Assembly: GCA_024645085.1 (NCBI GenBank)
Contig: JAHEGN010000002.1
Coordinates: forward strand, 1-64,000
Direction: 5' to 3'
DNA length: 64,000 nucleotides
Source of the DNA: Rhodobiaceae bacterium
GTDB lineage: Bacteria > Pseudomonadota > Alphaproteobacteria > RS24
Position 1 is the stretch's first letter. Each line of letters opens with the position of its first letter. Below the pieces are notes generated by a model. It saw only the letters and a list, made by a program, of their open reading frames with translations, was not told where the DNA came from and did not search any database. Shown piece after piece: positions 1-64,000 of the stretch. The translations under genes and the position numbers were made by a program.

Positions 1-2
1 TC

Positions 3-347
3 AATGTTATTGGCCCGATTGACCATGGCATGTGCAAATCAATTTATTTCGCCGGCCCTGACCAATTGGCGCTTGAAGTGGCCTGTTCTGACGGGGCGCT
101 TGATGCAGCGCAATGGGTCGATCCAAAAGTGCTCGAAAAAGCTGGCATTTCAGCCGATGAAGCAGCCTGTTATATGACGCCGGATGATTATAAGGGCGAA
201 AGCGGCGCGGTGGCGCAGCCTACCTATGACGCCAGCAAGCCACATATGCCCTATCCGCCGGAAGTGTATCAGCAAATGCTACAAACCCCCGATGACATCA
301 TCACCGCCGCCGCCTCCTACGCTGACCCACCGGTGCAAAAATCATGA
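3..347 (+). CDS. VOC-family (glyoxalase/dioxygenase-like) protein, C-terminal part
   Basis: The reading frame is already open at the left edge, so only the last 114 codons are present. The visible part begins with a GPIDHG stretch followed by SIYF.GPDQLALEVA, the strand pattern of the last beta unit in vicinal-oxygen-chelate proteins, where an H and an E supply metal ligands. A tail with the motif PHMPYPPEVY follows. The stop overlaps the next start in an ATGA. The substrate cannot be told from this fragment. The family call rests on the last repeat only. It may be unrelated to the copper genes that follow, although the overlap implies co-transcription with at least the first of them. Confidence 0.6.
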   Translation, partial: NVIGPIDHGMCKSIYFAGPDQLALEVACSDGALDAAQWVDPKVLEKAGISADEAACYMTPDDYKGESGAVAQPTYDASKPHMPYPPEVYQQMLQTPDDIITAAASYADPPVQKS

Positions 348-718
348 CCAAGAGACTAACCTTCGCTGTTGTCATGATAGCGTCGCTCATTCTGGCGCCA
401 TTTTCAGCTGCGCCGTCCATGGCCGATATGGCCAGCACCACGATGATGCATGAGATGACACATGAGATAGCGGCGACGGGCACGCCCATGGCTGACTGTC
501 CGAGCATGGCCGCTAATTCATCAGACGCGGGAGCATGCAGCGAAAATATCGCGCAAGGCTGTTGTAAAGACCATGCGTCTTGTTCGACCAATGCGTTGGC
601 ACCAGTTGGCGATATTTCTAATTTTATCTTAAATTCAGTGCGGCTGATTACGCCGCCCTTGGCCGATAATCTGATGTCGATTGCGTTAAATCACAGCACA
701 CCGCCGCCCAAATCCTAA
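344..718 (+). CDS. Small exported Met/His/Cys-rich protein preceding copAB
   Basis: This protein has 124 residues and begins with a clear Sec-type signal peptide (MTKR, then a hydrophobic run ending near residue 27). The mature part starts with a Met/His-rich stretch (MADMAS, TTMMHEMTHE) and then carries six cysteines, including a CC pair and a C.EN...GCCKDHASC cluster. These residues are typical of periplasmic copper or silver binding proteins. Its start overlaps the upstream stop by ATGA, and copA begins 107 bp downstream on the same strand. I recognise no named family. A copper-binding or chaperone role is inferred from composition and position only. Confidence 0.6.
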   Translation: MTKRLTFAVVMIASLILAPFSAAPSMADMASTTMMHEMTHEIAATGTPMADCPSMAANSSDAGACSENIAQGCCKDHASCSTNALAPVGDISNFILNSVRLITPPLADNLMSIALNHSTPPPKS

Positions 719-731
719 TTTCTGCCCCCTC

Positions 732-757
732 ATATTCGGCCGGATAATATTCGGCCG
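732..757 (+). repeat. 11-bp direct repeat upstream of copA
   Basis: ATATTCGGCCG occurs at 732-742 and again at 747-757, one and a half helical turns apart, in the only gap of the copper unit. Each copy contains the palindrome CGGCCG. A short hairpin (CAGCG / CGCTG) follows at about 763-777. It could be an operator or an mRNA element. No regulator is identified. Confidence 0.4.
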
Positions 758-825
758 AGGTTCAGCGCCCTGCGCTGGCCGATGCAATATTCGCCTTTCG
801 CGCAATGAGAAATAGGATTTTTAAA

Positions 826-2544
826 ATGTACACTTCAAAACACACAAGGCTCAGCTTAGCGCTGGCGTTTTTTATGTTTTTGCCGAGTTTAGCTGCAGCC
901 AATAATTATCATTTAACCATTGGTGAAACGACCATCACGCTGAGTAGCGGCCCGAAAAAAGCCATGACGATTAATGGCACGCTGCCAGCGCCAACGCTGC
1001 GCTTTAAAGAGGGTGAGGAACTTGTCATCAAAGTCACCAACACCCTTGACGCCGTTAGCTCAGTCCACTGGCATGGTCTGATTTTGCCTTCCACACAAGA
1101 TGGCGCGCCCGGCTTTTCTTATAAAGGCATTGAACCAGGCGAGACATTCACCTATCGCTTTCCGGCCAAACAGGCGGGAACATATTGGTATCACAGCCAT
1201 TCTGCCATGCAGGAGCAAAAGGGCCTATATGGCGCCATTATTATCGAACCTAAAGATAAAGAGCCATTCCGCTATAACCGCCAACATACGGTGGTTCTGT
1301 CCGACTGGCATGACGCCCGCCCAGAGCGTATTCTCGCCAATCTGAAACGGCGACCAGATTATTATAATTTCCAGCAAGAAACCGTGCTCGACTTATTTGA
1401 CCGAGAGGCTGGCGAGAGTTTCGGCGACGCCGTGAAAGAGCGCATGGCGTGGGGCGAAATGCGCATGATGAAAACCGATATTGCCGATGTCTCAGGCCAT
1501 GATTTTTTGATTAATGGTATGGACGCTGAGCAGAATTGGACGGCGCTGTTTACGCCCGGCGAGCGCGTGCGTTTGCGCCTGGTCAATGCCTCGGCCATGA
1601 GCTTTATGGATGTCTACATCCCCGGCCTCAAAATGACTGTGGTTCAGGCTGATGGCAATAATATTCAGCCGGTAACGGTTGACGAGCTTCGTATTGCCGT
1701 GGCTGAAACATATGATGTCATCATTCACCCAAAAGAAGACCGAGCCTATACGTTGATGGCAGAACCTATGGGGCGCACCGGCCATGCCCGCGCAACACTG
1801 GCGCCGCGCCATGGAATGACAGCCGACGTGCCCGCACGGCGGCCGCGTCCAAAGCTTACAATGGCGGATATGGCGGGCCATGCAGGCCACGCAGATCACG
1901 CCGCTATGGGCCATGATATGGGGGAAATGGACCATATGGACCATATGGACCATGCCGCCATGGGCCATGATATGAAACCCATGGCGCCCAAACAGGACGC
2001 GTTTTACGCACCCAATAGTGGGCTCATTCCGACCGCCTATAATGGTGGCAAATTCCTCTCCTATTCTGATTTGAAAGCAGTGCGTCCGGTTTATGATGAA
2101 CGACCCGTGGATAGGGAAGTAACCGTTCGGCTGACCGGCAATATGGAACGCTATATTTGGTCAATGAATGGCGAGACTTTCGACGATGCAGAGCCCTTCC
2201 GGTTTCGCGAGGGCGAACGTATTCGCTTCACATTCGTCAATGAAACAATGATGACGCATCCGATGCATTTGCACGGCATGTGGATGATTTTGGACAATGG
2301 ACAGGGAAAATATCGCCCCGCCAAACATGTTATTCAAGTGGCCCCGGCCATGACGGTGTCAGCTGAAGTGGAAATTGATGCGACCGGTCATTGGCCGTTT
2401 CATTGCCATCTGGTCTATCACATGCATTCCGGCATGATGCGTCGGGTTATTGTTGAACCGGCCAATGGCGAGGTCAGTCCAGCCGCGCCAGCTCCTACCC
2501 ATCCGGCCATGCATCACCAAATGCACATGGGGAGCGGACAATGA
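826..2544 (+). CDS. copA: CopA-family multicopper oxidase
   Basis: This is a periplasmic multicopper oxidase that oxidises Cu(I) and confers copper tolerance. The start chosen is ATG 826, because AGGA lies 8 nt upstream and the product then opens with a clean signal peptide. An in-frame ATG at 805 would add seven residues. Copper ligand motifs are HWHG (residues 81-84), WYHSHS (121-126), HPMHLHG (about 478) and HCHLVYHMHSGM (about 526), the full set for type 1, 2 and 3 sites. A Met/His-rich insert with repeated MDH and MGHDM units lies at about residues 346-389, as in PcoA/CopA. Unlike most CopA proteins, the signal sequence has no twin arginine. The stop overlaps copB by ATGA. Confidence 0.93.
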   Translation: MYTSKHTRLSLALAFFMFLPSLAAANNYHLTIGETTITLSSGPKKAMTINGTLPAPTLRFKEGEELVIKVTNTLDAVSSVHWHGLILPSTQDGAPGFSYKGIEPGETFTYRFPAKQAGTYWYHSHSAMQEQKGLYGAIIIEPKDKEPFRYNRQHTVVLSDWHDARPERILANLKRRPDYYNFQQETVLDLFDREAGESFGDAVKERMAWGEMRMMKTDIADVSGHDFLINGMDAEQNWTALFTPGERVRLRLVNASAMSFMDVYIPGLKMTVVQADGNNIQPVTVDELRIAVAETYDVIIHPKEDRAYTLMAEPMGRTGHARATLAPRHGMTADVPARRPRPKLTMADMAGHAGHADHAAMGHDMGEMDHMDHMDHAAMGHDMKPMAPKQDAFYAPNSGLIPTAYNGGKFLSYSDLKAVRPVYDERPVDREVTVRLTGNMERYIWSMNGETFDDAEPFRFREGERIRFTFVNETMMTHPMHLHGMWMILDNGQGKYRPAKHVIQVAPAMTVSAEVEIDATGHWPFHCHLVYHMHSGMMRRVIVEPANGEVSPAAPAPTHPAMHHQMHMGSGQ

Positions 2545-3251
2545 GAAATCGCTCAGCCATCGCAAGCGTCGCCATGATTGCCATTCTTGGCCTATCTGCA
2601 CCGGCCAAAGCAGCGGGACTTTTTTTCAATGCCGATTTAGAGAGATTTGAACATCGTTTTGCCAAAAATGCTGGCGACATCATTGCCTTAGAAGGCACTG
2701 TCTCCTATGGCGGTGATAAATGGAAACTGCTTGGCTTATTGGAAGCCGAATATGCGCAAGACGAAAGCGCTTGGGAGAACGTCGAATTGCAAGGCCGTTG
2801 GTCAATGCCAGTAGCGACCTTCTGGGACGCCTATGGCGGCATCAGGCATGACACTCGCCCGCATCCGGCGCGCAGCTATCTGGTGACCGGCTTGAGTGGC
2901 CTTGCGCCCTATTTCATTGAAACCGATGCGAGTCTGTTTGTCTCCGAAAAGGGCCATGTTTCAGCCCGACTTGAAGTCGAGAAAGACCTTCTGATAACCC
3001 AGAGACTGGTGTTTCAACCTGTGCTTAAAGTCGATTTCGCGGGCCGTGATGATGAATCAATCAACGTCGCTTCTGGTTTTGTTGCAACGGAAGTCGGCTT
3101 GCGATTGCGCTATGAAATCACCCGCGATTTTGCCCCTTATATTGGGGTCAATTACGAGCGCAAATGGGCCGACAGTGGGCGCCTCGCCGTCGATCATGGA
3201 GAAAAAGACGAAGTCGTTTCCCTGCATGTTGGGCTGAAATTATCATATTGA
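2541..3251 (+). CDS. copB: Copper resistance protein B (outer-membrane barrel)
   Basis: This 236-residue protein has a Sec signal (about residues 1-24) and then alternating amphipathic strands ending in an aromatic-terminated KLSY, as expected of an outer-membrane beta barrel. Segments such as DLERFEHR, YGGIRHD, YFIETDASLFVS and GVNYERKW match the CopB/PcoB pattern. CopB is thought to bind copper or let it cross the outer membrane. The Met/His-rich N-terminal region found in longer CopB proteins is missing. Here that chemistry lies in CopA's insert and in the small protein at 344-718. The start overlaps copA by ATGA, so the two are translationally coupled. Confidence 0.88.
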   Translation: MRNRSAIASVAMIAILGLSAPAKAAGLFFNADLERFEHRFAKNAGDIIALEGTVSYGGDKWKLLGLLEAEYAQDESAWENVELQGRWSMPVATFWDAYGGIRHDTRPHPARSYLVTGLSGLAPYFIETDASLFVSEKGHVSARLEVEKDLLITQRLVFQPVLKVDFAGRDDESINVASGFVATEVGLRLRYEITRDFAPYIGVNYERKWADSGRLAVDHGEKDEVVSLHVGLKLSY

Positions 3252-3256
3252 GAAAG

Positions 3257-3331
3257 TGGTGCCCGGGGGCGGAATCGAACCACCGACACGAGGATTTTCA
3301 ATCCTCTGCTCTACCCCTGAGCTACCCGGGC
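3257..3331 (-). tRNA. tRNA-Phe (GAA)
   Basis: On the minus strand a 7-bp acceptor stem (GCCCGGG with CCCGGGC), D arm (AGCTCAGGGGTAGAGC), anticodon arm with loop TTGAAAA (anticodon GAA), T arm GGTTCGATTCC and an encoded CCA are all visible. The gene lies between the ends of copB and the SDR gene. Confidence 0.97.
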
Positions 3332-3424
3332 CTTGTGTCGCCATTGCGCCAGCAAGAACGTCTGTATAGGCCATGAAACTGCGTCTGTCTAGACGCCGAT
3401 GACCGCATCTTCCGCTTTATTCGA

Positions 3425-4165
3425 CTATTGTTTCAGCAACATGCCGCCATCGACATGCATATCATGGCCGGTCACAAAGCCGCTGTCCTGGCTGGCCAGA
3501 AAAAGCGCCACTTGCGCCACATCAATTGGCTGGCCTAAACGGTTGAGCGGCGATTTGCGGGCCCATATATCGGCGATGTTTTCTTGCTGCAAAGCTGGCG
3601 TCATGCCAGTGACAATGGCGCCGGGCAAAATATTATTCACCGTAATGCCAAATTTGCCAAGCTCGAGAGCCAGATTGCGGGTCATGCCAGCAATGCCAGC
3701 TTTCGAGGCGGCATAGGCGGTCAGGCCAGTGTCAGCCATTTTGCTCATCACTGACGCGACATTAATAATCCGACCATGGCCGCATTGTTTCAAATGCGGC
3801 ACCGCCAATTGACAAATCTTGAACGGCACATTCAAATTAATATCCATTGTCCGCTGCCATATTTTGTCCGTGGTATCTTCGATTTTGGCAAAATAGCCGA
3901 TACCGGCATTATTCATCACAATATCCAAACCACCCAAAGCGGTGACAGCTTGTTCGATAATCGTTTCAGCCGCGCCTTCGGTGGTTATGTCAATTTCCAG
4001 ACAGCTAATCGCCGGATTATCAGCATGGCATTTGGCCAAACGACCATCGGCAATATCAACAGCAAAGACGCTGGCTCCATGTTCGGCAAATAAGCTCGCT
4101 GTGGCGGCTCCAATGCCGGACCCAGCACCAGTAATCAGTGCTTTTTTCCCCTGTAAACGCATCAT
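3425..4165 (-). CDS. SDR-family NAD(P)-dependent oxidoreductase
   Basis: This is a classical short-chain dehydrogenase of 246 residues. It has the cofactor motif TGAGSGIG (residues 12-19), an acidic residue (D37) after the second strand suggesting NAD preference, NNAG (85-88), catalytic Ser138, Tyr151 and Lys155 (YAASK), and the C-terminal DGGM typical of the family. It follows yacG by 8 nt and is probably the last gene of the long murA-to-yacG operon. The substrate is unknown. The closest general type is the 3-oxoacyl-reductase / alcohol dehydrogenase-like group. Confidence 0.88.
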   Translation of the reverse strand: MMRLQGKKALITGAGSGIGAATASLFAEHGASVFAVDIADGRLAKCHADNPAISCLEIDITTEGAAETIIEQAVTALGGLDIVMNNAGIGYFAKIEDTTDKIWQRTMDINLNVPFKICQLAVPHLKQCGHGRIINVASVMSKMADTGLTAYAASKAGIAGMTRNLALELGKFGITVNNILPGAIVTGMTPALQQENIADIWARKSPLNRLGQPIDVAQVALFLASQDSGFVTGHDMHVDGGMLLKQ

Positions 4166-4173
4166 ACTTCTCC

Positions 4174-4371
4174 CTAATGAATTTTCGATGGATCGTCGCT
4201 ATCCAGCCCGGCGTCCAAGGTTTCTTCCCAATTATCGGGTGGCTCAACTGCCGGAATGGCATAATGCCCGCCCATCCAACGGTGCAGGTCAATATCAGCA
4301 CAGCGTTTGCAGCAAAATGGTTTGAACGCGGCGACCGCTTCCTTGTTTTGACATATCGGGCAGATGGCCAT
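4174..4371 (-). CDS. yacG: DNA gyrase inhibitor YacG (zinc-binding)
   Basis: This 65-residue protein has the YacG zinc motif: CPIC at residues 4-7 and CCKRC at 20-24. It then has DLHRW.GGHYAIP and a short acidic tail. In E. coli YacG binds GyrB and inhibits gyrase. The gene starts 4 nt after the stop of the RNase E/G gene, the usual alphaproteobacterial arrangement, so the two are almost certainly translated from one message. Confidence 0.9.
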   Translation of the reverse strand: MAICPICQNKEAVAAFKPFCCKRCADIDLHRWMGGHYAIPAVEPPDNWEETLDAGLDSDDPSKIH

Positions 4372-4375
4372 GCGA

Positions 4376-5611
4376 CTAAGCCTGTTGGCGCATGGCCTGA
4401 GCCAGCGTCATGGTCTCGCGGCGGCGGGTCATTTCGACCACGCCAAACTCTGACATTGGGCCAATGCGTACCGGGTTTTTATCGCCCTGAAAGCCCTCAT
4501 CCAAGGCCTGCAATACGGCTTCATTGTCAGCATCTGAACTCATATCAATGAAATCAATGGCGATTAATCCGCCAAGGCTGCGCAGGCGAATTTGGCGCGC
4601 AATCATCCGTGCGGCCTCCAGATTAACGCTCACCGCCGGCCCATTATGAGCACCAGAATTGACATCAATCGTCGTCATGGCTTCGGTTGTTTCAATCATC
4701 AGCCAACCGCCTGATGGCAGTTCAACACGGCGTGACAGGGCAATCTCTAGCTGACCGGCAATGTCATAGCGGTCGAATAAAATGCTTCCCTCTTGGCTGG
4801 CCGATAGAAGCTCCAAAACGGCGGGCATATGCTCGCGGCAAAACCCGCGGCCGGTGCGGAAAGCCGCCTCGCCCTCAATCACCACGCTTGTCGTATCGGC
4901 GCGCACGAAATCGCGCAGGGCTTTTTCAATCGGCCCCAAATCTTCATGTAACAAAGCCGGTGGCTGACTATCTTCGGCCTTGTCAATGAGGGTTTCCCAG
5001 CTTTTCGCCACTTGTGCCATATCCATGGCCAAACTCTCTGCATCCATGCCAATGGCGGCGGTGCGGATTACCCAACCAGCTGGGCCGTCCATGCCTTCCA
5101 CGTCGACCGCCTCGCCATGTTTTCCTTGCCGCGCGGCCTCGGCCGCATCGGCCAAACGTTGGCGCTCTTCTTCATCTTCAATACTGCGCGACACGGCAAT
5201 TCGATTGCGGCACGGGGCCAGCACAACAGCCCGCCCCGGCAAGGTTACATCAGCGGTAATTTGCGCGCCCTTATCGCCCTGCGGCGGCCGCACTACTTGC
5301 ACCAAAACCGTATCACCAGCCTGCACGCAAGCCTCAATCGGGGTTTCGCGATCCGCATCGGCCAGCAAAGCGCGCGCTTCACGGGCCCCTAAAAAACCAT
5401 CACGCTCAAGACCAATGTCAACAAAAGCGGCTTGCAAATGCGGCACCACGCGGGCCACATGACCGAGGAAAATCTGTCCGGTAATGCGTTGTTCTGGATT
5501 GTCTTTGGCTTTGCCCAATGGGTCAGCCGAGAGGCTAACCAACTGTCCATCCTGCACTTGCGCCACGCGCAATAGGCCATTTTCCACACTCATAAAAACT
5601 TCATGGGTCAT
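4376..5611 (-). CDS. rng: RNase E/G-family ribonuclease, short form without zinc-link
   Basis: This 411-residue homologue of the RNase E/G catalytic core has an S1-like segment near residues 40-110 (GHVARVV, AAFVDIG, RDGFL), a 5'-sensor/RNase H-like middle, and the catalytic region with TTIDVNSG and IAIDFIDM, whose Asp residues bind magnesium. It ends at EMTRRRETMTLAQAM, just where RNase G and E continue into the CPxCxG zinc-link that joins subunits. That segment is absent. The gene lies between maf and yacG in the conserved operon. It probably acts in rRNA or mRNA processing. A full RNase E is expected elsewhere in the genome. Confidence 0.88.
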   Translation of the reverse strand: MTHEVFMSVENGLLRVAQVQDGQLVSLSADPLGKAKDNPEQRITGQIFLGHVARVVPHLQAAFVDIGLERDGFLGAREARALLADADRETPIEACVQAGDTVLVQVVRPPQGDKGAQITADVTLPGRAVVLAPCRNRIAVSRSIEDEEERQRLADAAEAARQGKHGEAVDVEGMDGPAGWVIRTAAIGMDAESLAMDMAQVAKSWETLIDKAEDSQPPALLHEDLGPIEKALRDFVRADTTSVVIEGEAAFRTGRGFCREHMPAVLELLSASQEGSILFDRYDIAGQLEIALSRRVELPSGGWLMIETTEAMTTIDVNSGAHNGPAVSVNLEAARMIARQIRLRSLGGLIAIDFIDMSSDADNEAVLQALDEGFQGDKNPVRIGPMSEFGVVEMTRRRETMTLAQAMRQQA

Positions 5612-5632
5612 GTAACTTCGATCCTTTTGATT

Positions 5633-6262
5633 TTACTTTTGAACTGCCGTCACAGGCGTCCGATAGCCCAAACCTTTGAGAGCAGTTGATACCTCATAGA
5701 GGGGTAAGCCTACAATGTTGCTATAAGAGCCGACAAGCCCCGTTATAAAGGCCGCTGCATGGCCCTGAATGGCATAGCCACCAGCCTTGCCGCGCCACTC
5801 GCCGGCAGCAATATAAGCGTCAACTTCCTCGACTGATAAGACTTTCATCTGCACCCGGCTGGTCACACATTTGCTGACCACAGCCTCGCCGTGGCGCAGG
5901 CAAAAGCCCGTGCGCACACGATGACCGCGCCCTGACAATAATTGCAAACAGGCGCGCGCTTGGTCTTCGGTTTCGGTTTTTGGCAAAATTCTGCGGCCCA
6001 CACTGACCACAGTATCGGCTGCGAGAACAAACCCATCAGCCGCGTCAAGATTTTGTGCTGCCTGCGCTTTGGCTATTGCCAGACGCAAAGCAAGCGCCGC
6101 CGGCGCTTCACGCGGCTCAGCTGTTTCATCAATATCTGTAGAAATCACCACATCGGGGGTGATGCCAATTTGCTCCAGCAAGGCCAAGCGTCGTGGGCTG
6201 GCACTGGCTAAGCATAACCGACTATTTATAGCGATAGGTAATACGTCCTTTGGTGAGGTCAT
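5633..6262 (-). CDS. maf: Maf-family nucleotide pyrophosphatase
   Basis: Maf proteins hydrolyse non-canonical or methylated nucleoside triphosphates. This 209-residue protein has the SASPRR motif (residues 20-25), the ADTVVSVG strand with its catalytic Asp, the GRGHRVRTG segment and the late GYAIQG motif, in the family order and length. The only canonical start giving the complete N-terminus is ATG 6262, which lies inside infA and makes a 41-bp overlap. No in-frame ATG, GTG or TTG was found between there and the conserved SASPRR. It is co-transcribed with infA and rng. Confidence 0.92.
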
Positions 6263-6440
6263 AGGGGGTCATTTCCACCAAAACCTTGTCGCCGGCCAAG
6301 ACGCGAATACGGTTTTTGCGCATTTTACCAGCCGTGTGTGCAATCACTTCGTGGTCGTTTTCTAACTTCACACGAAACGTCGCATTCGGCAGCAATTCAA
6401 CAACCGTTGCGTTAAATTCTAATAATTCTTCTTTAGCCAT
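6222..6440 (-). CDS. infA: Translation initiation factor IF-1
   Basis: This 72-residue protein has the standard IF-1 length and sequence: MAKEELLEF start, [35 protein letters not shown] and the ending GRITYRYK. It is a single OB-fold protein that binds the ribosomal A site during initiation. It sits between the UPF0262 gene and maf, as in many alphaproteobacteria. The low-molecular-weight phosphatase gene often found just upstream is not present here. The 67 bp before it hold no further gene. Confidence 0.98.
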
Positions 6441-6507
6441 AAGCCTCTCTCATTAACTTGGCCGGAGAATGACCAGAAACCGTGTAAAAATCAACTGTTA
6501 TTTCCGA

Positions 6508-6990
6508 CTAGCCGCGCATCTGCAAGACGCTGATCAAAGTGAACAAGCGGCGCGCCGTATCATTGTCAACGCTAGCTTGGCTTGCAAGCCGCGCTTGCAA
6601 AATTTCGGCGCTTTCATTATGCAAGGCGCGACGTGCTTGGTCGATGGCCTCAATGCGTTCAGGCGTGGCGGTTCGAATGGCTTCAAAATAGCTCTCGCAA
6701 ATCATAAAATAATCGCGAATATTGCGCCGCAACGGAGTCAGCGATAATTCAATTTTGGCCAAGGGCGCACCATCTGTATCGCTCAAGGCAAATAAAATGC
6801 CACGGTCGGCGATCGACAGCATCATCCGATAAGGCCCTTCAGGCCCTTCTATTAAAGAAAAATGATTACCCTCAATCAGGTCAAATATCGCGACGCGCCG
6901 CTCGTGCTCAATGTCCGGACTGCGCGGCGCCAAGGCCGGATCATCCAAAGATATGTGCACAATGCGGGCTTTGGCGTCGGAATCAGCCAT
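6508..6990 (-). CDS. UPF0262 family protein
   Basis: This conserved alphaproteobacterial protein is of unknown function. The start ATG 6990 gives 160 residues beginning MADSDAKARI. A longer frame reaching 7113 lies inside hisD and has no family support. Recognisable stretches are RSPDIEHERRVAIFDL, the GPYRMMLSI strand, LSLTPLRRNIRDYFMICESYF and IDMARR-like ends. It overlaps the hisD stop by 8 nt and precedes infA, the order in which this family is usually found. No catalytic motif is apparent. Confidence 0.88.
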   Translation of the reverse strand: MADSDAKARIVHISLDDPALAPRSPDIEHERRVAIFDLIEGNHFSLIEGPEGPYRMMLSIADRGILFALSDTDGAPLAKIELSLTPLRRNIRDYFMICESYFEAIRTATPERIEAIDQARRALHNESAEILQARLASQASVDNDTARRLFTLISVLQMRG

Positions 6991-8317
6991 TTTTGGGCGG
7001 GTCCTCTGGCGCAATATTGAGACGAATGGCAATCGAGCGACCATGTGCGTGCAGGCCCTCTTCTTCGGCCAAGCGCAAAGCGGCGGGCCCAATTTCGCGG
7101 AGCGCCGCCGCATCGCAACGTACCAAAGAGCTACGCTTCATAAAATTCAGCACTGAGAGGCCAGAGGCATAGCGCGCCGCCCGCGCCGTCGGAAGAACGT
7201 GATTGGGCCCAGCGACATAATCGCCGATGGCTTCGGGCGTATAGCGGCCAAGAAAAATAGCGCCAGCATGGCGTACTTTTGCTGCCAAGCGGTCAGGGTC
7301 TTCGACAGCCAATTCCAAATGCTCAGGCGCCAGCTGATTGATCAAGGCGGCCGCTTGCTCAAGCAAATCATCGACGATAATTATGGCCCCAAAATTTTCC
7401 CAGCTTTTGCGGGCAATTTGTTGGCGCGGCAAGGCCGCCAAAGCGGTTTCCACAGCGTCACTGACCGCCGTCGCAAATGCCGCATCATCGCAAATCAAAA
7501 TCGACTGCGCGACCTCATCATGCTCGGCCTGGCTGAGTAAATCAGCAGCAATCCATGCCGGATTATTGGCGCTATCAGCGACCACTAAAATTTCTGACGG
7601 GCCAGCAATCATATCAATGCCAACTTGGCCAAAGACCTGTTTTTTGGCCGCCGCGACATAGGCATTGCCGGGCCCGACAATCACATTCACCGGCTCAATC
7701 GACGACGTGCCATAAGCAAGAGCGGCCACGGCTTGCGCCCCGCCAATACGATAAATTTCGTCAACACCAGCCAATTTGGCGGCCACCAAGACCAAGGGAT
7801 TTACCGCCCCATCAGGGGTCGGCACCACCATGACGACGCGCTCAACACCGGCGACGCGGGCCGGAATCGCATTCATCAGTACCGATGACGGATAATTGGC
7901 CAAGCCACCAGGCACATAAAGCCCGGCCGCATCGACTGGCGTCCACCGGTGGCCAAGCTCAACCCCTTGCGCATCTGTGAAACGCTCATCTGCAGGTTTT
8001 TGGCGGGCATGAAAATCAGCAATCCGGTCAGCCGCTAATTGCAATGCAGCTTTGGTGTCTTCAGCGCAGGCCGCTTCAGCGGCGGCAATTTCAGCATCGC
8101 TTATGCGCAATGTTTCGGCGCTCAAAGTCAGGCGGTCATATTTGGCGGTTAGCTCAATCAAAGCGGCATCACCGCGTTGACGCACGTCATCAACAATCGC
8201 CGCGACGGCAGCATTGACGTCGACCGATTGTTCGCGCTTCATATTTTGCAGCGCCCCAAAACGGTCGGCGAAATCCTTATCGCCAATATGGGTCTGTAAA
8301 AAACACGCCATCATCAA
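6983..8317 (-). CDS. hisD: Histidinol dehydrogenase
   Basis: This enzyme catalyses the last two steps of histidine synthesis, histidinol to histidine with two NAD. The protein has 444 residues, normal for HisD. It shows DVRQRGDAAL early, YVPGGLANYPSSVLM, then RIGGAQAVAALAYGT, the NVIVGPGNAYVAAAK block, AGPSEILV, the zinc-ligand region LSQAEHDE, and NHVLPTARAARYASGLSV with the second set of His/Asp ligands. The N-terminal MMM allows three close starts. No other his gene lies in the window. It is carried along with murA and infA as is usual in this group. Confidence 0.96.
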   Translation of the reverse strand: MMMACFLQTHIGDKDFADRFGALQNMKREQSVDVNAAVAAIVDDVRQRGDAALIELTAKYDRLTLSAETLRISDAEIAAAEAACAEDTKAALQLAADRIADFHARQKPADERFTDAQGVELGHRWTPVDAAGLYVPGGLANYPSSVLMNAIPARVAGVERVVMVVPTPDGAVNPLVLVAAKLAGVDEIYRIGGAQAVAALAYGTSSIEPVNVIVGPGNAYVAAAKKQVFGQVGIDMIAGPSEILVVADSANNPAWIAADLLSQAEHDEVAQSILICDDAAFATAVSDAVETALAALPRQQIARKSWENFGAIIIVDDLLEQAAALINQLAPEHLELAVEDPDRLAAKVRHAGAIFLGRYTPEAIGDYVAGPNHVLPTARAARYASGLSVLNFMKRSSLVRCDAAALREIGPAALRLAEEEGLHAHGRSIAIRLNIAPEDPPKNG

Positions 8318-8319
8318 TC

Positions 8320-8766
8320 CTAATCAATTTCATGGGCCGGACGCGAACGCGCCAACCATGCATCACTTATATCTTCCAATATGGCTTCGCAAGCCTCAAC
8401 CGCCAAGCGTATTTCGCCCCCAGCCGCGAATATTATCCGCAAATGGCCAGCCAGCCCATCTTCTGGCTCGAATTTGATAGCCAGAATCGACAACACGGCC
8501 TCGCCCTGCGCCAGTTTAATGTTTTTTACCTGCGATTTTTGCACATTGGCAATTTGCAGGGCAGTGCGCACCCGCATGGCCTGTTGTTCATTTTCCCAAC
8601 AAAAGCGATTGCCGAGCAAAACAAAGCGCTTCTGGTCGCTGACATGGGCCATATCGGCGACTTGCAGCACCATATCTTGCACATAGGCTGAGATCACCTC
8701 AATATCGGCCGCGTCGCGGGCAAATAATTTCAGCCGCATATGTTCTGATGAAGACGTTGTGCTCAT
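8320..8766 (-). CDS. DUF2948 family protein
   Basis: This conserved small protein is of unknown function, 148 residues from ATG 8766 (MSTTSSSEHM), placed 4 nt after murA and 2 nt before hisD. The pattern LKLFARDAADIEVISAYVQDMV, RFVLLGNRFCWE and the ending AVEAILEDISDAWLA-like helix match DUF2948, which nearly always sits between murA and hisD in Alphaproteobacteria. No active-site residues can be named. The upstream extension to 8844 overlaps murA and is unlikely to be used. Confidence 0.87.
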   Translation of the reverse strand: MSTTSSSEHMRLKLFARDAADIEVISAYVQDMVLQVADMAHVSDQKRFVLLGNRFCWENEQQAMRVRTALQIANVQKSQVKNIKLAQGEAVLSILAIKFEPEDGLAGHLRIIFAAGGEIRLAVEACEAILEDISDAWLARSRPAHEID

Positions 8767-8770
8767 GCCC

Positions 8771-10054
8771 TTACACCGTTTCGCGCCAAATCCGTGCGCC
8801 GCAAGCCGATAGTTTTTCTTCCAGCCGTTCATAGCCGCGGTCAAGATGATAAACCCGACTGATGCGCGTTGTGCCTTGCGCCATTAAGCCAGCGATGACC
8901 AATGTCATGGAGGCGCGCAAATCGGTTGCCATCACGGGCGCGCCGCGCAATTCATCGACACCGGTCACAATCGCCGTATCACCCTGCAGGGTAATATCAG
9001 CGCCGAGCCGCGCCAACTCTTGCACATGCATGAAACGGTTTTCAAAAATCGTCTCACGAATACGGCTGACCCCAGTGGCGCAGCACATCAACCCCATAAA
9101 CGGGGCCTGTAAATCTGTTGCAAAACCGGGATAGGGTTCGGTTGTTACCGAGGTTGCCAAAGCCCGCCCCTGCGGCCCACGCACACGCAATGCTGGGCCG
9201 TCAGCGGTGTTTTCCGGTGTCAGTTCAGCGCCAGCCAAACGCATGGCAGGCACCAAAGCCCCGAGCGCAATTTCATCAATACCGGTTAACCGCACATCGC
9301 CATGGCTGGCGGCCACGGCAAGGGCAAAGGCACCGGCCTCAATACGGTCGCGGGTCACTATATGGTCGGCGCCGTGCAATTTCTCGACCCCCTGAATGGT
9401 CAAAATACGAGTTCCAATACCGTCAATCTTAGCGCCCATGGCGACCAAACAATGGGCCACATCGACGACTTCTGGCTCCATGGCGGCATTGGTGATTATG
9501 GTTTCGCCCTTGGCCAAAGTCGCCGCCATCATCAACACATGAGTAGCGCCGACGGAAACAAATGGCATATCCAGACGCGCGCCCATCAGTCCGGCGTCTG
9601 CCCGCGCATTGACATAGCCGCCTTCGACGTCAATCTCGGCGCCCATGGCAGCCAGCCCTTTCAAATATAAATCAACCGGTCGTGTGCCAATGGCGCAACC
9701 ACCGGGCAAGGAGACTTGCGCTTGTCCGGCACGCGCCAATAAAGGGCCCAGCACCCAGAAACTAGCGCGCATTTTCGAGACAAATTCATAGGATGCGGTG
9801 GTGCTGGTGAAATGCGGCACATGCACACTCAGCCCCTCGCCCGGGCCGTTGCCAAATTCTTCCACCTCGGCGCCTAATTCGCGCAATACATTGGCCAATG
9901 TGCGGGTGTCGGCCAAACGCGGCGTGCCGCGCAAGATTAATTTTTCATCGCTGAGCAACCCCGCCACCATCAGCGGCAGCACGGCATTTTTTGACCCTGA
10001 AATCGCCAAGTCACCCGACAGCGCCACACCGCCTTCGATAATAATTTCATCCAT
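8771..10054 (-). CDS. murA: UDP-N-acetylglucosamine 1-carboxyvinyltransferase
   Basis: This enzyme catalyses the first committed step of peptidoglycan synthesis, transfer of enolpyruvate from PEP to UDP-GlcNAc. The length of 427 residues is standard. Visible features are [10 protein letters not shown] (residues 20-29) with the Lys/Asn substrate contacts, the catalytic loop [14 protein letters not shown] with Cys120 (the fosfomycin target), and the C-terminal [13 protein letters not shown]. The cysteine form predicts fosfomycin sensitivity of the enzyme. It follows a small basic protein gene by 11 nt and leads into DUF2948 and hisD. Confidence 0.97.
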
Positions 10055-10065
10055 ACTACTGCTCG

Positions 10066-10206
10066 CTACTTGTTTACTTTATCGTCGGTTTTGCCATGGC
10101 CGGCACGACGGGCTTGCTTGCGACGCTTCAAATTCTCGCGCAAAGCCTCGGCCAACCGATCGCGGCGTTTTGAGGCCTTATCCTCAGCTTGTGACTTCTT
10201 TTCCAT
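10066..10206 (-). CDS. Tiny basic conserved protein (46 aa)
   Basis: From ATG 10206 the frame gives 46 residues: an acidic/basic start ([10 protein letters not shown]) and then [17 protein letters not shown], a strongly helical, arginine-rich stretch I recognise from short uncharacterised alphaproteobacterial proteins next to murA. It ends 11 nt before murA. No good ribosome-binding site lies at the usual distance. The same frame stays open upstream for about 150 nt (to about 10361), still coding-like in composition, but without ATG, GTG or TTG. The true start is therefore uncertain. Function is unknown. RNA or ribosome binding is only a guess from charge. Confidence 0.6.
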
Positions 10207-10310
10207 CTCTCTTGTTTGCCGTTGGAAAGCCTTCTGGTCAAGAGGTTTAGCCGCGCTTTGTGGCTGCTTTGCGGCAGGCGGTGACGGTGCGGTGCCAGAT
10301 TGCGGCGGCG

Positions 10311-10586
10311 CTAATCGGGCAAGATGTCGTGTCGCGACACCACACCGCGCGTCCAGCTTGATTTATGCCAATCGGGGCGAATGAAAATATTGCGGCTATG
10401 GCACGTCGAACAGCGGCATTTGCGCCGCAAATCAGACAGGGTGAGGTCGCCGAAACGGGCCAGAAGCGGCGCCGACTCGAGGCTTTTATGGTGGCTACAT
10501 TGCTCGCACCATAGCCAAACCGCCAATTTTTTCTCGACCAGCCAAGCCAAACGAACCGGCTGAAACGCAACCCCATCTTGAACCAC
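10311..10586 (-). CDS. Conserved zinc-ribbon-like protein
   Basis: The protein is about 91 residues from GTG 10586, chosen because AAAGAGG lies 5 nt upstream. It shows one CxxC (WCEQC, residues 27-30), a middle LLARFGDLTLSDLRRK, and a second cysteine set CRCSTCHSRNIFIRPDW. Two CxxC knuckles around a helix suggest one structural zinc. The pattern 'WC..C.H.......ARFGD......R.RCS.C.SR' recurs in small alphaproteobacterial proteins of unknown function. It is probably the first gene of the murA operon. An in-frame GTG at 10604 is an alternative start without a ribosome-binding site. Confidence 0.65.
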   Translation of the reverse strand: MVQDGVAFQPVRLAWLVEKKLAVWLWCEQCSHHKSLESAPLLARFGDLTLSDLRRKCRCSTCHSRNIFIRPDWHKSSWTRGVVSRHDILPD

Positions 10587-10744
10587 ACGACCCTCTTTAC
10601 ACACAAAAGAACAAAAAAAGAACGATTATGGTCACTGCAGAGATGCTTTGGCAAGCGGTTTCATTTGATAAAATGATAATGCGGGTGCGGCCACCAATAT
10701 GACTTGCATCCACCTCGCGGCTGTGGCACTTACAGGGCCTAAAT

Positions 10745-10819
10745 GCTGCCGTAGCTCAGGGGTAGAGCACTCCCTTGGTAAGGGAGAGGCCGAGAGTTCA
10801 ATTCTCTCCGGCAGCACCA
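10745..10819 (+). tRNA. tRNA-Thr (GGT)
   Basis: The acceptor stem GCTGCCG pairs with CGGCAGC, the D arm is AGCTCAGGGGTAGAGC, and the anticodon stem CTCCC / GGGAG has loop TTGGTAA (anticodon GGT). The T arm contains GTTCAATTC and CCA is encoded. All arms fold canonically. Confidence 0.97.
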
Positions 10820-10848
10820 TTTTCAAGATGTTTGGACCGCCCTATCAC

Positions 10849-11253
10849 TCAGCGCGCCCGACCGCGTAATTTTTCAAATGTCCGCAAGCCGCCCAAGCCA
10901 AGCAGCGCATAGAGAATGGTGGTCAGCACTTCTAATTGCAAAGCCGGTGGCGGCAGAATATTTTTGCCACTCATCGCCATCGCCCATATTAATAATTCGC
11001 GGACGATAAAATTATAGGCCAAAGCGGCGCCGCAGACCCAGCCAATGAACGGCCGCCAGCCGGCAACAAAAACGCTTTTATGCATGGCTTCTATTTTGCC
11101 AATTTCGCTTTGCACCAAATGCGGCTGTTCGATAATGCGCGCCAGCACCGCCTGTTTATCAAGGCGTTCTTCGTCTGAGGTGAATAAATTATCCAGCGCA
11201 TTGCCAATGACAGCCAGAGGCTCAGTCGCTGTTTTGCGGAATAAATGAAACAT
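10849..11253 (-). CDS. GTA-type 3TM holin-family protein
   Basis: This protein has about 134 residues from ATG 11253 (the frame also has a TTG two codons earlier). An N-terminal soluble helix region (IGNALDNLF, SDEERLDKQ) is followed by the motif WRPFIGWVCGAALAYNF, a second hydrophobic segment (ELLIWAM) and a third (LTTILYALLGLGGLRTFEK). That layout and the WRPFIGW / GLGGLRTFEK signatures match the family named for the holin of gene transfer agents, which lets endolysin out of the cell. No endolysin or GTA capsid gene lies nearby, so its link to a GTA is not shown here. Confidence 0.75.
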   Translation of the reverse strand: MFHLFRKTATEPLAVIGNALDNLFTSDEERLDKQAVLARIIEQPHLVQSEIGKIEAMHKSVFVAGWRPFIGWVCGAALAYNFIVRELLIWAMAMSGKNILPPPALQLEVLTTILYALLGLGGLRTFEKLRGRAR

Positions 11254-11321
11254 GTGCAAATGATAACAAATCAGCAGCGCAAGGGTGAGTTGGAGATTTT
11301 TTGCTTATTTATCAGGGCATT

Positions 11322-11345
11322 AAAAAAGGGGAGCCAAGGCTCCCC
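11322..11345 (-). terminator. Rho-independent terminator after nrdB
   Basis: On the minus strand the stem GGGGAGC / GCTCCCC with a 4-nt loop is followed by six T residues. It lies 24 nt past the nrdB stop. Confidence 0.85.
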
Positions 11346-11368
11346 TTAATCTTGATCGTCAAAGGCGC

Positions 11369-12328
11369 TTAGTCGAAAGCTTGATCCCATGTGCCTTCGG
11401 TGGAGGCTTTGGCATATTCTGTCGCCCGCCCCTCGAAGAAATTCATATGTTCAATACCATTGAGCATTTCGTCCATCCACGGCAGTGGGTTTTTCTCAAT
11501 GTCATATAATGGCTCGAGGTTGAGCTGCGCCAAACGGCGGTTGCCGATAAAGCGAATATAATCTTTCACTTCTTGTGGCTCTAAGCCTTCAACGCCGCCC
11601 ATTTCAAACGCCAGATCAATAAATGCATCTTCATGGGTGACCACAGTTTCGCAGGCCTTGTACAAATCGCGGCGCAATTCGTCCGTCCAAATTTCTGGGT
11701 TCTCATGAATGAAAGTGTTGAACAAACGCACAATTGAATTTGTGTGCAAGGTCTCATCACGTGCCGACCATGTCACGATTTGCCCCATGCCCTTCATTTT
11801 ATTGAAGCGCGGGAAATTCATCAAAATTGCAAAACTGGCAAATAATTGCAGGCCCTCGGTGAAGGCACCAAATACCGCCAAAGTTTTAGCAACGTCGGCT
11901 TTGGTTTCAACGCCCCATTCTTGCATGTAGTCGTATTTGTCCTTCATCTCGCCATATTTCATGAAGGCTTCATATTCAATTTCCGGCATGCCAATGGTGT
12001 CCAGCAAATGCGAATAAGCGGCAATGTGAATGGTTTCCATATTTGAAAACGCCGCCAGCATCATCTGCACTTCGGTTGGCTTAAACACTTGCGAATAATG
12101 CTTCATATAGCAATTGTTCACTTCCACATCGGCCTGTACGAAAAACCGGAAAATTTGCGTCAGCAAATTGCGCTCAGCGCCGGTCATTTTCTTGTGCCAA
12201 TCTTTGACGTCTTCAGCCAAGGGCACTTCTTCAGGCAACCAATGGATACGCTGCTGGGTCAACCAAGCATCATACGCCCATGGATAAAGGAAAGGTTTGT
12301 AGACAATACGCTCTTCAAGCAAAGACAT
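11369..12328 (-). CDS. nrdB: Ribonucleotide reductase class Ia, beta subunit
   Basis: This is the radical-generating subunit of aerobic ribonucleotide reductase. ATG 12328 (MSLLEERIVY) follows GAGAGA and gives 319 residues. The upstream extension to 12361 is not conserved. Iron ligands and radical site follow the E. coli spacing: Asp67, Glu98, His101 and Tyr105 (in ETIHIAAYSHLL), and later RDETLHTN with the second Glu/His pair. Tyr105 marks it as a tyrosyl-radical enzyme, not a Tyr-less Mn/Fe form. It lies 72 nt downstream of nrdA and ends at a terminator, so nrdA-nrdB form one unit. Confidence 0.96.
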   Translation of the reverse strand: MSLLEERIVYKPFLYPWAYDAWLTQQRIHWLPEEVPLAEDVKDWHKKMTGAERNLLTQIFRFFVQADVEVNNCYMKHYSQVFKPTEVQMMLAAFSNMETIHIAAYSHLLDTIGMPEIEYEAFMKYGEMKDKYDYMQEWGVETKADVAKTLAVFGAFTEGLQLFASFAILMNFPRFNKMKGMGQIVTWSARDETLHTNSIVRLFNTFIHENPEIWTDELRRDLYKACETVVTHEDAFIDLAFEMGGVEGLEPQEVKDYIRFIGNRRLAQLNLEPLYDIEKNPLPWMDEMLNGIEHMNFFEGRATEYAKASTEGTWDQAFD

Positions 12329-12400
12329 AGATTTTCTCTCTCTTTTCAGCGCTCTCTTCAATGGGCAAAGGAGCTTTCGTTAACGGTTAATAAGTATCGC

Positions 12401-14389
12401 CTATTGGCAAGACAAGCATTCTTCATAATCATTGGTTTCGACCGGCGCCTGAACCACTGGCTCTTGAATGGCGGCTGTATTGCCATTGTCTTTCTCGGCC
12501 CGTTGGATCGACAAAGAACGGCAGTAATACAGGCTTTTGACACCTTTTTTCCAAGCTTGGTAATGCACTTGGTGCAAATCGCGCTTATGGATATTAGCCG
12601 GCAAGAAAACATTCAGCGATTGCGCCTGATCGACCAGAGCTGAACGGTCACCGGCCAGATCAATCAACCAACGCTGATCAAGCTCAAAGGCTGTTTTGAA
12701 CACTGATTTTTCATCTTCGCTCAAGAACTCAAGATGCTGAACCGAACCGCCAGAGGTCACAATTGATGACCAGACTTCATCGGTGTTTTGGCCTTTTTCG
12801 CTGAGCAATTTATCAAGATGACGATTGCGCACATTGAATGAGCCAGACAGGGTTTTGTGAGTGAAACTATTGGCCGCAATTGGCTCAATACCCGGGCTTG
12901 TGCCACCGCAAATGATTGAGATAGAGGCGGTTGGCGCGATCGCGGTTTTATTTGAGAAACGCTCATTGATTCCGCACTCAGCCGCATCCAAACATGGGCC
13001 ACGTTCATTGGCCAGCTCAACCGAGGCCGCATCAACGCCTTCTTTAATATGCGTGAAAATGCGCTTGTTCCAAACTTTTGCCATGACTGATTCCCAAGGA
13101 ATCATATTGCCTTGCAAGAACGAGTGGAAGCCCATCACCCCAAGACCGACACTGCGCTCGCGCTGGGCGGCGTATTTGGCTTTCGCCATTTCGTCCGGCG
13201 CGCGCTGGATAAAGTCTTCCAAAACATTGTCGAGGAAGCGCATCACGTCAGTGATAAAGTGTTCTTCCTTGCTCCATTCCATGAATTTTTCAGCATTCAA
13301 TGACGACAAGCAGCACACAGCTGTCCGGTCTTGACCCAAATGGTCCTGGCCGGTTGGCAGGGTAATTTCAGAACACAAATTCGATGTTTTGATTTCCAGA
13401 TTGAGCAATTTTTGTTGCTCAGGGCGCATATTATTCACCGTATCTTTGAACACCATATAGGGCTCGCCGGTTTCAATACGTGCCGTCAGCATACGCACCC
13501 ACAAATCACGAGCTTGCACAGTCGCCTGAACAGAACCGTCTTTCGGGCTGCGCAAAGCCCATTCTTCGTCTCGCTCAACCGCCCGCATAAAGGCGTCAGT
13601 GATCAAAATACCGTGGTGCAGGTTCAGCGCCTTACGGTTTGGGTCACCGCCTGTTGGGCGACGAATTTCAATGAATTCCTCGACTTCAGGGTGATCAATC
13701 GGCAGATAAACCGCCGCCGAACCGCGACGCAAAGAGCCCTGTGAAATCGCCAAAGTCAAGCTATCCATCACACGAATAAATGGCACAATGCCCGAGGTCT
13801 TGCCGTTTTCGCCGACTTTTTCGCCGATCGAACGCAAATTACCCCAATAGCTGCCAATGCCGCCGCCGCGTGAGGCGAGCCAGACATTTTCATTCCACAA
13901 ATTGACAATATCGCCAAGGCTGTCATTGGCTTCGTTCAAAAAGCAGGAAATTGGCAAGCCACGATCGGTGCCGCCATTTGACAGAACTGGCGTCGCTGGC
14001 ATGAACCAGAGCTTGGAAATATAATCATAAAGACGCTGCGCATGAGCTTCGTCGTCGCCATAATAAGAGGCCACGCGAGCAAATAAATCTTGGAAGGTTT
14101 CGCCCGGCATTAAATAGCGGTCAGTCAAAGTGGCTTTGCCAAAAGTCGTCAGCAAAGCGTCGCGTGATGGGTCGGTTTTAACCCGTGGGCGCGACACAAA
14201 TTGAACGGCCTGATCCTGGCGATCAAAATCCATCCGTGGTTCGCTATTTGTCGGATCGCCCTCAGCGCGACGTTGCGCGCGATTGCTGTCAGAGCCTGAT
14301 TTCAACAGTTCTTGTTCCAATTTCTCGCCATCTTCTTTTGTTTGAGCCTGCTTTGTATTGCTATCGCTCATATCTGTGTCTCTGAACAT
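12401..14389 (-). CDS. nrdA: Ribonucleotide reductase class I, alpha subunit
   Basis: This is the catalytic subunit that reduces ribonucleotides. ATG 14389 (MFRDTD) has GGAGAAG at good distance. A second ATG at 14371 and an upstream frame to 14449 are less likely. About 662 residues. Active-site cysteines appear in PISCFLNEANDSLG, NLCSEITLP and AVCCLSSLN, and the C-terminal shuttle pair is CLSC in YEECLSCQ. The radical-transfer region SLYYCRS is also visible. There is no full N-terminal ATP cone. The first 60 residues are polar and low in structure, so allosteric activity control of the usual kind is probably missing. Confidence 0.95.
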   Translation of the reverse strand: MFRDTDMSDSNTKQAQTKEDGEKLEQELLKSGSDSNRAQRRAEGDPTNSEPRMDFDRQDQAVQFVSRPRVKTDPSRDALLTTFGKATLTDRYLMPGETFQDLFARVASYYGDDEAHAQRLYDYISKLWFMPATPVLSNGGTDRGLPISCFLNEANDSLGDIVNLWNENVWLASRGGGIGSYWGNLRSIGEKVGENGKTSGIVPFIRVMDSLTLAISQGSLRRGSAAVYLPIDHPEVEEFIEIRRPTGGDPNRKALNLHHGILITDAFMRAVERDEEWALRSPKDGSVQATVQARDLWVRMLTARIETGEPYMVFKDTVNNMRPEQQKLLNLEIKTSNLCSEITLPTGQDHLGQDRTAVCCLSSLNAEKFMEWSKEEHFITDVMRFLDNVLEDFIQRAPDEMAKAKYAAQRERSVGLGVMGFHSFLQGNMIPWESVMAKVWNKRIFTHIKEGVDAASVELANERGPCLDAAECGINERFSNKTAIAPTASISIICGGTSPGIEPIAANSFTHKTLSGSFNVRNRHLDKLLSEKGQNTDEVWSSIVTSGGSVQHLEFLSEDEKSVFKTAFELDQRWLIDLAGDRSALVDQAQSLNVFLPANIHKRDLHQVHYQAWKKGVKSLYYCRSLSIQRAEKDNGNTAAIQEPVVQAPVETNDYEECLSCQ

Positions 14390-14616
14390 ACGCTCTTCTC
14401 CGCCTTTATTTCCCGTGTCGCGGCCTCCCCAAGATGACCGGTCAATCATTACGGCCCGATAACCGCAAATCTAACGACCTTTCAGCAAAGATAGCTGTCC
14501 CGTTGGCGCGTTTAACAGCGCCGTGATTCCGGTAAGAATATCACGGGTTGGTCTTTAGTTTTGCTGCTTTCTGACTAGGCGGTTAAAAGTCCTGTTAACC
14601 AAATCAGAAGCACCAG

Positions 14617-14632
14617 ACACAACATATAGTGT
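14617..14632 (-). promoter_or_regulatory. NrdR box 1
   Basis: ACACAACATATAGTGT matches the NrdR consensus ACACWATATATWGTGT at 15 of 16 positions. It lies about 230 bp before nrdA and overlaps the -10 region of the promoter inferred for the minus strand. Confidence 0.82.
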
Positions 14633-14648
14633 ATAAACAGCCATCTCA

Positions 14649-14664
14649 CGTCAACAGATAGTTA
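14649..14664 (-). promoter_or_regulatory. Weaker NrdR box 2 overlapping a -35 element
   Basis: Exactly 32 bp from box 1, a related but weaker copy (core CAACAGATAGT) is found. Paired NrdR boxes three helical turns apart are the normal arrangement. On the minus strand it also contains TTGACG (14649-14654), a good -35 element about 15-17 nt before a TACACT/CACTAT -10, so NrdR would cover the whole promoter. Confidence 0.6.
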
Positions 14665-14776
14665 TCAGAAAATTTATTTTTTTTCGCCTGCGACAAAAAA
14701 TCCAATAATTTCAAGCGCTTTGTTTTGTCTTCACGTGATGGCAAAAAGCGATTTGGCAGGCCATTTCATACAGTGG

Positions 14777-14785
14777 TTATCCACA
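14777..14785 (+). promoter_or_regulatory. Consensus DnaA box upstream of nrdAB
   Basis: TTATCCACA is a perfect DnaA box about 390 bp before nrdA. DnaA control of nrdAB is known in E. coli. Here it is inferred from position only. Confidence 0.55.
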
Positions 14786-14822
14786 GCCTGCAGATTTGCC
14801 AAATCAGCTTCTCATGCGTGTC

Positions 14823-15110
14823 TTAATTAGCCTGATTCAGCCGCGCGAATCGCAAAACAATCCAAGCGGCGCTGACAATATGTCCAAGTGGAAAAATCAA
14901 CACCGCCCAGGCGGCGGCCACCGGCCATTGTTTTTCATAATGAAAAATAACCGCGCTCATACACACCGCCCCCAAACTGACGTCCAGCAAGGTAACAAGC
15001 CCCCACGGTTCGGCCAAAACATTGTCAAAACCGGTCAACCCAACCTGCTGATAGGCATAGCCACACATCACCAAAAACCCAATTGCTGCCAAGCTCACTA
15101 TTAGTCGCAT
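14823..15110 (-). CDS. Small membrane protein of unknown function
   Basis: This 95-residue protein has three predicted membrane helices: residues about 1-20 (LIVSLAAIGFLVMCGYAY), 36-57 (WGLVTLLDVSLGAVCMSAVIF) and 65-88. The short motif GFDNVLAEPWGLVTLLD precedes the second helix, and the protein ends in a charged WIVLRFARLNQAN tail. I do not recognise a characterised family. It is a separate minus-strand gene between the nrdA upstream region and the thiolase terminator, with no partner suggesting a role. Confidence 0.65.
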   Translation of the reverse strand: MRLIVSLAAIGFLVMCGYAYQQVGLTGFDNVLAEPWGLVTLLDVSLGAVCMSAVIFHYEKQWPVAAAWAVLIFPLGHIVSAAWIVLRFARLNQAN

Positions 15111-15141
15111 TTGCTTTCTCCTCTAAGCCTCATTAGCGCAT

Positions 15142-15175
15142 AAAAAAACCGCGAAGGCCAACACCTTCGCGGTTT
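15142..15175 (-). terminator. Rho-independent terminator after the thiolase gene
   Basis: On the minus strand a 12-bp stem (AAACCGCGAAGG / CCTTCGCGGTTT) with a 6-nt loop ends in seven T residues, 29 nt past the thiolase stop. Confidence 0.88.
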
Positions 15176-15204
15176 CAATTATCGACGTCAACGTCTTGGC
15201 TGGC

Positions 15205-16392
15205 TTACAGAACTTCGAAAAGACCTGCTGCGCCCATGCCGCCGCCAATACACATGGTCACGACCACGTTTTTAGCGTTCCGACGTTTGCCTTCCATCAG
15301 CGCGTGGCCAACGAGGCGTGCGCCCGTCATCCCAAATGGGTGACCAATAGCGATTGAGCCGCCATTGACGTTATATTTGCTTGGATCAATTTCCAAACGG
15401 TCACGGCAATAAAGTGTTTGGCTAGCGAAAGCTTCATTCAGCTCCCACAGGTCAATGTCGTCAACTTTCAGACCATGACGCTCTAGCAAACGTGGCACGG
15501 CGAAAACCGGGCCAATGCCCATTTCATCAGGCTCACAACCGGCAACGGCAAAACCTTTGAATGCACCCAATGGCTCAAGACCGCGACGTTCGGCTTCTTT
15601 GCCTTCCATCACAACAACAGCGGCCGCACCATCAGACAATTGTGAGGCGTTACCAGCCGTTACATATTGGCCTTCGCCTCGCACTGGTTTCAGCGATTGC
15701 AGACCTTCCAGTTTCGTGTCTGGACGGTTGCACTCATCGCCGCTCACAACGTAATCGACTATGGTTTCTTCGCCAGTTTCGCGATTAACCTGCTTCATTT
15801 TGGTTTCCATTGGCACGATTTCATCAGCAAACAGACCGGCCTCTTGCGCGGCGGCCATGCGTTGCTGGCTGAGCAAGGCGTATTCGTCTTGCGATTCGCG
15901 CGATACATTGTAACGCTCTGAAACAATATCAGCGGTTTCAATCATTGGCATCCAAAGCGCTGGGTATGTTGCCATTAATTTTTCTTCCGTGATGTTGTTG
16001 TAATTGGCGCCTTGCATTTGCACCAAAGAAATACTCTCAACACCTGCGCCAATAGCAATCGGCACATCTTCATTCATCACCCGACCAGCTGCCATGGCAA
16101 TAGTTTGCAGGCCTGAAGAACAAAAACGGTTGACCGTAACACCTGATGTGGTGACAGGGCAGCCAGCCCAAATGGCGGCCAAACGGCCAACGTTTTGACC
16201 TGTCGCGCCTTCTGGTGTGCCGCAACCCATGATTACGTCTTCAACATCGCCTGGTTCAATTCCGGCGCGTTCAATCGCGTGTTTAATGGCGTGACCGCCC
16301 ATGGCTGCACCATGGGTCATGTTAAATCCGCCGCGGCCTGATTTGGCCAAACCGGTGCGGGCACTTGAAACGATAACTGCTTCTCTGCTCAT
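15205..16392 (-). CDS. Acetyl-CoA C-acyltransferase (thiolase)
   Basis: This thiolase of 395 residues cleaves 3-ketoacyl-CoA in beta-oxidation or runs in reverse to condense acyl-CoA. It has nucleophile Cys91 in [14 protein letters not shown], the His of [11 protein letters not shown] and the second catalytic Cys in [16 protein letters not shown] precedes the start. Sequence features such as [18 protein letters not shown] are of the FadA/AtoB type. It is a single-gene unit here. The matching hydratase (51458) and 3-hydroxyacyl-CoA dehydrogenase (62112) lie far away in the window, so chain-length preference cannot be read from context. Confidence 0.93.
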
Positions 16393-16637
16393 AATAGTCT
16401 CCTTTTTTGACTGGCCGGATAATGCGACATCAGCCCCTATTTTTCAAAACAATTCTTCGTTTTTTTTGGGCCTCAATTCCAGCTGAAAATTTTACGCTAT
16501 TTTAATATCTTAGGTGGCAAAATGGCGTCGCTGCGACAATAAAAATAAGATAGAAGAAAAACAAGCTAAGCGGCGTTTTCGGCAAAATGGCAAATATTTG
16601 CCTTTTTGCCGCCTTATTTTTTTGCCATGTTAAAGCC

Positions 16638-17234
16638 ATGAAAAATAACATGCTCACCCCCTACCCACACCTCACTTGGTCGTTCACCCGGCAATTATTT
16701 GCGACTCTGGGTCTGGCTATTTTGCTGACCGCCATGGCGCCAGACTTGCAAGCCCAGGCAAAAGAACCGACCGCTGCCAGCTATCAAAAGCCCGACCGGC
16801 AAACCTTGAAACAGCGGTTAACGCCGATTCAATTTGCTGTGACCCAGAAAAATAAAACCGAACGGCCTTATAGCAATCGCTATTGGAATATGAAAAAGCC
16901 GGGCATTTATGTCGACGTGGTTTCTGGCGAAGCGCTTTTTTCATCCATGGATAAATATGACAGTGGCACAGGTTGGCCGTCTTTCACCCGCCCTTTGAAA
17001 GCCCAGTCAATTGTTGAACGCGATGATTGGAGCCTGTTTTCTAAACGTATTGAAGTGCGCTCGAAATTGGCCGATAGCCATTTGGGCCATGTTTTTGATG
17101 ACGGCCCGGCCCCAGACCGCTTGCGCTATTGCATTAATTCGGCCGCTTTGCGCTTTGTGCCCTTGTCAGAAATGCGCGCGCAAGGCTATGGCGCCTATAT
17201 CGCGCCATTCAAAAAAGCCGGATATAATTTCTAA
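16638..17234 (+). CDS. msrB: Exported peptide-methionine (R)-S-oxide reductase
   Basis: This enzyme repairs methionine-R-sulfoxide. ATG 16638 gives 198 residues with a signal peptide or N-terminal anchor (about 14-40), so it acts in the periplasm. The MsrB domain shows [38 protein letters not shown] and the catalytic Cys165 in [11 protein letters not shown]. The four zinc cysteines of many MsrB proteins are absent, and the position that is a resolving Cys in some zinc-free forms (SGCGWPSF) is Thr here, so reduction probably needs an outside thiol. No clear ribosome-binding site was found. The 245 bp upstream show nothing recognisable. Confidence 0.9.
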
Positions 17235-17314
17235 AAAACCGCCCCGGCGACTTGCCGAGACCGTGTTTTTTCGGCATTTTGCTGGCTCCCTTCGAGTTTC
17301 ATCATGGAGAGCCG

Positions 17315-18265
17315 ATGACCGACGCAGCGACACAATCTCTTATTGCCAAATTAATGCCCGGCTATCGCGGCGTCGCCCAATCATGGGAATGCGATTTAAT
17401 GGGCCACTTAAATGTATCGCATTATTTTGGCCGATCGTCAGACCACGCCTCCTTCACACGTTTCAATTTGGGCATGGCGCCGCGCGACATGGTGGCCAAT
17501 CATCGCGGAACAGTGGCGCTTGAAGAACACGCACGATTCCATAAAGAGGTTCATGCTGGCGGCATGATGGTCGGCCGCAGTGCGCCGGTAGAAATCGGCG
17601 AACGCACGATGACTGTCTATCAGGAATTTCGCGATGCAAACGACCAGCTGCTGACTAGTTTCAAAACCTTGATTGGTCATTTTGACACCGCCAATCGCAA
17701 ATTAGTGCCATGGAGCGACAAAACGCTGCAATTGGCACAGGCTGCGAGAATTGACTTGCCTGACCACGCGGCCCCGCTTCATGTGCCCGCTGGTAGCCGC
17801 ATAACCCCACCGAGCTTGGCCGAAACACAAGCCGCTGGTTTTGCCCGCATTGGCGGCAATACGGTGAATGCTTGGGAATGTGATCAATTCGGCCATATGA
17901 ATACGATGTTTTATATTCGCCGCCAAACCGAGGCGGTGCCGCATATGTGGCACAATCTGGGTATTGATTTGAACGATATGCGGGCTCACCAGCGCGGCTT
18001 TGTGGTCGGCGAGATTCGCATGAGCTATGTCAATGAAGTGCTCGAGGGCGATATTGTCGAGACATGGACTGGCGTGCGCGAATTGAAAGAGAAAACCATT
18101 TTGGCTGAGCACCGATTATATAATGCCGAGACCGGTCAATTGTCGGCGACCTCTTTGGTGCGAGCGGTGCATTTTGACCTGGCAACACGGCGCGCTACCC
18201 CATGGGCTGATGATGTCTATGCCCGTATTGAGGCAAATATGACAAAAGCGCCGGTCGACAAATAA
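17315..18265 (+). CDS. Tandem-hotdog acyl-CoA thioesterase-like protein
   Basis: This protein has 316 residues from ATG 17315, with GGAG 5 nt upstream. It contains two copies of the 4HBT/hotdog domain: WECDLMGHLNVSHYF near residue 27 and WECDQFGHMNTMFYI near residue 190. Each copy has the Asp and His/Asn of the 4-hydroxybenzoyl-CoA-thioesterase-type active site, followed by an E.HARFHKE- or GEIRMSYVNEV-like strand. It is thus an internal duplication in which both halves may be active. It probably hydrolyses an acyl-CoA thioester. The substrate is not evident. It is convergent with the hydrolase at 18277, with only 11 bp between them. Confidence 0.78.
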   Translation: MTDAATQSLIAKLMPGYRGVAQSWECDLMGHLNVSHYFGRSSDHASFTRFNLGMAPRDMVANHRGTVALEEHARFHKEVHAGGMMVGRSAPVEIGERTMTVYQEFRDANDQLLTSFKTLIGHFDTANRKLVPWSDKTLQLAQAARIDLPDHAAPLHVPAGSRITPPSLAETQAAGFARIGGNTVNAWECDQFGHMNTMFYIRRQTEAVPHMWHNLGIDLNDMRAHQRGFVVGEIRMSYVNEVLEGDIVETWTGVRELKEKTILAEHRLYNAETGQLSATSLVRAVHFDLATRRATPWADDVYARIEANMTKAPVDK

Positions 18266-18276
18266 ATCTGCTGAGG

Positions 18277-19164
18277 CTAAATCAGCCCAGCGCGTTGGCG
18301 TATTTCATGGCGCAGGCGGTCGGGAAATTCCATCGGTAAGAAATGTGAACTGCCAGCCACCACGGCAATGGTTTTCGACACTTGCGGTTTGTGAAATGCC
18401 GATGCGCCGCGTGTCGTCGAGCCATGCTCGGCCATTAATAAAGTAAAAGGCACGCGCAATTTTTTTACCGACGGCAGGCTGGCCACTTGCGGGCCTTTGA
18501 AATTTGCAGCTTCCCAAAGCGGCGCACATGCCAGCGTCACATGATTGCCTTGGCCATCATCAATCGGTTTGACGCCGCCGCGCACATAGGCCGCGAGAAA
18601 CCCTTCTTGCCATGTGGCAAAGGCGCCGCGCCCCGTATATGCGGCCTCTAGCGTTGCCGCATCTGGCCAATTGGCCCGCCGCTTAGCCGCCATTTGCATC
18701 AGCCTATGGCCGCCAGTATTGCGCAAGCGCGAATAAAGTCGGAACAAATAAGCGCCAAGGCTCGGGACAATCACCGGATCGGCCACTATTAACCCAGCCA
18801 CTAAATCTGGGCGTTGGGCGGCCGCCATAATACTAGCGCACCCGCCCATAGAATGCCCACCAAGCCAAATCTTATCGCCAGCCTTGTCAGCCAAATGCTC
18901 AATCAAGGGAATCAAATCATCGCGGTAAATATCCCAGCCAGTCATTTTTTCTGGCTCGGCCGGCAAATTTGTAAACCCATGGCCCCGCGCATCGGCGGCG
19001 TAAATGTCAAACTCATCGGCCAAGGGGGCCAATAGGGGGTCATAGGTCTCGCCATTGAAACCATTGGCATGGGCCCAATGCAAAACCGGCTTATCGGCGG
19101 CGCCAGATGACCAATGGCAAACCGACGTCGTGCCTGATGCTTGCGGGAAATCAAATCTCTGCAT
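18277..19164 (-). CDS. Alpha/beta-hydrolase
   Basis: This protein has 295 residues from ATG 19164, with GAAGG upstream. The longer frame to 19248 is not supported. Motifs are the HWAHANGFNG oxyanion region, DARGHG, the nucleophile elbow GHSMGG, a lid domain rich in Arg/Ala (MAAKRRANWPDA), and a late acidic residue and SSHFLPME carrying the catalytic His. It belongs to the general esterase / haloperoxidase-like group. No substrate can be assigned and no partner gene is linked to it. Confidence 0.85.
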   Translation of the reverse strand: MQRFDFPQASGTTSVCHWSSGAADKPVLHWAHANGFNGETYDPLLAPLADEFDIYAADARGHGFTNLPAEPEKMTGWDIYRDDLIPLIEHLADKAGDKIWLGGHSMGGCASIMAAAQRPDLVAGLIVADPVIVPSLGAYLFRLYSRLRNTGGHRLMQMAAKRRANWPDAATLEAAYTGRGAFATWQEGFLAAYVRGGVKPIDDGQGNHVTLACAPLWEAANFKGPQVASLPSVKKLRVPFTLLMAEHGSTTRGASAFHKPQVSKTIAVVAGSSHFLPMEFPDRLRHEIRQRAGLI

Positions 19165-19359
19165 TTTGACCTTCAAATTTACGCCTGAGGCGAGGGTGAG
19201 TCTTGTGACAGGAATATGCACCGCTATCGAAAAAAGGCAAGCCAACAAGCTGGCGCACGTTCGGCATCAACGCCATCATGCTGGCCATTAGAGCGATAAT
19301 GTGTTACCCATCGGCCAAATCTAGTCATGCTGCGACAGCGGTTTGACACGGGGGCCCAT

Positions 19360-20286
19360 ATGCAAATTTACCTGCCAATCGCAGAGATGAGTGTCAATAT
19401 TTTGACGCTGATTGGCATGGGCGGTTTGGTCGGTTTTATGTCTGGCATGTTTGGCGTCGGTGGCGGCTTTTTAATGACCCCCTTGCTGATTTTTGTAGGC
19501 ATTCCTCCAGCTGTTGCCGTGGCCACTGAGGCCAATCAAATTGTCGCCTCATCGGTGTCTGGCGGGCTGGCCTATTGGCAACGCCGCGCGGTTGACGTGC
19601 GCATGGGTATCATCTTAATGACTGGCGGCATTGCTGGTTCTTATGCTGGCGTTCAATTATTCAAATTATTGCGCGAATTGGGGCAAGTCGATTTGCTGAT
19701 TTCGCTTAGCTATGTGCTGTTTTTGAGTGTGATCGGCGGGCTCATGTTGCGCGAAAGCCTGAATGCCATTGCTGCCACACGGCGCGGTCAGCCTTTGCGG
19801 GCCCGACGCCCCGGCGCCCATAGCTGGATTTTGCGCCTGCCCTTGCGCATGCGATTTCGCCAATCAAAGCTTTATATCAGCGTCATACCACCGCTGCTGA
19901 TCGGATTTTTTGTTGGCACCATGTCGGCGATTATGGGGGTCGGTGGCGGCTTTATTATGGTGCCCGCGATGATTTATCTGCTGCGCATGCCAACCAATGT
20001 GGTGATTGGCACCTCGCTGTTTCAAATTATTTTTGTTACCGCATCGGTGACGATTTTGCATTCGGTGGAAAACCAAACTGTCGACGTTTTGCTGGCCTTT
20101 TTGCTAATGGTCGGCGGGGTGATTGGCGCGCAATTTGGCGCGATTATTGGCCAGCGTTTGCGCGGCGAACAATTGCGCGCCCTGTTGGCCCTAATCGTCC
20201 TCGGCGTCGGCCTCAAATTATTCATTGATCTGATCAGCCAGCCGGATGAGTTATTTTCCGTTACCCGCATGGGGTTTGGCGGATGA
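19360..20286 (+). CDS. TauE/SafE (TSUP) membrane transporter
   Basis: This integral membrane protein of 308 residues has two homologous halves, each opening with the same signature: GMFGVGGGFLMTPLL near residue 32 and MGVGGGFIMVPAM near residue 195. The halves are joined by a basic cytoplasmic loop (TRRGQPLRARRPG). Family members export sulfite, sulfoacetate or take up sulfur compounds. ATG 19360 is preferred over 19327 because GGGGG lies just upstream. Its stop overlaps the TIGR02186 gene by 4 nt, and that gene in turn overlaps ccdA, suggesting one envelope sulfur/thiol unit. Confidence 0.88.
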   Translation: MQIYLPIAEMSVNILTLIGMGGLVGFMSGMFGVGGGFLMTPLLIFVGIPPAVAVATEANQIVASSVSGGLAYWQRRAVDVRMGIILMTGGIAGSYAGVQLFKLLRELGQVDLLISLSYVLFLSVIGGLMLRESLNAIAATRRGQPLRARRPGAHSWILRLPLRMRFRQSKLYISVIPPLLIGFFVGTMSAIMGVGGGFIMVPAMIYLLRMPTNVVIGTSLFQIIFVTASVTILHSVENQTVDVLLAFLLMVGGVIGAQFGAIIGQRLRGEQLRALLALIVLGVGLKLFIDLISQPDELFSVTRMGFGG

Positions 20287-21050
20287 GAAATAGCAGCAAA
20301 ATCATTCTAACCGCCATGGTGCTGAGCTTTTCTCTGGCGCCAATGATGGCGCGGGCCAATACGATTATTGCCGATTTATCAAAAGACCATATTTCCATTA
20401 AATCGAATTTCGCTGGCGAAAAACTGCTGCTTTTCGGCGCTGTTGAGGCCACAGTCGATGGCCCAATTAGCGATATTATTGTTATTCTGCGCGGCCCGGG
20501 GGAGAATTTCACCCTGCGCAAAAAACAAAAAAAGCTCGGCGTTTGGGTTAATGGCGCAGCCTATGACATTGGCCCGCTGCCCGGATTTTATGCCGTGGCC
20601 AGCACCCGCAAATTGAGCCAAATGGTGCCACCGAATGTTTTGCGCGAACATAGTATTGGCGCTGATGCCATGAACATTAATTTTCTGTCATCCGATATTG
20701 AGCCAAGCGAACGAGCCGAGGCGATTGCTGGTTTCATTCGCTTGAAACAGGCACGCGCGCTTTATGCCGAGGCGGAAAACGGCGTGCAGATTATTGGCGG
20801 CCGGCTGTTCCGAGCAGAAATTAATCTGCCGCCGGGCATGCCAGTTGGCACTTATGTGACCGAATTTTTCGCCTTTCAAAATGGTCGCCTTGTCGGTTAT
20901 CAAACCGGCGAACTGCCGGTCGATATTGTCGGCACTGGGCATATATTGCACCAAGCGGCTTATGAAATGCCGCTGGTCTATGGCATTGGCGGTGTTGTGA
21001 TGGCATGTTTTATGGGATGGGGTGTTGCCACCCTATTTAGGCGGCGCTAA
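20283..21050 (+). CDS. TIGR02186 family exported membrane-anchored protein
   Basis: This 255-residue conserved alphaproteobacterial protein of unknown function has an N-terminal signal (about residues 1-25) and a C-terminal membrane helix (about 230-250) followed by FRRR, so most of it lies in the periplasm. Stretches such as DLSKDHISIKSNFAGEKLLLFGA, DIIVILRGP, VWVNGA and LPGFYAVASTR fit the family. It typically sits beside a TauE-type transporter, as here (ATGA-type overlap), and its stop overlaps ccdA by one base (TAATG). The fold looks beta-rich. No catalytic residues or cysteines stand out. Confidence 0.87.
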   Translation: MRNSSKIILTAMVLSFSLAPMMARANTIIADLSKDHISIKSNFAGEKLLLFGAVEATVDGPISDIIVILRGPGENFTLRKKQKKLGVWVNGAAYDIGPLPGFYAVASTRKLSQMVPPNVLREHSIGADAMNINFLSSDIEPSERAEAIAGFIRLKQARALYAEAENGVQIIGGRLFRAEINLPPGMPVGTYVTEFFAFQNGRLVGYQTGELPVDIVGTGHILHQAAYEMPLVYGIGGVVMACFMGWGVATLFRRR

Positions 21051-21802
21051 TGGACGGTTTTCTGGCTTCCGCTTTTGCCGCCTTTGCGGGCGGTGCGTTG
21101 AGTTTTCTCTCGCCCTGCGTTTTGCCGCTAGTGCCCGGCTATATATGTTTCGCCGCTGGCCTGCAATTTAGCGAATTGGCGGAAATCGAAGAAAAAAACC
21201 AAGCAGCACGGCGTATTTTGCCTGGCGCCTTGGCCTTTGTAGCCGGATTTTCGGCGGTCTTTATCGCCCTTGGCGCTGGCGCAGCGGCGGTCAATCCGCT
21301 GCTGATTGCCAATCAAGAAATCCTCGCGCAAGTGGCCGGCGGATTTATTATCCTGCTCGGCCTGCATATGGCGCAAATTATTCGCCTGCCATATTTGGGT
21401 CGCGAAGCGCGGCTGTTATCAAGCGGGCCGCGAAAGCCCTCCAATGCGCCATTGTTCACCGCCTTTGCCATGGGATTGGCCTTTGCCTTTGGCTGGACGC
21501 CCTGCATTGGGCCGATTTTAGCAACCATTCTGGCGCTGGCGGCAGCCCGCGACAGCCTCGGCGAGGGCATTTCCCTATTGGCGATATATGCGCTGGGTTT
21601 GGGCATACCATTTATTCTAGCCGCCCTCGGCATTGGCCGCTTCATGGCCGCCAGCCGCCGCATCAAACAAAATATGGTGTGGGTAGAGCGCGGCGCCGGT
21701 GGCCTGCTGATAATAACCGGCGCCTTGATTATGTTTGGCACATTACAAGCCATCGCCAGCTATTTGCTGGACTGGTTCCCAGCCCTTTCAACTTTAGGAT
21801 GA
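21050..21802 (+). CDS. ccdA: CcdA-like transmembrane thiol:disulfide carrier
   Basis: This protein has 250 residues and six or so membrane helices. Each half has its redox cysteine in the family motif: Cys23 in SPCVLPLVPGY and Cys152 in WTPCIGPIL. CcdA passes electrons from cytoplasmic thioredoxin to periplasmic thiol proteins, for example in cytochrome c maturation or envelope repair. No cytochrome c assembly gene is nearby. It is translationally coupled to the TIGR02186 gene (TAATG) and to the DUF3429 gene (ATGATGA), so its electrons may serve that unit or the exported MsrB encoded 4 kb upstream. Confidence 0.9.
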   Translation: MDGFLASAFAAFAGGALSFLSPCVLPLVPGYICFAAGLQFSELAEIEEKNQAARRILPGALAFVAGFSAVFIALGAGAAAVNPLLIANQEILAQVAGGFIILLGLHMAQIIRLPYLGREARLLSSGPRKPSNAPLFTAFAMGLAFAFGWTPCIGPILATILALAAARDSLGEGISLLAIYALGLGIPFILAALGIGRFMAASRRIKQNMVWVERGAGGLLIITGALIMFGTLQAIASYLLDWFPALSTLG

Positions 21803-22266
21803 TGAGTTTGTTGACTGCGTTAAAAACCGCGCCGCCCATGGCGCTTGTTCTTGGCCTGTTAGGTCTGGTGCCATTCGTCGCTGGCGGTCTTGGTGTGTGG
21901 CTGAATGGGCTTGGTGATTTACGCTATGCCTTGCCAATGCTGGTGCTGATTTATGGCGCCTTGATTGCCAGTTTTCTCGGCGGTGTACGCTGGGGCGCGG
22001 CCATGCAAAATGGTGTGACGGCCGAGCAGCCGCGCTATTTAGTGATGAGTATTATTCCCAGCCTATTGGCTTTTGTTGCCCTCACCTTGCCGATTACCTC
22101 CGGGCTTGTGCTGCTGATTATCATTTTTTTGTCGCAGGCACTGACCGATGTTCTGGCCGTCAAAGCTGGCCAGCTCAAATCTTGGTTCGCCCCATTGCGC
22201 ATGGTTTTAAGCACAGGTGTTTGCCTGTCCTTGGCGTCAATTTTGGCCGAAATGCTACTGCGCTAA
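21799..22266 (+). CDS. DUF3429 membrane protein
   Basis: This 155-residue protein has about five hydrophobic helices. The conserved piece YGALIASFLGGVRWGAAM and the spacing VPFVAGGLGVWL before it identify DUF3429, found widely in Proteobacteria without known function. The start overlaps the ccdA stop (ATGATGA offers ATG at 21799 or 21802). It ends directly at the stop of the convergent esterase gene, with no spacer and no terminator hairpin visible. Confidence 0.8.
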   Translation: MMSLLTALKTAPPMALVLGLLGLVPFVAGGLGVWLNGLGDLRYALPMLVLIYGALIASFLGGVRWGAAMQNGVTAEQPRYLVMSIIPSLLAFVALTLPITSGLVLLIIIFLSQALTDVLAVKAGQLKSWFAPLRMVLSTGVCLSLASILAEMLLR

Positions 22267-23283
22267 TTAGATAATTTTCGCCAAATCACGAGCCAGCGTA
22301 ATGCCCGCCTTTTCGGCATTTTTCGACACATTACCCAAAGACAAATAGCTGTGTGACAAGCTATTGAAACAATAATGCGTCACCTGATTGCCCGCTGCTT
22401 TCAACCGATCGGCATAGTCATTGCCTTGGTCACGAATCGGATCAAAGCCAGCCGTGCCGATAATCGCTGGCGGCAAATTGGCGAGATTGTCATTATGCAA
22501 TGGATTGGCAAATGGGTGGTCAATGTGTTTGCCCTCTGGGAAAACTGTTGCATTGAAAAATTCCATCGTGCTGGAAGTCAGTGGGAAACATTCAGCGCAG
22601 CTCACAGCTGAACCGGTTTCCGCCAATTGTGTTGACACCCATGGATAAGCCAAAAGCTGAGCCGCTGGTTGCACACCACCAGCGTCGCGAACTTGCTGGC
22701 AAATGACCGATGAAATCAGACCACCGGCGCTATCACCGGCGACGGCGACACGGGCGCCATCAATCCCCAAAGCGGCGGCATTGGCTTGCACATAGTCCCA
22801 CAGGGCCATGGCATCATCGATGGGCGCTGGGAAATTATGCTCAGGACACAAGCGATAATCCAAGGAGATCACTTTCGCCTTACATTCATCAGCCAAAATG
22901 GTGCAGAACGCATCATCTGTGTCCAAATCCATCACCACTAATCCACCTTGGTGGAAAAATAAAACCGCTGGTGCATTATCGGGCAAATTTGCCGGTTCAT
23001 AAATCCGCGCCAACATGTCGCCTGCCGGTCCGGGAATATGCGCTTCGCGCGACTTCACAGAAGCCCTGCGTTTGCCATCAAGATTGGTAAAATTGGCATG
23101 AATATCGGCCCGCATTTTATTGATATCGGTCTCAGCCTCGGGTGTGCCGGCCATTTTTGCCAGCAATTGAATATTCGCATCCAGCCGATTGCCGTCGATT
23201 TCAACAGCTGGCCCCGCGAGACGTTGGACAATAAAATTTGGTAAATTTTTCAAAATTCCCAAAATGACGCGATCTTTACTCAT
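22267..23283 (-). CDS. Alpha/beta-hydrolase, HSL-type esterase/lipase
   Basis: This 338-residue protein has hormone-sensitive-lipase-family features: an oxyanion motif FHQGGLVV (usually HGGG; here the first Gly is Gln), nucleophile motif GDSAGG, a helical N-terminal cap, a late GFDPIRDQG with the catalytic Asp and SLSHSYL with His. It is likely a carboxylesterase on short acyl esters. A TetR regulator follows closely upstream (27 bp), and the esterase may be its target. The cap has several charged segments of no evident meaning. Confidence 0.88.
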   Translation of the reverse strand: MSKDRVILGILKNLPNFIVQRLAGPAVEIDGNRLDANIQLLAKMAGTPEAETDINKMRADIHANFTNLDGKRRASVKSREAHIPGPAGDMLARIYEPANLPDNAPAVLFFHQGGLVVMDLDTDDAFCTILADECKAKVISLDYRLCPEHNFPAPIDDAMALWDYVQANAAALGIDGARVAVAGDSAGGLISSVICQQVRDAGGVQPAAQLLAYPWVSTQLAETGSAVSCAECFPLTSSTMEFFNATVFPEGKHIDHPFANPLHNDNLANLPPAIIGTAGFDPIRDQGNDYADRLKAAGNQVTHYCFNSLSHSYLSLGNVSKNAEKAGITLARDLAKII

Positions 23284-23310
23284 TTACTTCTCCCCAAGAT
23301 TAATTGCTGA

Positions 23311-23940
23311 TTATTTCTCATCATCACCCATGCCAGAAAGCCCTGACAAAAACAGACGCGTGGCAAAGCGCGCCGCGCCATCCGGATCAAGCGGATTGCG
23401 GGCCATCATTTCATCGCGCACGGAAAATGCCACCCCGCCCATAGAGACGGTCACATAACCAGCATCTACCTGCGGTATGACCCCATCGGCCATCGCCTTT
23501 TCCATATCGCGGCGCATTTCTTTCAACCCATTTTGAGCCTGCTGGCCACTGAGAGATGAGGGAAAGGCATCCAATGTTCGATTGGCGCGCACTAAATTAT
23601 ATATTTGCGGCTTTTCGGCGTAATAGCGGAAATAGGTGAAAAAACTATTTTCAACAAATTCTTCGAAATTCTTAGCCTTGGCCCGCGCCGCGCTCAATTT
23701 GGCACGCAGCTCATTGCCAATCTCATCCGTCAAAGCCTGATAGACCGCTTCTTTGCTCTCAAAATAATTATAAAATGTGCCCGACGCTAAATCAGTGCGG
23801 CGGATAATATCGCGCACCGTCGTAGCGCCATGGCCGAGCTCGGCAAACACCACACGCGCCGCTTCCAAAATCGCATCGCGATTATTTTCGCGATTGGTCT
23901 CGCGACGCGTACGGCCTGCGGCTTGTTGTTGTAAGCTCAT
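23311..23940 (-). CDS. TetR-family transcriptional regulator
   Basis: This protein has 209 residues from ATG 23940. The DNA-binding domain is residues about 18-64: NRDAILEAARVVFAELGHGATTVRDIIRRT followed by LASGTFYNYFESKEAVY, a standard TetR helix-turn-helix. The C-terminal ligand domain is specific to this protein. A perfect palindrome lies just upstream of the start, which suggests autorepression and, because the esterase gene follows on the same message, control of that gene. The upstream frame to 23970 overlaps the operator and is rejected. Confidence 0.9.
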   Translation of the reverse strand: MSLQQQAAGRTRRETNRENNRDAILEAARVVFAELGHGATTVRDIIRRTDLASGTFYNYFESKEAVYQALTDEIGNELRAKLSAARAKAKNFEEFVENSFFTYFRYYAEKPQIYNLVRANRTLDAFPSSLSGQQAQNGLKEMRRDMEKAMADGVIPQVDAGYVTVSMGGVAFSVRDEMMARNPLDPDGAARFATRLFLSGLSGMGDDEK

Positions 23941-23960
23941 CTCATCCCCTATCGTTCTTC

Positions 23961-23986
23961 TATGAAACACAATTTATTGTTTCATA
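23961..23986. promoter_or_regulatory. Palindromic operator, probable TetR site
   Basis: Two 9-bp arms, TATGAAACA and TGTTTCATA, are exact inverted repeats separated by 8 bp. They lie 20 bp before the TetR start and just after the arsC-like gene. The size and position fit a TetR dimer site. Confidence 0.7.
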
Positions 23987-24000
23987 TCAATTAGTTTTGC

Positions 24001-24345
24001 TTACAAAACCTCTTGAACACGCTGTGGGGGACGACAAATCACAGCTTTTTTTCCATTACTGACCACCGGGCGCTCAAACAAAATCGGATGCGCGGCCATG
24101 GCGGCCAGAAGCGCCGCCTCATCTGACTCATCGGCCAGCGATAATTGTTTATAAATTTCTTCACCGCGACGCATCATTTCGCGCGCCTCAATGGCCATTA
24201 ATTTTTGCAGCGCCGCCAGCTCATCAATAGACAGTGGCGTTTTCAAATATTCGACAATGGTAAAATCTGCCGCCGCCTCTTGTAACAGCGCCAAAGTTTG
24301 CCGCGATTTAGAACAGCGTGGATTATGGTAAATCGTCAGCCCCAT
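24001..24345 (-). CDS. arsC: ArsC-family glutaredoxin-fold protein
   Basis: This 114-residue protein has the ArsC fold: thiol Cys11 in YHNPRCSKSRQTL, the KTPLSIDEL segment after strand two, and Arg92 in FERPVV, matching glutaredoxin-dependent arsenate reductases (ArsC/YfgD group). Arsenate reduction is possible. However, no arsenite pump or ArsR regulator is nearby, so it may have another thiol role. It lies between pyrD (9 bp away) and the TetR operator, and its stop is only 14 bp from the palindrome. Confidence 0.82.
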   Translation of the reverse strand: MGLTIYHNPRCSKSRQTLALLQEAAADFTIVEYLKTPLSIDELAALQKLMAIEAREMMRRGEEIYKQLSLADESDEAALLAAMAAHPILFERPVVSNGKKAVICRPPQRVQEVL

Positions 24346-24354
24346 GGTCTTCTC

Positions 24355-25410
24355 CTATTTATAGTCGGCGCCAATGGCATTGCCGATATTGGCGAACCCA
24401 TTGGCCCGCAGAATTTCGGCCAATTCGCGCTTAATGCGGCCCGCCAAAAATGGCCCATGATAAATCATCGCCGTATACAGCTGCACCAAGCTGGCACCGG
24501 CACAAATTTTCTCAAAAGCCTGCCGGCCATTGGATACCCCACCGACACCAATAAGCGTTAGCCCGCCTTGGCTGGCTTGATAAACCTGGCCGAGCATGCG
24601 GGTCGACATGTCAAACACCGGTTGCCCCGACACGCCCCCATCTTCGGCAACATATTTGCTGTCAGCCACACCATCTCGCGACAGTGTAGTATTAGAAATA
24701 ATCAGCCCGTCTATTTTAAATCTTACGGCCAATGCGGCAATTTCCTGCGCCTGCTCAATGGCCAAATCTGGGGCAATTTTTACCAATATCGGACAGTCAG
24801 GCGCCGCCGCACGGACCCGCTGCATGATTTCGCTCACGGCTGAACTGGCTTGTAAGTCGCGCAGGCCCGGCGTATTTGGCGAGGAAATATTCACCGTCAG
24901 ATAATCAGCTAAGCTGGCAAAGCGCGCGGCGCCAGTTTCATAATCGCCAATCCGATCTTCCGACTCTTTATTGGCGCCAATATTCACCCCAATAATTGGG
25001 CCGGTTTTACTATCCGGTTTGGCCCGATAGACCGACAGACGATGCAAGGCTTCAACTTGCCCTTGATTGTTGAAGCCAAGCCGATTGATCAGCGCTTGTT
25101 GCTTCGTCAGACGAAACACCCGCGGTTGCGGATTGCCGGGCTGCGGCAGTGGCGTCAGCGTGCCAACCTCAGTAAACCCAAAACCAACCCTGCCGACACC
25201 GGCCATGGCTTCGGCATCTTTATCAAAACCGGCTGCCATGCCGAGCGGGTTTGAGAAATCATGGCCCAAAACCTGTTGCGATAAAATATAGTCGTCCTTG
25301 TCGTGCGCTGGCAGTAGACCAGCCAGTCGCAGACTATGAATGGTCAAGCGATGCGCCCGCTCCGGCGGCAAGGTGAATAAAGCGGGACGCAGGAATTTAT
25401 AAAGACCCAT
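24355..25410 (-). CDS. pyrD: Dihydroorotate dehydrogenase (quinone), class 2
   Basis: This is the fourth step of pyrimidine synthesis, oxidising dihydroorotate with membrane quinone. ATG 25410 gives 351 residues and overlaps the stop of the DUF952 gene (TAATG). Class 2 features are the N-terminal membrane-binding helix (LYKFLRPALFTLPPERAHR), NPLGMAAGFDKDA, the catalytic Ser in NISSPNTPGL and the FMN-phosphate segment IGVGGVSNG. The gene continues the lysS-DUF952-pyrD-arsC-TetR direction, probably one operon in part. Confidence 0.96.
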   Translation of the reverse strand: MGLYKFLRPALFTLPPERAHRLTIHSLRLAGLLPAHDKDDYILSQQVLGHDFSNPLGMAAGFDKDAEAMAGVGRVGFGFTEVGTLTPLPQPGNPQPRVFRLTKQQALINRLGFNNQGQVEALHRLSVYRAKPDSKTGPIIGVNIGANKESEDRIGDYETGAARFASLADYLTVNISSPNTPGLRDLQASSAVSEIMQRVRAAAPDCPILVKIAPDLAIEQAQEIAALAVRFKIDGLIISNTTLSRDGVADSKYVAEDGGVSGQPVFDMSTRMLGQVYQASQGGLTLIGVGGVSNGRQAFEKICAGASLVQLYTAMIYHGPFLAGRIKRELAEILRANGFANIGNAIGADYK

Positions 25411-25769
25411 TAGCCTGTCTCCTCTGGCGGCCAATTTGCTGGCAAGAAATTATCCCCCTTACAATGCGGCAAAGCAAGCGTCTGGGCGACATTTTGGTGG
25501 CGCAAAGAGGCATATAAATGTGGGAAATAATCGCCGCCTCGTGACACTTCCCACCGCAAAGCCTCACCAAGGGAAGCGGCGTCAAAGCGCAACAGCATTA
25601 AATCTTTTTGCCCGCTAAAATGTTTGGCCAAGGTTTCCGCCACTTGCTCACCAGACGACAAATGCACAAAGCCATCCCTGGCATCAATGCCTTGCGGGGT
25701 AAGCACGCCATCGACTTGCATTTGTTGCCAGTCGGCGGCGGGTACAATTTTATAAACCCATTGAGTCAT
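25410..25769 (-). CDS. DUF952 family protein
   Basis: This 119-residue protein opens with MTQWVYKIVP and has the DUF952 pattern DGFVHLSSGEQVAET, an LRFDAASLGEALRWE strand and a FPHLYASL motif with conserved His. DUF952 proteins resemble a minimal ADP-ribosyltransferase-like fold, but no activity is established. It is coupled to pyrD through a one-base stop/start overlap. The pyrD association may be simple co-expression. Confidence 0.88.
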   Translation of the reverse strand: MTQWVYKIVPAADWQQMQVDGVLTPQGIDARDGFVHLSSGEQVAETLAKHFSGQKDLMLLRFDAASLGEALRWEVSRGGDYFPHLYASLRHQNVAQTLALPHCKGDNFLPANWPPEETG

Positions 25770-25792
25770 CGCATCTCGCTTTGACGTTTATA

Positions 25793-27379
25793 TTACAGCA
25801 ATTCGCCATTCAGTCCGGCGGTGATCAGCGCGCAGGTCTTTTCCAAGCCATACAGCGCTGCAAAGGAACCAAAACGCGGCCCCTGACTTTGGCCCAGCAA
25901 GATTTCGTAAAGCGCTTGGAACCAGCCACGCAAATCTTCCTCAAAATATTGCTTACCGACAGCATAAATCTCCGTTTGAATGGTCTCGCCATCGCTATCA
26001 TTTGGCAGCGCTTGCAATTGCGCCAAAAGACTTTGCAAAGCTGAGCGCTCAGCTTCCGAGGCGGCGCGATAAGATTTCTGCGGCGCGACAAAATCGCGAT
26101 AATAAGTCAGCGCATAATCAGTGAGTTGATCGAGCAGTGGATGGCTGGCCGCTGTGGTGCCAGGCGCATAGCTATCAATAAAGCCCCACAGCACCTGCTT
26201 GTTCTCGGCATTGCTGGCGCTGACCAAATTCAACAAAAGCGCAAAGGTCACGGGGGCTGCTTGGCTTGGTGGCTGGCCATTGTGAATGTGAAACACCGGG
26301 CTGGTCAGTTTTTGCGCATCGTCCATCGCCGCGTATTTTTCGACAAAGGTCAAATATTCATCGACCGCTTTGGGAATAATGTCGAAATATAAACGTTTGG
26401 CCTTGCGCGGGCTTTGGAACATATAAAGCGATAAGCTCTCCGGCGGCGCATAGGTCAGCCATTGTTCAATGGTCAGCCCATTGCCGCGTGATTTGGAAAT
26501 TTTTTCACCATTTTCGTCGAGGAATAATTCATAGCTAAACCCCTCCGGCGCCACACCGCCCAAAGCTTGAGTGATGCGCGACGATAATTTCACCGATTCT
26601 GATAAATCCTTACCAGCCATTTCATAATCGACGCTCAGCGCGGTCCAGCGCATGGCCCAATCGGCTTTCCATTGCAATTTGCAAGCCCCGCCCGTGACCA
26701 AGGTTTCAATGGTCTCACCGGTTTCTGGATGACGATAGCTAATCGTGCCGGCTTCGACATCGACCGGCGTAATCGGCACCATTAGCACCCGTCCTGAATC
26801 GGGGCATAAGGGCAGAAATGGTGAATAGGTCTGGCGGCGTTCTTCGCCCAAAGTCGGCAAAATAATGTCGAGAACTTTCTGATAATTAGCCAATACTTTC
26901 AACAGGGTAGCGTCGAAAGCACCGGAGCGATACATGTCGGTGGCGCTGACAAATTCATAGTCGAAACCAAAACTATCGAGGAAAGCTTGCAGCCGCGCAT
27001 TATTATGCGCGCCAAAACTATCATGCGTGCCAAATGGATCCGGCACGCTGGTCAGCGGTTGTTCCAAATAGGCCGCCAATTGCTCACCATTGGGAATATT
27101 GTCCGGCACTTTGCGCAGGCCATCCATATCATCTGAAAAACAAATCAACCGGGTTTTAATATCTGGCGCCAGCAGTTGAAACGCCTGCCGCACCATGGTG
27201 GTACGCGCCACTTCGCCAAAAGTGCCAATATGCGGCAAGCCGCTGGGCCCGTAACCGGTTTCAAAAATCGCTTCTGTGCGGCCTAATTTGCGTATCCGTG
27301 CAAGCGCTTTGCGAGCCTCTTCAAAAGGCCAAGCCTTGCTGGTTTCGGCCAATGCTTGCAAAGATGTGGGAACGGACAT
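25793..27379 (-). CDS. lysS: Lysyl-tRNA synthetase, class I
   Basis: This 528-residue class I (archaeal-type) lysine-tRNA ligase is unrelated to the class II enzyme of E. coli. The ATP motifs are [13 protein letters not shown] (HIGH box, His50) and KISKSRGNG (KMSKS box, near residue 293). The family's [15 protein letters not shown] follows the first motif, and the C-terminal helical domain binds the anticodon. Class I LysRS is the usual form in many alphaproteobacteria. The start is the first Met ([10 protein letters not shown]). A 124-bp gap separates it from the divergent TerB gene and should contain both promoters. Confidence 0.96.
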
Positions 27380-27503
27380 TCAAAACCTCAAACTGATATA
27401 TCTGGCGGCAAACTACCAGCCTAACCATTAAAGTCAATCGGGACAAATCAGCTAGCTCAGCAAATCTATTGCCAAGTGGCAAGCATCGCGGCATATATTT
27501 GTC

Positions 27504-27932
27504 ATGGCTGTCGCATCACTCTCAATGATATCACTAAGCCCGCGTGAAGCGGGGCTCAGCTGCCTATATATCGCCGCCCGCGTCGATGGGCCAATGAGCG
27601 ACACTGACCACCAGCTGATGCAAGCGGTCATTGCCAGCACCCCGGCCCTGAGCGGCGGCGACAGCGACGTCGACCAAAGCCATTTTCGGCGTCTGCAAGA
27701 TTTGTTGGATGCGGATGAGGGGCTGGAAACAGTTTTAGAGCTAATCGAAGCCGCACCGGCCAATGGCGAGGTTTTATATGCCTTGACGGTTGAGTTTATC
27801 GTCCGCCGCGGCCGTATAAGCGCGGCTGAAATGCGGCTATTAGATATTCTGGCCGGCCGTTTCAATCTGGCGCCCCTGACCCGCGCGGCAATCGACACAG
27901 CAACCCGCATTCGCATGAAAGCGCTGGATTAA
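27504..27932 (+). CDS. TerB-like domain protein
   Basis: This 142-residue helical protein shows two similar acidic repeats, IAARVDGPMSDTDHQLM and VEFIVRRGRISAAEMRLLDIL, the hallmark of TerB-like domains that bind metal through Asp/Glu in the turns. Its role is unknown. TerB homologues outside the ter operon appear in stress and membrane contexts. No ribosome-binding site is clear for ATG 27504 or for the alternative ATG 27525. The stop overlaps the next gene by one base (TAATG). Confidence 0.68.
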   Translation: MAVASLSMISLSPREAGLSCLYIAARVDGPMSDTDHQLMQAVIASTPALSGGDSDVDQSHFRRLQDLLDADEGLETVLELIEAAPANGEVLYALTVEFIVRRGRISAAEMRLLDILAGRFNLAPLTRAAIDTATRIRMKALD

Positions 27933-28735
27933 TGGCTGGGTTTTTCGACCATTTAGTGACCCATCACGCGAGCTGGCGCAGCGGCATATTTGTTTCCGCG
28001 CTAATGGCTTTGGCGGTGCTGGAAATCATTCGGCCACGACGGGTGATTACCAACCGTCCTCAGCGCTGGTTCAATCATTTATTTCTCGGGGCGGCGAATA
28101 TTATTTTATTGCGCATCGTGCTGCCCGGCGGCTTGATGGCGGTGGCTATTTTTGGCCATGGCAACGGCTTAATCGGCTGGTTGGGCATCAGCGGCTGGGC
28201 GGCTTTTTTCATCAGTCTCATTGCCTTGGATTTCGTGGTTTATGCGCAACATATCGGCTTGCATAAAGTGCCCTTTTTATGGCCGCTGCACGCGCCGCAT
28301 CATGGTGATCGGGCACTCGATGTCAGCTCTGGCTTGCGTTTTCACCCGGGTGAAGCGCTGGTCAGTGCAGCCATTAAAGCGGCCGCGATACTGGCCCTTG
28401 GCGCGCCCTTAGCGGCGGTCATTGCTTTTGAAATTATCCTCAGCGCCGCGTCTTTATTTACCCACGCCAATTGGGCTTTGGGGCGAGTCGATGGCTGGTT
28501 GCGTTGGGCCATCGTCACCCCGGACATGCACCGTATTCATCATTCGCGGGTGGCCCATGAAAGCCATCGCAATTTTGGGTTTTTCATCTCACTCTGGGAT
28601 CGACTGTTCAACACATGGCAGGCTCAGCCAGAAAACGGCCATCAAAATATGGCCATTGGTCTCGATGACATGCCAGATGATGGGCTGACCGCCACATTGA
28701 ACCGCCCATGGCGGCAATGGGTGCAAAAGCCCTAA
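27932..28735 (+). CDS. Sterol desaturase / fatty acid hydroxylase family protein
   Basis: This membrane di-iron oxygenase family member has 267 residues and about four membrane helices. All three histidine clusters are present: HIGLH (residues 107-111), HAPHH (120-124) and, after the last helix, HRIHH. These coordinate two iron atoms for hydroxylation or desaturation of lipid carbons. The substrate is unknown. It is coupled to the TerB-like gene upstream. A second family member lies at 50485. A glycosyltransferase follows 62 bp later. Confidence 0.87.
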   Translation: MAGFFDHLVTHHASWRSGIFVSALMALAVLEIIRPRRVITNRPQRWFNHLFLGAANIILLRIVLPGGLMAVAIFGHGNGLIGWLGISGWAAFFISLIALDFVVYAQHIGLHKVPFLWPLHAPHHGDRALDVSSGLRFHPGEALVSAAIKAAAILALGAPLAAVIAFEIILSAASLFTHANWALGRVDGWLRWAIVTPDMHRIHHSRVAHESHRNFGFFISLWDRLFNTWQAQPENGHQNMAIGLDDMPDDGLTATLNRPWRQWVQKP

Positions 28736-28797
28736 TCCAATTGGTTGAACCCCCATACAGACTGCAACCATGAGCCAGTTTTCTCAATTCATCAAAA

Positions 28798-30243
28798 ATG
28801 AGATTTTGGTGGATGAACCTAGACGACCCATTTTCGACCGCACCACAGAAAACGCGGGCTGACGGCTTTAGCGACGTGACGCAAGCCGGTAAGTTCACGC
28901 AAGACCATATTGACGCAGCACGATATTTGAACGATTCCGGCTCACAAAAAGCTGCTCTGCGCGCCACCCTCTATACGCTCGCGGCTCTCACCCTCTTCAC
29001 CCTTTGGTTGGGTGTTGATTTAGCCTATGTCTATTTTTCTCTGACCGTCTTTGTGGTGGCCGGCAATTTTCCAATTTTCTTTTGCCTGTTCAAACCTAAA
29101 TTGCGAAACCCGTCGCCACCCTTCGCGCTTCTGCCGCCGAACGATTGTGATGCCCAAGAACTGCCATTTTATTCAATTTTAGTGCCAGTACTTGATGAGC
29201 CCGGCATGATGCAACAAATCGCCACTAGCCTTGCGCACATCAACTATCCGTATCAGCGATTGGAAATACTGATTTTGCTAGAGACGCGTGACCAAGCGAC
29301 CATGGCCAGCGCAATGAATATTAACTGGGGCGCGCATATTCATTTGGTCGCGGTGCCGTCGGGGAAGCCGAACACCAAGGCGCGCGCGTGCAATTATGGG
29401 CTGAGTATTGCGCGTGGCGAATTTGTTGTGATTTTCGATGCTGAAGACAAACCGCATAGCGACCAATTGCGCACCGCTGCCGCCATCTTCGCGACGCGTG
29501 ATGCCTCACTAGTGTGTTTGCAAGCCCCGTTACAAATCCATTTAGCGCATAATAAATGGCTGCAAAACCAATTTGCCCTTGAATATAAAATATTGTTTTC
29601 ATTGGCTTTACAGGTGTTGAGCAATCTCAACATGGTGATGCCGCTGGGCGGCAGTTCCAATCATTTTCACACTGAAAGCCTGCGTAAAGTTGGTGGCTGG
29701 GATGCGTTTAATTTGACTGAGGATGCTGAATTATCTATGCGGCTGGCGAAAAACGGTTTTCGCACGCAAATGCTCTCACCACCGACAATCGAAAATGCGC
29801 CGCATAGTCTATCGGTCTGGTTTAACCAGCGCACACGATGGCTCACCGGCCATATTCAAACATGGTGTATCCACATGCGCCATCCGCGCGATACGCTGAA
29901 CTTAATTGGCTGGCGGAACTTTCTAGCCTTTAACGCGATTATCCTCGGCCGCCTATTTTCTGGTCTGCTGCACGCCAGCTATCTGATTTATCTTTTGGTC
30001 GCCCTGCCCGATTTGGTTGGCTCACAGGCCACCTTCACCATTTATTTGGCAACCCCCATTCCCATCATATTGTTCAGCGTCGGGATTATTTATTCACCAG
30101 CGACAACATGGCCGCATAAAATCTGGCTGAGTTTGACCCAGCCGTTTTACTGGGCGCTCACTTCTCTGGCTTTGCTCAATGCCTGCTGGCGAATTTTAAC
30201 CAGCCGTCTCGATTGGTTGAAAACCTCGCATCGGCCCTATTGA
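28798..30243 (+). CDS. Membrane glycosyltransferase, family 2
   Basis: This 481-residue GT2 enzyme of the cellulose-synthase-like type begins with two membrane helices (about 60-100). The catalytic domain has LVPVLDEPGMMQ, VVIFDAEDKP (first D..D pair), TEDAELSMRL (TED motif) and QRTRWLTGH (QxxRW motif), and three to four C-terminal helices follow. Such enzymes polymerise or transfer sugars across the membrane. No polysaccharide cluster surrounds it. Starts at 28798 or 28813 are both possible; GGTGG precedes the latter. The stop lies 5 bp from tRNA-Gly on the other strand. Confidence 0.85.
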   Translation: MRFWWMNLDDPFSTAPQKTRADGFSDVTQAGKFTQDHIDAARYLNDSGSQKAALRATLYTLAALTLFTLWLGVDLAYVYFSLTVFVVAGNFPIFFCLFKPKLRNPSPPFALLPPNDCDAQELPFYSILVPVLDEPGMMQQIATSLAHINYPYQRLEILILLETRDQATMASAMNINWGAHIHLVAVPSGKPNTKARACNYGLSIARGEFVVIFDAEDKPHSDQLRTAAAIFATRDASLVCLQAPLQIHLAHNKWLQNQFALEYKILFSLALQVLSNLNMVMPLGGSSNHFHTESLRKVGGWDAFNLTEDAELSMRLAKNGFRTQMLSPPTIENAPHSLSVWFNQRTRWLTGHIQTWCIHMRHPRDTLNLIGWRNFLAFNAIILGRLFSGLLHASYLIYLLVALPDLVGSQATFTIYLATPIPIILFSVGIIYSPATTWPHKIWLSLTQPFYWALTSLALLNACWRILTSRLDWLKTSHRPY

Positions 30244-30248
30244 TGAGA

Positions 30249-30322
30249 TGGAGCGGGTGAAGAGAATCGAACTCTCGTCTTAAGCTTGGGAAGCTTCTGC
30301 TCTACCATTGAGCTACACCCGC
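30249..30322 (-). tRNA. tRNA-Gly (CCC)
   Basis: On the minus strand the acceptor GCGGGTG pairs with CACCCGC, the D arm is AGCTCAATGGTAGAGC, the anticodon loop TTCCCAA sits in an AAGC/GCTT stem (anticodon CCC), the T arm has GTTCGATTC, and CCA is encoded. The top anticodon-stem pair is G-A, the others are canonical. Confidence 0.94.
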
Positions 30323-30328
30323 ATGGGC

Positions 30329-31039
30329 TTAAGATAGGCTGAAAACCATCGGTAAAACAAGGCTTGTTAAAACCCCATTTAACCCCATGGAAAGCCCAGC
30401 GAAACTGCCCATTAGCGCCGATTGGCGCATGGCTTCAGCCGTACCAATTCCATGTGCCGCCACGCCATAAGCCAGACCTTGCGCGCGGATGTCAGAAATG
30501 CCCGTCAGGGCAAATAATTTTGGTCCAATGAGCACGGCAAAATTACCGGTGATAATCACCACCCCCATGGCCAAGGCAGGAAGACCGCCAATTTCATTCG
30601 ACACGCCAAAGGCCAGAGGCGAGGTAATCGACTTGGTCGCTAGCGTCGCAAATATCATCGTATCAAGCTGCAAAAAATAAGCCATCACAAGCGCCGTACC
30701 GACAGCACTGACCGAGCCAAGCAGCATGGCCACAAAAAACGCGCCCGCCGCCTGCCGAATAATCGGCAGATTATCGTAAATCGGCACGCCAATAGACACC
30801 GTCGACAGGCCCAATATGACAACCAGCCAATTGCCGCCCAATTGATAGCGGCTCAGCGATATGTCACCGATCAGTAGCGCCGCAATCAATAGCGCTGACA
30901 CCCATAATAAAGGTTGCAGCAAGCCGCTATCATTGAAATGGCGCCGCAAGCGCAGAAAAATCGCATAGAGCGCCAAAGTGGCAGCCAACCAAAATAGCCC
31001 CTCCCACCCAGGGAGGTCGGGCAGTAACAACAGGCTCAT
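30329..31039 (-). CDS. lrgB: LrgB/CidB-family membrane protein
   Basis: This 236-residue integral membrane protein has seven to eight hydrophobic segments. Recognisable pieces are VSIGVPIYDNLPIIRQ, TKSITSPLAFGVSNEIGG and AHGIGTAEAMRQS. LrgAB/CidAB pairs affect autolysis and export of small organic acids such as pyruvate. It overlaps the lrgA stop by ATGA, so the two are coupled. Its 3' end abuts tRNA-Gly. Confidence 0.9.
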   Translation of the reverse strand: MSLLLLPDLPGWEGLFWLAATLALYAIFLRLRRHFNDSGLLQPLLWVSALLIAALLIGDISLSRYQLGGNWLVVILGLSTVSIGVPIYDNLPIIRQAAGAFFVAMLLGSVSAVGTALVMAYFLQLDTMIFATLATKSITSPLAFGVSNEIGGLPALAMGVVIITGNFAVLIGPKLFALTGISDIRAQGLAYGVAAHGIGTAEAMRQSALMGSFAGLSMGLNGVLTSLVLPMVFSLS

Positions 31040-31398
31040 TGTCGGCCCTCATCATCAAGCCGCGGGGCGAGGCGATCAAAAATGAAAGCGGTTAGCCATA
31101 GGGGGACGACGGTGCTGACAATAATGATCAGCAAAAGCGGCCAGATGTTTTCTTGCAACACATCCAAAAGGCCGACCATGGCGACCAAGGCGGGAATGAA
31201 AAACAACGCCATATGGCGCAGTAAAACCGCACTGACCCGACGCAAACCAGTTGGCACAGCGCCGCGCATGAGCAAAATAATGACCAGAAGGACAATCGCC
31301 AAAACCGGCGCAGGCACCGTCCAGCCGGCGCTTATTTTGAGCCATTCGCTGAGCGCCAAAATAGCCGCCAAAAGCAAGATACCGGCTACAAGCTGCAT
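31036..31398 (-). CDS. lrgA: LrgA/CidA-family holin-like membrane protein
   Basis: This 120-residue protein has four membrane helices and the family segment RHMALFFIPALVAMVGLLD, preceded by PAPVLAIVLLVIILL. These proteins form the small partner of LrgB in a holin-like or metabolite-transport pair. The gene begins one base after the dCTP deaminase stop and overlaps lrgB by 4 nt, so it is probably expressed from the deaminase promoter. Confidence 0.88.
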   Translation of the reverse strand: MQLVAGILLLAAILALSEWLKISAGWTVPAPVLAIVLLVIILLMRGAVPTGLRRVSAVLLRHMALFFIPALVAMVGLLDVLQENIWPLLLIIIVSTVVPLWLTAFIFDRLAPRLDDEGRQ

Positions 31399-31399
31399 A

Positions 31400-32578
31400 T
31401 TAGCTCGACTTAAAATGTTTGGATAATTTGAGACCTTGGGCCTGATAATTCGAGTTTAATCCAGCCCCGTAGAGGGTTTCGGGCACATCGGTGAGGCGCT
31501 CATAAACCAGACGACCAATTACTTGCCCGTGCTCGAGAATAAATGGCACTTCGCGCGAGCGGACTTCCAAAACGGCGCGGGCTCCTTTGCCACCGGCCTC
31601 GCCACAGCCAAAGCCGGGGTCAAAAAACCCTGCATAGTGAACCCGAAACTCGCCAACCAAAGGATTGAACGGCATCATTTCAGCTGCATGGGTCGGCGGA
31701 ATGGTGACCGCCTCACGCGAGGCCAGAATGTAAAACTCATCGGGGTCGAGGATAATCTCATTTTGGTCACCGTGATAAAGCGGCTCCCAATATTGGCTAA
31801 TGGCCAGCTCACCCGGCTTGTCGACATCAATCAGACCGGCGTGGCGTTTGCCGCGATAGCCAATGAGGCCGGTTTTAGAGTCGCCCCTCAAATCAATCGA
31901 CAGACCCAGCCCGCCCGAAATATTGGCCGGACCATCAACCAGACCTTGTTCTTGGTGTAGCCGTTTCAACTCACTATCCGAGTGATTGGCCGCCCCACGA
32001 CGGAAACGAATTTGCGAAAGCCGCGAGCCTGAGCGCACCAAAACCGGAAACGTTCGGGGGCTTACCTCAAGATATAAATGCCCCTTATAACCGGCGGGCA
32101 CTTTATCAAATTCGACGCCAAAATCAGTAATCAAACGGGTGAACACGTCAATTCGACCGGTCGATGATTTCGGATTGGCAAATCCGGCCGTGCGCTCCGG
32201 CAGGGCCAGAGCTTCCATCAGCGGCACTAAATAAACGCAACCGGTTTCCAGCACGGCGCCTTGGCTCAAATCAATTTTGTGATAGGCCAGCCGATTAATT
32301 TTATCCATCACCTGCCCATTTTCACCGGGCAGAAAGCTGGCGCGAATGCGATAGGCGGTGTCGCCAAGGCGCAAATCTAAACTGGCAGGCTGAATTTGAT
32401 CATCCAACACGCCGCCCGACGCCCAAATCTGTTTTTCGCGCACCATATTGACAATGCCATGCGCTGGCAGCACGCCAACCGCATGGGTCTGGCCCGGTGA
32501 CAGCACCGGTTGCTGGCTCTCATTATCGTCAAATAATGAACTAGTATTTGTGTCATCCGAGGATGTGACGCGGCTCAT
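31400..32578 (-). CDS. dcd: 2'-deoxycytidine 5'-triphosphate deaminase, double-domain form
   Basis: This 392-residue protein has two dCTP-deaminase/dUTPase folds in tandem. The first half carries QIQPASLDLRLG and NPKSSTGRIDVFTRLITD, which is the nucleotide-binding Ser-Arg region. The second carries ISQYWEPLYHG, LDPDEFYILASREAVTIP and a GEAGGKGARAVLEV strand. Ordinary Dcd is about 190 residues, so this is a fused pseudodimer, a form common in alphaproteobacteria. It supplies dUMP for thymidylate. GGAG precedes the start. The gene is divergent from metZ over 200 bp. Confidence 0.88.
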   Translation of the reverse strand: MSRVTSSDDTNTSSLFDDNESQQPVLSPGQTHAVGVLPAHGIVNMVREKQIWASGGVLDDQIQPASLDLRLGDTAYRIRASFLPGENGQVMDKINRLAYHKIDLSQGAVLETGCVYLVPLMEALALPERTAGFANPKSSTGRIDVFTRLITDFGVEFDKVPAGYKGHLYLEVSPRTFPVLVRSGSRLSQIRFRRGAANHSDSELKRLHQEQGLVDGPANISGGLGLSIDLRGDSKTGLIGYRGKRHAGLIDVDKPGELAISQYWEPLYHGDQNEIILDPDEFYILASREAVTIPPTHAAEMMPFNPLVGEFRVHYAGFFDPGFGCGEAGGKGARAVLEVRSREVPFILEHGQVIGRLVYERLTDVPETLYGAGLNSNYQAQGLKLSKHFKSS

Positions 32579-32626
32579 ACGAATCTCCTAATTGCCGCTA
32601 TCTTATGCGCGACAGAGCAAGATGTC

Positions 32627-32655
32627 TTGACGTTTAGCGCATTTTTAAACATATT
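32627..32655 (+). promoter_or_regulatory. Sigma-70-type promoter of the metZ leader
   Basis: TTGACG (32627-32632) and CATATT (32650-32655) are 17 bp apart. A start about 7 bp later falls right at the beginning of the riboswitch. Confidence 0.6.
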
Positions 32656-32662
32656 CTCACCA

Positions 32663-32718
32663 ATGTGGTGATTTGAGCCGGCTGGCTTGCGGCCACAATA
32701 AAAAAACAGCTAAATAGG
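32663..32718 (+). ncRNA. SAM-II-type riboswitch
   Basis: The leader of metZ holds the SAM-II pattern: stem strand TGTGG, then TGATTTGAGCC, a GGCTTGCGG segment, the closing strand CCACA, an A-rich linker and the conserved pseudoknot strand AGCTAAATAGG (32708-32718). SAM-II elements are common before met genes in alphaproteobacteria and turn the gene off when S-adenosylmethionine is plentiful. The closely related SAM-V class shares the core and cannot be excluded by eye. Confidence 0.85.
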
Positions 32719-32753
32719 CCGGGTGGAAACCGGCCAAAATGGGTCGGTTTTTT
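32717..32753 (+). terminator. Riboswitch-controlled terminator with competing hairpin
   Basis: A terminator stem, AAACCGGCC (32727-32735) with GGTCGGTTT (32742-32750) and loop AAAATG, runs into T residues. Its 5' strand is shared with a second hairpin, GGCCGG (32717-32722) with CCGGCC (32730-32735). The two structures exclude each other. The second hairpin begins with the final GG of the riboswitch core. Confidence 0.7.
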
Positions 32754-32778
32754 ATTAACCGACTGTTGGAGAAACAAG

Positions 32779-33963
32779 ATGGTTAAAAAACATTGGAAGC
32801 AACAAACGCGGTTGGTTCACGAAGGTCAAAACAGGTCGCCGCATGGCGAGACCGCAGAGGCCATGTATCTTACCTCAGGTTATGTTTATGACAGCGCCGA
32901 GCAAGCCGAAGCGCGTTTTCGCGAGGAAGACGACGGGTTTATTTACTCGCGTTTCGGCAATCCAACAGTGCGCGCTTTTGAAGAACGCATGATTGCCCTT
33001 GAGGGCACGCAAGATGCGCGCGCCACCGCCACCGGCATGGCCGCCGTCACCGCCACTATGATGAGCCAATTGCAAACCGGTGATCATATTGTTGCCGCGC
33101 GGGCTTTATTTGGCTCGTGCCGCTATGTGGTGGAAACGCTGATGCCGAAATTCGGCGTCGCTTGCACCTTAGTTGATGGCCGCGACATTGACGCATGGAA
33201 GGCGGCTATCCGCCCCGAGACCAAAGTCTTGTTTTTGGAAACCCCGTCTAATCCGCTGCTCGAGATTGTCGATATGCAAGCGGTTGCCGATTTAGCGCAT
33301 GAAAATGGCGCCCGGCTGGTGGTTGACAATGTGTTCGCCACACCAATTTTGCAGCGGCCGACTGATTTCGGCGCCGATATTGTCGTCTATAGCGCCACCA
33401 AACATATTGATGGCCAAGGGCGGTGCCTCGGCGGGGTGATTTTGGGCGACCAGAGCTTCATCCAAGATGAGCTGGCCAATTTCTTGCGCCAAACCGGCCC
33501 GTCACTCAGCCCATTTAATGCTTGGGTAATGCTCAAAGCGCTGGAAACGCTGGCTTTACGGGTCGATGCACATTGCCATAATGCTGAAAAACTAACTGAA
33601 TTCTTGGTCAATCACGCGCAGATTGAGCGCGTCTATTACCCAAGCCACGCCAGCCACCCGCAGCATAATTTGGCCATGAAACAAATGAGCCGAGGTGGCA
33701 ATCTCATCGCTTTTGACGTCAAAGGCGGCAAAGCCAATGCTTTCAAATTCGCAAATGCGCTGCAAATTGCCTTGATTTCAAATAATCTCGGCGATGCCAA
33801 AACCTTGATCACCCATCCGGCAACAACCACGCATTTCAAACTCGACGAGGCGGCAAAAACCGAATTGGGAATTACTGGCGGCAGCATGCGCGTATCAATC
33901 GGGCTTGAAGATGGCGATGATTTAGTTCACGATTTCGATCAAGCATTGGCGCAACTGGCCTAA
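32779..33963 (+). CDS. metZ: O-succinylhomoserine sulfhydrylase
   Basis: This PLP enzyme of methionine synthesis joins O-succinylhomoserine with sulfide to give homocysteine. It has 394 residues. Visible are the N-terminal TRLVHEGQNRSPHGETAE, YSRFGNPT, the aldimine Lys208 in YSATKHIDGQGR, and TTHFKLDEAAKTELGI.GG..R.SIGLED near the end. The KHIDGQGR signature is typical of MetZ as opposed to MetB/MetC. GGAG lies 8 nt before the start. Control by the SAM riboswitch directly upstream is consistent with the function. apaG follows 14 bp later. Confidence 0.95.
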   Translation: MVKKHWKQQTRLVHEGQNRSPHGETAEAMYLTSGYVYDSAEQAEARFREEDDGFIYSRFGNPTVRAFEERMIALEGTQDARATATGMAAVTATMMSQLQTGDHIVAARALFGSCRYVVETLMPKFGVACTLVDGRDIDAWKAAIRPETKVLFLETPSNPLLEIVDMQAVADLAHENGARLVVDNVFATPILQRPTDFGADIVVYSATKHIDGQGRCLGGVILGDQSFIQDELANFLRQTGPSLSPFNAWVMLKALETLALRVDAHCHNAEKLTEFLVNHAQIERVYYPSHASHPQHNLAMKQMSRGGNLIAFDVKGGKANAFKFANALQIALISNNLGDAKTLITHPATTTHFKLDEAAKTELGITGGSMRVSIGLEDGDDLVHDFDQALAQLA

Positions 33964-33977
33964 AGGCATGAGCTGAG

Positions 33978-34370
33978 ATGGTAACCGCAACCACACGCGA
34001 TATTTCTGTATCTGTTGAAACCAGTTATTTGGAAAAACAGTCGGATCCGGACGAGCAATATTTTGTTTGGGCCTATCGTATTACCATTGCCAATCATAGC
34101 GACCAGACTGTGCAATTATTGACCCGCCATTGGAAAATCAGCGACGGCCAAGGCCGCGTGCAAGAAGTGCGCGGCGACGGCGTAATTGGTGAACAGCCTA
34201 TTTTAGAGCCCGGCGCCAGCTATACATATTCGTCCGGCACGCCGCTACAGACGCCTTCCGGCTTTATGCATGGCAGCTATCAAATGCAAAGCGATGATGG
34301 CGAGCGCTTTGACGTCGATATTCCGGCTTTTTCTCTGGATAGTCCGCATGACTCTCCGCAGCTGCATTAG
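33978..34370 (+). CDS. apaG: ApaG protein
   Basis: This 130-residue single-domain beta-sandwich protein is of the ApaG family. The motifs [25 protein letters not shown] and [34 protein letters not shown] are characteristic. ApaG is linked to Co2+/Mg2+ traits and shares its fold with a subunit-adaptor domain of F-box proteins. The biochemical role is not settled. In many alphaproteobacteria apaG follows metZ as it does here, so it is probably on the same SAM-controlled message. Confidence 0.95.
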
Positions 34371-34379
34371 GCTGGCCCG

Positions 34380-35828
34380 ATGAATGACCATCGCACCATA
34401 TTCTTTTTGATTGGCAATCTGCTGGCCGCTTTGGCGCTTGGCATGCTGGTACCAGCCATGGTCGATTATCTCAGCGGCGAAAGCGATTGGTTGGTGTTTG
34501 TCGCCAGCGCCTTGGTCACCGGCTTTATTGCTGGCGCCTTGATTTTGACCAATCGCGGTTCCCTGCCGCCATTATCGGTCAAACAGGCGTTTTTGCTGAC
34601 CAGTTTTTCCTGGCTGGCTTTGACCGGCTTTGCGGCGCTACCACTGGCCTTTAGCGAGCTTGGATTGAGCTATACTGACGCTTTTTTTGAGGCCATGTCA
34701 GGGCTGACGACGACTGGCGCGACGATTATTGTTGGTCTTGATGACGCGCCGGTTGGTATTTTATTATGGCGCGCCCTGCTGCAATGGTTTGGCGGCATTG
34801 GTATTATTGTGATGGCGATTTCAGTTCTCCCCATGCTCAATGTCGGCGGCATGCAGCTTTTCCGTCTGGAGAGCTCTGACACATCGGAAAAAATTCTGCC
34901 GCGTACGGCGCAAATCGCTGGCTCCATCACGCAACTCTATTTCGCCATTTCAGTGGCCTGCATGCTGGCCTATTGGGTTGCCGGCATGGGATTTTTCGAC
35001 GCCATGGCGCACGCCATGACAACCATTGCCACTGGCGGTTTTTCAACCCATGACGCCAGTATTGGCGCTTTTCAAAATCCCGGCATTGAGATGGTCGGCA
35101 CATTTTTTATGATTGCCGCCTCCTTGCCATTTGTCGCCTATCTGCAAGCTGCAAATGGTAAGTTCTCGGTCATTTGGGGCGATGCACAAGTGCGTATGTT
35201 TGCCACTCTACTGGCCTTGGCCACGGTTTCTATGTGGCTTTATCAAATTAATTATCACGCAACCGATGGCGGCACGGCATTTTTACAAGCCGCTTTCAAC
35301 ACCACCTCAATTTTGACCGGCACCGGCTATGCCACCACGGATTATGGCCTGTGGGGGCCATTCGCGATTAGTGTGTTTTTCATTCTGACCTTCATTGGCG
35401 GCTGTGCGGGCTCAACCTCTTGCGGATTGAAAATTTTCCGGCTTCAGGTTTTGATCAAAACCGGCTGGCGTTATGTGCGCCAAATGACCTTGCCGCACGG
35501 TATTTTTGTCATTCGCTATAATGGTCGCCCGCTGGCCAATGATGTGGCCAATTCAATCGTTGCCTTTGTGCTTATTTTTCTTTTGTCTTTTGCCCTAATC
35601 GGCACCGGACTGACCCTTATGGGCCTCGACACGCTGACCGCCCTATCGGCATCGGCCGCAGCCTTGGCCAATGTCGGGCCCGGTCTGGGGCCAATCATTG
35701 GGCCGTCGGGCACTTATGCCAGCTTGCCCGATGGCGCCAAATGGATTTTATGTTTCGGCATGTTGCTCGGTCGGCTTGAGTTTCTCGCCGTCCTTGTCAT
35801 GTTCTCACCAAGTTTCTGGCGCCGCTAA
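34380..35828 (+). CDS. trkH: TrkH-family potassium uptake protein
   Basis: This 482-residue K+-translocating membrane subunit contains the four pore loops with selectivity-filter segments GLTTTGAT, TTIATGGFS, LTGTGYATTD and ANVGPGLG, each with the key Gly. The late segment GCAGSTSCGLK and a terminal GRLEFLAVLVMF fit TrkH. It needs the cytoplasmic NAD-binding partner TrkA, which is not in the window. It lies 9 bp after apaG, and its end meets the convergent RND gene with no spacer. Confidence 0.93.
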   Translation: MNDHRTIFFLIGNLLAALALGMLVPAMVDYLSGESDWLVFVASALVTGFIAGALILTNRGSLPPLSVKQAFLLTSFSWLALTGFAALPLAFSELGLSYTDAFFEAMSGLTTTGATIIVGLDDAPVGILLWRALLQWFGGIGIIVMAISVLPMLNVGGMQLFRLESSDTSEKILPRTAQIAGSITQLYFAISVACMLAYWVAGMGFFDAMAHAMTTIATGGFSTHDASIGAFQNPGIEMVGTFFMIAASLPFVAYLQAANGKFSVIWGDAQVRMFATLLALATVSMWLYQINYHATDGGTAFLQAAFNTTSILTGTGYATTDYGLWGPFAISVFFILTFIGGCAGSTSCGLKIFRLQVLIKTGWRYVRQMTLPHGIFVIRYNGRPLANDVANSIVAFVLIFLLSFALIGTGLTLMGLDTLTALSASAAALANVGPGLGPIIGPSGTYASLPDGAKWILCFGMLLGRLEFLAVLVMFSPSFWRR

Positions 35829-38800
35829 TTATTCGGCCGCTTCCGGCGCCGCTTCGACTTCTGACTTGCCGCGCAAGCGATTGATGTAGGCGCGGAAATC
35901 TTCTTGCACGCCGAGCACAGACGGCACCAGCAGCAAAACGATAAAGGTGGCAAAGGCCAAGCCCCAAGCAATGGTGATCACCATTGGCAGCAGGAATTGC
36001 GCTTGCACGCTGGTTTCAAACAATAGCGGGGCCAAACCCAAAACCGTGGTCATAGAGGTCAACATCACAGCCCGGAAACGGTCGCAAATACCGTTGATGA
36101 CCGCTTCGCGCAAGCCTTCACCCTCTAGGCGCCGCTCTTCAATGCGGCTGATCAAGATAATCGAATTATTGACCAAAATCCCTGACAGACCCAAAAGCCC
36201 GACAAGGCTCAAAAAGGTCAAATCAAAGCCTTGTACATAATGGCCAAGCACGGTGCCCACCAGCCCGAAAGGAATGACCGACATGATAATCACTGGTCGC
36301 GAATAGCTAGCGAAAACAAAAGCCAGAATAACGTAAATCAAGCCTAGGCCAATCAGGGCACCGGCTGCTAAATCTCTCGACGTGTCGGCTTGCTCTTGCG
36401 ACCGCCCGCCAAGGCTGTAGGAAATACCGTATTTTTGCAAAATATCCGGAATGGTTTGTTTTTCCAGCGCCTCAATCACCTCATTTGGATTGCCAGCATT
36501 ATCATCATAATCAGCAATCACGGAGACTGATACTTTACCATCGGTGCGGCGAATGGTTGAAAAGCCCGGTTGGGTTTTAATATCAACAATGGCGCTCAGC
36601 GGCACATAACGAACCGGCATAGTGCCCGGCACAGGCAGGGAAATATCTTCCAATTGTTTCGGCCGCTCACCAGTGCGCGGTTGTAAAACCCGAATGGTGA
36701 CTTCCTCATCATCGCGGGCAAAGCGTTTGGCAATCACCCCTTGCAAACTGCCGCGGGTTAAATTGCCGACAAGCTGATTGGTGAAGCCCAAAGTGGCGCC
36801 GCGGTCATTAACATCCAGAATCAACTCTTGCTTATTATAATTCAGGTCATCGCGGGCCCGCGAAATGCCGCCAAATTGTTCTAGCGCCAAGCGCAATTCA
36901 ATGGCGGCTTTTTTCAGCACTTCGGGTTCCGCGTCTTCGAGGCGAATATCAATATCGCGCCCCGGCGGGCCGCCGCGTTGTTCACGCACAAAGACATAGC
37001 GCAAGCCAGCTATTTCCGGAATTTCTTCTTCCCATTGTTTGGTGATTTGCCGCGTGCGTATCTCACGATCTTCACTGGCGCTCAGTTCGGCATAAACCAA
37101 ACCGCGTTCATCACCATAGGAGGTTTCCGTGCGGCCGATTTGGGTGAAAACCGTTTTCACCAAAGCCGTGTCATCGACCTGCAATTTTTCGGCTGCGCGA
37201 TAGAGGGCCTTTTCAATCGTCCGCACACCATCTTGGGTTTCAGCCCGTGTGGTGCCCGGCTGGAAGAAAACATAGGCTTTAATCACCTCGCCTTCCGGTG
37301 ACGGGAAAAACCGGAACGGCACGCGCCCACCGGCCAATAGGCCAATGCAAATAATCAATATCGCCAGACCGACCGACAATGTCGTATAGCGGCGGTCATA
37401 GGCGACGGTCACAAAGCGGCGGAACCGCCCTTCGCGGAAAGCTTCAAATTCTTCCAAAAAGCGCTTTTTGAAACCGCTCGGTGGTTTTGACTTAACTTTC
37501 AGCGCATGGCTCAAATGACCCGGCAAAATCAGGAAACATTCGACCAAACTGGCGACCAATACGCAAAACAAAACCAGTGGAATTGGCCGCACAATTTGGC
37601 CAATCGTGTCGCCGATGAGCAGCATGGGAATAAACGCTGCCAATGTTGTCAACGCAGCCGCAATAATCGGCGTGGTCATGCGAATCGCACCGCCCTCGGC
37701 CGCTGCCTCCGCACTATAACCCTCGCTGACCAAAGTCGCTGAATGTTCACCAACAACAATCGCATCATCGACGATAATACCGACCGTCATAATCAGCGCG
37801 AACATGGACAGCATATTAATGCTCAAATCAACCGCCCACATAACGCCAAACGTCGCCATCATTGACGCCGGAATACCCGCCGCCACCCAAATGGCAATGC
37901 GACCATTGAGGAATAGAAACAAAATCGCCAGCACGAGGACCATGCCCGTCAGGCCGTTATAGAGCAGCACATTAATCCGCTGGACGATTTTATTGGCATA
38001 GACATCGAATAATTCGACATGCAGCGTCGGTGGCAGTGTTGGGCGAATTTCTTCGAGATATTTGCGCGCAATCGCTGTCGCCTCAAGGGCGTCGGCGTTT
38101 TTGGTGCGCTGTACGGTCAATCGAATGGCGTGTTCTTCGCCGCTCCAACCGGTTTCGGCATTGGCGTCAAAAGTTTCATAAACATTGGCCACATCACCAA
38201 CCCGCACTTGCGTGCCATCATTGGCGGTGCGCAGGCTGATTTCCTCAACATCGCGCGCCGTCAAAGCCAGACCAACCGAGCGCACTTGCCGCTCCACATT
38301 GCCGCGCAAAACCCCGCCCGGCACGTCAAGCGAGCTCGACGCCACCTTATTGGCAATATCTGACGTGGTCATATCATATCGGCGCAATTGGCTCGGTTTG
38401 ACCTCTACCCAAATCTCTTCATCGCGAAACCCCGATAGGGTGATTTTATCAATACCGGCATTCAGCAGGCCATCGCGAATGTGTTTGGCATAGCTACGCA
38501 AAGAGCGCTCATCCAAGTCACCGGCCAGCAAAATAGAGGCGACGGGCTCATAAAAAGTCGCTTGAGAGATAATCGGCCGTTCGGCATCTTTCGGCAGGGT
38601 GGTGATACTATTGACCGCCGCCTCAACATCCCCCAAAGCGCGTTGCATATCAGCGTCGGGATAAAACTCAACCGTCATTGAGGCAAAGCCAATACGCGAT
38701 TGCGCGTTAAATTCTTTCACGCCGTCAAGAAACCGCACTTCTGGCTGAATGGTGCCGACAATGTTTTTATCAATGTCTTGCGCCGACGCGCCCGGCCATT

Positions 38801-38957
38801 GAATTTGAATATTGATTATTTTGACTTCCACAGTCGGGAAAAATTGCGTGTTCAATTGGGCAAGACCAAATACGCCGAGCATAATCATGCTGAAAAACAG
38901 AAGATTAGCGGCGTTTTTATGCCGCGAGAAAAGTTCGATTGCGCCTCTAAAGCCCAT
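35829..38957 (-). CDS. RND-family efflux pump, inner-membrane transporter
   Basis: This 1042-residue proton-driven exporter of the AcrB class has two repeats, each with one helix, a large periplasmic loop and five helices. The proton relay in helix 4 is seen in IVDDAIVVGEH, with paired Asp. Repeat features such as the early FFPTVEVKIINIQIQWPGAS and the late GILVNNSIILISRIEE are typical. It is coupled to the adaptor gene by a one-base overlap (TAATG). No outer-membrane channel gene is adjacent, so a shared TolC is expected. The substrate is not evident; the lack of a metal-pump Met/Glu signature favours organic compounds. Confidence 0.92.
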   Translation of the reverse strand: MGFRGAIELFSRHKNAANLLFFSMIMLGVFGLAQLNTQFFPTVEVKIINIQIQWPGASAQDIDKNIVGTIQPEVRFLDGVKEFNAQSRIGFASMTVEFYPDADMQRALGDVEAAVNSITTLPKDAERPIISQATFYEPVASILLAGDLDERSLRSYAKHIRDGLLNAGIDKITLSGFRDEEIWVEVKPSQLRRYDMTTSDIANKVASSSLDVPGGVLRGNVERQVRSVGLALTARDVEEISLRTANDGTQVRVGDVANVYETFDANAETGWSGEEHAIRLTVQRTKNADALEATAIARKYLEEIRPTLPPTLHVELFDVYANKIVQRINVLLYNGLTGMVLVLAILFLFLNGRIAIWVAAGIPASMMATFGVMWAVDLSINMLSMFALIMTVGIIVDDAIVVGEHSATLVSEGYSAEAAAEGGAIRMTTPIIAAALTTLAAFIPMLLIGDTIGQIVRPIPLVLFCVLVASLVECFLILPGHLSHALKVKSKPPSGFKKRFLEEFEAFREGRFRRFVTVAYDRRYTTLSVGLAILIICIGLLAGGRVPFRFFPSPEGEVIKAYVFFQPGTTRAETQDGVRTIEKALYRAAEKLQVDDTALVKTVFTQIGRTETSYGDERGLVYAELSASEDREIRTRQITKQWEEEIPEIAGLRYVFVREQRGGPPGRDIDIRLEDAEPEVLKKAAIELRLALEQFGGISRARDDLNYNKQELILDVNDRGATLGFTNQLVGNLTRGSLQGVIAKRFARDDEEVTIRVLQPRTGERPKQLEDISLPVPGTMPVRYVPLSAIVDIKTQPGFSTIRRTDGKVSVSVIADYDDNAGNPNEVIEALEKQTIPDILQKYGISYSLGGRSQEQADTSRDLAAGALIGLGLIYVILAFVFASYSRPVIIMSVIPFGLVGTVLGHYVQGFDLTFLSLVGLLGLSGILVNNSIILISRIEERRLEGEGLREAVINGICDRFRAVMLTSMTTVLGLAPLLFETSVQAQFLLPMVITIAWGLAFATFIVLLLVPSVLGVQEDFRAYINRLRGKSEVEAAPEAAE

Positions 38958-40186
38958 TATTGTGCCTCGAAACTAGATACGGCAACACCAGCTGCCGCTT
39001 CGTTAAATTGCGTGAGCAAAATTTCTTGGCCCTGACGCAGCCCCGATCGCACCAAGAGTTTATCACCAATATCGACGTAATCGGCCAATCGCAAGGGCGC
39101 CAAACGACCGTCTTCAATGACGTAAATCAAGTCGTTGCCATAAAGTGCGTCTTTAGGAATCGCCACCACATCGGTTTCCGGCTGTGAGGTCATGACAATG
39201 CTAACGAAAGCGCCAGCGCGCAGATTTGACGGCAATTTGCCGGTAATTATTGCATATACATCAACCCCGCGCGTGGCTTGGCTGATTTGCGCGCCAACGT
39301 GGCGGATGCGGGCCTGCATGCTTATGCGCTCGCCGCCGACATCCCAAAATACTTGCAGCGGACGACCAATGATTTCCGTATTGCGGGTCAGAAACCGACC
39401 ATATTGATCGTCGGATAAATTAAACACCACCTCAAAATCATCGGCGCTGGTCAAGGTCGCGACGCGGTCATTGAGACCGACCACGCGTCCCGCCCGTGCC
39501 ATAATATTGCCGACATGGGCATCAAATGGAGCAATGATTTTGGTGTTTTTCAAATCCCGCTGCATCCGTGATAAGCGCACTTTTTCGCGCTCAATCAGAG
39601 CCGCTTGCTGGTCAAGTCGGGCTTTGCGAATTGCATATTCGACGTTTTTGTCATCAAGGGTTTTTTTCGACACTGTGCCTTTTTCAAACAATGTTTCGGC
39701 CCGCTCTTTTTCGAGCTTGGCTAGCTCAGCCGAGGCTTTGCGTTCCATTTGAACCGCTATCGCGCCCTGCAATTGGGCTTTAGCGTCATCGACGGCGGAT
39801 TGATATTGAAAGGGATCAATCTCAGCCAAAACATCGCCCTTGGCGACGCGGGCGCCATTTTCAAAATTTTCGCTCGTGGCGATAATTTCGCCGCCCACCA
39901 AGGCGCGCAATTCAACCAGACGGCTGGCGCGCAATTCGCCAAAGGCAAATGTCTCAGGAATAATCGTGCCATAATCGGCTTTCATCGTGCGCACAGCCCA
40001 GACCCGCTCAAGGTTTTCAACTGGCAAGATTTCAGGCTTGGTTTTGACAAGGGTGAAATAGCCGATGAACCCGACCAATAAGACAATCAATGGCAGCGGC
40101 AGTTTTTTCAACATGCGGCGCAATTTCCCTTGTTCAGCAGCAGCCTCTGAGCGACCCCACAAGACTGATTTAACTTTCTCGAACAC
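38957..40186 (-). CDS. RND efflux periplasmic adaptor (membrane fusion protein)
   Basis: This 409-residue adaptor has one N-terminal membrane helix (about residues 30-48), lipoyl half motifs (GGEIIATSENFENGARVAKGDVLAEI and later IIAPFDAHVGNIMARAGRVV), a coiled coil between them (about 115-190, KLEKERAETLFEKG) and beta-barrel domains. It links the pump at 35829 to an outer-membrane channel. The start is GTG 40186 with GGTGAG upstream. No regulator gene is next to it. Confidence 0.9.
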   Translation of the reverse strand: MFEKVKSVLWGRSEAAAEQGKLRRMLKKLPLPLIVLLVGFIGYFTLVKTKPEILPVENLERVWAVRTMKADYGTIIPETFAFGELRASRLVELRALVGGEIIATSENFENGARVAKGDVLAEIDPFQYQSAVDDAKAQLQGAIAVQMERKASAELAKLEKERAETLFEKGTVSKKTLDDKNVEYAIRKARLDQQAALIEREKVRLSRMQRDLKNTKIIAPFDAHVGNIMARAGRVVGLNDRVATLTSADDFEVVFNLSDDQYGRFLTRNTEIIGRPLQVFWDVGGERISMQARIRHVGAQISQATRGVDVYAIITGKLPSNLRAGAFVSIVMTSQPETDVVAIPKDALYGNDLIYVIEDGRLAPLRLADYVDIGDKLLVRSGLRQGQEILLTQFNEAAAGVAVSSFEAQ

Positions 40187-40264
40187 GCTTACTCACCCCT
40201 TTTACAGCCCCTCTGGATATAACGTTAATTTGCTGTTTTACCAGTCGGCCATGTTAAATTTTAT

Positions 40265-41191
40265 TTACGCGCCTGATGCCGAAAACGCCTCGGTTGGCGA
40301 GAAAAGATAGAGCTCATTACAAAACTCACAGCGCACTTCAATGGTTTCTTGCTCTTGCATTTCATCTTGGTCAGTTTCTGACAAGCCAGAGAGCATATTT
40401 TTTACCCGGTCGCGCGAACACGGACAGTCAAAATGCAAAGGTCGGGCGTCGAAAACCCTGACGCCATCCTCATTGAACAATCGATAAGCCAGCGTCTCGG
40501 CCTCAAGCTCAGCGTCCAGCAGCTCACTGTCTTCTGTTGTCTGCAATAAAATGGTCAATCTTTGCCAATCATCGCTTTCGACACGCAATTCACGATCCGG
40601 CGGGCTGTCAGTTCCGCCGTCCTTGGCGGCTTGCTGCAATAAAATACCGCCGGCACGCCATTCGGTTTTGCCGCCGGGCAAAATCATCGGCGCAGCGGCC
40701 AGCCGCAAGCTGGTAGCGATTTGCTCAGAGCGGTGGAAATATTCCAAGGCCGCTTGCGCCAAATTCTCACCCTCAAGCGGCACAATGCCTTGATAGCGTT
40801 CCATATCAGCGCCTTGGTCGACGGTAAAAGCCATGTGACCATTGGCGCCCAAAAGCGCTAAACCGCTATCGCCATTGGCCAATGCCGCATCGAGCTTTTC
40901 TTGGTCAAATTGCGCAAACCCACGCAAAGCACCGCCTTGCGCATAGTCACCCATCAACATGGATATCGGCCCCTTGCCCTGTAATTGCAGGATAAACCGT
41001 CCGTCAAATTTCAAAACTGTGCCAAGCATAGCGGCCAGAACCAGAGCCTCGCCTAGCAGGCGGCCGACTTCTTCGGGATAATTATGGCGCGAGAGCACGT
41101 CGCTAGCCAATTGATTGAGTTTCACAATCCGGCCATTAACATTTTGCCCTTCAATGCGAAATGGGAGGGCGAAATCTGCGCTATCGGTCAT
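40265..41191 (-). CDS. hslO: Redox-regulated chaperone Hsp33
   Basis: This 308-residue holdase is switched on by oxidative unfolding. The C-terminal zinc switch has Cys256 and Cys258 (FDCPCSRDR) and Cys288 and Cys291 (RCEFCNELY), the CxC...CxxC pattern of the family, with a linker slightly longer than in E. coli. The N-terminal domain has MLGTVLKFDGRFILQLQGKGP. It lies one base after argF and is co-transcribed with the arginine genes, an arrangement common in alphaproteobacteria. Confidence 0.95.
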   Translation of the reverse strand: MTDSADFALPFRIEGQNVNGRIVKLNQLASDVLSRHNYPEEVGRLLGEALVLAAMLGTVLKFDGRFILQLQGKGPISMLMGDYAQGGALRGFAQFDQEKLDAALANGDSGLALLGANGHMAFTVDQGADMERYQGIVPLEGENLAQAALEYFHRSEQIATSLRLAAAPMILPGGKTEWRAGGILLQQAAKDGGTDSPPDRELRVESDDWQRLTILLQTTEDSELLDAELEAETLAYRLFNEDGVRVFDARPLHFDCPCSRDRVKNMLSGLSETDQDEMQEQETIEVRCEFCNELYLFSPTEAFSASGA

Positions 41192-41192
41192 A

Positions 41193-42131
41193 TTATTTTC
41201 CTGCTGTGTTCAAACAAAAAGTCAAAATGGCTTTTTGTGCATGGCACCGGTTTTCTGCTTCATCGAAAATAACCGATTGCGGCCCATCAATGACCTCCGC
41301 CGCTACCTCGCTCTCGCGATAGGCTGGTAGACAATGCATGAAAATTGCGGCATCGCCCAAATCCATTAGTTTTTGTGTCACCTGATAGGGGGCAAAGGCT
41401 TTCGCTCGTTTTTGCGCCGTTGCCGGATCATCGCTCATCGACACCCAACAATCGGTAACCACACATGCGGCACCTGTGACCGCCGCCTCTGGGGTCGCAC
41501 AAACCACAATACGGGCGCCACTGGCCAGCGCCTCATCGAGGACCGCTTGCGGCGGCATGAAATCGGGCGGACAAGCAATCGCCAGCTCAAAATCAAACAG
41601 GGCGGCGGCATGAATGAACGACACCAAAACATTATTACCATCGCCAAGCCATGCAATACGCTGACCGTTCAACCGACCTTTATGTTCTTCGAAAGTCATT
41701 AAATCGGCCAAAATTTGGCACGGATGACTGAAGGCTGTTAGCCCGTTAATCACCGGAATACTGCCATGTTTGGCAAATTCAGTCAGCTTTTCATGCGGCC
41801 CTGTGCGTAACATAGCAATATCAGCAAAACGCGAAATCACCTGCGCCGTATCGGACATGCTCTCGCCACGACCGAGTTGGGTTTCGGCCTGATTAATAAT
41901 CATTGTCTCGCCGCCGAGCTGACGCATGCCCAAGTCGAAAGACAAGCGCGTGCGCGTCGATGGCTTATCGAAAACCATGGCCAGCGCATAGCCACGCAAA
42001 GGTGCATCGGGATCGACCGTGCCTTTTGGCAGACCAGCGCGCGCCGCTTTGCGCTGGTGCGCGTCATCCAATAGCTGACGCGCCTGCGCCTTGGTCAAAT
42101 CATTCAAATCAATAAAATTTTGATAGCTCAT
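41193..42131 (-). CDS. argF: Ornithine carbamoyltransferase
   Basis: This arginine biosynthesis enzyme makes citrulline from ornithine and carbamoyl phosphate. It has 312 residues. The carbamoyl phosphate site is STRTR (58-62), followed by HPCQ in FSHPCQILAD, the ornithine-binding DCWVSMSDD and the catalytic HCLPA. AGGA precedes ATG 42131. It follows argD by 5 bp and precedes hslO. Confidence 0.97.
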   Translation of the reverse strand: MSYQNFIDLNDLTKAQARQLLDDAHQRKAARAGLPKGTVDPDAPLRGYALAMVFDKPSTRTRLSFDLGMRQLGGETMIINQAETQLGRGESMSDTAQVISRFADIAMLRTGPHEKLTEFAKHGSIPVINGLTAFSHPCQILADLMTFEEHKGRLNGQRIAWLGDGNNVLVSFIHAAALFDFELAIACPPDFMPPQAVLDEALASGARIVVCATPEAAVTGAACVVTDCWVSMSDDPATAQKRAKAFAPYQVTQKLMDLGDAAIFMHCLPAYRESEVAAEVIDGPQSVIFDEAENRCHAQKAILTFCLNTAGK

Positions 42132-42136
42132 TATTC

Positions 42137-43336
42137 CTAAGCCTCTTTTTTCGCGGCACGCAAATCAACACATGCGGCTTGAAGCGCGGCAATCGCCACG
42201 GCAATTTCTTCGCGCGTGACATTTAGCGGCGGCAACAGCCGCAGCGTGTTTTCACCAGCCCCGACACTGAGCACATGATGGTGCCGCAAGGCGGCCACGA
42301 CATCGCTGTTCAACGGCGTGCATTTGAGGCCAATCAGCAGGCCAAGACCTCGCAGTTCAGTGAAAATATCGCTGTTTTCGTCAATCACTTGCGCCAATTG
42401 CTGACGGAAAAACCCCGACACATCTTGCACATGTTCGAGAAACGCCGGTTGGCTGACGGTTTCCAACACGGCCGCGCCAACCGCTGTCGCCAGCGGATTG
42501 CCGCCATAGGTTGAGCCATGCGTGCCCGGCTGCATGGCAGCGCCGAGTTTTTCGCTGGTCAAAAACGCTCCCAGCGGAAAACCGCCGCCAATGCCCTTGG
42601 CAATGGCCATCACATCAGGTGTTACCTCAGCCCATTCATGGGCGAATAATTTACCAGTACGGCCAATGCCGCATTGCACTTCGTCAAAGCCGAGCAAAAT
42701 ATCGTGCTTGTCGCACAGCTTGCGCAAATCCCGCAAAAACGCCGTGCCAGTATCACGCACGCCGCCCTCGCCCTGCACGGGCTCAATCAAAACGCCGGCG
42801 GTCGTGTCATCAATCAGCGCTTCTAGTTTGCCAATATCAAAGGCTGAACATTGCACAAAACCGGCCGGAGCTGGGCCAAAACCCTCAAGATAGGCCTGAT
42901 TGCCAGCCGCCGCCAAAGCCGCCAATGTGCGGCCATGAAAAGCGCCTGCAAAAGAGATGAGCGTCACTTTTTCTGGATGGCCGTTAACCGCGTGATATTT
43001 TCGCATGACTTTAATCATGCCTTCGGCCGCCTCAGCCCCCGAATTGCAAAAGAAAACCCGCTCGGCAAAACTATGCGCGCATAGCGCATCGGCCAGCGCC
43101 TCTTGCTCGGGAATGGTATAGAGATTTGACACGTGCCAGAGTTTTTCGGCCTGCGCCTGTAAAGTCGCCACTAATTTCGGATGCGCATGACCGAGAACAT
43201 TGACCGCCACGCCAGAGCCAAAGTCGAGATACCGATCGCCGTCATCGGTGATTAACCACGCGCCCTCACCGCGCTCAAAGCGCAGCGCTGCCCGATTATA
43301 GGTCGTCATCACATGACTTTGTTTCGACTCATTCAT
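42137..43336 (-). CDS. argD: Acetylornithine aminotransferase
   Basis: This class III PLP aminotransferase of 399 residues converts N-acetylglutamate semialdehyde to N-acetylornithine and may also act in lysine synthesis. Key segments are FCNSGAEAAEGMIKVMRKYH, SFAGAFHGRTLAAL, LIEPVQGEGGV, the FDEVQCGIGRTG block before the PLP Asp, and AKGIGGGFPLGAFL with the aldimine Lys. It begins the argD-argF-hslO operon, after a terminator that insulates it from the ABC-2 permease. Confidence 0.96.
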   Translation of the reverse strand: MNESKQSHVMTTYNRAALRFERGEGAWLITDDGDRYLDFGSGVAVNVLGHAHPKLVATLQAQAEKLWHVSNLYTIPEQEALADALCAHSFAERVFFCNSGAEAAEGMIKVMRKYHAVNGHPEKVTLISFAGAFHGRTLAALAAAGNQAYLEGFGPAPAGFVQCSAFDIGKLEALIDDTTAGVLIEPVQGEGGVRDTGTAFLRDLRKLCDKHDILLGFDEVQCGIGRTGKLFAHEWAEVTPDVMAIAKGIGGGFPLGAFLTSEKLGAAMQPGTHGSTYGGNPLATAVGAAVLETVSQPAFLEHVQDVSGFFRQQLAQVIDENSDIFTELRGLGLLIGLKCTPLNSDVVAALRHHHVLSVGAGENTLRLLPPLNVTREEIAVAIAALQAACVDLRAAKKEA

Positions 43337-43355
43337 CCCTTTATTCCTGCAACAG

Positions 43356-43376
43356 AAAAAGCCGCCCTTAGGCGGC
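43356..43376 (-). terminator. Rho-independent terminator after the ABC-2 permease
   Basis: On the minus strand the stem GCCGCC / GGCGGC, loop TAAG and five T residues lie between the permease stop and argD. Confidence 0.82.
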
Positions 43377-43425
43377 CCTTACGATGACTTCCTTTATAGC
43401 AAAACCGGCAATAACCGCAAATTAT

Positions 43426-44268
43426 TTAACTTTTGAGGCGATAGCCACGGGTCAGGACAATCTGGCAAATAATGCCCAGAATCACTGTCAGGCCGATTAG
43501 CAGGCTGGCGCCGAACAATAGTGAGCCCTCAGCCTGTCCGGTCACGGCGAAGCGGAAACCGTCAATCATGTAAAAGAACGGATTATATTGCGTCACCTCA
43601 TAGGCAAAGCTTGGCAATTGATTAACCGAGTAAAACGTGCCCGATAAAAACGACAAAGGCGTGATGACAAAATTGGTCACGGTCGCCAAATGGTCGAATT
43701 TTTCAGCCCAAATACCGCCCAATAAGCCAATTTGCGCCATTAATGCTGAAGCGATACAGGCATAAAATAACGCCGCAAAGAAACTATAAATGCTCAAATC
43801 AATAAATATGCTCATGCCCAGGAAGGTGCCGGTTCCGACAAATAGGCCACGCGTCAGCCCGCCCAGTGAAATGCCAAGGTTCAACTCAGCTGGCGATAAT
43901 GGCGGCATCAGAAAATCGACGACATTGCCCTGCACTTTTGCGACCAACAAAGAAGACGAGGCATTGGCGAAGGCATTTTGCACAATGGCCATCATAATCA
44001 GGCCGGGGGCTAGAAATTCGACAAACGGCACGCCATTAATATCTGGCCGCAAGCCGCCAAGCGCCAGAGAGAAGATCGCCAAGAATAAAAGCGTGGTGAT
44101 AATCGGCGCCATCAGCGTCTGCATCCAGACTTTCAAAAAGCGCTGGACTTCTTTGCGATAGAGCGTCCACAGGCCGAGACTATTAAAGCGACCAAATTGG
44201 CGTACGCCCAAATCTGGATAGGCTTCGGGAGCGGCGGCTTTGGCGGTGTCGTGGGTTATATTTGTCAT
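43426..44268 (-). CDS. ABC-2 type transporter permease
   Basis: This 280-residue membrane protein has a cytoplasmic N-terminus (GLWTLYRKEVQRFLKVW amphipathic helix) and six membrane segments. The ABC-2 signature VTNFVITPLSFLSGTFYSVNQLP, followed by NPFFYMIDGFRFAVTG, identifies the exporter family (NodJ/YadH type). Its ATPase partner is not adjacent, either up- or downstream, so it must be encoded elsewhere. The substrate is unknown, perhaps a lipid or polysaccharide precursor. Confidence 0.88.
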   Translation of the reverse strand: MTNITHDTAKAAAPEAYPDLGVRQFGRFNSLGLWTLYRKEVQRFLKVWMQTLMAPIITTLLFLAIFSLALGGLRPDINGVPFVEFLAPGLIMMAIVQNAFANASSSLLVAKVQGNVVDFLMPPLSPAELNLGISLGGLTRGLFVGTGTFLGMSIFIDLSIYSFFAALFYACIASALMAQIGLLGGIWAEKFDHLATVTNFVITPLSFLSGTFYSVNQLPSFAYEVTQYNPFFYMIDGFRFAVTGQAEGSLLFGASLLIGLTVILGIICQIVLTRGYRLKS

Positions 44269-44340
44269 CAGGGGAATGTAATTGGTTTGCGCTTGTTTAC
44301 AAGTTTTTTTGCAGTCAGTTCAGCCGCTGTTTTGGCCAGC

Positions 44341-44382
44341 GAATCGTCAATCTTCGAATCGAATCATGTGGATAAATGAATC
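44341..44382. promoter_or_regulatory. Cluster of four GANTC (CcrM) methylation sites upstream of gcrA
   Basis: GAATC occurs at 44341, 44356, 44361 and 44378, four sites in 42 bp where about 0.15 would be expected by chance. GANTC is the target of the cell-cycle methyltransferase CcrM and marks promoters read by GcrA. Confidence 0.75.
44367..44375 (-). promoter_or_regulatory. Consensus DnaA box at the gcrA promoter
   Basis: TGTGGATAA is a perfect DnaA box (TTATCCACA on the minus strand) lying between two of the GANTC sites and about 100 bp before gcrA. In Caulobacter DnaA activates gcrA. Confidence 0.68.
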
Positions 44383-44476
44383 AGGGTGATTTTCGAGAGC
44401 CACTAGATATAGTAGAAAATAAAAACAACAACACCAGATGTGGCAAGACCACGCGCTTTGAACATTGGAGATAAAA

Positions 44477-44962
44477 ATGGCTTGGACGGATGATCGGGTT
44501 GAAACACTGAAGCAATTATGGACGGATGGCCTGAGCGCCAGCCAGATTGCGCGTAAAATGGGCGGGGTTACCCGCAATGCGGTTATTGGTAAGGTTCACC
44601 GGCTGGGCCTATCGGGTCGGGCGACACCGGCGCGGGTTTCAACAGCGCGGGTTAACACCAGCGCCGGCCGCGTCCGCTCATCGGCCCCGTCTTTGGCCAA
44701 TAGCCGATCACGTTTCCGCGATAGCAGTATGGATGATCTGAAAGAAGAAGTTATTCCAGAACCAATTTTGAGCCCGGAAGAACGCGCCAGTGTTTTGCAT
44801 TTGACCGAACACACATGCAAATGGCCGATTGGTGACCCGGGGACGACAGAATTTCATTTCTGCGGCGCCCGCGCCAAATCTGGCAGTCCCTACTGCACCA
44901 CTCATGCGGCGCAAGCCTATCAACCACTGGAACGCCGCCGTCGCCGTTCAGGGCAAAATTAG
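44477..44962 (+). CDS. gcrA: Cell-cycle regulator GcrA
   Basis: This is an alphaproteobacterial transcription factor that works with sigma-70 at GANTC-methylated promoters. It has 161 residues from ATG 44477, with GGAGAT upstream. The N-terminal DNA-binding motif MAWTDDRVETLKQLWTDGLSASQIA and GGVTRNAVIGKVHRLGLSGR is a textbook GcrA start. A linker rich in Ser/Arg leads to a C-terminal sigma-binding domain with CKWPIGDPG, FHFCG and YCTTHAAQAYQP. Its own upstream region has clustered GANTC sites and a DnaA box. It is a single-gene unit closed by a terminator. Confidence 0.96.
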   Translation: MAWTDDRVETLKQLWTDGLSASQIARKMGGVTRNAVIGKVHRLGLSGRATPARVSTARVNTSAGRVRSSAPSLANSRSRFRDSSMDDLKEEVIPEPILSPEERASVLHLTEHTCKWPIGDPGTTEFHFCGARAKSGSPYCTTHAAQAYQPLERRRRRSGQN

Positions 44963-44986
44963 GCGCACTGCGTTAAACGAAATTTG

Positions 44987-45013
44987 AAAAGCCCTTCGGG
45001 GCTTTTCTTTTTT
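44987..45013 (+). terminator. Rho-independent terminator after gcrA
   Basis: The stem AAAAGCCC / GGGCTTTT with a stable TTCG tetraloop is followed by CTTTTTT. Confidence 0.92.
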
Positions 45014-45062
45014 GCTTTCGGCGAAGTTGTGATTAACTGGCAGCTAAATAAGGGGAAGAGCG

Positions 45063-45905
45063 ATGAAAGATTTCAAAAATAAAATTTGTGTGGTGACGGG
45101 TGCTGGCAGCGGAATTGGCGCCGCTTGTGCACAAGCCTTGGCAGCTGAAGGCGCTTATGTGGTGATGACCGATATTCGCTCCGACATGTTGGAAACCGCA
45201 CATAAGAAGATTGTCGAAGCCGGTGGACGCGGCGAGACGCATATTGTTGATGTCTCGGATCGCGACGCCATGTTTGCCTTGGCCGATAAGGTCGACAAAG
45301 CCCATGGCGGCGCTGATCTGATTTTGAACAATGCCGGTGTGGCCCATTCAGCGACCGTTGCTGAAATGACCATGGATAATTTCAATTGGATTATGGATAT
45401 TGATTTCTGGGGTGTGGTTTATGGCACGCAGGCTTTCCTGCCGCATTTCCTGAAACGCGGTAGCGGCCATGTAGCCAATGTATCGTCTATTTTCGGCCTT
45501 ATCGGTGTGCCAACGCAAAGCGCTTATAATGCAGCTAAATATGGTGTCCTCGGCTTTTCCGAAGCCCTGCGCCATGAAATGGTTGAGCATAATGTCGGCG
45601 TGACCGTTATCCACCCGGGCGGCATCAATACAAATATCGTGCGTCATGCGCGGATGAGCCAAGGCCCCAATGCGGAAGCCGAGCATGAGCAAGCGATTAT
45701 CAAATTCCAAGAATTGACCATGACCCAGCCGGATAAAGCGGCGCAGATTATTCTTAAAGCCATTCGCAAAAATAAAGCCCGCGTTTTGGTCGGCCCAGAC
45801 GCTGTTTTCGTCGACTTCATTCGCCGCCTTGCGCCGGTCAAATATCTTTCTCTGCTGCCATTTTTGAAAAATGTCGGCAAAAAAGAAGACGCCCCCGCTA
45901 ACTGA
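45063..45905 (+). CDS. SDR-family oxidoreductase
   Basis: This 280-residue short-chain dehydrogenase has TGAGSGIG (residues 12-19), Asp37 after strand two (NAD-type), NNAG (89-92), Ser141, Tyr155 and Lys159 (YNAAK). The C-terminal 70 residues (HEQAIIKFQELTMTQPDKAAQIILKAIRKNKARVLVGPD-like region, then a hydrophobic VKYLSLLPFL) extend past the usual core and are typical of SDRs acting on hydrophobic acyl or steroid-like substrates with membrane contact. AAGGGGAAG precedes the start. The substrate is unknown. Confidence 0.88.
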   Translation: MKDFKNKICVVTGAGSGIGAACAQALAAEGAYVVMTDIRSDMLETAHKKIVEAGGRGETHIVDVSDRDAMFALADKVDKAHGGADLILNNAGVAHSATVAEMTMDNFNWIMDIDFWGVVYGTQAFLPHFLKRGSGHVANVSSIFGLIGVPTQSAYNAAKYGVLGFSEALRHEMVEHNVGVTVIHPGGINTNIVRHARMSQGPNAEAEHEQAIIKFQELTMTQPDKAAQIILKAIRKNKARVLVGPDAVFVDFIRRLAPVKYLSLLPFLKNVGKKEDAPAN

Positions 45906-45952
45906 TCGGCGCATCGGCCGCCAAAAATTATTTGGCTGCCGCCAGCAGTGGC

Positions 45953-45981
45953 TTGACAGCTGGTCGTGGTAATCTTATATC
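45953..45981 (+). promoter_or_regulatory. Sigma-70 promoter of the iron-binding-protein gene
   Basis: A perfect -35 TTGACA (45953-45958) and a -10 TATATC (45976-45981) are 17 bp apart, about 75 bp before the coding region. Confidence 0.65.
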
Positions 45982-45987
45982 TCTTGT

Positions 45988-46007
45988 TAAGAATAACTCG
46001 CATTTGC
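45988..46007 (-). promoter_or_regulatory. Fur-like operator overlapping the start site
   Basis: On the minus strand GCAAATGCGAGTTATTCTTA differs at only two positions from a classical Fur-box form (GCAAATGAGAATTATTCTTA). It covers the expected transcription start, a repressing position. Fur, Irr or RirA-type control cannot be told apart by eye. Confidence 0.5.
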
Positions 46008-46054
46008 ATCTAGCGCCGAAACCTCTGTTTGCTCATGCCCTCAACAGGTCGAGA

Positions 46055-47110
46055 ATGCCCATGATCCGCCGCTTTATTTTTCTTGCACTCGTCGCCCTTA
46101 CTGGCACCATAGCTCTTATCAGCTCCTTTACTACCACACCGAGCCAAGCCAGCGACCAGCAGGTCAATGTCTATTCCTATCGCCAGCCGTTTTTGGTGGA
46201 ACCTTTATTTGATGCCTTCACCGCCGAAACCGGCATTAGCGTGAAAGTGATTTTCGCCAAAAAAGGCTTGATCGAACGCATAGAAGCCGAGGCCAGCAAT
46301 AGTCCGGCTGATGTTGTGCTGACCACAGATATTGCCAATTTAAGCCAAGCAGCCGAGAAAATTGCCCAGCCGGTGCGCTCGGCCATTCTCAATCAATATA
46401 TTCCTGCCACGGCTCGCAGCGACGATGATTTATGGTTCGGCCTGACCTGGCGGGCGCGCATTGCTTATGTGTCCAAGGAAAGAGTGAGCCAAGAAAGCCT
46501 GACCTATGCCGAATTGGCCGATGAAAAATGGCGCGGCAAAATCTGTCTGCGTTCTGGCCAACACCCTTATAACAACGCCCTGTTTGCCGCCATGTTGGCT
46601 CATTTGGGCGAAGCCGAATTCCGCCAATGGCTAATCGGGCTAAAGGCTAATCTGACAGAAAAACCGTCGGGCAATGATCGCGCGCAAGTGCGCCGCGTAT
46701 TTGGCGGGGTTTGCGATATCGCCATTGGCAATACTTATTATATGGGGAAGATGCAAACCAATGAGAAAAACTCCGAACAAAAACAATGGGCTGCCTCTGT
46801 GCGGCCGGTGTTTCCGCTAATGCCCAATGGCGGCACCCACGTCAATGTATCGGGCATGGTGATGGCCAAACACGCGCCCAATCAACAAAATGCGCAAAAG
46901 CTCATGGAGTTTCTGGTCTCCGCTAAGGCCCAAAAAATCTACGCTGAAGTGAATTTTGAGTATCCCGTGCGTCAAGATGTGGCAATCTCGCCGCTGGTGC
47001 AAAGCTGGGGGCAGTTACAGGCCGATGAATTGCCAATGGATGAAATTGCGCGTTTGCGCCAGCGGGCCAGCCAGATTGTTGACGAGACCGGTTTCAACCA
47101 AGGCCCCTGA
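46055..47110 (+). CDS. Fe(3+) ABC transporter substrate-binding protein
   Basis: This 351-residue periplasmic ferric-binding protein of the FbpA/FutA group has a signal peptide at residues 3-32. It has VNVYSYRQPFLVEPLFDAFTAETGI at the mature start, GLTWRARIAYVS, SGQHPYNNALFAAML, and a tyrosine pair in GNTYYMGKM that supplies iron ligands in the family. No permease or ATPase gene follows, so the rest of the importer lies elsewhere. Starts at 46055 and 46061 are both possible. A Fur-like box sits at its promoter. Confidence 0.88.
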   Translation: MPMIRRFIFLALVALTGTIALISSFTTTPSQASDQQVNVYSYRQPFLVEPLFDAFTAETGISVKVIFAKKGLIERIEAEASNSPADVVLTTDIANLSQAAEKIAQPVRSAILNQYIPATARSDDDLWFGLTWRARIAYVSKERVSQESLTYAELADEKWRGKICLRSGQHPYNNALFAAMLAHLGEAEFRQWLIGLKANLTEKPSGNDRAQVRRVFGGVCDIAIGNTYYMGKMQTNEKNSEQKQWAASVRPVFPLMPNGGTHVNVSGMVMAKHAPNQQNAQKLMEFLVSAKAQKIYAEVNFEYPVRQDVAISPLVQSWGQLQADELPMDEIARLRQRASQIVDETGFNQGP

Positions 47111-47168
47111 TTACTTTTCAAAACCAGAAAATTCTGCCACAGTTCTGCTTTAACACAGGAGAATGACC

Positions 47169-47579
47169 ATGAAAGTAGAAGGTGGATGTTATTGTGGCCA
47201 AGTGCGCTACGAGGTAGAGGGCGATCCGGTTTTTAAAGGGCAATGCCATTGCCGCGAGTGCCAATATATCACCGGTGGTGCCGGCAATCTTGTCATGGGC
47301 CTGCCAGACGCCAATTTCAAATATACCAAAGGCGCGCCAGCCGCGTACACGCGCTCGGATTTAGAAAATCCAGTGACCCGCGAATTTTGTAGCAATTGTG
47401 GCACACCATTATTAACCCGGGCGCCGCAACTGGCTGGGGCGGTATTGCTAAAAGTTGGCTCCATGGATAGGCCGGAAGATTTTGTCGGCCCCGATGTTGC
47501 TATTTTCACGAGTGAAAAATATGACTTCCACGCCATTGCCGATGGCGTCATGCAATTCGAAACTGTGCCAAATATGTAA
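47169..47579 (+). CDS. GFA-family zinc protein
   Basis: This 136-residue protein is of the glutathione-dependent formaldehyde-activating (GFA/CENP-V) fold. The zinc cysteines are visible: GGCYCGQVRY, QCHCRECQ and FCSNCGTPL. Most family members have no known substrate and need not act on formaldehyde. ATG 47169 is preferred because AGGAG then sits 7 nt upstream. The earlier ATG at 47163 is too close to it. Confidence 0.85.
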   Translation: MKVEGGCYCGQVRYEVEGDPVFKGQCHCRECQYITGGAGNLVMGLPDANFKYTKGAPAAYTRSDLENPVTREFCSNCGTPLLTRAPQLAGAVLLKVGSMDRPEDFVGPDVAIFTSEKYDFHAIADGVMQFETVPNM

Positions 47580-47592
47580 CGCGCAAAACGCG

Positions 47593-47619
47593 AAAACCCC
47601 GGGCATTGCTGCCCGGGGT
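47593..47619 (-). terminator. Terminator after amtB
   Basis: A 10-bp stem (ACCCCGGGCA / TGCCCGGGGT) with a 4-nt loop lies between the GFA-family gene and amtB. The short T run is on the minus strand side. The strong stem may also slow transcription from the plus side. Confidence 0.7.
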
Positions 47620-47639
47620 CTCACGCAGGTCTTGGGGGA

Positions 47640-48953
47640 TTAGCTACGTGAGAATTCTGGGTAAGCTTCGATACCCAATTCTGATTTGTCGAGGCCGAGG
47701 AGTTCTTCTTCCTCGCTGGCCCGAATGCCAACGACGGCTTTCAGTACCAACCAGCCAATTGAGCTAGTGACCACAACAAAGGCGCCAACTGAGGCAATAC
47801 CGATAATCTGGGTTACCAAGCTGGCTTCACCATTTGACAAAACCACGGCCAGCGTGCCCCAGACACCGCACACAAGGTGAGCTGGGATAGCACCGACGAC
47901 GTCGTCGATTTTCAAGCGGTCAAGCACCGGCACTGAGAAGACAATCAACAGACCGCCAACCGCGCCGATCAAAATGGCCAAGCCACCTGTTGGTGCCAAT
48001 GGTTCAGCGGTGATGGACACAAGGCCACCAATCGCACCATTCAGAGCCAAAGTCAGATCGACTTTCTTATAGACCATTTGGCTGGCCATCATCGCTGCCA
48101 CAACACCACCAGCTGCTGCCAGATTTGTGTTGATGAAGATTTGCGAAATAGCGATGGCGTTTTCAGCTGAACCAAGAGCCAATTGCGACCCACCGTTAAA
48201 GCCGAACCAACCGAGCCACAAAATGAATGTGCCCAATGTCGCCAGAGGCATGGACGACCCCGGCATAGCCACTGGTGCACCGGCTGCGTTGTAACGACCT
48301 GAACGGGCGCCGAGGATTAAGGCACCGGTTAAAGCAGCCCAGCCGCCGACCGAGTGGACAATGGTTGAACCGGCGAAATCGGCAAAGCCCATTTCACTCA
48401 ACCAACCGCCGCCCCATGTCCAGGAACCTTGGATGGGGTAAATAATGGCTGTCAGTAGCGCAACAAAGCCAAGGAAAGGCCATAGTTTGATACGTTCGGC
48501 CAATGTGCCCGATACGATTGAGGCGGCTGTTGCCACAAACACCATTTGGAAGAACCAGTCGGAACCAGCGGCATAAGTATCGCCTTCACCGAAATCTGGC
48601 GTTTCGCCCAAATAGGCGCTGTCATCAGGCGACCACATGGAAAACTCACCAATGAAGCCAGCGTCAACGCCGCTATACATCAGATTATAACCGACGACAT
48701 AATAAAGAATGCCAGCGATCGAAAATAGGGCGACGTTTTTGACGCAAATCGTCGCCACGTTTTTTGACCGTACCATGCCGCTTTCCAGCATGGCGAAACC
48801 GGCCGCCATCCACATCACGAAAGCACCCATGATGAGGAATAATAGGGTGTTAAAAATAAAGGCGGTTTCGCCCGGCACTTCAGCCATCGCAGGGCTTGCC
48901 AAAACCGACAACCCGGCAATTAAACCGAATTTTTTGAGTTTGTTCATAAACAT
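47640..48953 (-). CDS. amtB: Ammonium transporter
   Basis: This protein has 437 residues from ATG 48953, with GGAGA upstream, an N-terminal signal (to about residue 25) and eleven membrane helices. Ammonia-channel features include WMAAGFAMLESGMVR, DFAGSTIVHSVGGWAAL with the pore His, WLGWFGFNGGS, and DDVVGAIPAHLVCGVWGT with the second pore His. It is the last gene of the outer-membrane-protein / glnK / amtB operon and imports ammonium under nitrogen limitation, gated by GlnK. Confidence 0.96.
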   Translation of the reverse strand: MFMNKLKKFGLIAGLSVLASPAMAEVPGETAFIFNTLLFLIMGAFVMWMAAGFAMLESGMVRSKNVATICVKNVALFSIAGILYYVVGYNLMYSGVDAGFIGEFSMWSPDDSAYLGETPDFGEGDTYAAGSDWFFQMVFVATAASIVSGTLAERIKLWPFLGFVALLTAIIYPIQGSWTWGGGWLSEMGFADFAGSTIVHSVGGWAALTGALILGARSGRYNAAGAPVAMPGSSMPLATLGTFILWLGWFGFNGGSQLALGSAENAIAISQIFINTNLAAAGGVVAAMMASQMVYKKVDLTLALNGAIGGLVSITAEPLAPTGGLAILIGAVGGLLIVFSVPVLDRLKIDDVVGAIPAHLVCGVWGTLAVVLSNGEASLVTQIIGIASVGAFVVVTSSIGWLVLKAVVGIRASEEEELLGLDKSELGIEAYPEFSRS

Positions 48954-48970
48954 AGAAATCTCCAAATTTT

Positions 48971-49976
<1,006 letters not shown>

Positions 49977-50012
49977 AGAAATCTCCTTTACAGCATAAGC
50001 GCTACCCGTCTT

Positions 50013-50030
50013 ATGCAATTTACGTGCCAA
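50013..50030 (-). promoter_or_regulatory. Sigma-54 promoter of the glnK-amtB operon
   Basis: On the minus strand TTGGCACG, four bases, TTGCAT matches the -24/-12 consensus (TGGCACG-N4-TTGCW) fully. It ends 37 bp before the outer-membrane-protein start. Confidence 0.85.
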
Positions 50031-50033
50031 ACG

Positions 50034-50055
50034 AAAAAACCCCCGTAAACGGGGG
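50034..50055 (-). terminator. Terminator just upstream of the sigma-54 promoter
   Basis: The stem CCCCCG / CGGGGG with a 4-nt loop and six T residues on the minus strand closes transcription coming from the DUF962 gene and insulates the nitrogen operon. Confidence 0.88.
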
Positions 50056-50139
50056 CTTAAACGCGGCGAAGATTTTTATATTTCAATTAATTGCCTATTT
50101 TTTAGGCTTATATTTTTTCAAATGTATTTTGCCTATATT

Positions 50140-50475
50140 TTAATCAATTACGCCAGCCGAAACCAAATGCGGGCGCAAACGGCCGGTGATAAACAGCCCA
50201 TACATTCTAAAATCACTGATTAACGACCAGAGCGGATGCGTAAAAGTCGCCGGTTTATTGTTCTCGACGAAAAAATGCGCCGCCCAAGCGAAGCCATAGC
50301 CGAAAACCGGCATCAACCACAAAAGCGACAGATTATCCAACCAAAAGCCCACAATCGCTAAGCCAATGACGCCGCTGGTGCCAATATAGTGAAGCGCGCG
50401 GCACACGGGCTTGGCATGTTCTTGCAAATAAAACGGCCAAAAAGCAGCATAGCTTGTCAATTTTTGCTCCGACAT
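50140..50475 (-). CDS. DUF962 / Mpo1-like membrane protein
   Basis: This 111-residue protein has three to four hydrophobic segments. It shows the family pattern [46 protein letters not shown] and [11 protein letters not shown], with conserved His residues that bind iron in yeast Mpo1, a 2-hydroxy fatty acid dioxygenase. The fatty-acid-hydroxylase-family gene lies only 9 bp upstream on the same strand. The two may act in sequence on lipid acyl chains. That is inference. Confidence 0.85.
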
Positions 50476-50484
50476 TTTGCCCTC

Positions 50485-51285
50485 CTAAGATTTCACCCGC
50501 ACCAAAGGCCATAATAATTGTTCACCAACGCTGCTGTCTGGCAAGTCTTCGACGCCATATTCGGGCGGCCGCTGACGGGTAATCTGAGCCGTGCCAAACA
50601 GTACATCCCAGAAGAACAGCAGATTGCCGTAATTGCCTTTATAATGGGTAATGCCATCGGCTTTATGTTTGCCGTGATGCATCGAATGTGTCGAAGGTGT
50701 CGAAATAATCCGCTCAACAACCCACATAATCGGCGACAGCGCTTTGATTTTATACAGCGGCGCATCCCATTGCACGTCGCAATGGGCGCCGGTGATGACA
50801 GTCAATTTGACAACAATGTAAAATGCATATGTCCAGCCCAGACCAAGATAAACTAAAACGGCTGAGCCCCAAATTGACGGCATCGTCATATAATAAAGGA
50901 TGGAATTGCGATAAACCAAGCGCACGCTCATATATCCAGCATTGTGGTGGGGCCGGTGCAATTTATATAAAAACGGCACTGTGTGCGAAAGCCGGTGCCA
51001 CCAATATTGCAGCATGTCGTCGAAAATAAGCAGTAGACCAATCTGTGCCCAAATCGCCAGCCCAGCCAGACTGCCTTCATAGCTTGGGAAGAATTGGCTC
51101 ATCAGCATAAAAGCGACGAATAAAATCATCGGCTGGGTGACAATCAATAGGGTCAGCGTGCTGATCAGCTCAACCATGCCGTCTCCGGCACGCGCTTGGG
51201 CTTTTTTGAATAAGCCAACGCGCCACATTTCGATGAAAGAAAAAAGCGCAAAAACGATTATGACAGCAATGATTTCTGGTTTCAT
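50485..51285 (-). CDS. Fatty acid hydroxylase / sterol desaturase family protein
   Basis: This protein has 266 residues from ATG 51285, with GGGAGGG upstream. The long frame to 51732 covers another gene and is not used. Membrane helices lie at about 5-15, 40-65, 75-90 and 135-160. The histidine clusters are HRLSH (97-101), HRPHH (110-114) and HSMHH (about 202-206), which bind the di-iron centre. It probably hydroxylates or desaturates a lipid. It is co-transcribed with the DUF962 gene. Confidence 0.88.
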   Translation of the reverse strand: MKPEIIAVIIVFALFSFIEMWRVGLFKKAQARAGDGMVELISTLTLLIVTQPMILFVAFMLMSQFFPSYEGSLAGLAIWAQIGLLLIFDDMLQYWWHRLSHTVPFLYKLHRPHHNAGYMSVRLVYRNSILYYMTMPSIWGSAVLVYLGLGWTYAFYIVVKLTVITGAHCDVQWDAPLYKIKALSPIMWVVERIISTPSTHSMHHGKHKADGITHYKGNYGNLLFFWDVLFGTAQITRQRPPEYGVEDLPDSSVGEQLLWPLVRVKS

Positions 51286-51457
51286 AATTCCCTCCCCAAG
51301 GTGCCAAATAAATACCGCAAAATTCGCTGATTTGTCCAGCCGCCGCAGCGATTTTTCAAGCACCCAAGCGAGCATATGATTTGACAAGCGTCGGCGCGCG
51401 TGGTCAATTTTGCCATCAAAACATAAGAATTGATCAGGTTTTTCAGAGGAGATGAAA

Positions 51458-52222
51458 ATGAGTGAAGAACTTCTTGTATCGGTCGAAGACGGCGTCATGA
51501 CCATGACAATGAACCGTCCGCAAGCCAAAAACGCCATGAATAAATCAATGGCAGAAGCCATTTCAGCGGCGATTGACAGTTTCGAAGCAGACAATGATAT
51601 TCGCGTTGCCATTCTAACCGGCAATGGCGGCACTTTCTGCTCAGGCATGGATTTGAAAGGCTTTTTGGCCGGCGAAACACCAACTGTCAAAGGCCGTGGC
51701 TTTGGCGGCATCACCCAATATTCACCATCCAAACCACTGATTGCTGCTGCTGAAGGTTATGCGCTGGCCGGTGGTTTTGAACTGGTTCTGGCCTGCGATC
51801 TCGTGGTTGCCACAGAAACAACCAAATTCGGCATTCCAGAAGTCAAACGCTCCTTGGTTGCCGGTGCTGGCGGCGTATTCCGCTTGCCGCAACAAATTCC
51901 GCCACGCATAGCCATGGAAATGGCTTTAACAGGTGATCATTATACCGCCCAGCGCATGCTTGAGGTTGGTTTGATCAATGAAGTTGTGCCAACTGGCCAA
52001 GCTCTTGAAGGGGCCAAAAAATTGGCCGCCCGCATTGCCTGCAATGGCCCATTGGCGACCGCAGCCACGAAAAAAATCATGCAGGAATATAAAACCTGGC
52101 CACATGATGAAATTTGGCAGCGTCAACAAGCCATTATGGATCCAGTGTTCACCTCAAAGGATGCCCGCGAAGGCGCGACCGCATTTGCTGAGAAACGTGC
52201 ACCTGTTTGGAAGGGCGAATAG
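51458..52222 (+). CDS. Enoyl-CoA hydratase/isomerase family protein
   Basis: This 254-residue crotonase-fold enzyme has the oxyanion-hole motif GGTFCSGMDLKGF and AAAEGYALAGGFELVLACDL. The position of the second catalytic Glu of true hydratases (after AVE.A...G..) is occupied in GIPEVKRSLVAGAGG, so an acidic residue is present. Hydration of 2-enoyl-CoA is likely, but isomerase or CoA-ligase-linked roles remain possible. ATG 51458 has AGGAG 8 nt upstream. It is a single-gene unit closed by a terminator. Confidence 0.88.
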   Translation: MSEELLVSVEDGVMTMTMNRPQAKNAMNKSMAEAISAAIDSFEADNDIRVAILTGNGGTFCSGMDLKGFLAGETPTVKGRGFGGITQYSPSKPLIAAAEGYALAGGFELVLACDLVVATETTKFGIPEVKRSLVAGAGGVFRLPQQIPPRIAMEMALTGDHYTAQRMLEVGLINEVVPTGQALEGAKKLAARIACNGPLATAATKKIMQEYKTWPHDEIWQRQQAIMDPVFTSKDAREGATAFAEKRAPVWKGE

Positions 52223-52247
52223 CCAAACCCAAATTGCTAAATTTGAG

Positions 52248-52279
52248 GGGCGCTTGTGCTGGTCGCAAGCGCCCTTTTT
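52248..52279 (+). terminator. Rho-independent terminator after the enoyl-CoA hydratase
   Basis: The stem GGGCGCTTG / CAAGCGCCC, a 9-nt loop and five T residues follow the stop by 25 bp. Confidence 0.9.
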
Positions 52280-52289
52280 CGTGCTGGGC

Positions 52290-53243
52290 TTATGGCGTGA
52301 CAATCAAATCTTGGAAAATAATCAACCATGCTGAAATGGTCACAATGCCGGCCACGCTAGACAGGGCAATAGCACTCGAGGCTTCTTGCTCGGCCGCCTG
52401 ATAACGATTGGCAAACACGGAAGTGAACACGCCAGTTGGCATGGCCGATAAAAGTGTCACACTGGCCACCCATATTGGCGGCAAGTCGAACAGATAACGA
52501 GCGCTGGCAAAAACCATTATTGGCATGAGCACTAATTTGAAAACACTCATATAGGCAGCGCCCGACAGCGAGGCGCGAAACGGCGTGCGCGCCAATAAGC
52601 CGCCAACAGCCAATAAGGCCAAAGGAATCGCCGACTGCCCCAAAAGCGCCAAAAATTGATCAACCACTGGCGTTAAACCAATGCCGGTAAAATTCCAAAC
52701 CACCCCAGCTAATAAGGCAATAATAATCTGCTGGCTGGCCATACTGCGCACAAACTCCGGCCCCAGCCGCCGCCAATCAATCTGCGGTCGGGTGCTTAGC
52801 TCCAATAAAAATGTGCCGACGCTGAACACCAAAAGCCCATGAAACGCCAAGATGAGAAACAGCGGCAAACTGGCCGCCGCACCAAAAGCCGTCAGAATAA
52901 TTGGTATCCCCAACATCACCGTATTGGAAAAACAACTGCCAAAAGCAATAATCACCCGCTCGGCTTGGCGGCGCTTGGCAAACACCACAAGACTGATGAC
53001 CAGCGACAGGGCCAGACAAACAAACATGGCGCCGTAATAAGAAATGAACAGGCCCCAAGGGATGAGCTCGGGGAATTGCGTCAGCACGACATTGCGAAAC
53101 AGCAAGGCGGGTGCGGCAATTAAAAACACAATGCGATTCATGGTGGCGACTTGTTGCGCCGAAAACAGACCAAATATCGCCGCCAAAAATCCGGTCGCAA
53201 TAATCGCAATGACTGGGGCAATCACCCCCAATGATGTGAACAT
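52290..53243 (-). CDS. AEC-family transporter
   Basis: This 317-residue protein has about ten membrane helices of the auxin-efflux-carrier / malonate-transporter family. It shows TMNRIVFLIAAPALLFRNV, the SCFSNTVMLGIPI motif, and the second-half AVGGLLAR and LLSAMPTGVFTSVFANRY pieces. Substrates in this family are small carboxylates. ATG 53243 is chosen; the frame to 53294 overlaps the divergent gene region. It is divergent from the photolyase-like gene over about 75 bp. Confidence 0.88.
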   Translation of the reverse strand: MFTSLGVIAPVIAIIATGFLAAIFGLFSAQQVATMNRIVFLIAAPALLFRNVVLTQFPELIPWGLFISYYGAMFVCLALSLVISLVVFAKRRQAERVIIAFGSCFSNTVMLGIPIILTAFGAAASLPLFLILAFHGLLVFSVGTFLLELSTRPQIDWRRLGPEFVRSMASQQIIIALLAGVVWNFTGIGLTPVVDQFLALLGQSAIPLALLAVGGLLARTPFRASLSGAAYMSVFKLVLMPIMVFASARYLFDLPPIWVASVTLLSAMPTGVFTSVFANRYQAAEQEASSAIALSSVAGIVTISAWLIIFQDLIVTP

Positions 53244-53317
53244 GGTCTGCCCCCGCTGTGCCTGATGAGACTGGCTTTTTGCAAGCCAAGTCAAACCATA
53301 CTAACGCCCGCTTGCCA

Positions 53318-54169
53318 ATGAAAAACATCATACCGACTGGACGAATCCCGCCATCGGATTATCTCTGTGAGATGATGGAGAAACTGCAAAAAATTTTCGC
53401 CGACCGCGCCGCCCTGATTGATTATGTGCGCGCCCTTTCACCTGAACTTGCCGATGCGCCTGTCAGCCAGACCGTTGGCGGTCGCCAAGCTGGGGCCGCT
53501 CGTTTAGCCCAGCTCGACGCGCAAAGCTATGGCAGCAGCCGTAATTATCTCGACGGGGCGGTGTCTTATTTATCGCCCTATATTCGCCACGGCATTGTGA
53601 CGCTGAATGAGACCCGCAATCTGGCGATTCAGCAGGGCGCACCTAAACAGGTCGAAAAATTCGTGCAAGAGCTCGCTTGGCGCGATTTTTGGCAGCGAAT
53701 TTATCATCAGTCGCCAGCCAAAATCTGGCGCGATATTGAGCCTTATAAAACCGGCTATTCGGCCGATCATTATGCCACCGAGCTGCCCGAGGATATCCGC
53801 CAAGCGCGCACTCCAAGCGCGGCGATGAATTTTTTCATCAAACAATTAATCGACACTGGCTATTTGCACAATCACGCGCGCATGTATTTGGCCGCTTATA
53901 TTGTCCATTGGCGCCATATCGCTTGGCAGGCTGGGGCGCAGTTTTTCCTTACTCACTTGTTAGATGGTGACCCGGCCAGCAATAATCTGTCTTTTCAATG
54001 GGTGGCCAGCACATTTTCCAATAAGCCCTATTTTTTCAACCTTGAGAATTTACAAAAATTTGCCGGTTCCGTGGCCCCTTGCGCGGCCCATGACAATGTC
54101 GATTTCGACGATAGTTATGACGCTCTGGCAGCCAGATTATTTCCCCATAGTGAGGCCCTGAATGGCTGA
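53318..54169 (+). CDS. Photolyase/cryptochrome FAD-binding domain protein (no antenna domain)
   Basis: This 283-residue protein contains only the helical FAD-binding half of photolyases: GGRQAGAARLAQLD, SRNYLDGAVSYLSPYIRHGI, the flavin-pocket ELAWRDFWQRIY, TGYLHNHARMYLAAYIVHW and HLLDGDPASNNLSFQWVASTF. The usual N-terminal alpha/beta domain is missing. It is encoded as a separate gene just downstream with an 8-nt overlap. Only two cysteines remain, so no iron-sulfur cluster is expected. It probably acts in light-dependent DNA repair or blue-light sensing. The start is uncertain (53318, or 53372 without the first 18 residues). Confidence 0.85.
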   Translation: MKNIIPTGRIPPSDYLCEMMEKLQKIFADRAALIDYVRALSPELADAPVSQTVGGRQAGAARLAQLDAQSYGSSRNYLDGAVSYLSPYIRHGIVTLNETRNLAIQQGAPKQVEKFVQELAWRDFWQRIYHQSPAKIWRDIEPYKTGYSADHYATELPEDIRQARTPSAAMNFFIKQLIDTGYLHNHARMYLAAYIVHWRHIAWQAGAQFFLTHLLDGDPASNNLSFQWVASTFSNKPYFFNLENLQKFAGSVAPCAAHDNVDFDDSYDALAARLFPHSEALNG

Positions 54170-54593
54170 TTTAATCTGGCTTCACGAAGATATGCTACGC
54201 GCCACCCATCCGGTATTTGCGCATGCCAGCGATGACGCAACGGCCATCTTCATCTGGGATGACGCCTATTTTGATGTGGCTGGCTATAGTCTGAAACGGC
54301 GGGTGTTTTTATATGAAACCATATGCCAATTGCCGGTCGATATTTATCGCGGCGATATGATGGCATTGCTTGGGCAATTGGCTGAAGCGGCGGCGGCGCA
54401 GAAAATTTACACCGGCACCAGCCCTAATCCCGCATTGCAAAAAATCATGCAAGAGCTTAGCGCCACTCATGAGCTGACGCAGATTGACGATGAGCCATTT
54501 GTGACCCTTGATGGGCCAGCTGATTTGAAAAGATTTTTCCGCTATTGGAACCAAGCGCGCAAAACCGCCTTTGACGTCGACGGGGCTAATTAA
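54162..54593 (+). CDS. Photolyase N-terminal alpha/beta domain protein
   Basis: This 143-residue protein resembles the N-terminal domain of photolyases: MADLIWLHEDMLRATHPVF in place of the usual 'WFR.DLR..DN.AL', IFIWDDAYF, YSLKRRVFLYETI, YRGDMMALLGQLAEAA and an IYTGTSPNPALQKIM strand. It ends with DLKRFFRYWNQARKTAF. It overlaps the FAD-domain gene by 8 nt, so the two products are likely made together and form a two-chain enzyme. Whether it still binds an antenna cofactor cannot be seen. Confidence 0.72.
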   Translation: MADLIWLHEDMLRATHPVFAHASDDATAIFIWDDAYFDVAGYSLKRRVFLYETICQLPVDIYRGDMMALLGQLAEAAAAQKIYTGTSPNPALQKIMQELSATHELTQIDDEPFVTLDGPADLKRFFRYWNQARKTAFDVDGAN

Positions 54594-55149
54594 CCAAATT
54601 GGCTTCAATGGCTTTGCGCATACGCGAAGAAGTTGGCTTGGTCATGGATGAGAAATAAGTCACCGGTTTGCCTTCGGCATTAATCAGATATTTGTAGAAA
54701 TTCCATTTTGGCCGGCTGCCATTGCCGAGCTCGGCGCGCAGCCACTGATAGAGCGGATGCGCTTCATCGCCTTTGACAACCAGCTTATCGCTCATTGGAA
54801 AATCAATATCGAAATTGACGCTACAGAATTCTTTAATCTCGTCCTTACTGCCCGGCTCTTGCGTGCCAAAATCATTGCTGGGAATACCCAGCACAACTAG
54901 GCCACGACCTTGATATTCTTCCCACAGGCTTTGCAAACCCTCATATTGCGGCGTGAAACCACATTGCGAAGCGGTGTTAACGATGAGCACGGTTTTGCCC
55001 TTAAACTGCGCCAAATCTAATGTGCCGCCGTCAATCGACGGCAAAGAAAATTGCGCAAGCGTGCCGCTATCAGGCGCCGCATGGGCGATATTGGTCAGGC
55101 CAAAAATCAAACTCAAAAGTACAAAATATTGCCGCATCGTGAACCCCAT
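54586..55149 (-). CDS. Glutathione peroxidase-family protein, exported
   Basis: This 187-residue thiol peroxidase has a signal peptide (MRQYF start, cleavage near AHA-AP). The catalytic tetrad is visible: Cys63 in NTASQCGFTPQY (no selenocysteine), Gln97 in SNDFGTQEPG and Trp149 in PKWNFYKYL with a nearby Asn. It probably reduces lipid or hydrogen peroxide in the periplasm using thioredoxin-type electrons. Starts at 55149 and 55137 are both plausible. The stop region overlaps the convergent photolyase gene by 8 bp. Confidence 0.92.
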   Translation of the reverse strand: MGFTMRQYFVLLSLIFGLTNIAHAAPDSGTLAQFSLPSIDGGTLDLAQFKGKTVLIVNTASQCGFTPQYEGLQSLWEEYQGRGLVVLGIPSNDFGTQEPGSKDEIKEFCSVNFDIDFPMSDKLVVKGDEAHPLYQWLRAELGNGSRPKWNFYKYLINAEGKPVTYFSSMTKPTSSRMRKAIEANLVN

Positions 55150-55257
55150 ATTTCAGCTCTCGGTGTAGCACGCCAGCTCGGTTTGGTGGAGAAAAACTTA
55201 ACGTCTTGAATTCAAGGCGGCATCACTGGTATCTTCTACGCAACAGGGGCAGATCAG

Positions 55258-56316
55258 GTGTATTTATTCCAATCCGAAACAGAAACGCATTTTCAATGCC
55301 CCGAATGCGGGCAGCGCGGAGCTGTGCTCACCAAAGATTTTGACCAAGCGGTCAAAACCAGCCCCTATGTGCGTATCACCTGCACATCTTGTCAGAGTAA
55401 ATTTGAACCCAATCATCGGGCCAGCCCCGAAGCTTTTGCCAGCACCATTGCAACGACGATTAATGTGCCCGAATTAGCCGCCGCCTTTGAAGAAGTTGCG
55501 ACGCCAGCGCCAGATGACTTGCCGATTATTGACGATGAGTTTGGCGCCCTGCCAGCGTGGTTGCGTCCCGATTACAAAGATGATGCGACCGCCAGCGGCC
55601 AAACCGAAGCCGCTGCAAACGCCGAAAAAACGCCAGATTCGCAAGCTCTAGAAGCGATTGCTGCTTTCATCAAGGCGGATATGGGTGACCCAGTTGTTAG
55701 CCCGCCACCGGCGACAGCGGCACCAAGCCAAAAGCCCAAGGGCAAAGCAGACAATAAGGCGCAGAATAAAACCAAGAGCACAGAAGAAGGCAAAACTGAA
55801 CCGGCCTCAGCATCAGATTCAGTATCAGATTCAGTCTCGACGCCGGCTCCGGTCATCAAAGATACGGTGCCGGTTGTGGCCGTTGACCGCGTGTCTTTCG
55901 GTCGCCGGTTTTTATCTTTGAGCTGGAAATTATTCTTGCTGGCTGCCTTGGTGGCGGCTGGCTTTATGGCCTATCTGCAAATTGACCGGCCTCGCCAGAA
56001 ACAAGCTGCGCCAACGGCACCAGCCATCGCACAATCAAACATACGCATTGGCGAGGTGCGCCATGAAATTATCACTGACAATTATGGCAGTGCCGCCAAA
56101 GTTTATGTGCAATTCGCTAATACTGGTCTTCGCAAAGGCGCCATTGAGAGTTTTTATATTGTGCTGCTGGATGCGCAAGATCAGACATTGGCCAGTTGGC
56201 GGGTCACCGGACGCGGCCACTCGTTGGAACCCAATCAAATGCATGAAGTCAGCAGCACATTATTCAATCCGCCGAAAAATATCGCTCGCGTGTCGATCCG
56301 CTATCCGGCCCGTTAA
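55258..56316 (+). CDS. Zinc-ribbon / DUF3426-type single-pass membrane protein
   Basis: This 352-residue protein starts with an MJ0042-like zinc ribbon (FQCPECGQRG at 13-22 and ITCTSCQSKFEP at about 40-51). A long low-complexity Ala/Pro/Lys/Asp linker with a doubled SDSVSDSVS follows, then one membrane helix (about 223-242, LSWKLFLLAALVAAGF) and a C-terminal beta domain (IGEVRHEIITDNYGSAAKVYVQFANTG, LASWRVTGRGHSLEPNQ), the DUF3426/FxLYD type. Topology puts the zinc ribbon inside and the beta domain outside. GTG 55258 is the start. The role is unknown. Confidence 0.75.
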   Translation: MYLFQSETETHFQCPECGQRGAVLTKDFDQAVKTSPYVRITCTSCQSKFEPNHRASPEAFASTIATTINVPELAAAFEEVATPAPDDLPIIDDEFGALPAWLRPDYKDDATASGQTEAAANAEKTPDSQALEAIAAFIKADMGDPVVSPPPATAAPSQKPKGKADNKAQNKTKSTEEGKTEPASASDSVSDSVSTPAPVIKDTVPVVAVDRVSFGRRFLSLSWKLFLLAALVAAGFMAYLQIDRPRQKQAAPTAPAIAQSNIRIGEVRHEIITDNYGSAAKVYVQFANTGLRKGAIESFYIVLLDAQDQTLASWRVTGRGHSLEPNQMHEVSSTLFNPPKNIARVSIRYPAR

Positions 56317-56753
56317 AGCCAGCGGCGCACGCGCTGTTTATAATCACGATATTGCTGACCAAACTCGGCTTCCAAATTGACCTCTTCTTTGGCAATCCAC
56401 AGGCGGTCAACGGCGACCACAAAAAACACCACAAAAACGAAAGCCCAAATATGCGCGGTCAATAAAGCGGTGCCTGATAAAATCACCGCCATGCCAACAT
56501 AAATCGGGTTGCGCGACATGGTGAATAAGCCGGTTTGCAATAAAATTGACGGCGCGCCATCGGGAATAATTGTCGTTTCCGCCTGACGGAAAGAACGACT
56601 AATGGCAAAAATCACCACCAAACCAAGCACCACCAAACCAATGCCAATGGTCTGCCAAACCGGCCCCAAAACTGGTTCTATGGGGACGAATTGGCCGACA
56701 ATAATCTGCCCTAAAATGCCAATGAGCACCAAAAATGGCGGATAAAGTTTCAT
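56313..56753 (-). CDS. Isoprenylcysteine-methyltransferase-like membrane protein
   Basis: This protein has 146 residues from ATG 56753, with GGGAG upstream and four membrane segments. The tail has TMSRNPIYVGMAVILSG and then WIAKEEVNLEAEFGQQYRDYKQRVRRW, the SAM-binding RxPxY and E-E/Y-x-x-Y-x-x-x-V-x-R pattern of ICMT/PEMT-type methyltransferases. It may methylate a lipid or a prenyl/isoprenoid group. It is the last of three co-directed genes and sits 10 bp after the PLP enzyme gene. A 4-bp convergent overlap with the upstream DUF3426 gene is present. Confidence 0.8.
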   Translation of the reverse strand: MKLYPPFLVLIGILGQIIVGQFVPIEPVLGPVWQTIGIGLVVLGLVVIFAISRSFRQAETTIIPDGAPSILLQTGLFTMSRNPIYVGMAVILSGTALLTAHIWAFVFVVFFVVAVDRLWIAKEEVNLEAEFGQQYRDYKQRVRRWL

Positions 56754-56763
56754 CTCAAACTCC

Positions 56764-57954
56764 CTATGCTGAGACGCTGAACGGCGCCCAAATATCGCTA
56801 ATTTTGCGGCCATCAAACACTGCCACTTTCGGAAATTGCAAAAATACCGCTTCGCTTTGATGCGGGCGCAAAAAGATAAAATCATCTGGCTCAATGGCCA
56901 GCTTGGCCGGACCAGTCATAAAATCCTGATTGGTTGAGCGGCCAAAAATATCATTATAGGCCAGCCCTTTAGGAAATACCGGCGTTGCCATCCAATAACC
57001 GCCATGGGTAAAAATACTAGTCTCAGATGGCGGCGTGCCCATTAGGCCGTCGGCAAATTCAGCAGCTGGAAAATGCACCTTGCGGCTGACTTTCAGCACC
57101 GGTGCGGCAATGAAACTAGCCGCCTCAAAAACCCGCAATAATCGCGTGTCAAAATCAGTGGGCTTAACAAGCGCAGACCCCGCCGCAAGCTCATTGGCCA
57201 AATCAGTGTTTTTATACATGCGTATGGTCGGACTGCCGCCCATATTGCGCGTCATATTGGCGACATGTGCCGCGCCGAAAACAGCCCGTGCTTGGTCAAG
57301 CGCCGCGCCATAAAGCGCCCAGGCGCCATTTTTGGCGCGAGCTGGCCAGCCTTGTAAATTGGGCAGTTTGGGCAAATGCGGTTCATAACCCATAAAGCCC
57401 GCCAAATGACATTGCCGATTGGCGGCCAGCGCTTGCAGCAGTTTTTCTAATTCTGGTCCGGGCGTTAATCCGCCGCGGTGCAGGCCGACGTCAATTTCCA
57501 AATTAAGCTGCAAGTCATGGCCAGTTTTGCGCGCCAGATTGGCATATTGTTGATAACGCGCCGGACTATCAATCAACCATTGAATTTGTTTGACCTGAGC
57601 GCGCCGCGATATTGGCAAATCTTGCAAAAACTGCGCCGCCGCCGCCACCGTAAATGGCTTGCCGTGCAAAACATCAGCCTTTGGTATATGGTCGAGCACT
57701 TGCCGCGTCATCACCGCATTAAAACTCATAAACCGATTGGTATGGGCGCGCTTGGCGATATGGCTCAGCAAATTCGGAATTGGCAAGGATTTGGCAACAA
57801 TCCGATAATTCATATCGGCCGGCAAATCAGCCCGCAGCTTATCAATATTGCGGTTCAATCGTGGCATATCAATGACCAGCACCGGCTCGCCTATGGCTTT
57901 TTTATGCAGGGCTTTTTGCAGGCCAATAAAATACTCGCGCGTCAAACGGCTCAT
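56764..57954 (-). CDS. PLP-dependent alanine-racemase-fold enzyme (DSD1-like)
   Basis: This 396-residue enzyme has the alanine-racemase TIM-barrel N-terminus: VLVIDMPRLNRNID and the aldimine Lys in YRIVAKSLPIPNLL, LEIDVGLHRGGL with the acidic contact, GFMGYEPHL and NMGGSPT, and a C-terminal beta domain ending IFLRPHQSEAVFLQFP with metal-binding His in the D-threonine aldolase / D-serine dehydratase group. Its likely activity is aldol cleavage or dehydration of a D-hydroxyamino acid. It overlaps the oxidase gene by ATGA and precedes the methyltransferase. Confidence 0.82.
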   Translation of the reverse strand: MSRLTREYFIGLQKALHKKAIGEPVLVIDMPRLNRNIDKLRADLPADMNYRIVAKSLPIPNLLSHIAKRAHTNRFMSFNAVMTRQVLDHIPKADVLHGKPFTVAAAAQFLQDLPISRRAQVKQIQWLIDSPARYQQYANLARKTGHDLQLNLEIDVGLHRGGLTPGPELEKLLQALAANRQCHLAGFMGYEPHLPKLPNLQGWPARAKNGAWALYGAALDQARAVFGAAHVANMTRNMGGSPTIRMYKNTDLANELAAGSALVKPTDFDTRLLRVFEAASFIAAPVLKVSRKVHFPAAEFADGLMGTPPSETSIFTHGGYWMATPVFPKGLAYNDIFGRSTNQDFMTGPAKLAIEPDDFIFLRPHQSEAVFLQFPKVAVFDGRKISDIWAPFSVSA

Positions 57955-59327
57955 GCGGCACCATCAAACAAGCGGGTCAAATAAGGATTCAACATGCGGC
58001 CGCGCGGGTCGAGGCGACGGCGCATATCAGCAAAGGCCTGCCACTGTGGATAGAGGGCAGCAAAATCGCTGCCGCTAAGGCTGTTCAATTTTCCCCAATG
58101 CGGCCGCCCGCCATATTTGCGCAAAATCGGTTCCACATGGGTGAACAAAAATTGATACTCATCAGCGTGATAGCAATGCACCGCAAGCGACATGCGCCGC
58201 GCCCCTTGAAACGGCGACAGCCAATTATCATCAGCCTGTGTCATTCGCGTTTCGAAAGGGAAAAACACATCAGCGCGGTGCGCTTCAATATAATGGCGCA
58301 CTTCTTCCAAGGCCGCCAAACCAACGTCTTCAGGCAAATGATATTCCATCTCATTAAACAATGTATTGCGCGCGCTCGATAGCAATTGCCAGCTTTCGCC
58401 AACCACATTTTCTTCCGGCGCGGCGCCAATGGCCCAGCCCAAAAGCCGTTTGCGCAAGGCCGGAAACCACGCCACATAATCGCGTAAGGCTTTTAATTGT
58501 GCCACCGCATCATCGCTCTCATCGGCGGCCCGTGGTGTATCAGCAGCTTGCGTTTCATCATGCGCAATACACATGCTCATGCCGGAAAATGGAATATAGA
58601 AAAATTCAAAATTGCGGTGCGTCTCCCAAAGCTTATTGGCCTGCGCCAAAAGTGCGTCATGCGGCATAAACCAGACGCGGCGGTGCAATTTATGGCGCGC
58701 CACCAATTGCATTTTTATCTCCGTTAGCACCCCAAGACTGCCAAGGCCAACGCGCGCACCAGCCAACATATCGGCATTTTGTGTGGCGCTGATTTCAATC
58801 TCATCGCCATCGCCCGTAACCATGCGAAGGCCAAGAATCTCAGCCGACAGACAGCTCAAATTGCGGCCCGTTCCATGCGTCGCCGTACTTGTCGCACCGG
58901 CCAATGTTTGCACGTCAATATCACCTAAATTTCGAAACGCCAGTCCAGATTGCGCCAAAATTGGCGACACATCATGGAGCCGCGCACCGGCGCCAATCCA
59001 TGCGGTTTGCGCCTTTGTGTCAATATCGCTGACGGCGGCAAAATGATCGAGTTTGACGATAGCGTAATCGCTTGGCACCAAGGGCATCCAGCTATGGCCC
59101 GCCCCGACCGGACGCACAGGCCCGTCAGCCGAGGTGATTAATTGTTTCAGCCCAGCAAGGTCGCGCGGCGCAGTGATCTGCGCTCCCGAAGACGGCAGAG
59201 ATTTCGACCAATTTTGCCAGCCGGAAGTCGCAGCAGGCGGCGCCACATTTTGCGCCTCTGCGGCACCGGAAAAATACGACGCCAAAGTGGTGCCGCCAAT
59301 CGCTTGCAATAATTTGCGCCGGTTCAT
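57951..59327 (-). CDS. FAD-linked oxidoreductase, aldonolactone-oxidase type, Tat-exported
   Basis: This 458-residue protein begins MNRRKLLQAIGGTTLAS, a twin-arginine signal, and ATG 59327 has AGGAG upstream. The FAD-binding domain shows VRPVGAGHSWMPLVPSD with the flavin-attachment His position, GATSTATHGTGRNL and GLGSLGVLTEI. The C-terminal catalytic domain (ALO type) has HCYHADEYQFLF and the PHWGKLN-like motif that matches D-arabinono-1,4-lactone / L-gulonolactone oxidases. It oxidises a sugar lactone or alditol in the periplasm. It is the first of three co-directed genes. Confidence 0.87.
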   Translation of the reverse strand: MNRRKLLQAIGGTTLASYFSGAAEAQNVAPPAATSGWQNWSKSLPSSGAQITAPRDLAGLKQLITSADGPVRPVGAGHSWMPLVPSDYAIVKLDHFAAVSDIDTKAQTAWIGAGARLHDVSPILAQSGLAFRNLGDIDVQTLAGATSTATHGTGRNLSCLSAEILGLRMVTGDGDEIEISATQNADMLAGARVGLGSLGVLTEIKMQLVARHKLHRRVWFMPHDALLAQANKLWETHRNFEFFYIPFSGMSMCIAHDETQAADTPRAADESDDAVAQLKALRDYVAWFPALRKRLLGWAIGAAPEENVVGESWQLLSSARNTLFNEMEYHLPEDVGLAALEEVRHYIEAHRADVFFPFETRMTQADDNWLSPFQGARRMSLAVHCYHADEYQFLFTHVEPILRKYGGRPHWGKLNSLSGSDFAALYPQWQAFADMRRRLDPRGRMLNPYLTRLFDGAA

Positions 59328-59472
59328 CGCCGCTCTCCTCAATCATCAGCTGATAAATAAAGGCTATAAGCCAAGCGCGAGATTTGCAAATTTTATTGCC
59401 CGACGCAGCGATTTTGATTTGCCTGACCCCAAAAACCACCTAAAAACGAGGGGTAATCTTGGAGCGCGTGTG

Positions 59473-61632
59473 ATGAAATGGATAAATCGGATTGCCGTCA
59501 GTGTGTTAACCGTCGCCTTGCTGGCGACAAGCGCCAGTCTTGCTTTGCAATTATGGGAAGGCCGCCATTGGAACCGCAGCGCCGCGCTTGATGCAGCCAA
59601 TGCTTATGATGTTGAGATTATCCGCGACGGTTTTGGCGTGCCGCATATTTACGGCCCGCGCGATGTCGACGTCGCCTTTGGCTTGGCCTATGCACATGCG
59701 CAAGATGACTTTAAAACCATGCAGGGTCTCATTCCATTTTATCGCGGCCAATTGGGTCGCTCTTTGGGCATGGACGGGCTGGCCATTGATTTTCTGGTCG
59801 GCTGGCTCGATACCCGCGCCCATGTCGCCAACAATCTCGACAAGCAAATTACGCCAGCCCTGCGGGCCCATTTGCAGGCCTATGCCGATGGCGTCAATTA
59901 TTATGCGGCGCAACATCCAGGCGAGATGAACCCAGCCTTTTTCCCAATGACGGTAGAAGATTTGGCCACTGGTTTTGCCCTGCAACATTTATTATTTTAC
60001 GGCTTTGAAAGCCATGTTGTTGAGCTGTTCGCGGACAGCCCGCAGCGCGAATTGGCTCATCCGCCAGCCAGCAGTCCGATTAGCCAAAAAATCGGCGCCA
60101 GTGGCCTGCCGGTTGGCTCCAATGCTTTTGCGGTGAACCAGCGCAAATCGGCCGATGGCGCGACCCGTATTATCATTAACTCGCATCAACCGTTGAGTGG
60201 CCCGGTGGCGTGGTATGAGGCACATGTCAAAAGCCAAGAAGGCTGGGACATGCATGGCGGCCTATTTCCCGGCAGTCCGTTTATTTCAAAAGGCTTCAAT
60301 CCAGATATTGGCTGGGGGGTGACGGTTAATAAGCCAGATTTGGTCGATACTTACAAGCTAACCCGCGACCCAGAAAATGATGATCATTACATGCTCGACG
60401 GCCAATCGCTGCCGCTCGACAAGCGGACGATTTGGCTGAAGCTGAAAGTTATTGGCAATTTATTTGTCCCGATTCCGCGCACCGCTTTAGCCAGCCAACA
60501 CGGGCCCGCCATTGAAACCAGCCACGGCACTTATGCTTTGCGGTTTGCCGGTCACAAAGAATTGCGCCAACCAGCGCAATGGCTGGCGATGAATAAGGCA
60601 CGCTCGCTTGACGAGTTCAAAGCCGCTATGGCCATGCAGGCCATTGTCTCTTTCAACTTTGTTTATGCTGATGCCAAAGGCAATGTGTATTTTCTGCATA
60701 ATGGCAAAATTCCTGAACGCGCCGACGGTTGGGATTGGCGCAAATATCTGCCCGGCGACCGCAGCGATTTGATTTGGCAAAGCCAAATCGGCTTTGAGGA
60801 CATGCCGCAAATTACCAATCCGGCCTCTGGCTATCTGCTGAGCGCCAATCAAACCCCATTTAACGTCACCGCGACGGCGGATAATTTGCGCCGCGCTGAT
60901 TATGCTGAAAGCCTCGGGTTTCAGACCCGCATGACCAATCGGGCCGACCAAGGTCTGGCCATGCTGGCAGCCAAATCGCGGCTGACCGAGGCTGATTTTC
61001 TAGCGGTGAAATGGGATAAAACCTATCATCCGACATCGCGGGCGCGGCGTTATGTCGATCAAATCAGTAATTTAGAATTTGATGCCGAAAGCCCTCAAGA
61101 GCGCGGTCAGACCCTACTCAATAGCTGGGACGGCACCACAGAGCTCGACAATCGGGCTGCCGCCCTGGCCGTTTGTCTTTTGTCGGCCGAATGGAAAGCC
61201 GAGCAAAAGGGCAAGCCAGCACCGGATATTTTGCCAGTTTACAATGAGTGCCTCGATAATTTGCAAAAACATTTTGGCCGCCTCGACCCGCTTTGGGCGC
61301 AGGTTAATCGGTTGCGACACGGCGGAGCGGACCTTGCTTTAGGCGGTGGTCCTGATGTGTTGCGCGCGATTTACGGCATTGCTGACCCCGATGGTCGGTT
61401 AAAGGCCGTGGCCGGTGATGGTCTGGTGGTTTACAGCCAATGGGATAAAAACGGCAAGCAAAGCGCCGGCATGGTGCATAATTTTGGCGCCGCCTCGACG
61501 CGCCCACAGTCGCCGCATTATGCCGACCAAGCGCCGCTTTTTGCGGCTGAAACTTTCCGTCCGGTGGCGTTGACCCGCGATGATGTTTTAGCCGGACCGC
61601 ACCAGATTGAACGTTTGCCGAAAAGCCGTTAG
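59473..61632 (+). CDS. Penicillin-acylase family Ntn hydrolase
   Basis: This protein has 719 residues from ATG 59473, with GGAG 8 nt upstream. It is made as a precursor with a signal or anchor (about residues 5-26), alpha chain, spacer and beta chain. The self-cleaving nucleophile is Ser216 in GLPVGSNAFAV. Other family points are PHIYGPRDVDVAFGLAYAHAQDD, NSHQPLSGPVAWYEAH and the FNFVYADAKGNVYFLHNG region. Relatives cleave penicillins, acyl-homoserine lactones or aculeacin. The substrate here is unknown. The long N-terminal extension to 59134 lies on the opposite side of the oxidase start and is not used. Confidence 0.9.
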   Translation: MKWINRIAVSVLTVALLATSASLALQLWEGRHWNRSAALDAANAYDVEIIRDGFGVPHIYGPRDVDVAFGLAYAHAQDDFKTMQGLIPFYRGQLGRSLGMDGLAIDFLVGWLDTRAHVANNLDKQITPALRAHLQAYADGVNYYAAQHPGEMNPAFFPMTVEDLATGFALQHLLFYGFESHVVELFADSPQRELAHPPASSPISQKIGASGLPVGSNAFAVNQRKSADGATRIIINSHQPLSGPVAWYEAHVKSQEGWDMHGGLFPGSPFISKGFNPDIGWGVTVNKPDLVDTYKLTRDPENDDHYMLDGQSLPLDKRTIWLKLKVIGNLFVPIPRTALASQHGPAIETSHGTYALRFAGHKELRQPAQWLAMNKARSLDEFKAAMAMQAIVSFNFVYADAKGNVYFLHNGKIPERADGWDWRKYLPGDRSDLIWQSQIGFEDMPQITNPASGYLLSANQTPFNVTATADNLRRADYAESLGFQTRMTNRADQGLAMLAAKSRLTEADFLAVKWDKTYHPTSRARRYVDQISNLEFDAESPQERGQTLLNSWDGTTELDNRAAALAVCLLSAEWKAEQKGKPAPDILPVYNECLDNLQKHFGRLDPLWAQVNRLRHGGADLALGGGPDVLRAIYGIADPDGRLKAVAGDGLVVYSQWDKNGKQSAGMVHNFGAASTRPQSPHYADQAPLFAAETFRPVALTRDDVLAGPHQIERLPKSR

Positions 61633-62084
61633 CCGCCCATGAAATTGCGAATGGCGTAACTGCCAAGCGTTTCGGCAACCAATTGACCATTGTCATCGGT
61701 CAAAGTGGCGGCCAATTGGAAGTCAAACCGGCCGCTTTCTTCGAGCTGCTGATTCATCTCAACCGCCTGCGCCGCATAGAAGAACGCCTCAGCCGTGACA
61801 TCGGTGAAAGCCGGTGCTTTGAAATCAACTTTGAAGTCGCGCACCACTGGCTGAAATTTTTCCGGCTTGGCGATATGTTGCGAACACACCATGCCGCCAA
61901 GCATTTCACCAATGGCGAAAAGCACGCTGGCATGCATCATATTGACATGGTTCTTGGTCTGTTTATTCAGCGGCGCCTTGCATCGGAACACGCCATTTTC
62001 ATTGCTCAGCAAGCGCAAATCAATATGACGATAAATATCGCAGCTATTTTTATAGCCCTCAAGGAGCTGGTCTAAATTACTCAT
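61629..62084 (-). CDS. Hotdog-fold thioesterase-like protein (DUF4442/YiiD type)
   Basis: This 151-residue single hotdog protein has the motif KNHVNMMHASVLFAIGEMLGGM (a PaaI-like helix with the acidic residue) and the strand VRDFKVDFKAPA. The role is probably acyl-CoA hydrolysis. It lies 27 bp after the 3-hydroxyacyl-CoA dehydrogenase gene on the same strand, which supports a fatty-acid link. It overlaps the penicillin-acylase stop by 4 bp, convergently. Confidence 0.82.
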   Translation of the reverse strand: MSNLDQLLEGYKNSCDIYRHIDLRLLSNENGVFRCKAPLNKQTKNHVNMMHASVLFAIGEMLGGMVCSQHIAKPEKFQPVVRDFKVDFKAPAFTDVTAEAFFYAAQAVEMNQQLEESGRFDFQLAATLTDDNGQLVAETLGSYAIRNFMGG

Positions 62085-62111
62085 CGGCTATCTCGCAACA
62101 TAAGGGGCGGT

Positions 62112-63404
62112 TTATTGGCCGCCAGTTTTTAACCCGCCCGTGTTCAGTTCGGTAAATTTACCACCCGAAGCGGCCAATGTTTTCAACGTCTCAGCGGGTG
62201 CAAACCGCGGGTTTTCAGCCGCTAATTTTTCCATGCGTGCGAGAATTTTATCAGCGCCGATTTGGTCGCCATAAAACATTGGCCCGCCTTTATCGGCTGG
62301 CCAGCCATAGCCATAGGCCCAAATCACGTCAATGTCAGAGGCCCGCTGGGCTTTATTCTCTTCCATAATTTTCACCGCTTCATTGATCATTGGATAAACG
62401 CAAATCTCAATAATCTCATCCGATGACAGACTGCCGGCACCGGCCGCAATGCCGGTCACTTCTTCGATGATTTGCATCGTCACCTCAGATGGCAGGCGCT
62501 GCATGTTCTCGTCATAATCATAATAGCCAGCACCGGTTTTTTGACCGCGACGATCCATTTCACACAGCGCATCACGAATAGGGCTGGCGGTTTTTGCGCC
62601 TTTTTTCCAGCCAATATCCAGACCGGCAAGGTCAGACATTTGAAACGGCCCCATTTTGAAACCAAATTCATTAAAGGCAGCGTCGACGTCCCATGGCATG
62701 ACCCCGCGATTGACCATTTCCATGGCCTGAATCTGGCGGCTGGCGAGAATACGATTGCCAACAAAGCCGGGGCACACCCCAACCAGGGCGGCGATTTTGC
62801 CAATTTTCTTCGACAGATCCATAGAGGTTGCCACCACATCATCAGCGGTTTCATCAGCCCGGACAATTTCGAGAAGCTTCATCACATTGGCTGGTGAGAA
62901 AAAATGCAACCCAATGACATCTTGCGGTCGTTTGGTAACGGCGGCAATTTCATCAATGTTTAAGGCCGATGTATTGGTCGCCAAAATGGCACCCGGTTTG
63001 CACACTTTATCAAGATTGGTGAAGATCGTTTTTTTCAAATCCATGTCTTCGAACACCGCCTCGATAATCAAATCGCAACTGGCCAGCGCCTCGAAATCTA
63101 ATGTGCCGGTGATATTATTCATCCGCACGCCAACTTCTTCTTGCGGAAACCGTCCACGATCGGCACTGCGTTGGTAGTTTTTTTGGATGACCCCAAGCCC
63201 GCGCTCCAGCGCCTCAGCTTTGGTCTCTACAAGGGTGACTGGAATGCCAGCTGTGGCAAAGTTCATGGCAATGCCGCCACCCATTGTGCCGCCACCAATA
63301 ATGCCCACCGATTGGATATCGCGCAGCGGTGTGCCAGCGGCCAGCCCTTCGATTTCCCAGGTTTTTTTATTGGCTTCGCTCATATAGTCGGTGACATTTT
63401 GCAT
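62112..63404 (-). CDS. 3-hydroxyacyl-CoA dehydrogenase
   Basis: This 430-residue NAD-dependent enzyme oxidises 3-hydroxyacyl-CoA in beta-oxidation. It has the Rossmann [14 protein letters not shown] near residue 34, [28 protein letters not shown] with the catalytic His region and [10 protein letters not shown], followed by two C-terminal helical domains ([15 protein letters not shown] and [13 protein letters not shown]...[10 protein letters not shown]). It resembles the C-terminal part of FadB-type fusions, but lacks the crotonase domain. The N-terminal 25 residues look like the fusion linker. GGGAGAG precedes the start. Confidence 0.93.
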
Positions 63405-63531
63405 GGCTCTCTCCCTTATTGTGTTTGCAGGCTCGCATTATCCATGACTAAGCGCGCCGCGACAATAGATTTATCGTTTCGGTATTTTTGCATCAGAAGC
63501 TACAGTGGCGCTCTTTGTTTTGTGAGGTCTC

Positions 63532-64000
63532 ATGTCAAACACATTATCCGAACACCCGCTACTTACCGCACCGATTGGTAAGACCATGTTCATCCTGGCG
63601 ACCCCCAATGCCATTGCTATGGTTTTGTCGATGATGACCTCCGTAACCGAAGCCTATTTTGTTGGCTTGCATGGGGTGATTGCGCTGGCTGGTTTAGCTT
63701 TGGTATTTCCGATGTTCATGATGATGGGCATGTTATCGGCTGGCGCCATTGGCGGGGCAATTTCCGGTCTGATGGCGCGCCATGCTGGCAGTAATGACAT
63801 TGAGGGAGCTGAGGCGATTGCCTTTCATGCGATTCTTGTGGCGCTTGGCATGTCGACATTTTTCGCGATTTTATTTTTGACCCTCGGCGGGCAGATTTTC
63901 ACCCTCCTTGGCGCCCAAGAAGCGGTGCTTGAACAAGCCCTGTCTTACTCACAAATCTTTTTTACTGGCGTCGTGCTGGTCTGGCTGGCCAATACATTGG
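63532..64000 (+). CDS. MATE-family exporter, N-terminal part
   Basis: From ATG 63532 (MSNTLSEHPLL, with TGAGGT upstream) an open frame runs off the right edge, giving 156 residues. It has at least four hydrophobic helices. The opening helix TMFILATPNAIAMVLSMMTSVTEAYFVGLHGVIALAGLALVFP and the following AGAIGGAISGLMARHAG match the N-terminal signature of MATE (NorM/DinF) drug or metabolite exporters driven by Na+ or H+. It is divergent from the 3-hydroxyacyl-CoA dehydrogenase over 127 bp, where no operator was evident. Confidence 0.86.
   Translation, partial: MSNTLSEHPLLTAPIGKTMFILATPNAIAMVLSMMTSVTEAYFVGLHGVIALAGLALVFPMFMMMGMLSAGAIGGAISGLMARHAGSNDIEGAEAIAFHAILVALGMSTFFAILFLTLGGQIFTLLGAQEAVLEQALSYSQIFFTGVVLVWLANTL

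Follow-up and report, generated by a model that had tools for sequence, protein, structure and literature searches.

NewPHL photolyases, among them Phr7 of Prochlorococcus, were reportedly characterized by Emmerich et al. in 2020 and are said to carry out single-stranded DNA-specific CPD repair as one chain with a C-terminal Z-domain. Short photolyase-like proteins (SPL) are said to have been described by Xu et al. in 2021, and some SPL members possess four Fe-S cysteines. SPLs are described, secondhand, as lacking the α/β domain (PMC9649867, PMC9178010). In marine Synechococcus, Haney et al. 2022 (PMC9426592) described phr4/phr5, in which the FAD gene comes first. Disruption of phr4/phr5 lowered survival after UV-C, an effect reported for RS9916 only, and phr4/phr5 in E. 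coli conferred UV-C protection with no significant difference between light and dark (PMC9426592). On the basis of the Fe-S cysteines, those authors expected the enzyme to have (6-4) activity, and they left undecided whether two chains or a single frameshifted chain are made (PMC9426592).

The window analysed here, a 64,000-nt stretch of a Rhodobiaceae bacterium contig, contains two genes, ORF1 and ORF2, in the same arrangement. As with Phr4/Phr5 and the fused Phr6 of Synechococcus/Cyanobium (PMC9426592), to which they are homologous and with which they share a clade, a FAD-domain gene is followed by an adjacent α/β-domain gene. The initial annotation knew of no worked-out function for the two-gene form; the swapped layout itself is already known, having been published as phr4/phr5 together with survival data (PMC9426592). 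Phr4 possesses four Fe-S cysteines and W382, whereas the window's clade lacks both the cysteine set and the Trp, and the +1-frame, 8-nt overlap at the window junction is unlike Phr4/Phr5. We have filed the pair as a variant, rather than as Phr4/Phr5 proper, because the cysteines are missing despite the same architecture.

In NewPHL, as in the pair, the FAD domain precedes the second domain; the HNHARM motif is common to both, with the NewPHL His at the position of class I R342, and the tree places NewPHL as sister to the FAD chain, with weak support. However, NewPHL is one chain, whereas the window has two ORFs and a FAD domain that lies outside the NewPHL clade. SPLs are described as FAD-domain-only chains resembling class I/III. 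ORF1 taken as a single chain would fit this description, but SPLs are said to be without an α/β domain, whereas in the window the next gene encodes one. The class I CPD photolyase PhrB of E. coli (PDB 1dnp) has both domains and the CPD-contacting residues in common with the pair, but it is one chain in the opposite order, with R342 where the pair has His, and W382 is present. PF04244 and the Fe-S cysteine set, the marks of FeS-BCP/prokaryotic (6-4) photolyases, are both absent from ORF1 and ORF2.

Domain identity and boundaries of ORF1 and ORF2

The two genes are:

53375..54169, + strand: ORF1, photolyase FAD (catalytic) domain chain (PF03441 match, class I photolyases in the PDB, frame closed upstream in the nearest relatives)
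54162..54593, + strand: ORF2, photolyase N-terminal-type α/β domain chain, 143 aa (family profile, HHalign, AF2, Foldseek)

The only Pfam match of ORF1 was PF03441 (E = 5.5e-21), and in the PDB it matched class I photolyases (E = 9e-19), the aligned part being their FAD half; by sequence, ORF1 is a photolyase FAD domain. Its open frame extends upstream to 53318, where the initial annotation had placed the start, and past it. The start is probably at 53372 or 53375 (M19 or M20, giving 265 or 264 aa), because in the nearest relatives (L002 and L031, 93% identical) a stop closes the frame just before the equivalent Met, and other orthologs also begin there. The stretch of open frame upstream of M19/M20 is probably untranslated.

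As a single query, ORF2 had no match in Pfam, NCBIfam or the PDB. When its family of 56 members was searched, PF00875 was matched by 30 (best 6e-6), and N-terminal domains from ordinary class I photolyases aligned with the entire length of the family (HHalign 97.6%, E = 2.6e-12). An AF2 model (pLDDT 91.3) has a five-stranded α/β fold, and the top 50 Foldseek matches of the model in the PDB are all photolyases or cryptochromes. The ORF2 family and its predicted fold are those of a photolyase α/β domain. Homology between ORF2 and the Z-domain at the C-terminus of NewPHL is possible at the sequence level, with HHalign giving 48% for the deeper sets, compared with the value above for class I N-domains, and 4% for a shallow ORF2 alignment against few NewPHL C-termini. 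Mixed alignments of fragments, in which ORF2 was misplaced, were left out of the modelling. The anatomy given in the initial annotation, FAD half first and α/β half second, was correct. The Pfam assignments that it proposed to check were recovered directly for ORF1 and at the level of the family for ORF2, and neither fold nor profile placed the second protein in an unrelated family.

Linkage of the pair and structure of the junction

For three genome pairs, dN/dS was 0.06-0.10 for ORF1 and 0.13-0.19 for ORF2, the faster-evolving gene; purifying selection acts on both. In a survey of 385 alphaproteobacterial genomes, ORF1-type genes (E ≤ 4.2e-100; the next matches, starting with NewPHL-like single chains, were at 8e-50 and weaker) and ORF2 were found in exactly the same 10 genomes, and were adjacent in 10/10. 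Within the window's family, the pair is carried by 11 genomes, side by side in every one, and no genome of the family has either gene alone. Three loci without ORF2 are on contigs that end before ORF2 would come. The pairing is not due to chance, since low dN/dS in both genes is accompanied by co-occurrence and adjacency.

We consider that the pair probably forms a two-chain photolyase, consisting of the ORF1 catalytic domain and a separately started ORF2 α/β domain. An alternative is that ORF1 acts alone as a short FAD-only photolyase, ORF2 being an accessory or antenna subunit that is dispensable for catalysis. This would fit with the faster evolution of ORF2 and with the description, given secondhand in PMC9649867, of SPLs without an α/β domain as CPD repair enzymes. 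It is nevertheless unlikely, as ORF2 is present wherever ORF1 is in the genomes sampled, is constrained and has been repeatedly fused to it, and the apparent exceptions merely run off the contig.

The features of the junction are:

54162..54169, + strand: 8-nt overlap, ATGGCTGA (ORF2 start / ORF1 stop), with ORF2 in the +1 frame relative to ORF1
54152..54155, + strand: GAGG, a Shine-Dalgarno-like motif 6 nt before the ORF2 ATG (from the sequence)

The two same-strand genes thus overlap by 8 nt, as the initial annotation had noted. Among 79 two-gene loci, ORF1 and ORF2 are separated by -8 to +30 nt; the second gene is in the +1 frame in 16, in the +2 frame in 53 and in frame 0 behind a stop in 10. 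A ribosome-binding-like motif precedes ORF2 at 28 of the 79 junctions, compared with 12.6 expected from shuffles and 7% of sequence windows inside ORF1; in the window's clade it is found at 8/12 loci.

These data bear on what Haney et al. asked about phr4/phr5, namely whether programmed frameshifting at the junction generates one fused polypeptide. Single-gene natural fusions with the same domain order are known, and the spacing was noted to be constant in their own Synechococcus strains (PMC9426592); however, gaps already range from -4 to +30 nt within the marine Synechococcus loci of our sample, all three frames are used across the 79 loci, and ribosome-binding-like motifs are enriched before ORF2. 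Programmed frameshifting therefore has little to recommend it, and a conserved frameshift product is unlikely because the junction varies in both length and frame. Two separate, docking chains are the best reading of the sequence, in line with the two-chain enzyme suggested by the initial annotation.

In the two-chain reading, ORF1 would provide the helical FAD-binding catalytic domain. Ribosomes would enter separately at ORF2, in coupling with the end of ORF1, and the ORF2 chain would provide the α/β domain that forms the front half of ordinary photolyases.

Active site, clade-specific losses and likely function

The residues of E. coli photolyase that contact the CPD and FAD are conserved in the two-gene and fused rows: E274, W277, R278, N341, N378 and W384 (E. 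coli numbers) are kept in 89-90 of 90 rows, and M345 in 86. The likely function, judged from these residues, is that of a CPD photolyase, presumably light dependent, and its substrate is perhaps single-stranded DNA. In the window's family, 11 genomes contain the pair, seven contain a NewPHL-like gene and none contains both, which is consistent with the two doing the same job, one replacing the other. The exclusivity tracks genus lines, and relatedness may explain it. The sister genera in which a NewPHL-like single-chain photolyase takes the place of the pair are represented by G004, G005, G012, G014, G015, G017 and G020 (L012-L018).

Of the four Fe-S cysteine columns, one has Cys in the window, and the set is missing from the window's clade. 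All four cysteines are found in the cyanobacterial, acidobacterial, betaproteobacterial and some of the alphaproteobacterial members; SAR116 and gammaproteobacterial relatives mostly have one left. The absence reported in the initial annotation is thus accurate for the window but does not extend to the two-gene family as a whole: on the aligned sequences, it is a trait of the window's part of the tree. A second set of changes affects the redox aromatics:

53993..53995, + strand: codon of F226, the equivalent of E. coli W382, the proximal Trp of the photoreduction chain (from the alignment)

At the W382 position, Phe is found in 17/17 members of the window's clade and Trp in 73/73 of the other two-gene or fused members. 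A W-to-F change at residue 209 of P0001 is likewise found in 17/17 members of the clade, compared with 3/73 elsewhere, and a Y-to-F change at residue 248 in 15/17, compared with 4/73. Together, the three aromatic-to-Phe changes would interrupt the usual photoreduction chain. In the window's clade, FAD would probably arrive already reduced, because the usual Trp photoreduction route is interrupted. This branch constitutes a natural test of the need for photoreduction in vivo.

Near confinement of these three substitutions to the window's clade could also be expected of a cryptochrome-like light or redox sensor without repair activity, but every lesion-contacting residue checked is retained, and we regard a sensor role as improbable. 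That the pair is a (6-4) photolyase, as Haney et al. proposed for Synechococcus Phr4/Phr5 from the Fe-S cysteines and UV-C phenotypes (PMC9426592), is very improbable for the window, where the set of four cysteines is missing across the clade, the active site has the N341/M345-type CPD residues, compared with His-His (by eye) at the matching motif of the genome's own FeS-BCP, and that FeS-BCP probably covers (6-4) repair already.

Two other photolyase genes were observed in the same genome. Contig 46 (L165) encodes a separate FeS-BCP-type (6-4) photolyase (PF04244, E = 7.4e-82), and contig 24 (L164), at about position 92692, contains the beginning of a class I-type photolyase (IIVWFRQDLRLDDN...), truncated by the contig end. 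With both of these present, the pair is an additional family member in the genome.

Distribution, natural fusions and phylogeny

A scan of GTDB genomes detected 80 loci. They belong to Proteobacteria, Cyanobacteria and Acidobacteria, and also to MAGs under other labels, some of which look misbinned. Pair-carrying MAGs L061, L063 and L090 are titled Rickettsia typhi, Klebsiella pneumoniae and Blastopirellula; these titles are probably binning or naming errors, and L090 falls within Synechococcus in the tree. With the Deinococcus plasmids, the two-gene or fused enzyme is known from four well-supported phyla. Adjacency is therefore not confined to the window's lineage, a possibility considered in the initial annotation, but is found in at least four phyla, accompanied by natural fusions. 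No relative of the pair was detected in the viral contigs searched, and matches in phage collections, at about 30% identity, resemble ordinary photolyases.

Fused forms with the same domain order as the pair occur in Synechococcus lacustris, an Acidobacteriaceae MAG, a Methylophilaceae MAG and three Deinococcus plasmids; the Deinococcus sp. QL22 plasmid still has two genes, with a 4-nt overlap. At least four changes between the split and fused states are needed on the tree, and their direction, fusion or fission, is assigned by parsimony. The model of the Acidobacteriaceae natural fusion (L079; pLDDT 84.8, pTM 0.86) has a FAD part that matches photolyases, and suggests, for this fusion rather than for the window's own chains, that the two halves pack together; docking of the window's chains would be analogous.

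In the tree, the Synechococcus WH7803 and RCC307 loci (L085 and L097) are in the same starred clade as the window's FAD chain (support 96/97 and 99/97). NewPHL forms one side of a starred branch (100/99), with no two-gene row on the NewPHL side. For the relative age of the two-gene clade and NewPHL, support is 53/87 and 93/92, with long branches.

Relative to the open-licence papers covered by our literature search, three things are new: the occurrence across Proteobacteria, Acidobacteria and Deinococcus, the evidence from the junctions, and a clade without the four Fe-S cysteines that has three W/Y-to-F changes, one of them at the proximal electron-transfer Trp. On the question left by Haney et al., the variation of the junction across 79 loci favours two chains over a single frameshifted one. 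A broader and more tentative proposal is that the "short photolyases" put forward as one-domain ancestors of the whole family may not be one-domain enzymes, the missing α/β half being encoded next door; that inverted single chains may have arisen when this two-gene enzyme was repeatedly fused; and that the PS1 branch may have a dismantled electron-transfer chain, its FAD being reduced by the cell without reliance on photoactivation. Whether FAD-only short photolyases are the ancestral form, as has been proposed, can now be tested, since apparent members have their second half encoded by an adjacent gene annotated "hypothetical protein". On the Deinococcus sp. QL22 plasmid, the α/β chain so annotated is at L169 3112-3633, and it is fused in three congeners.
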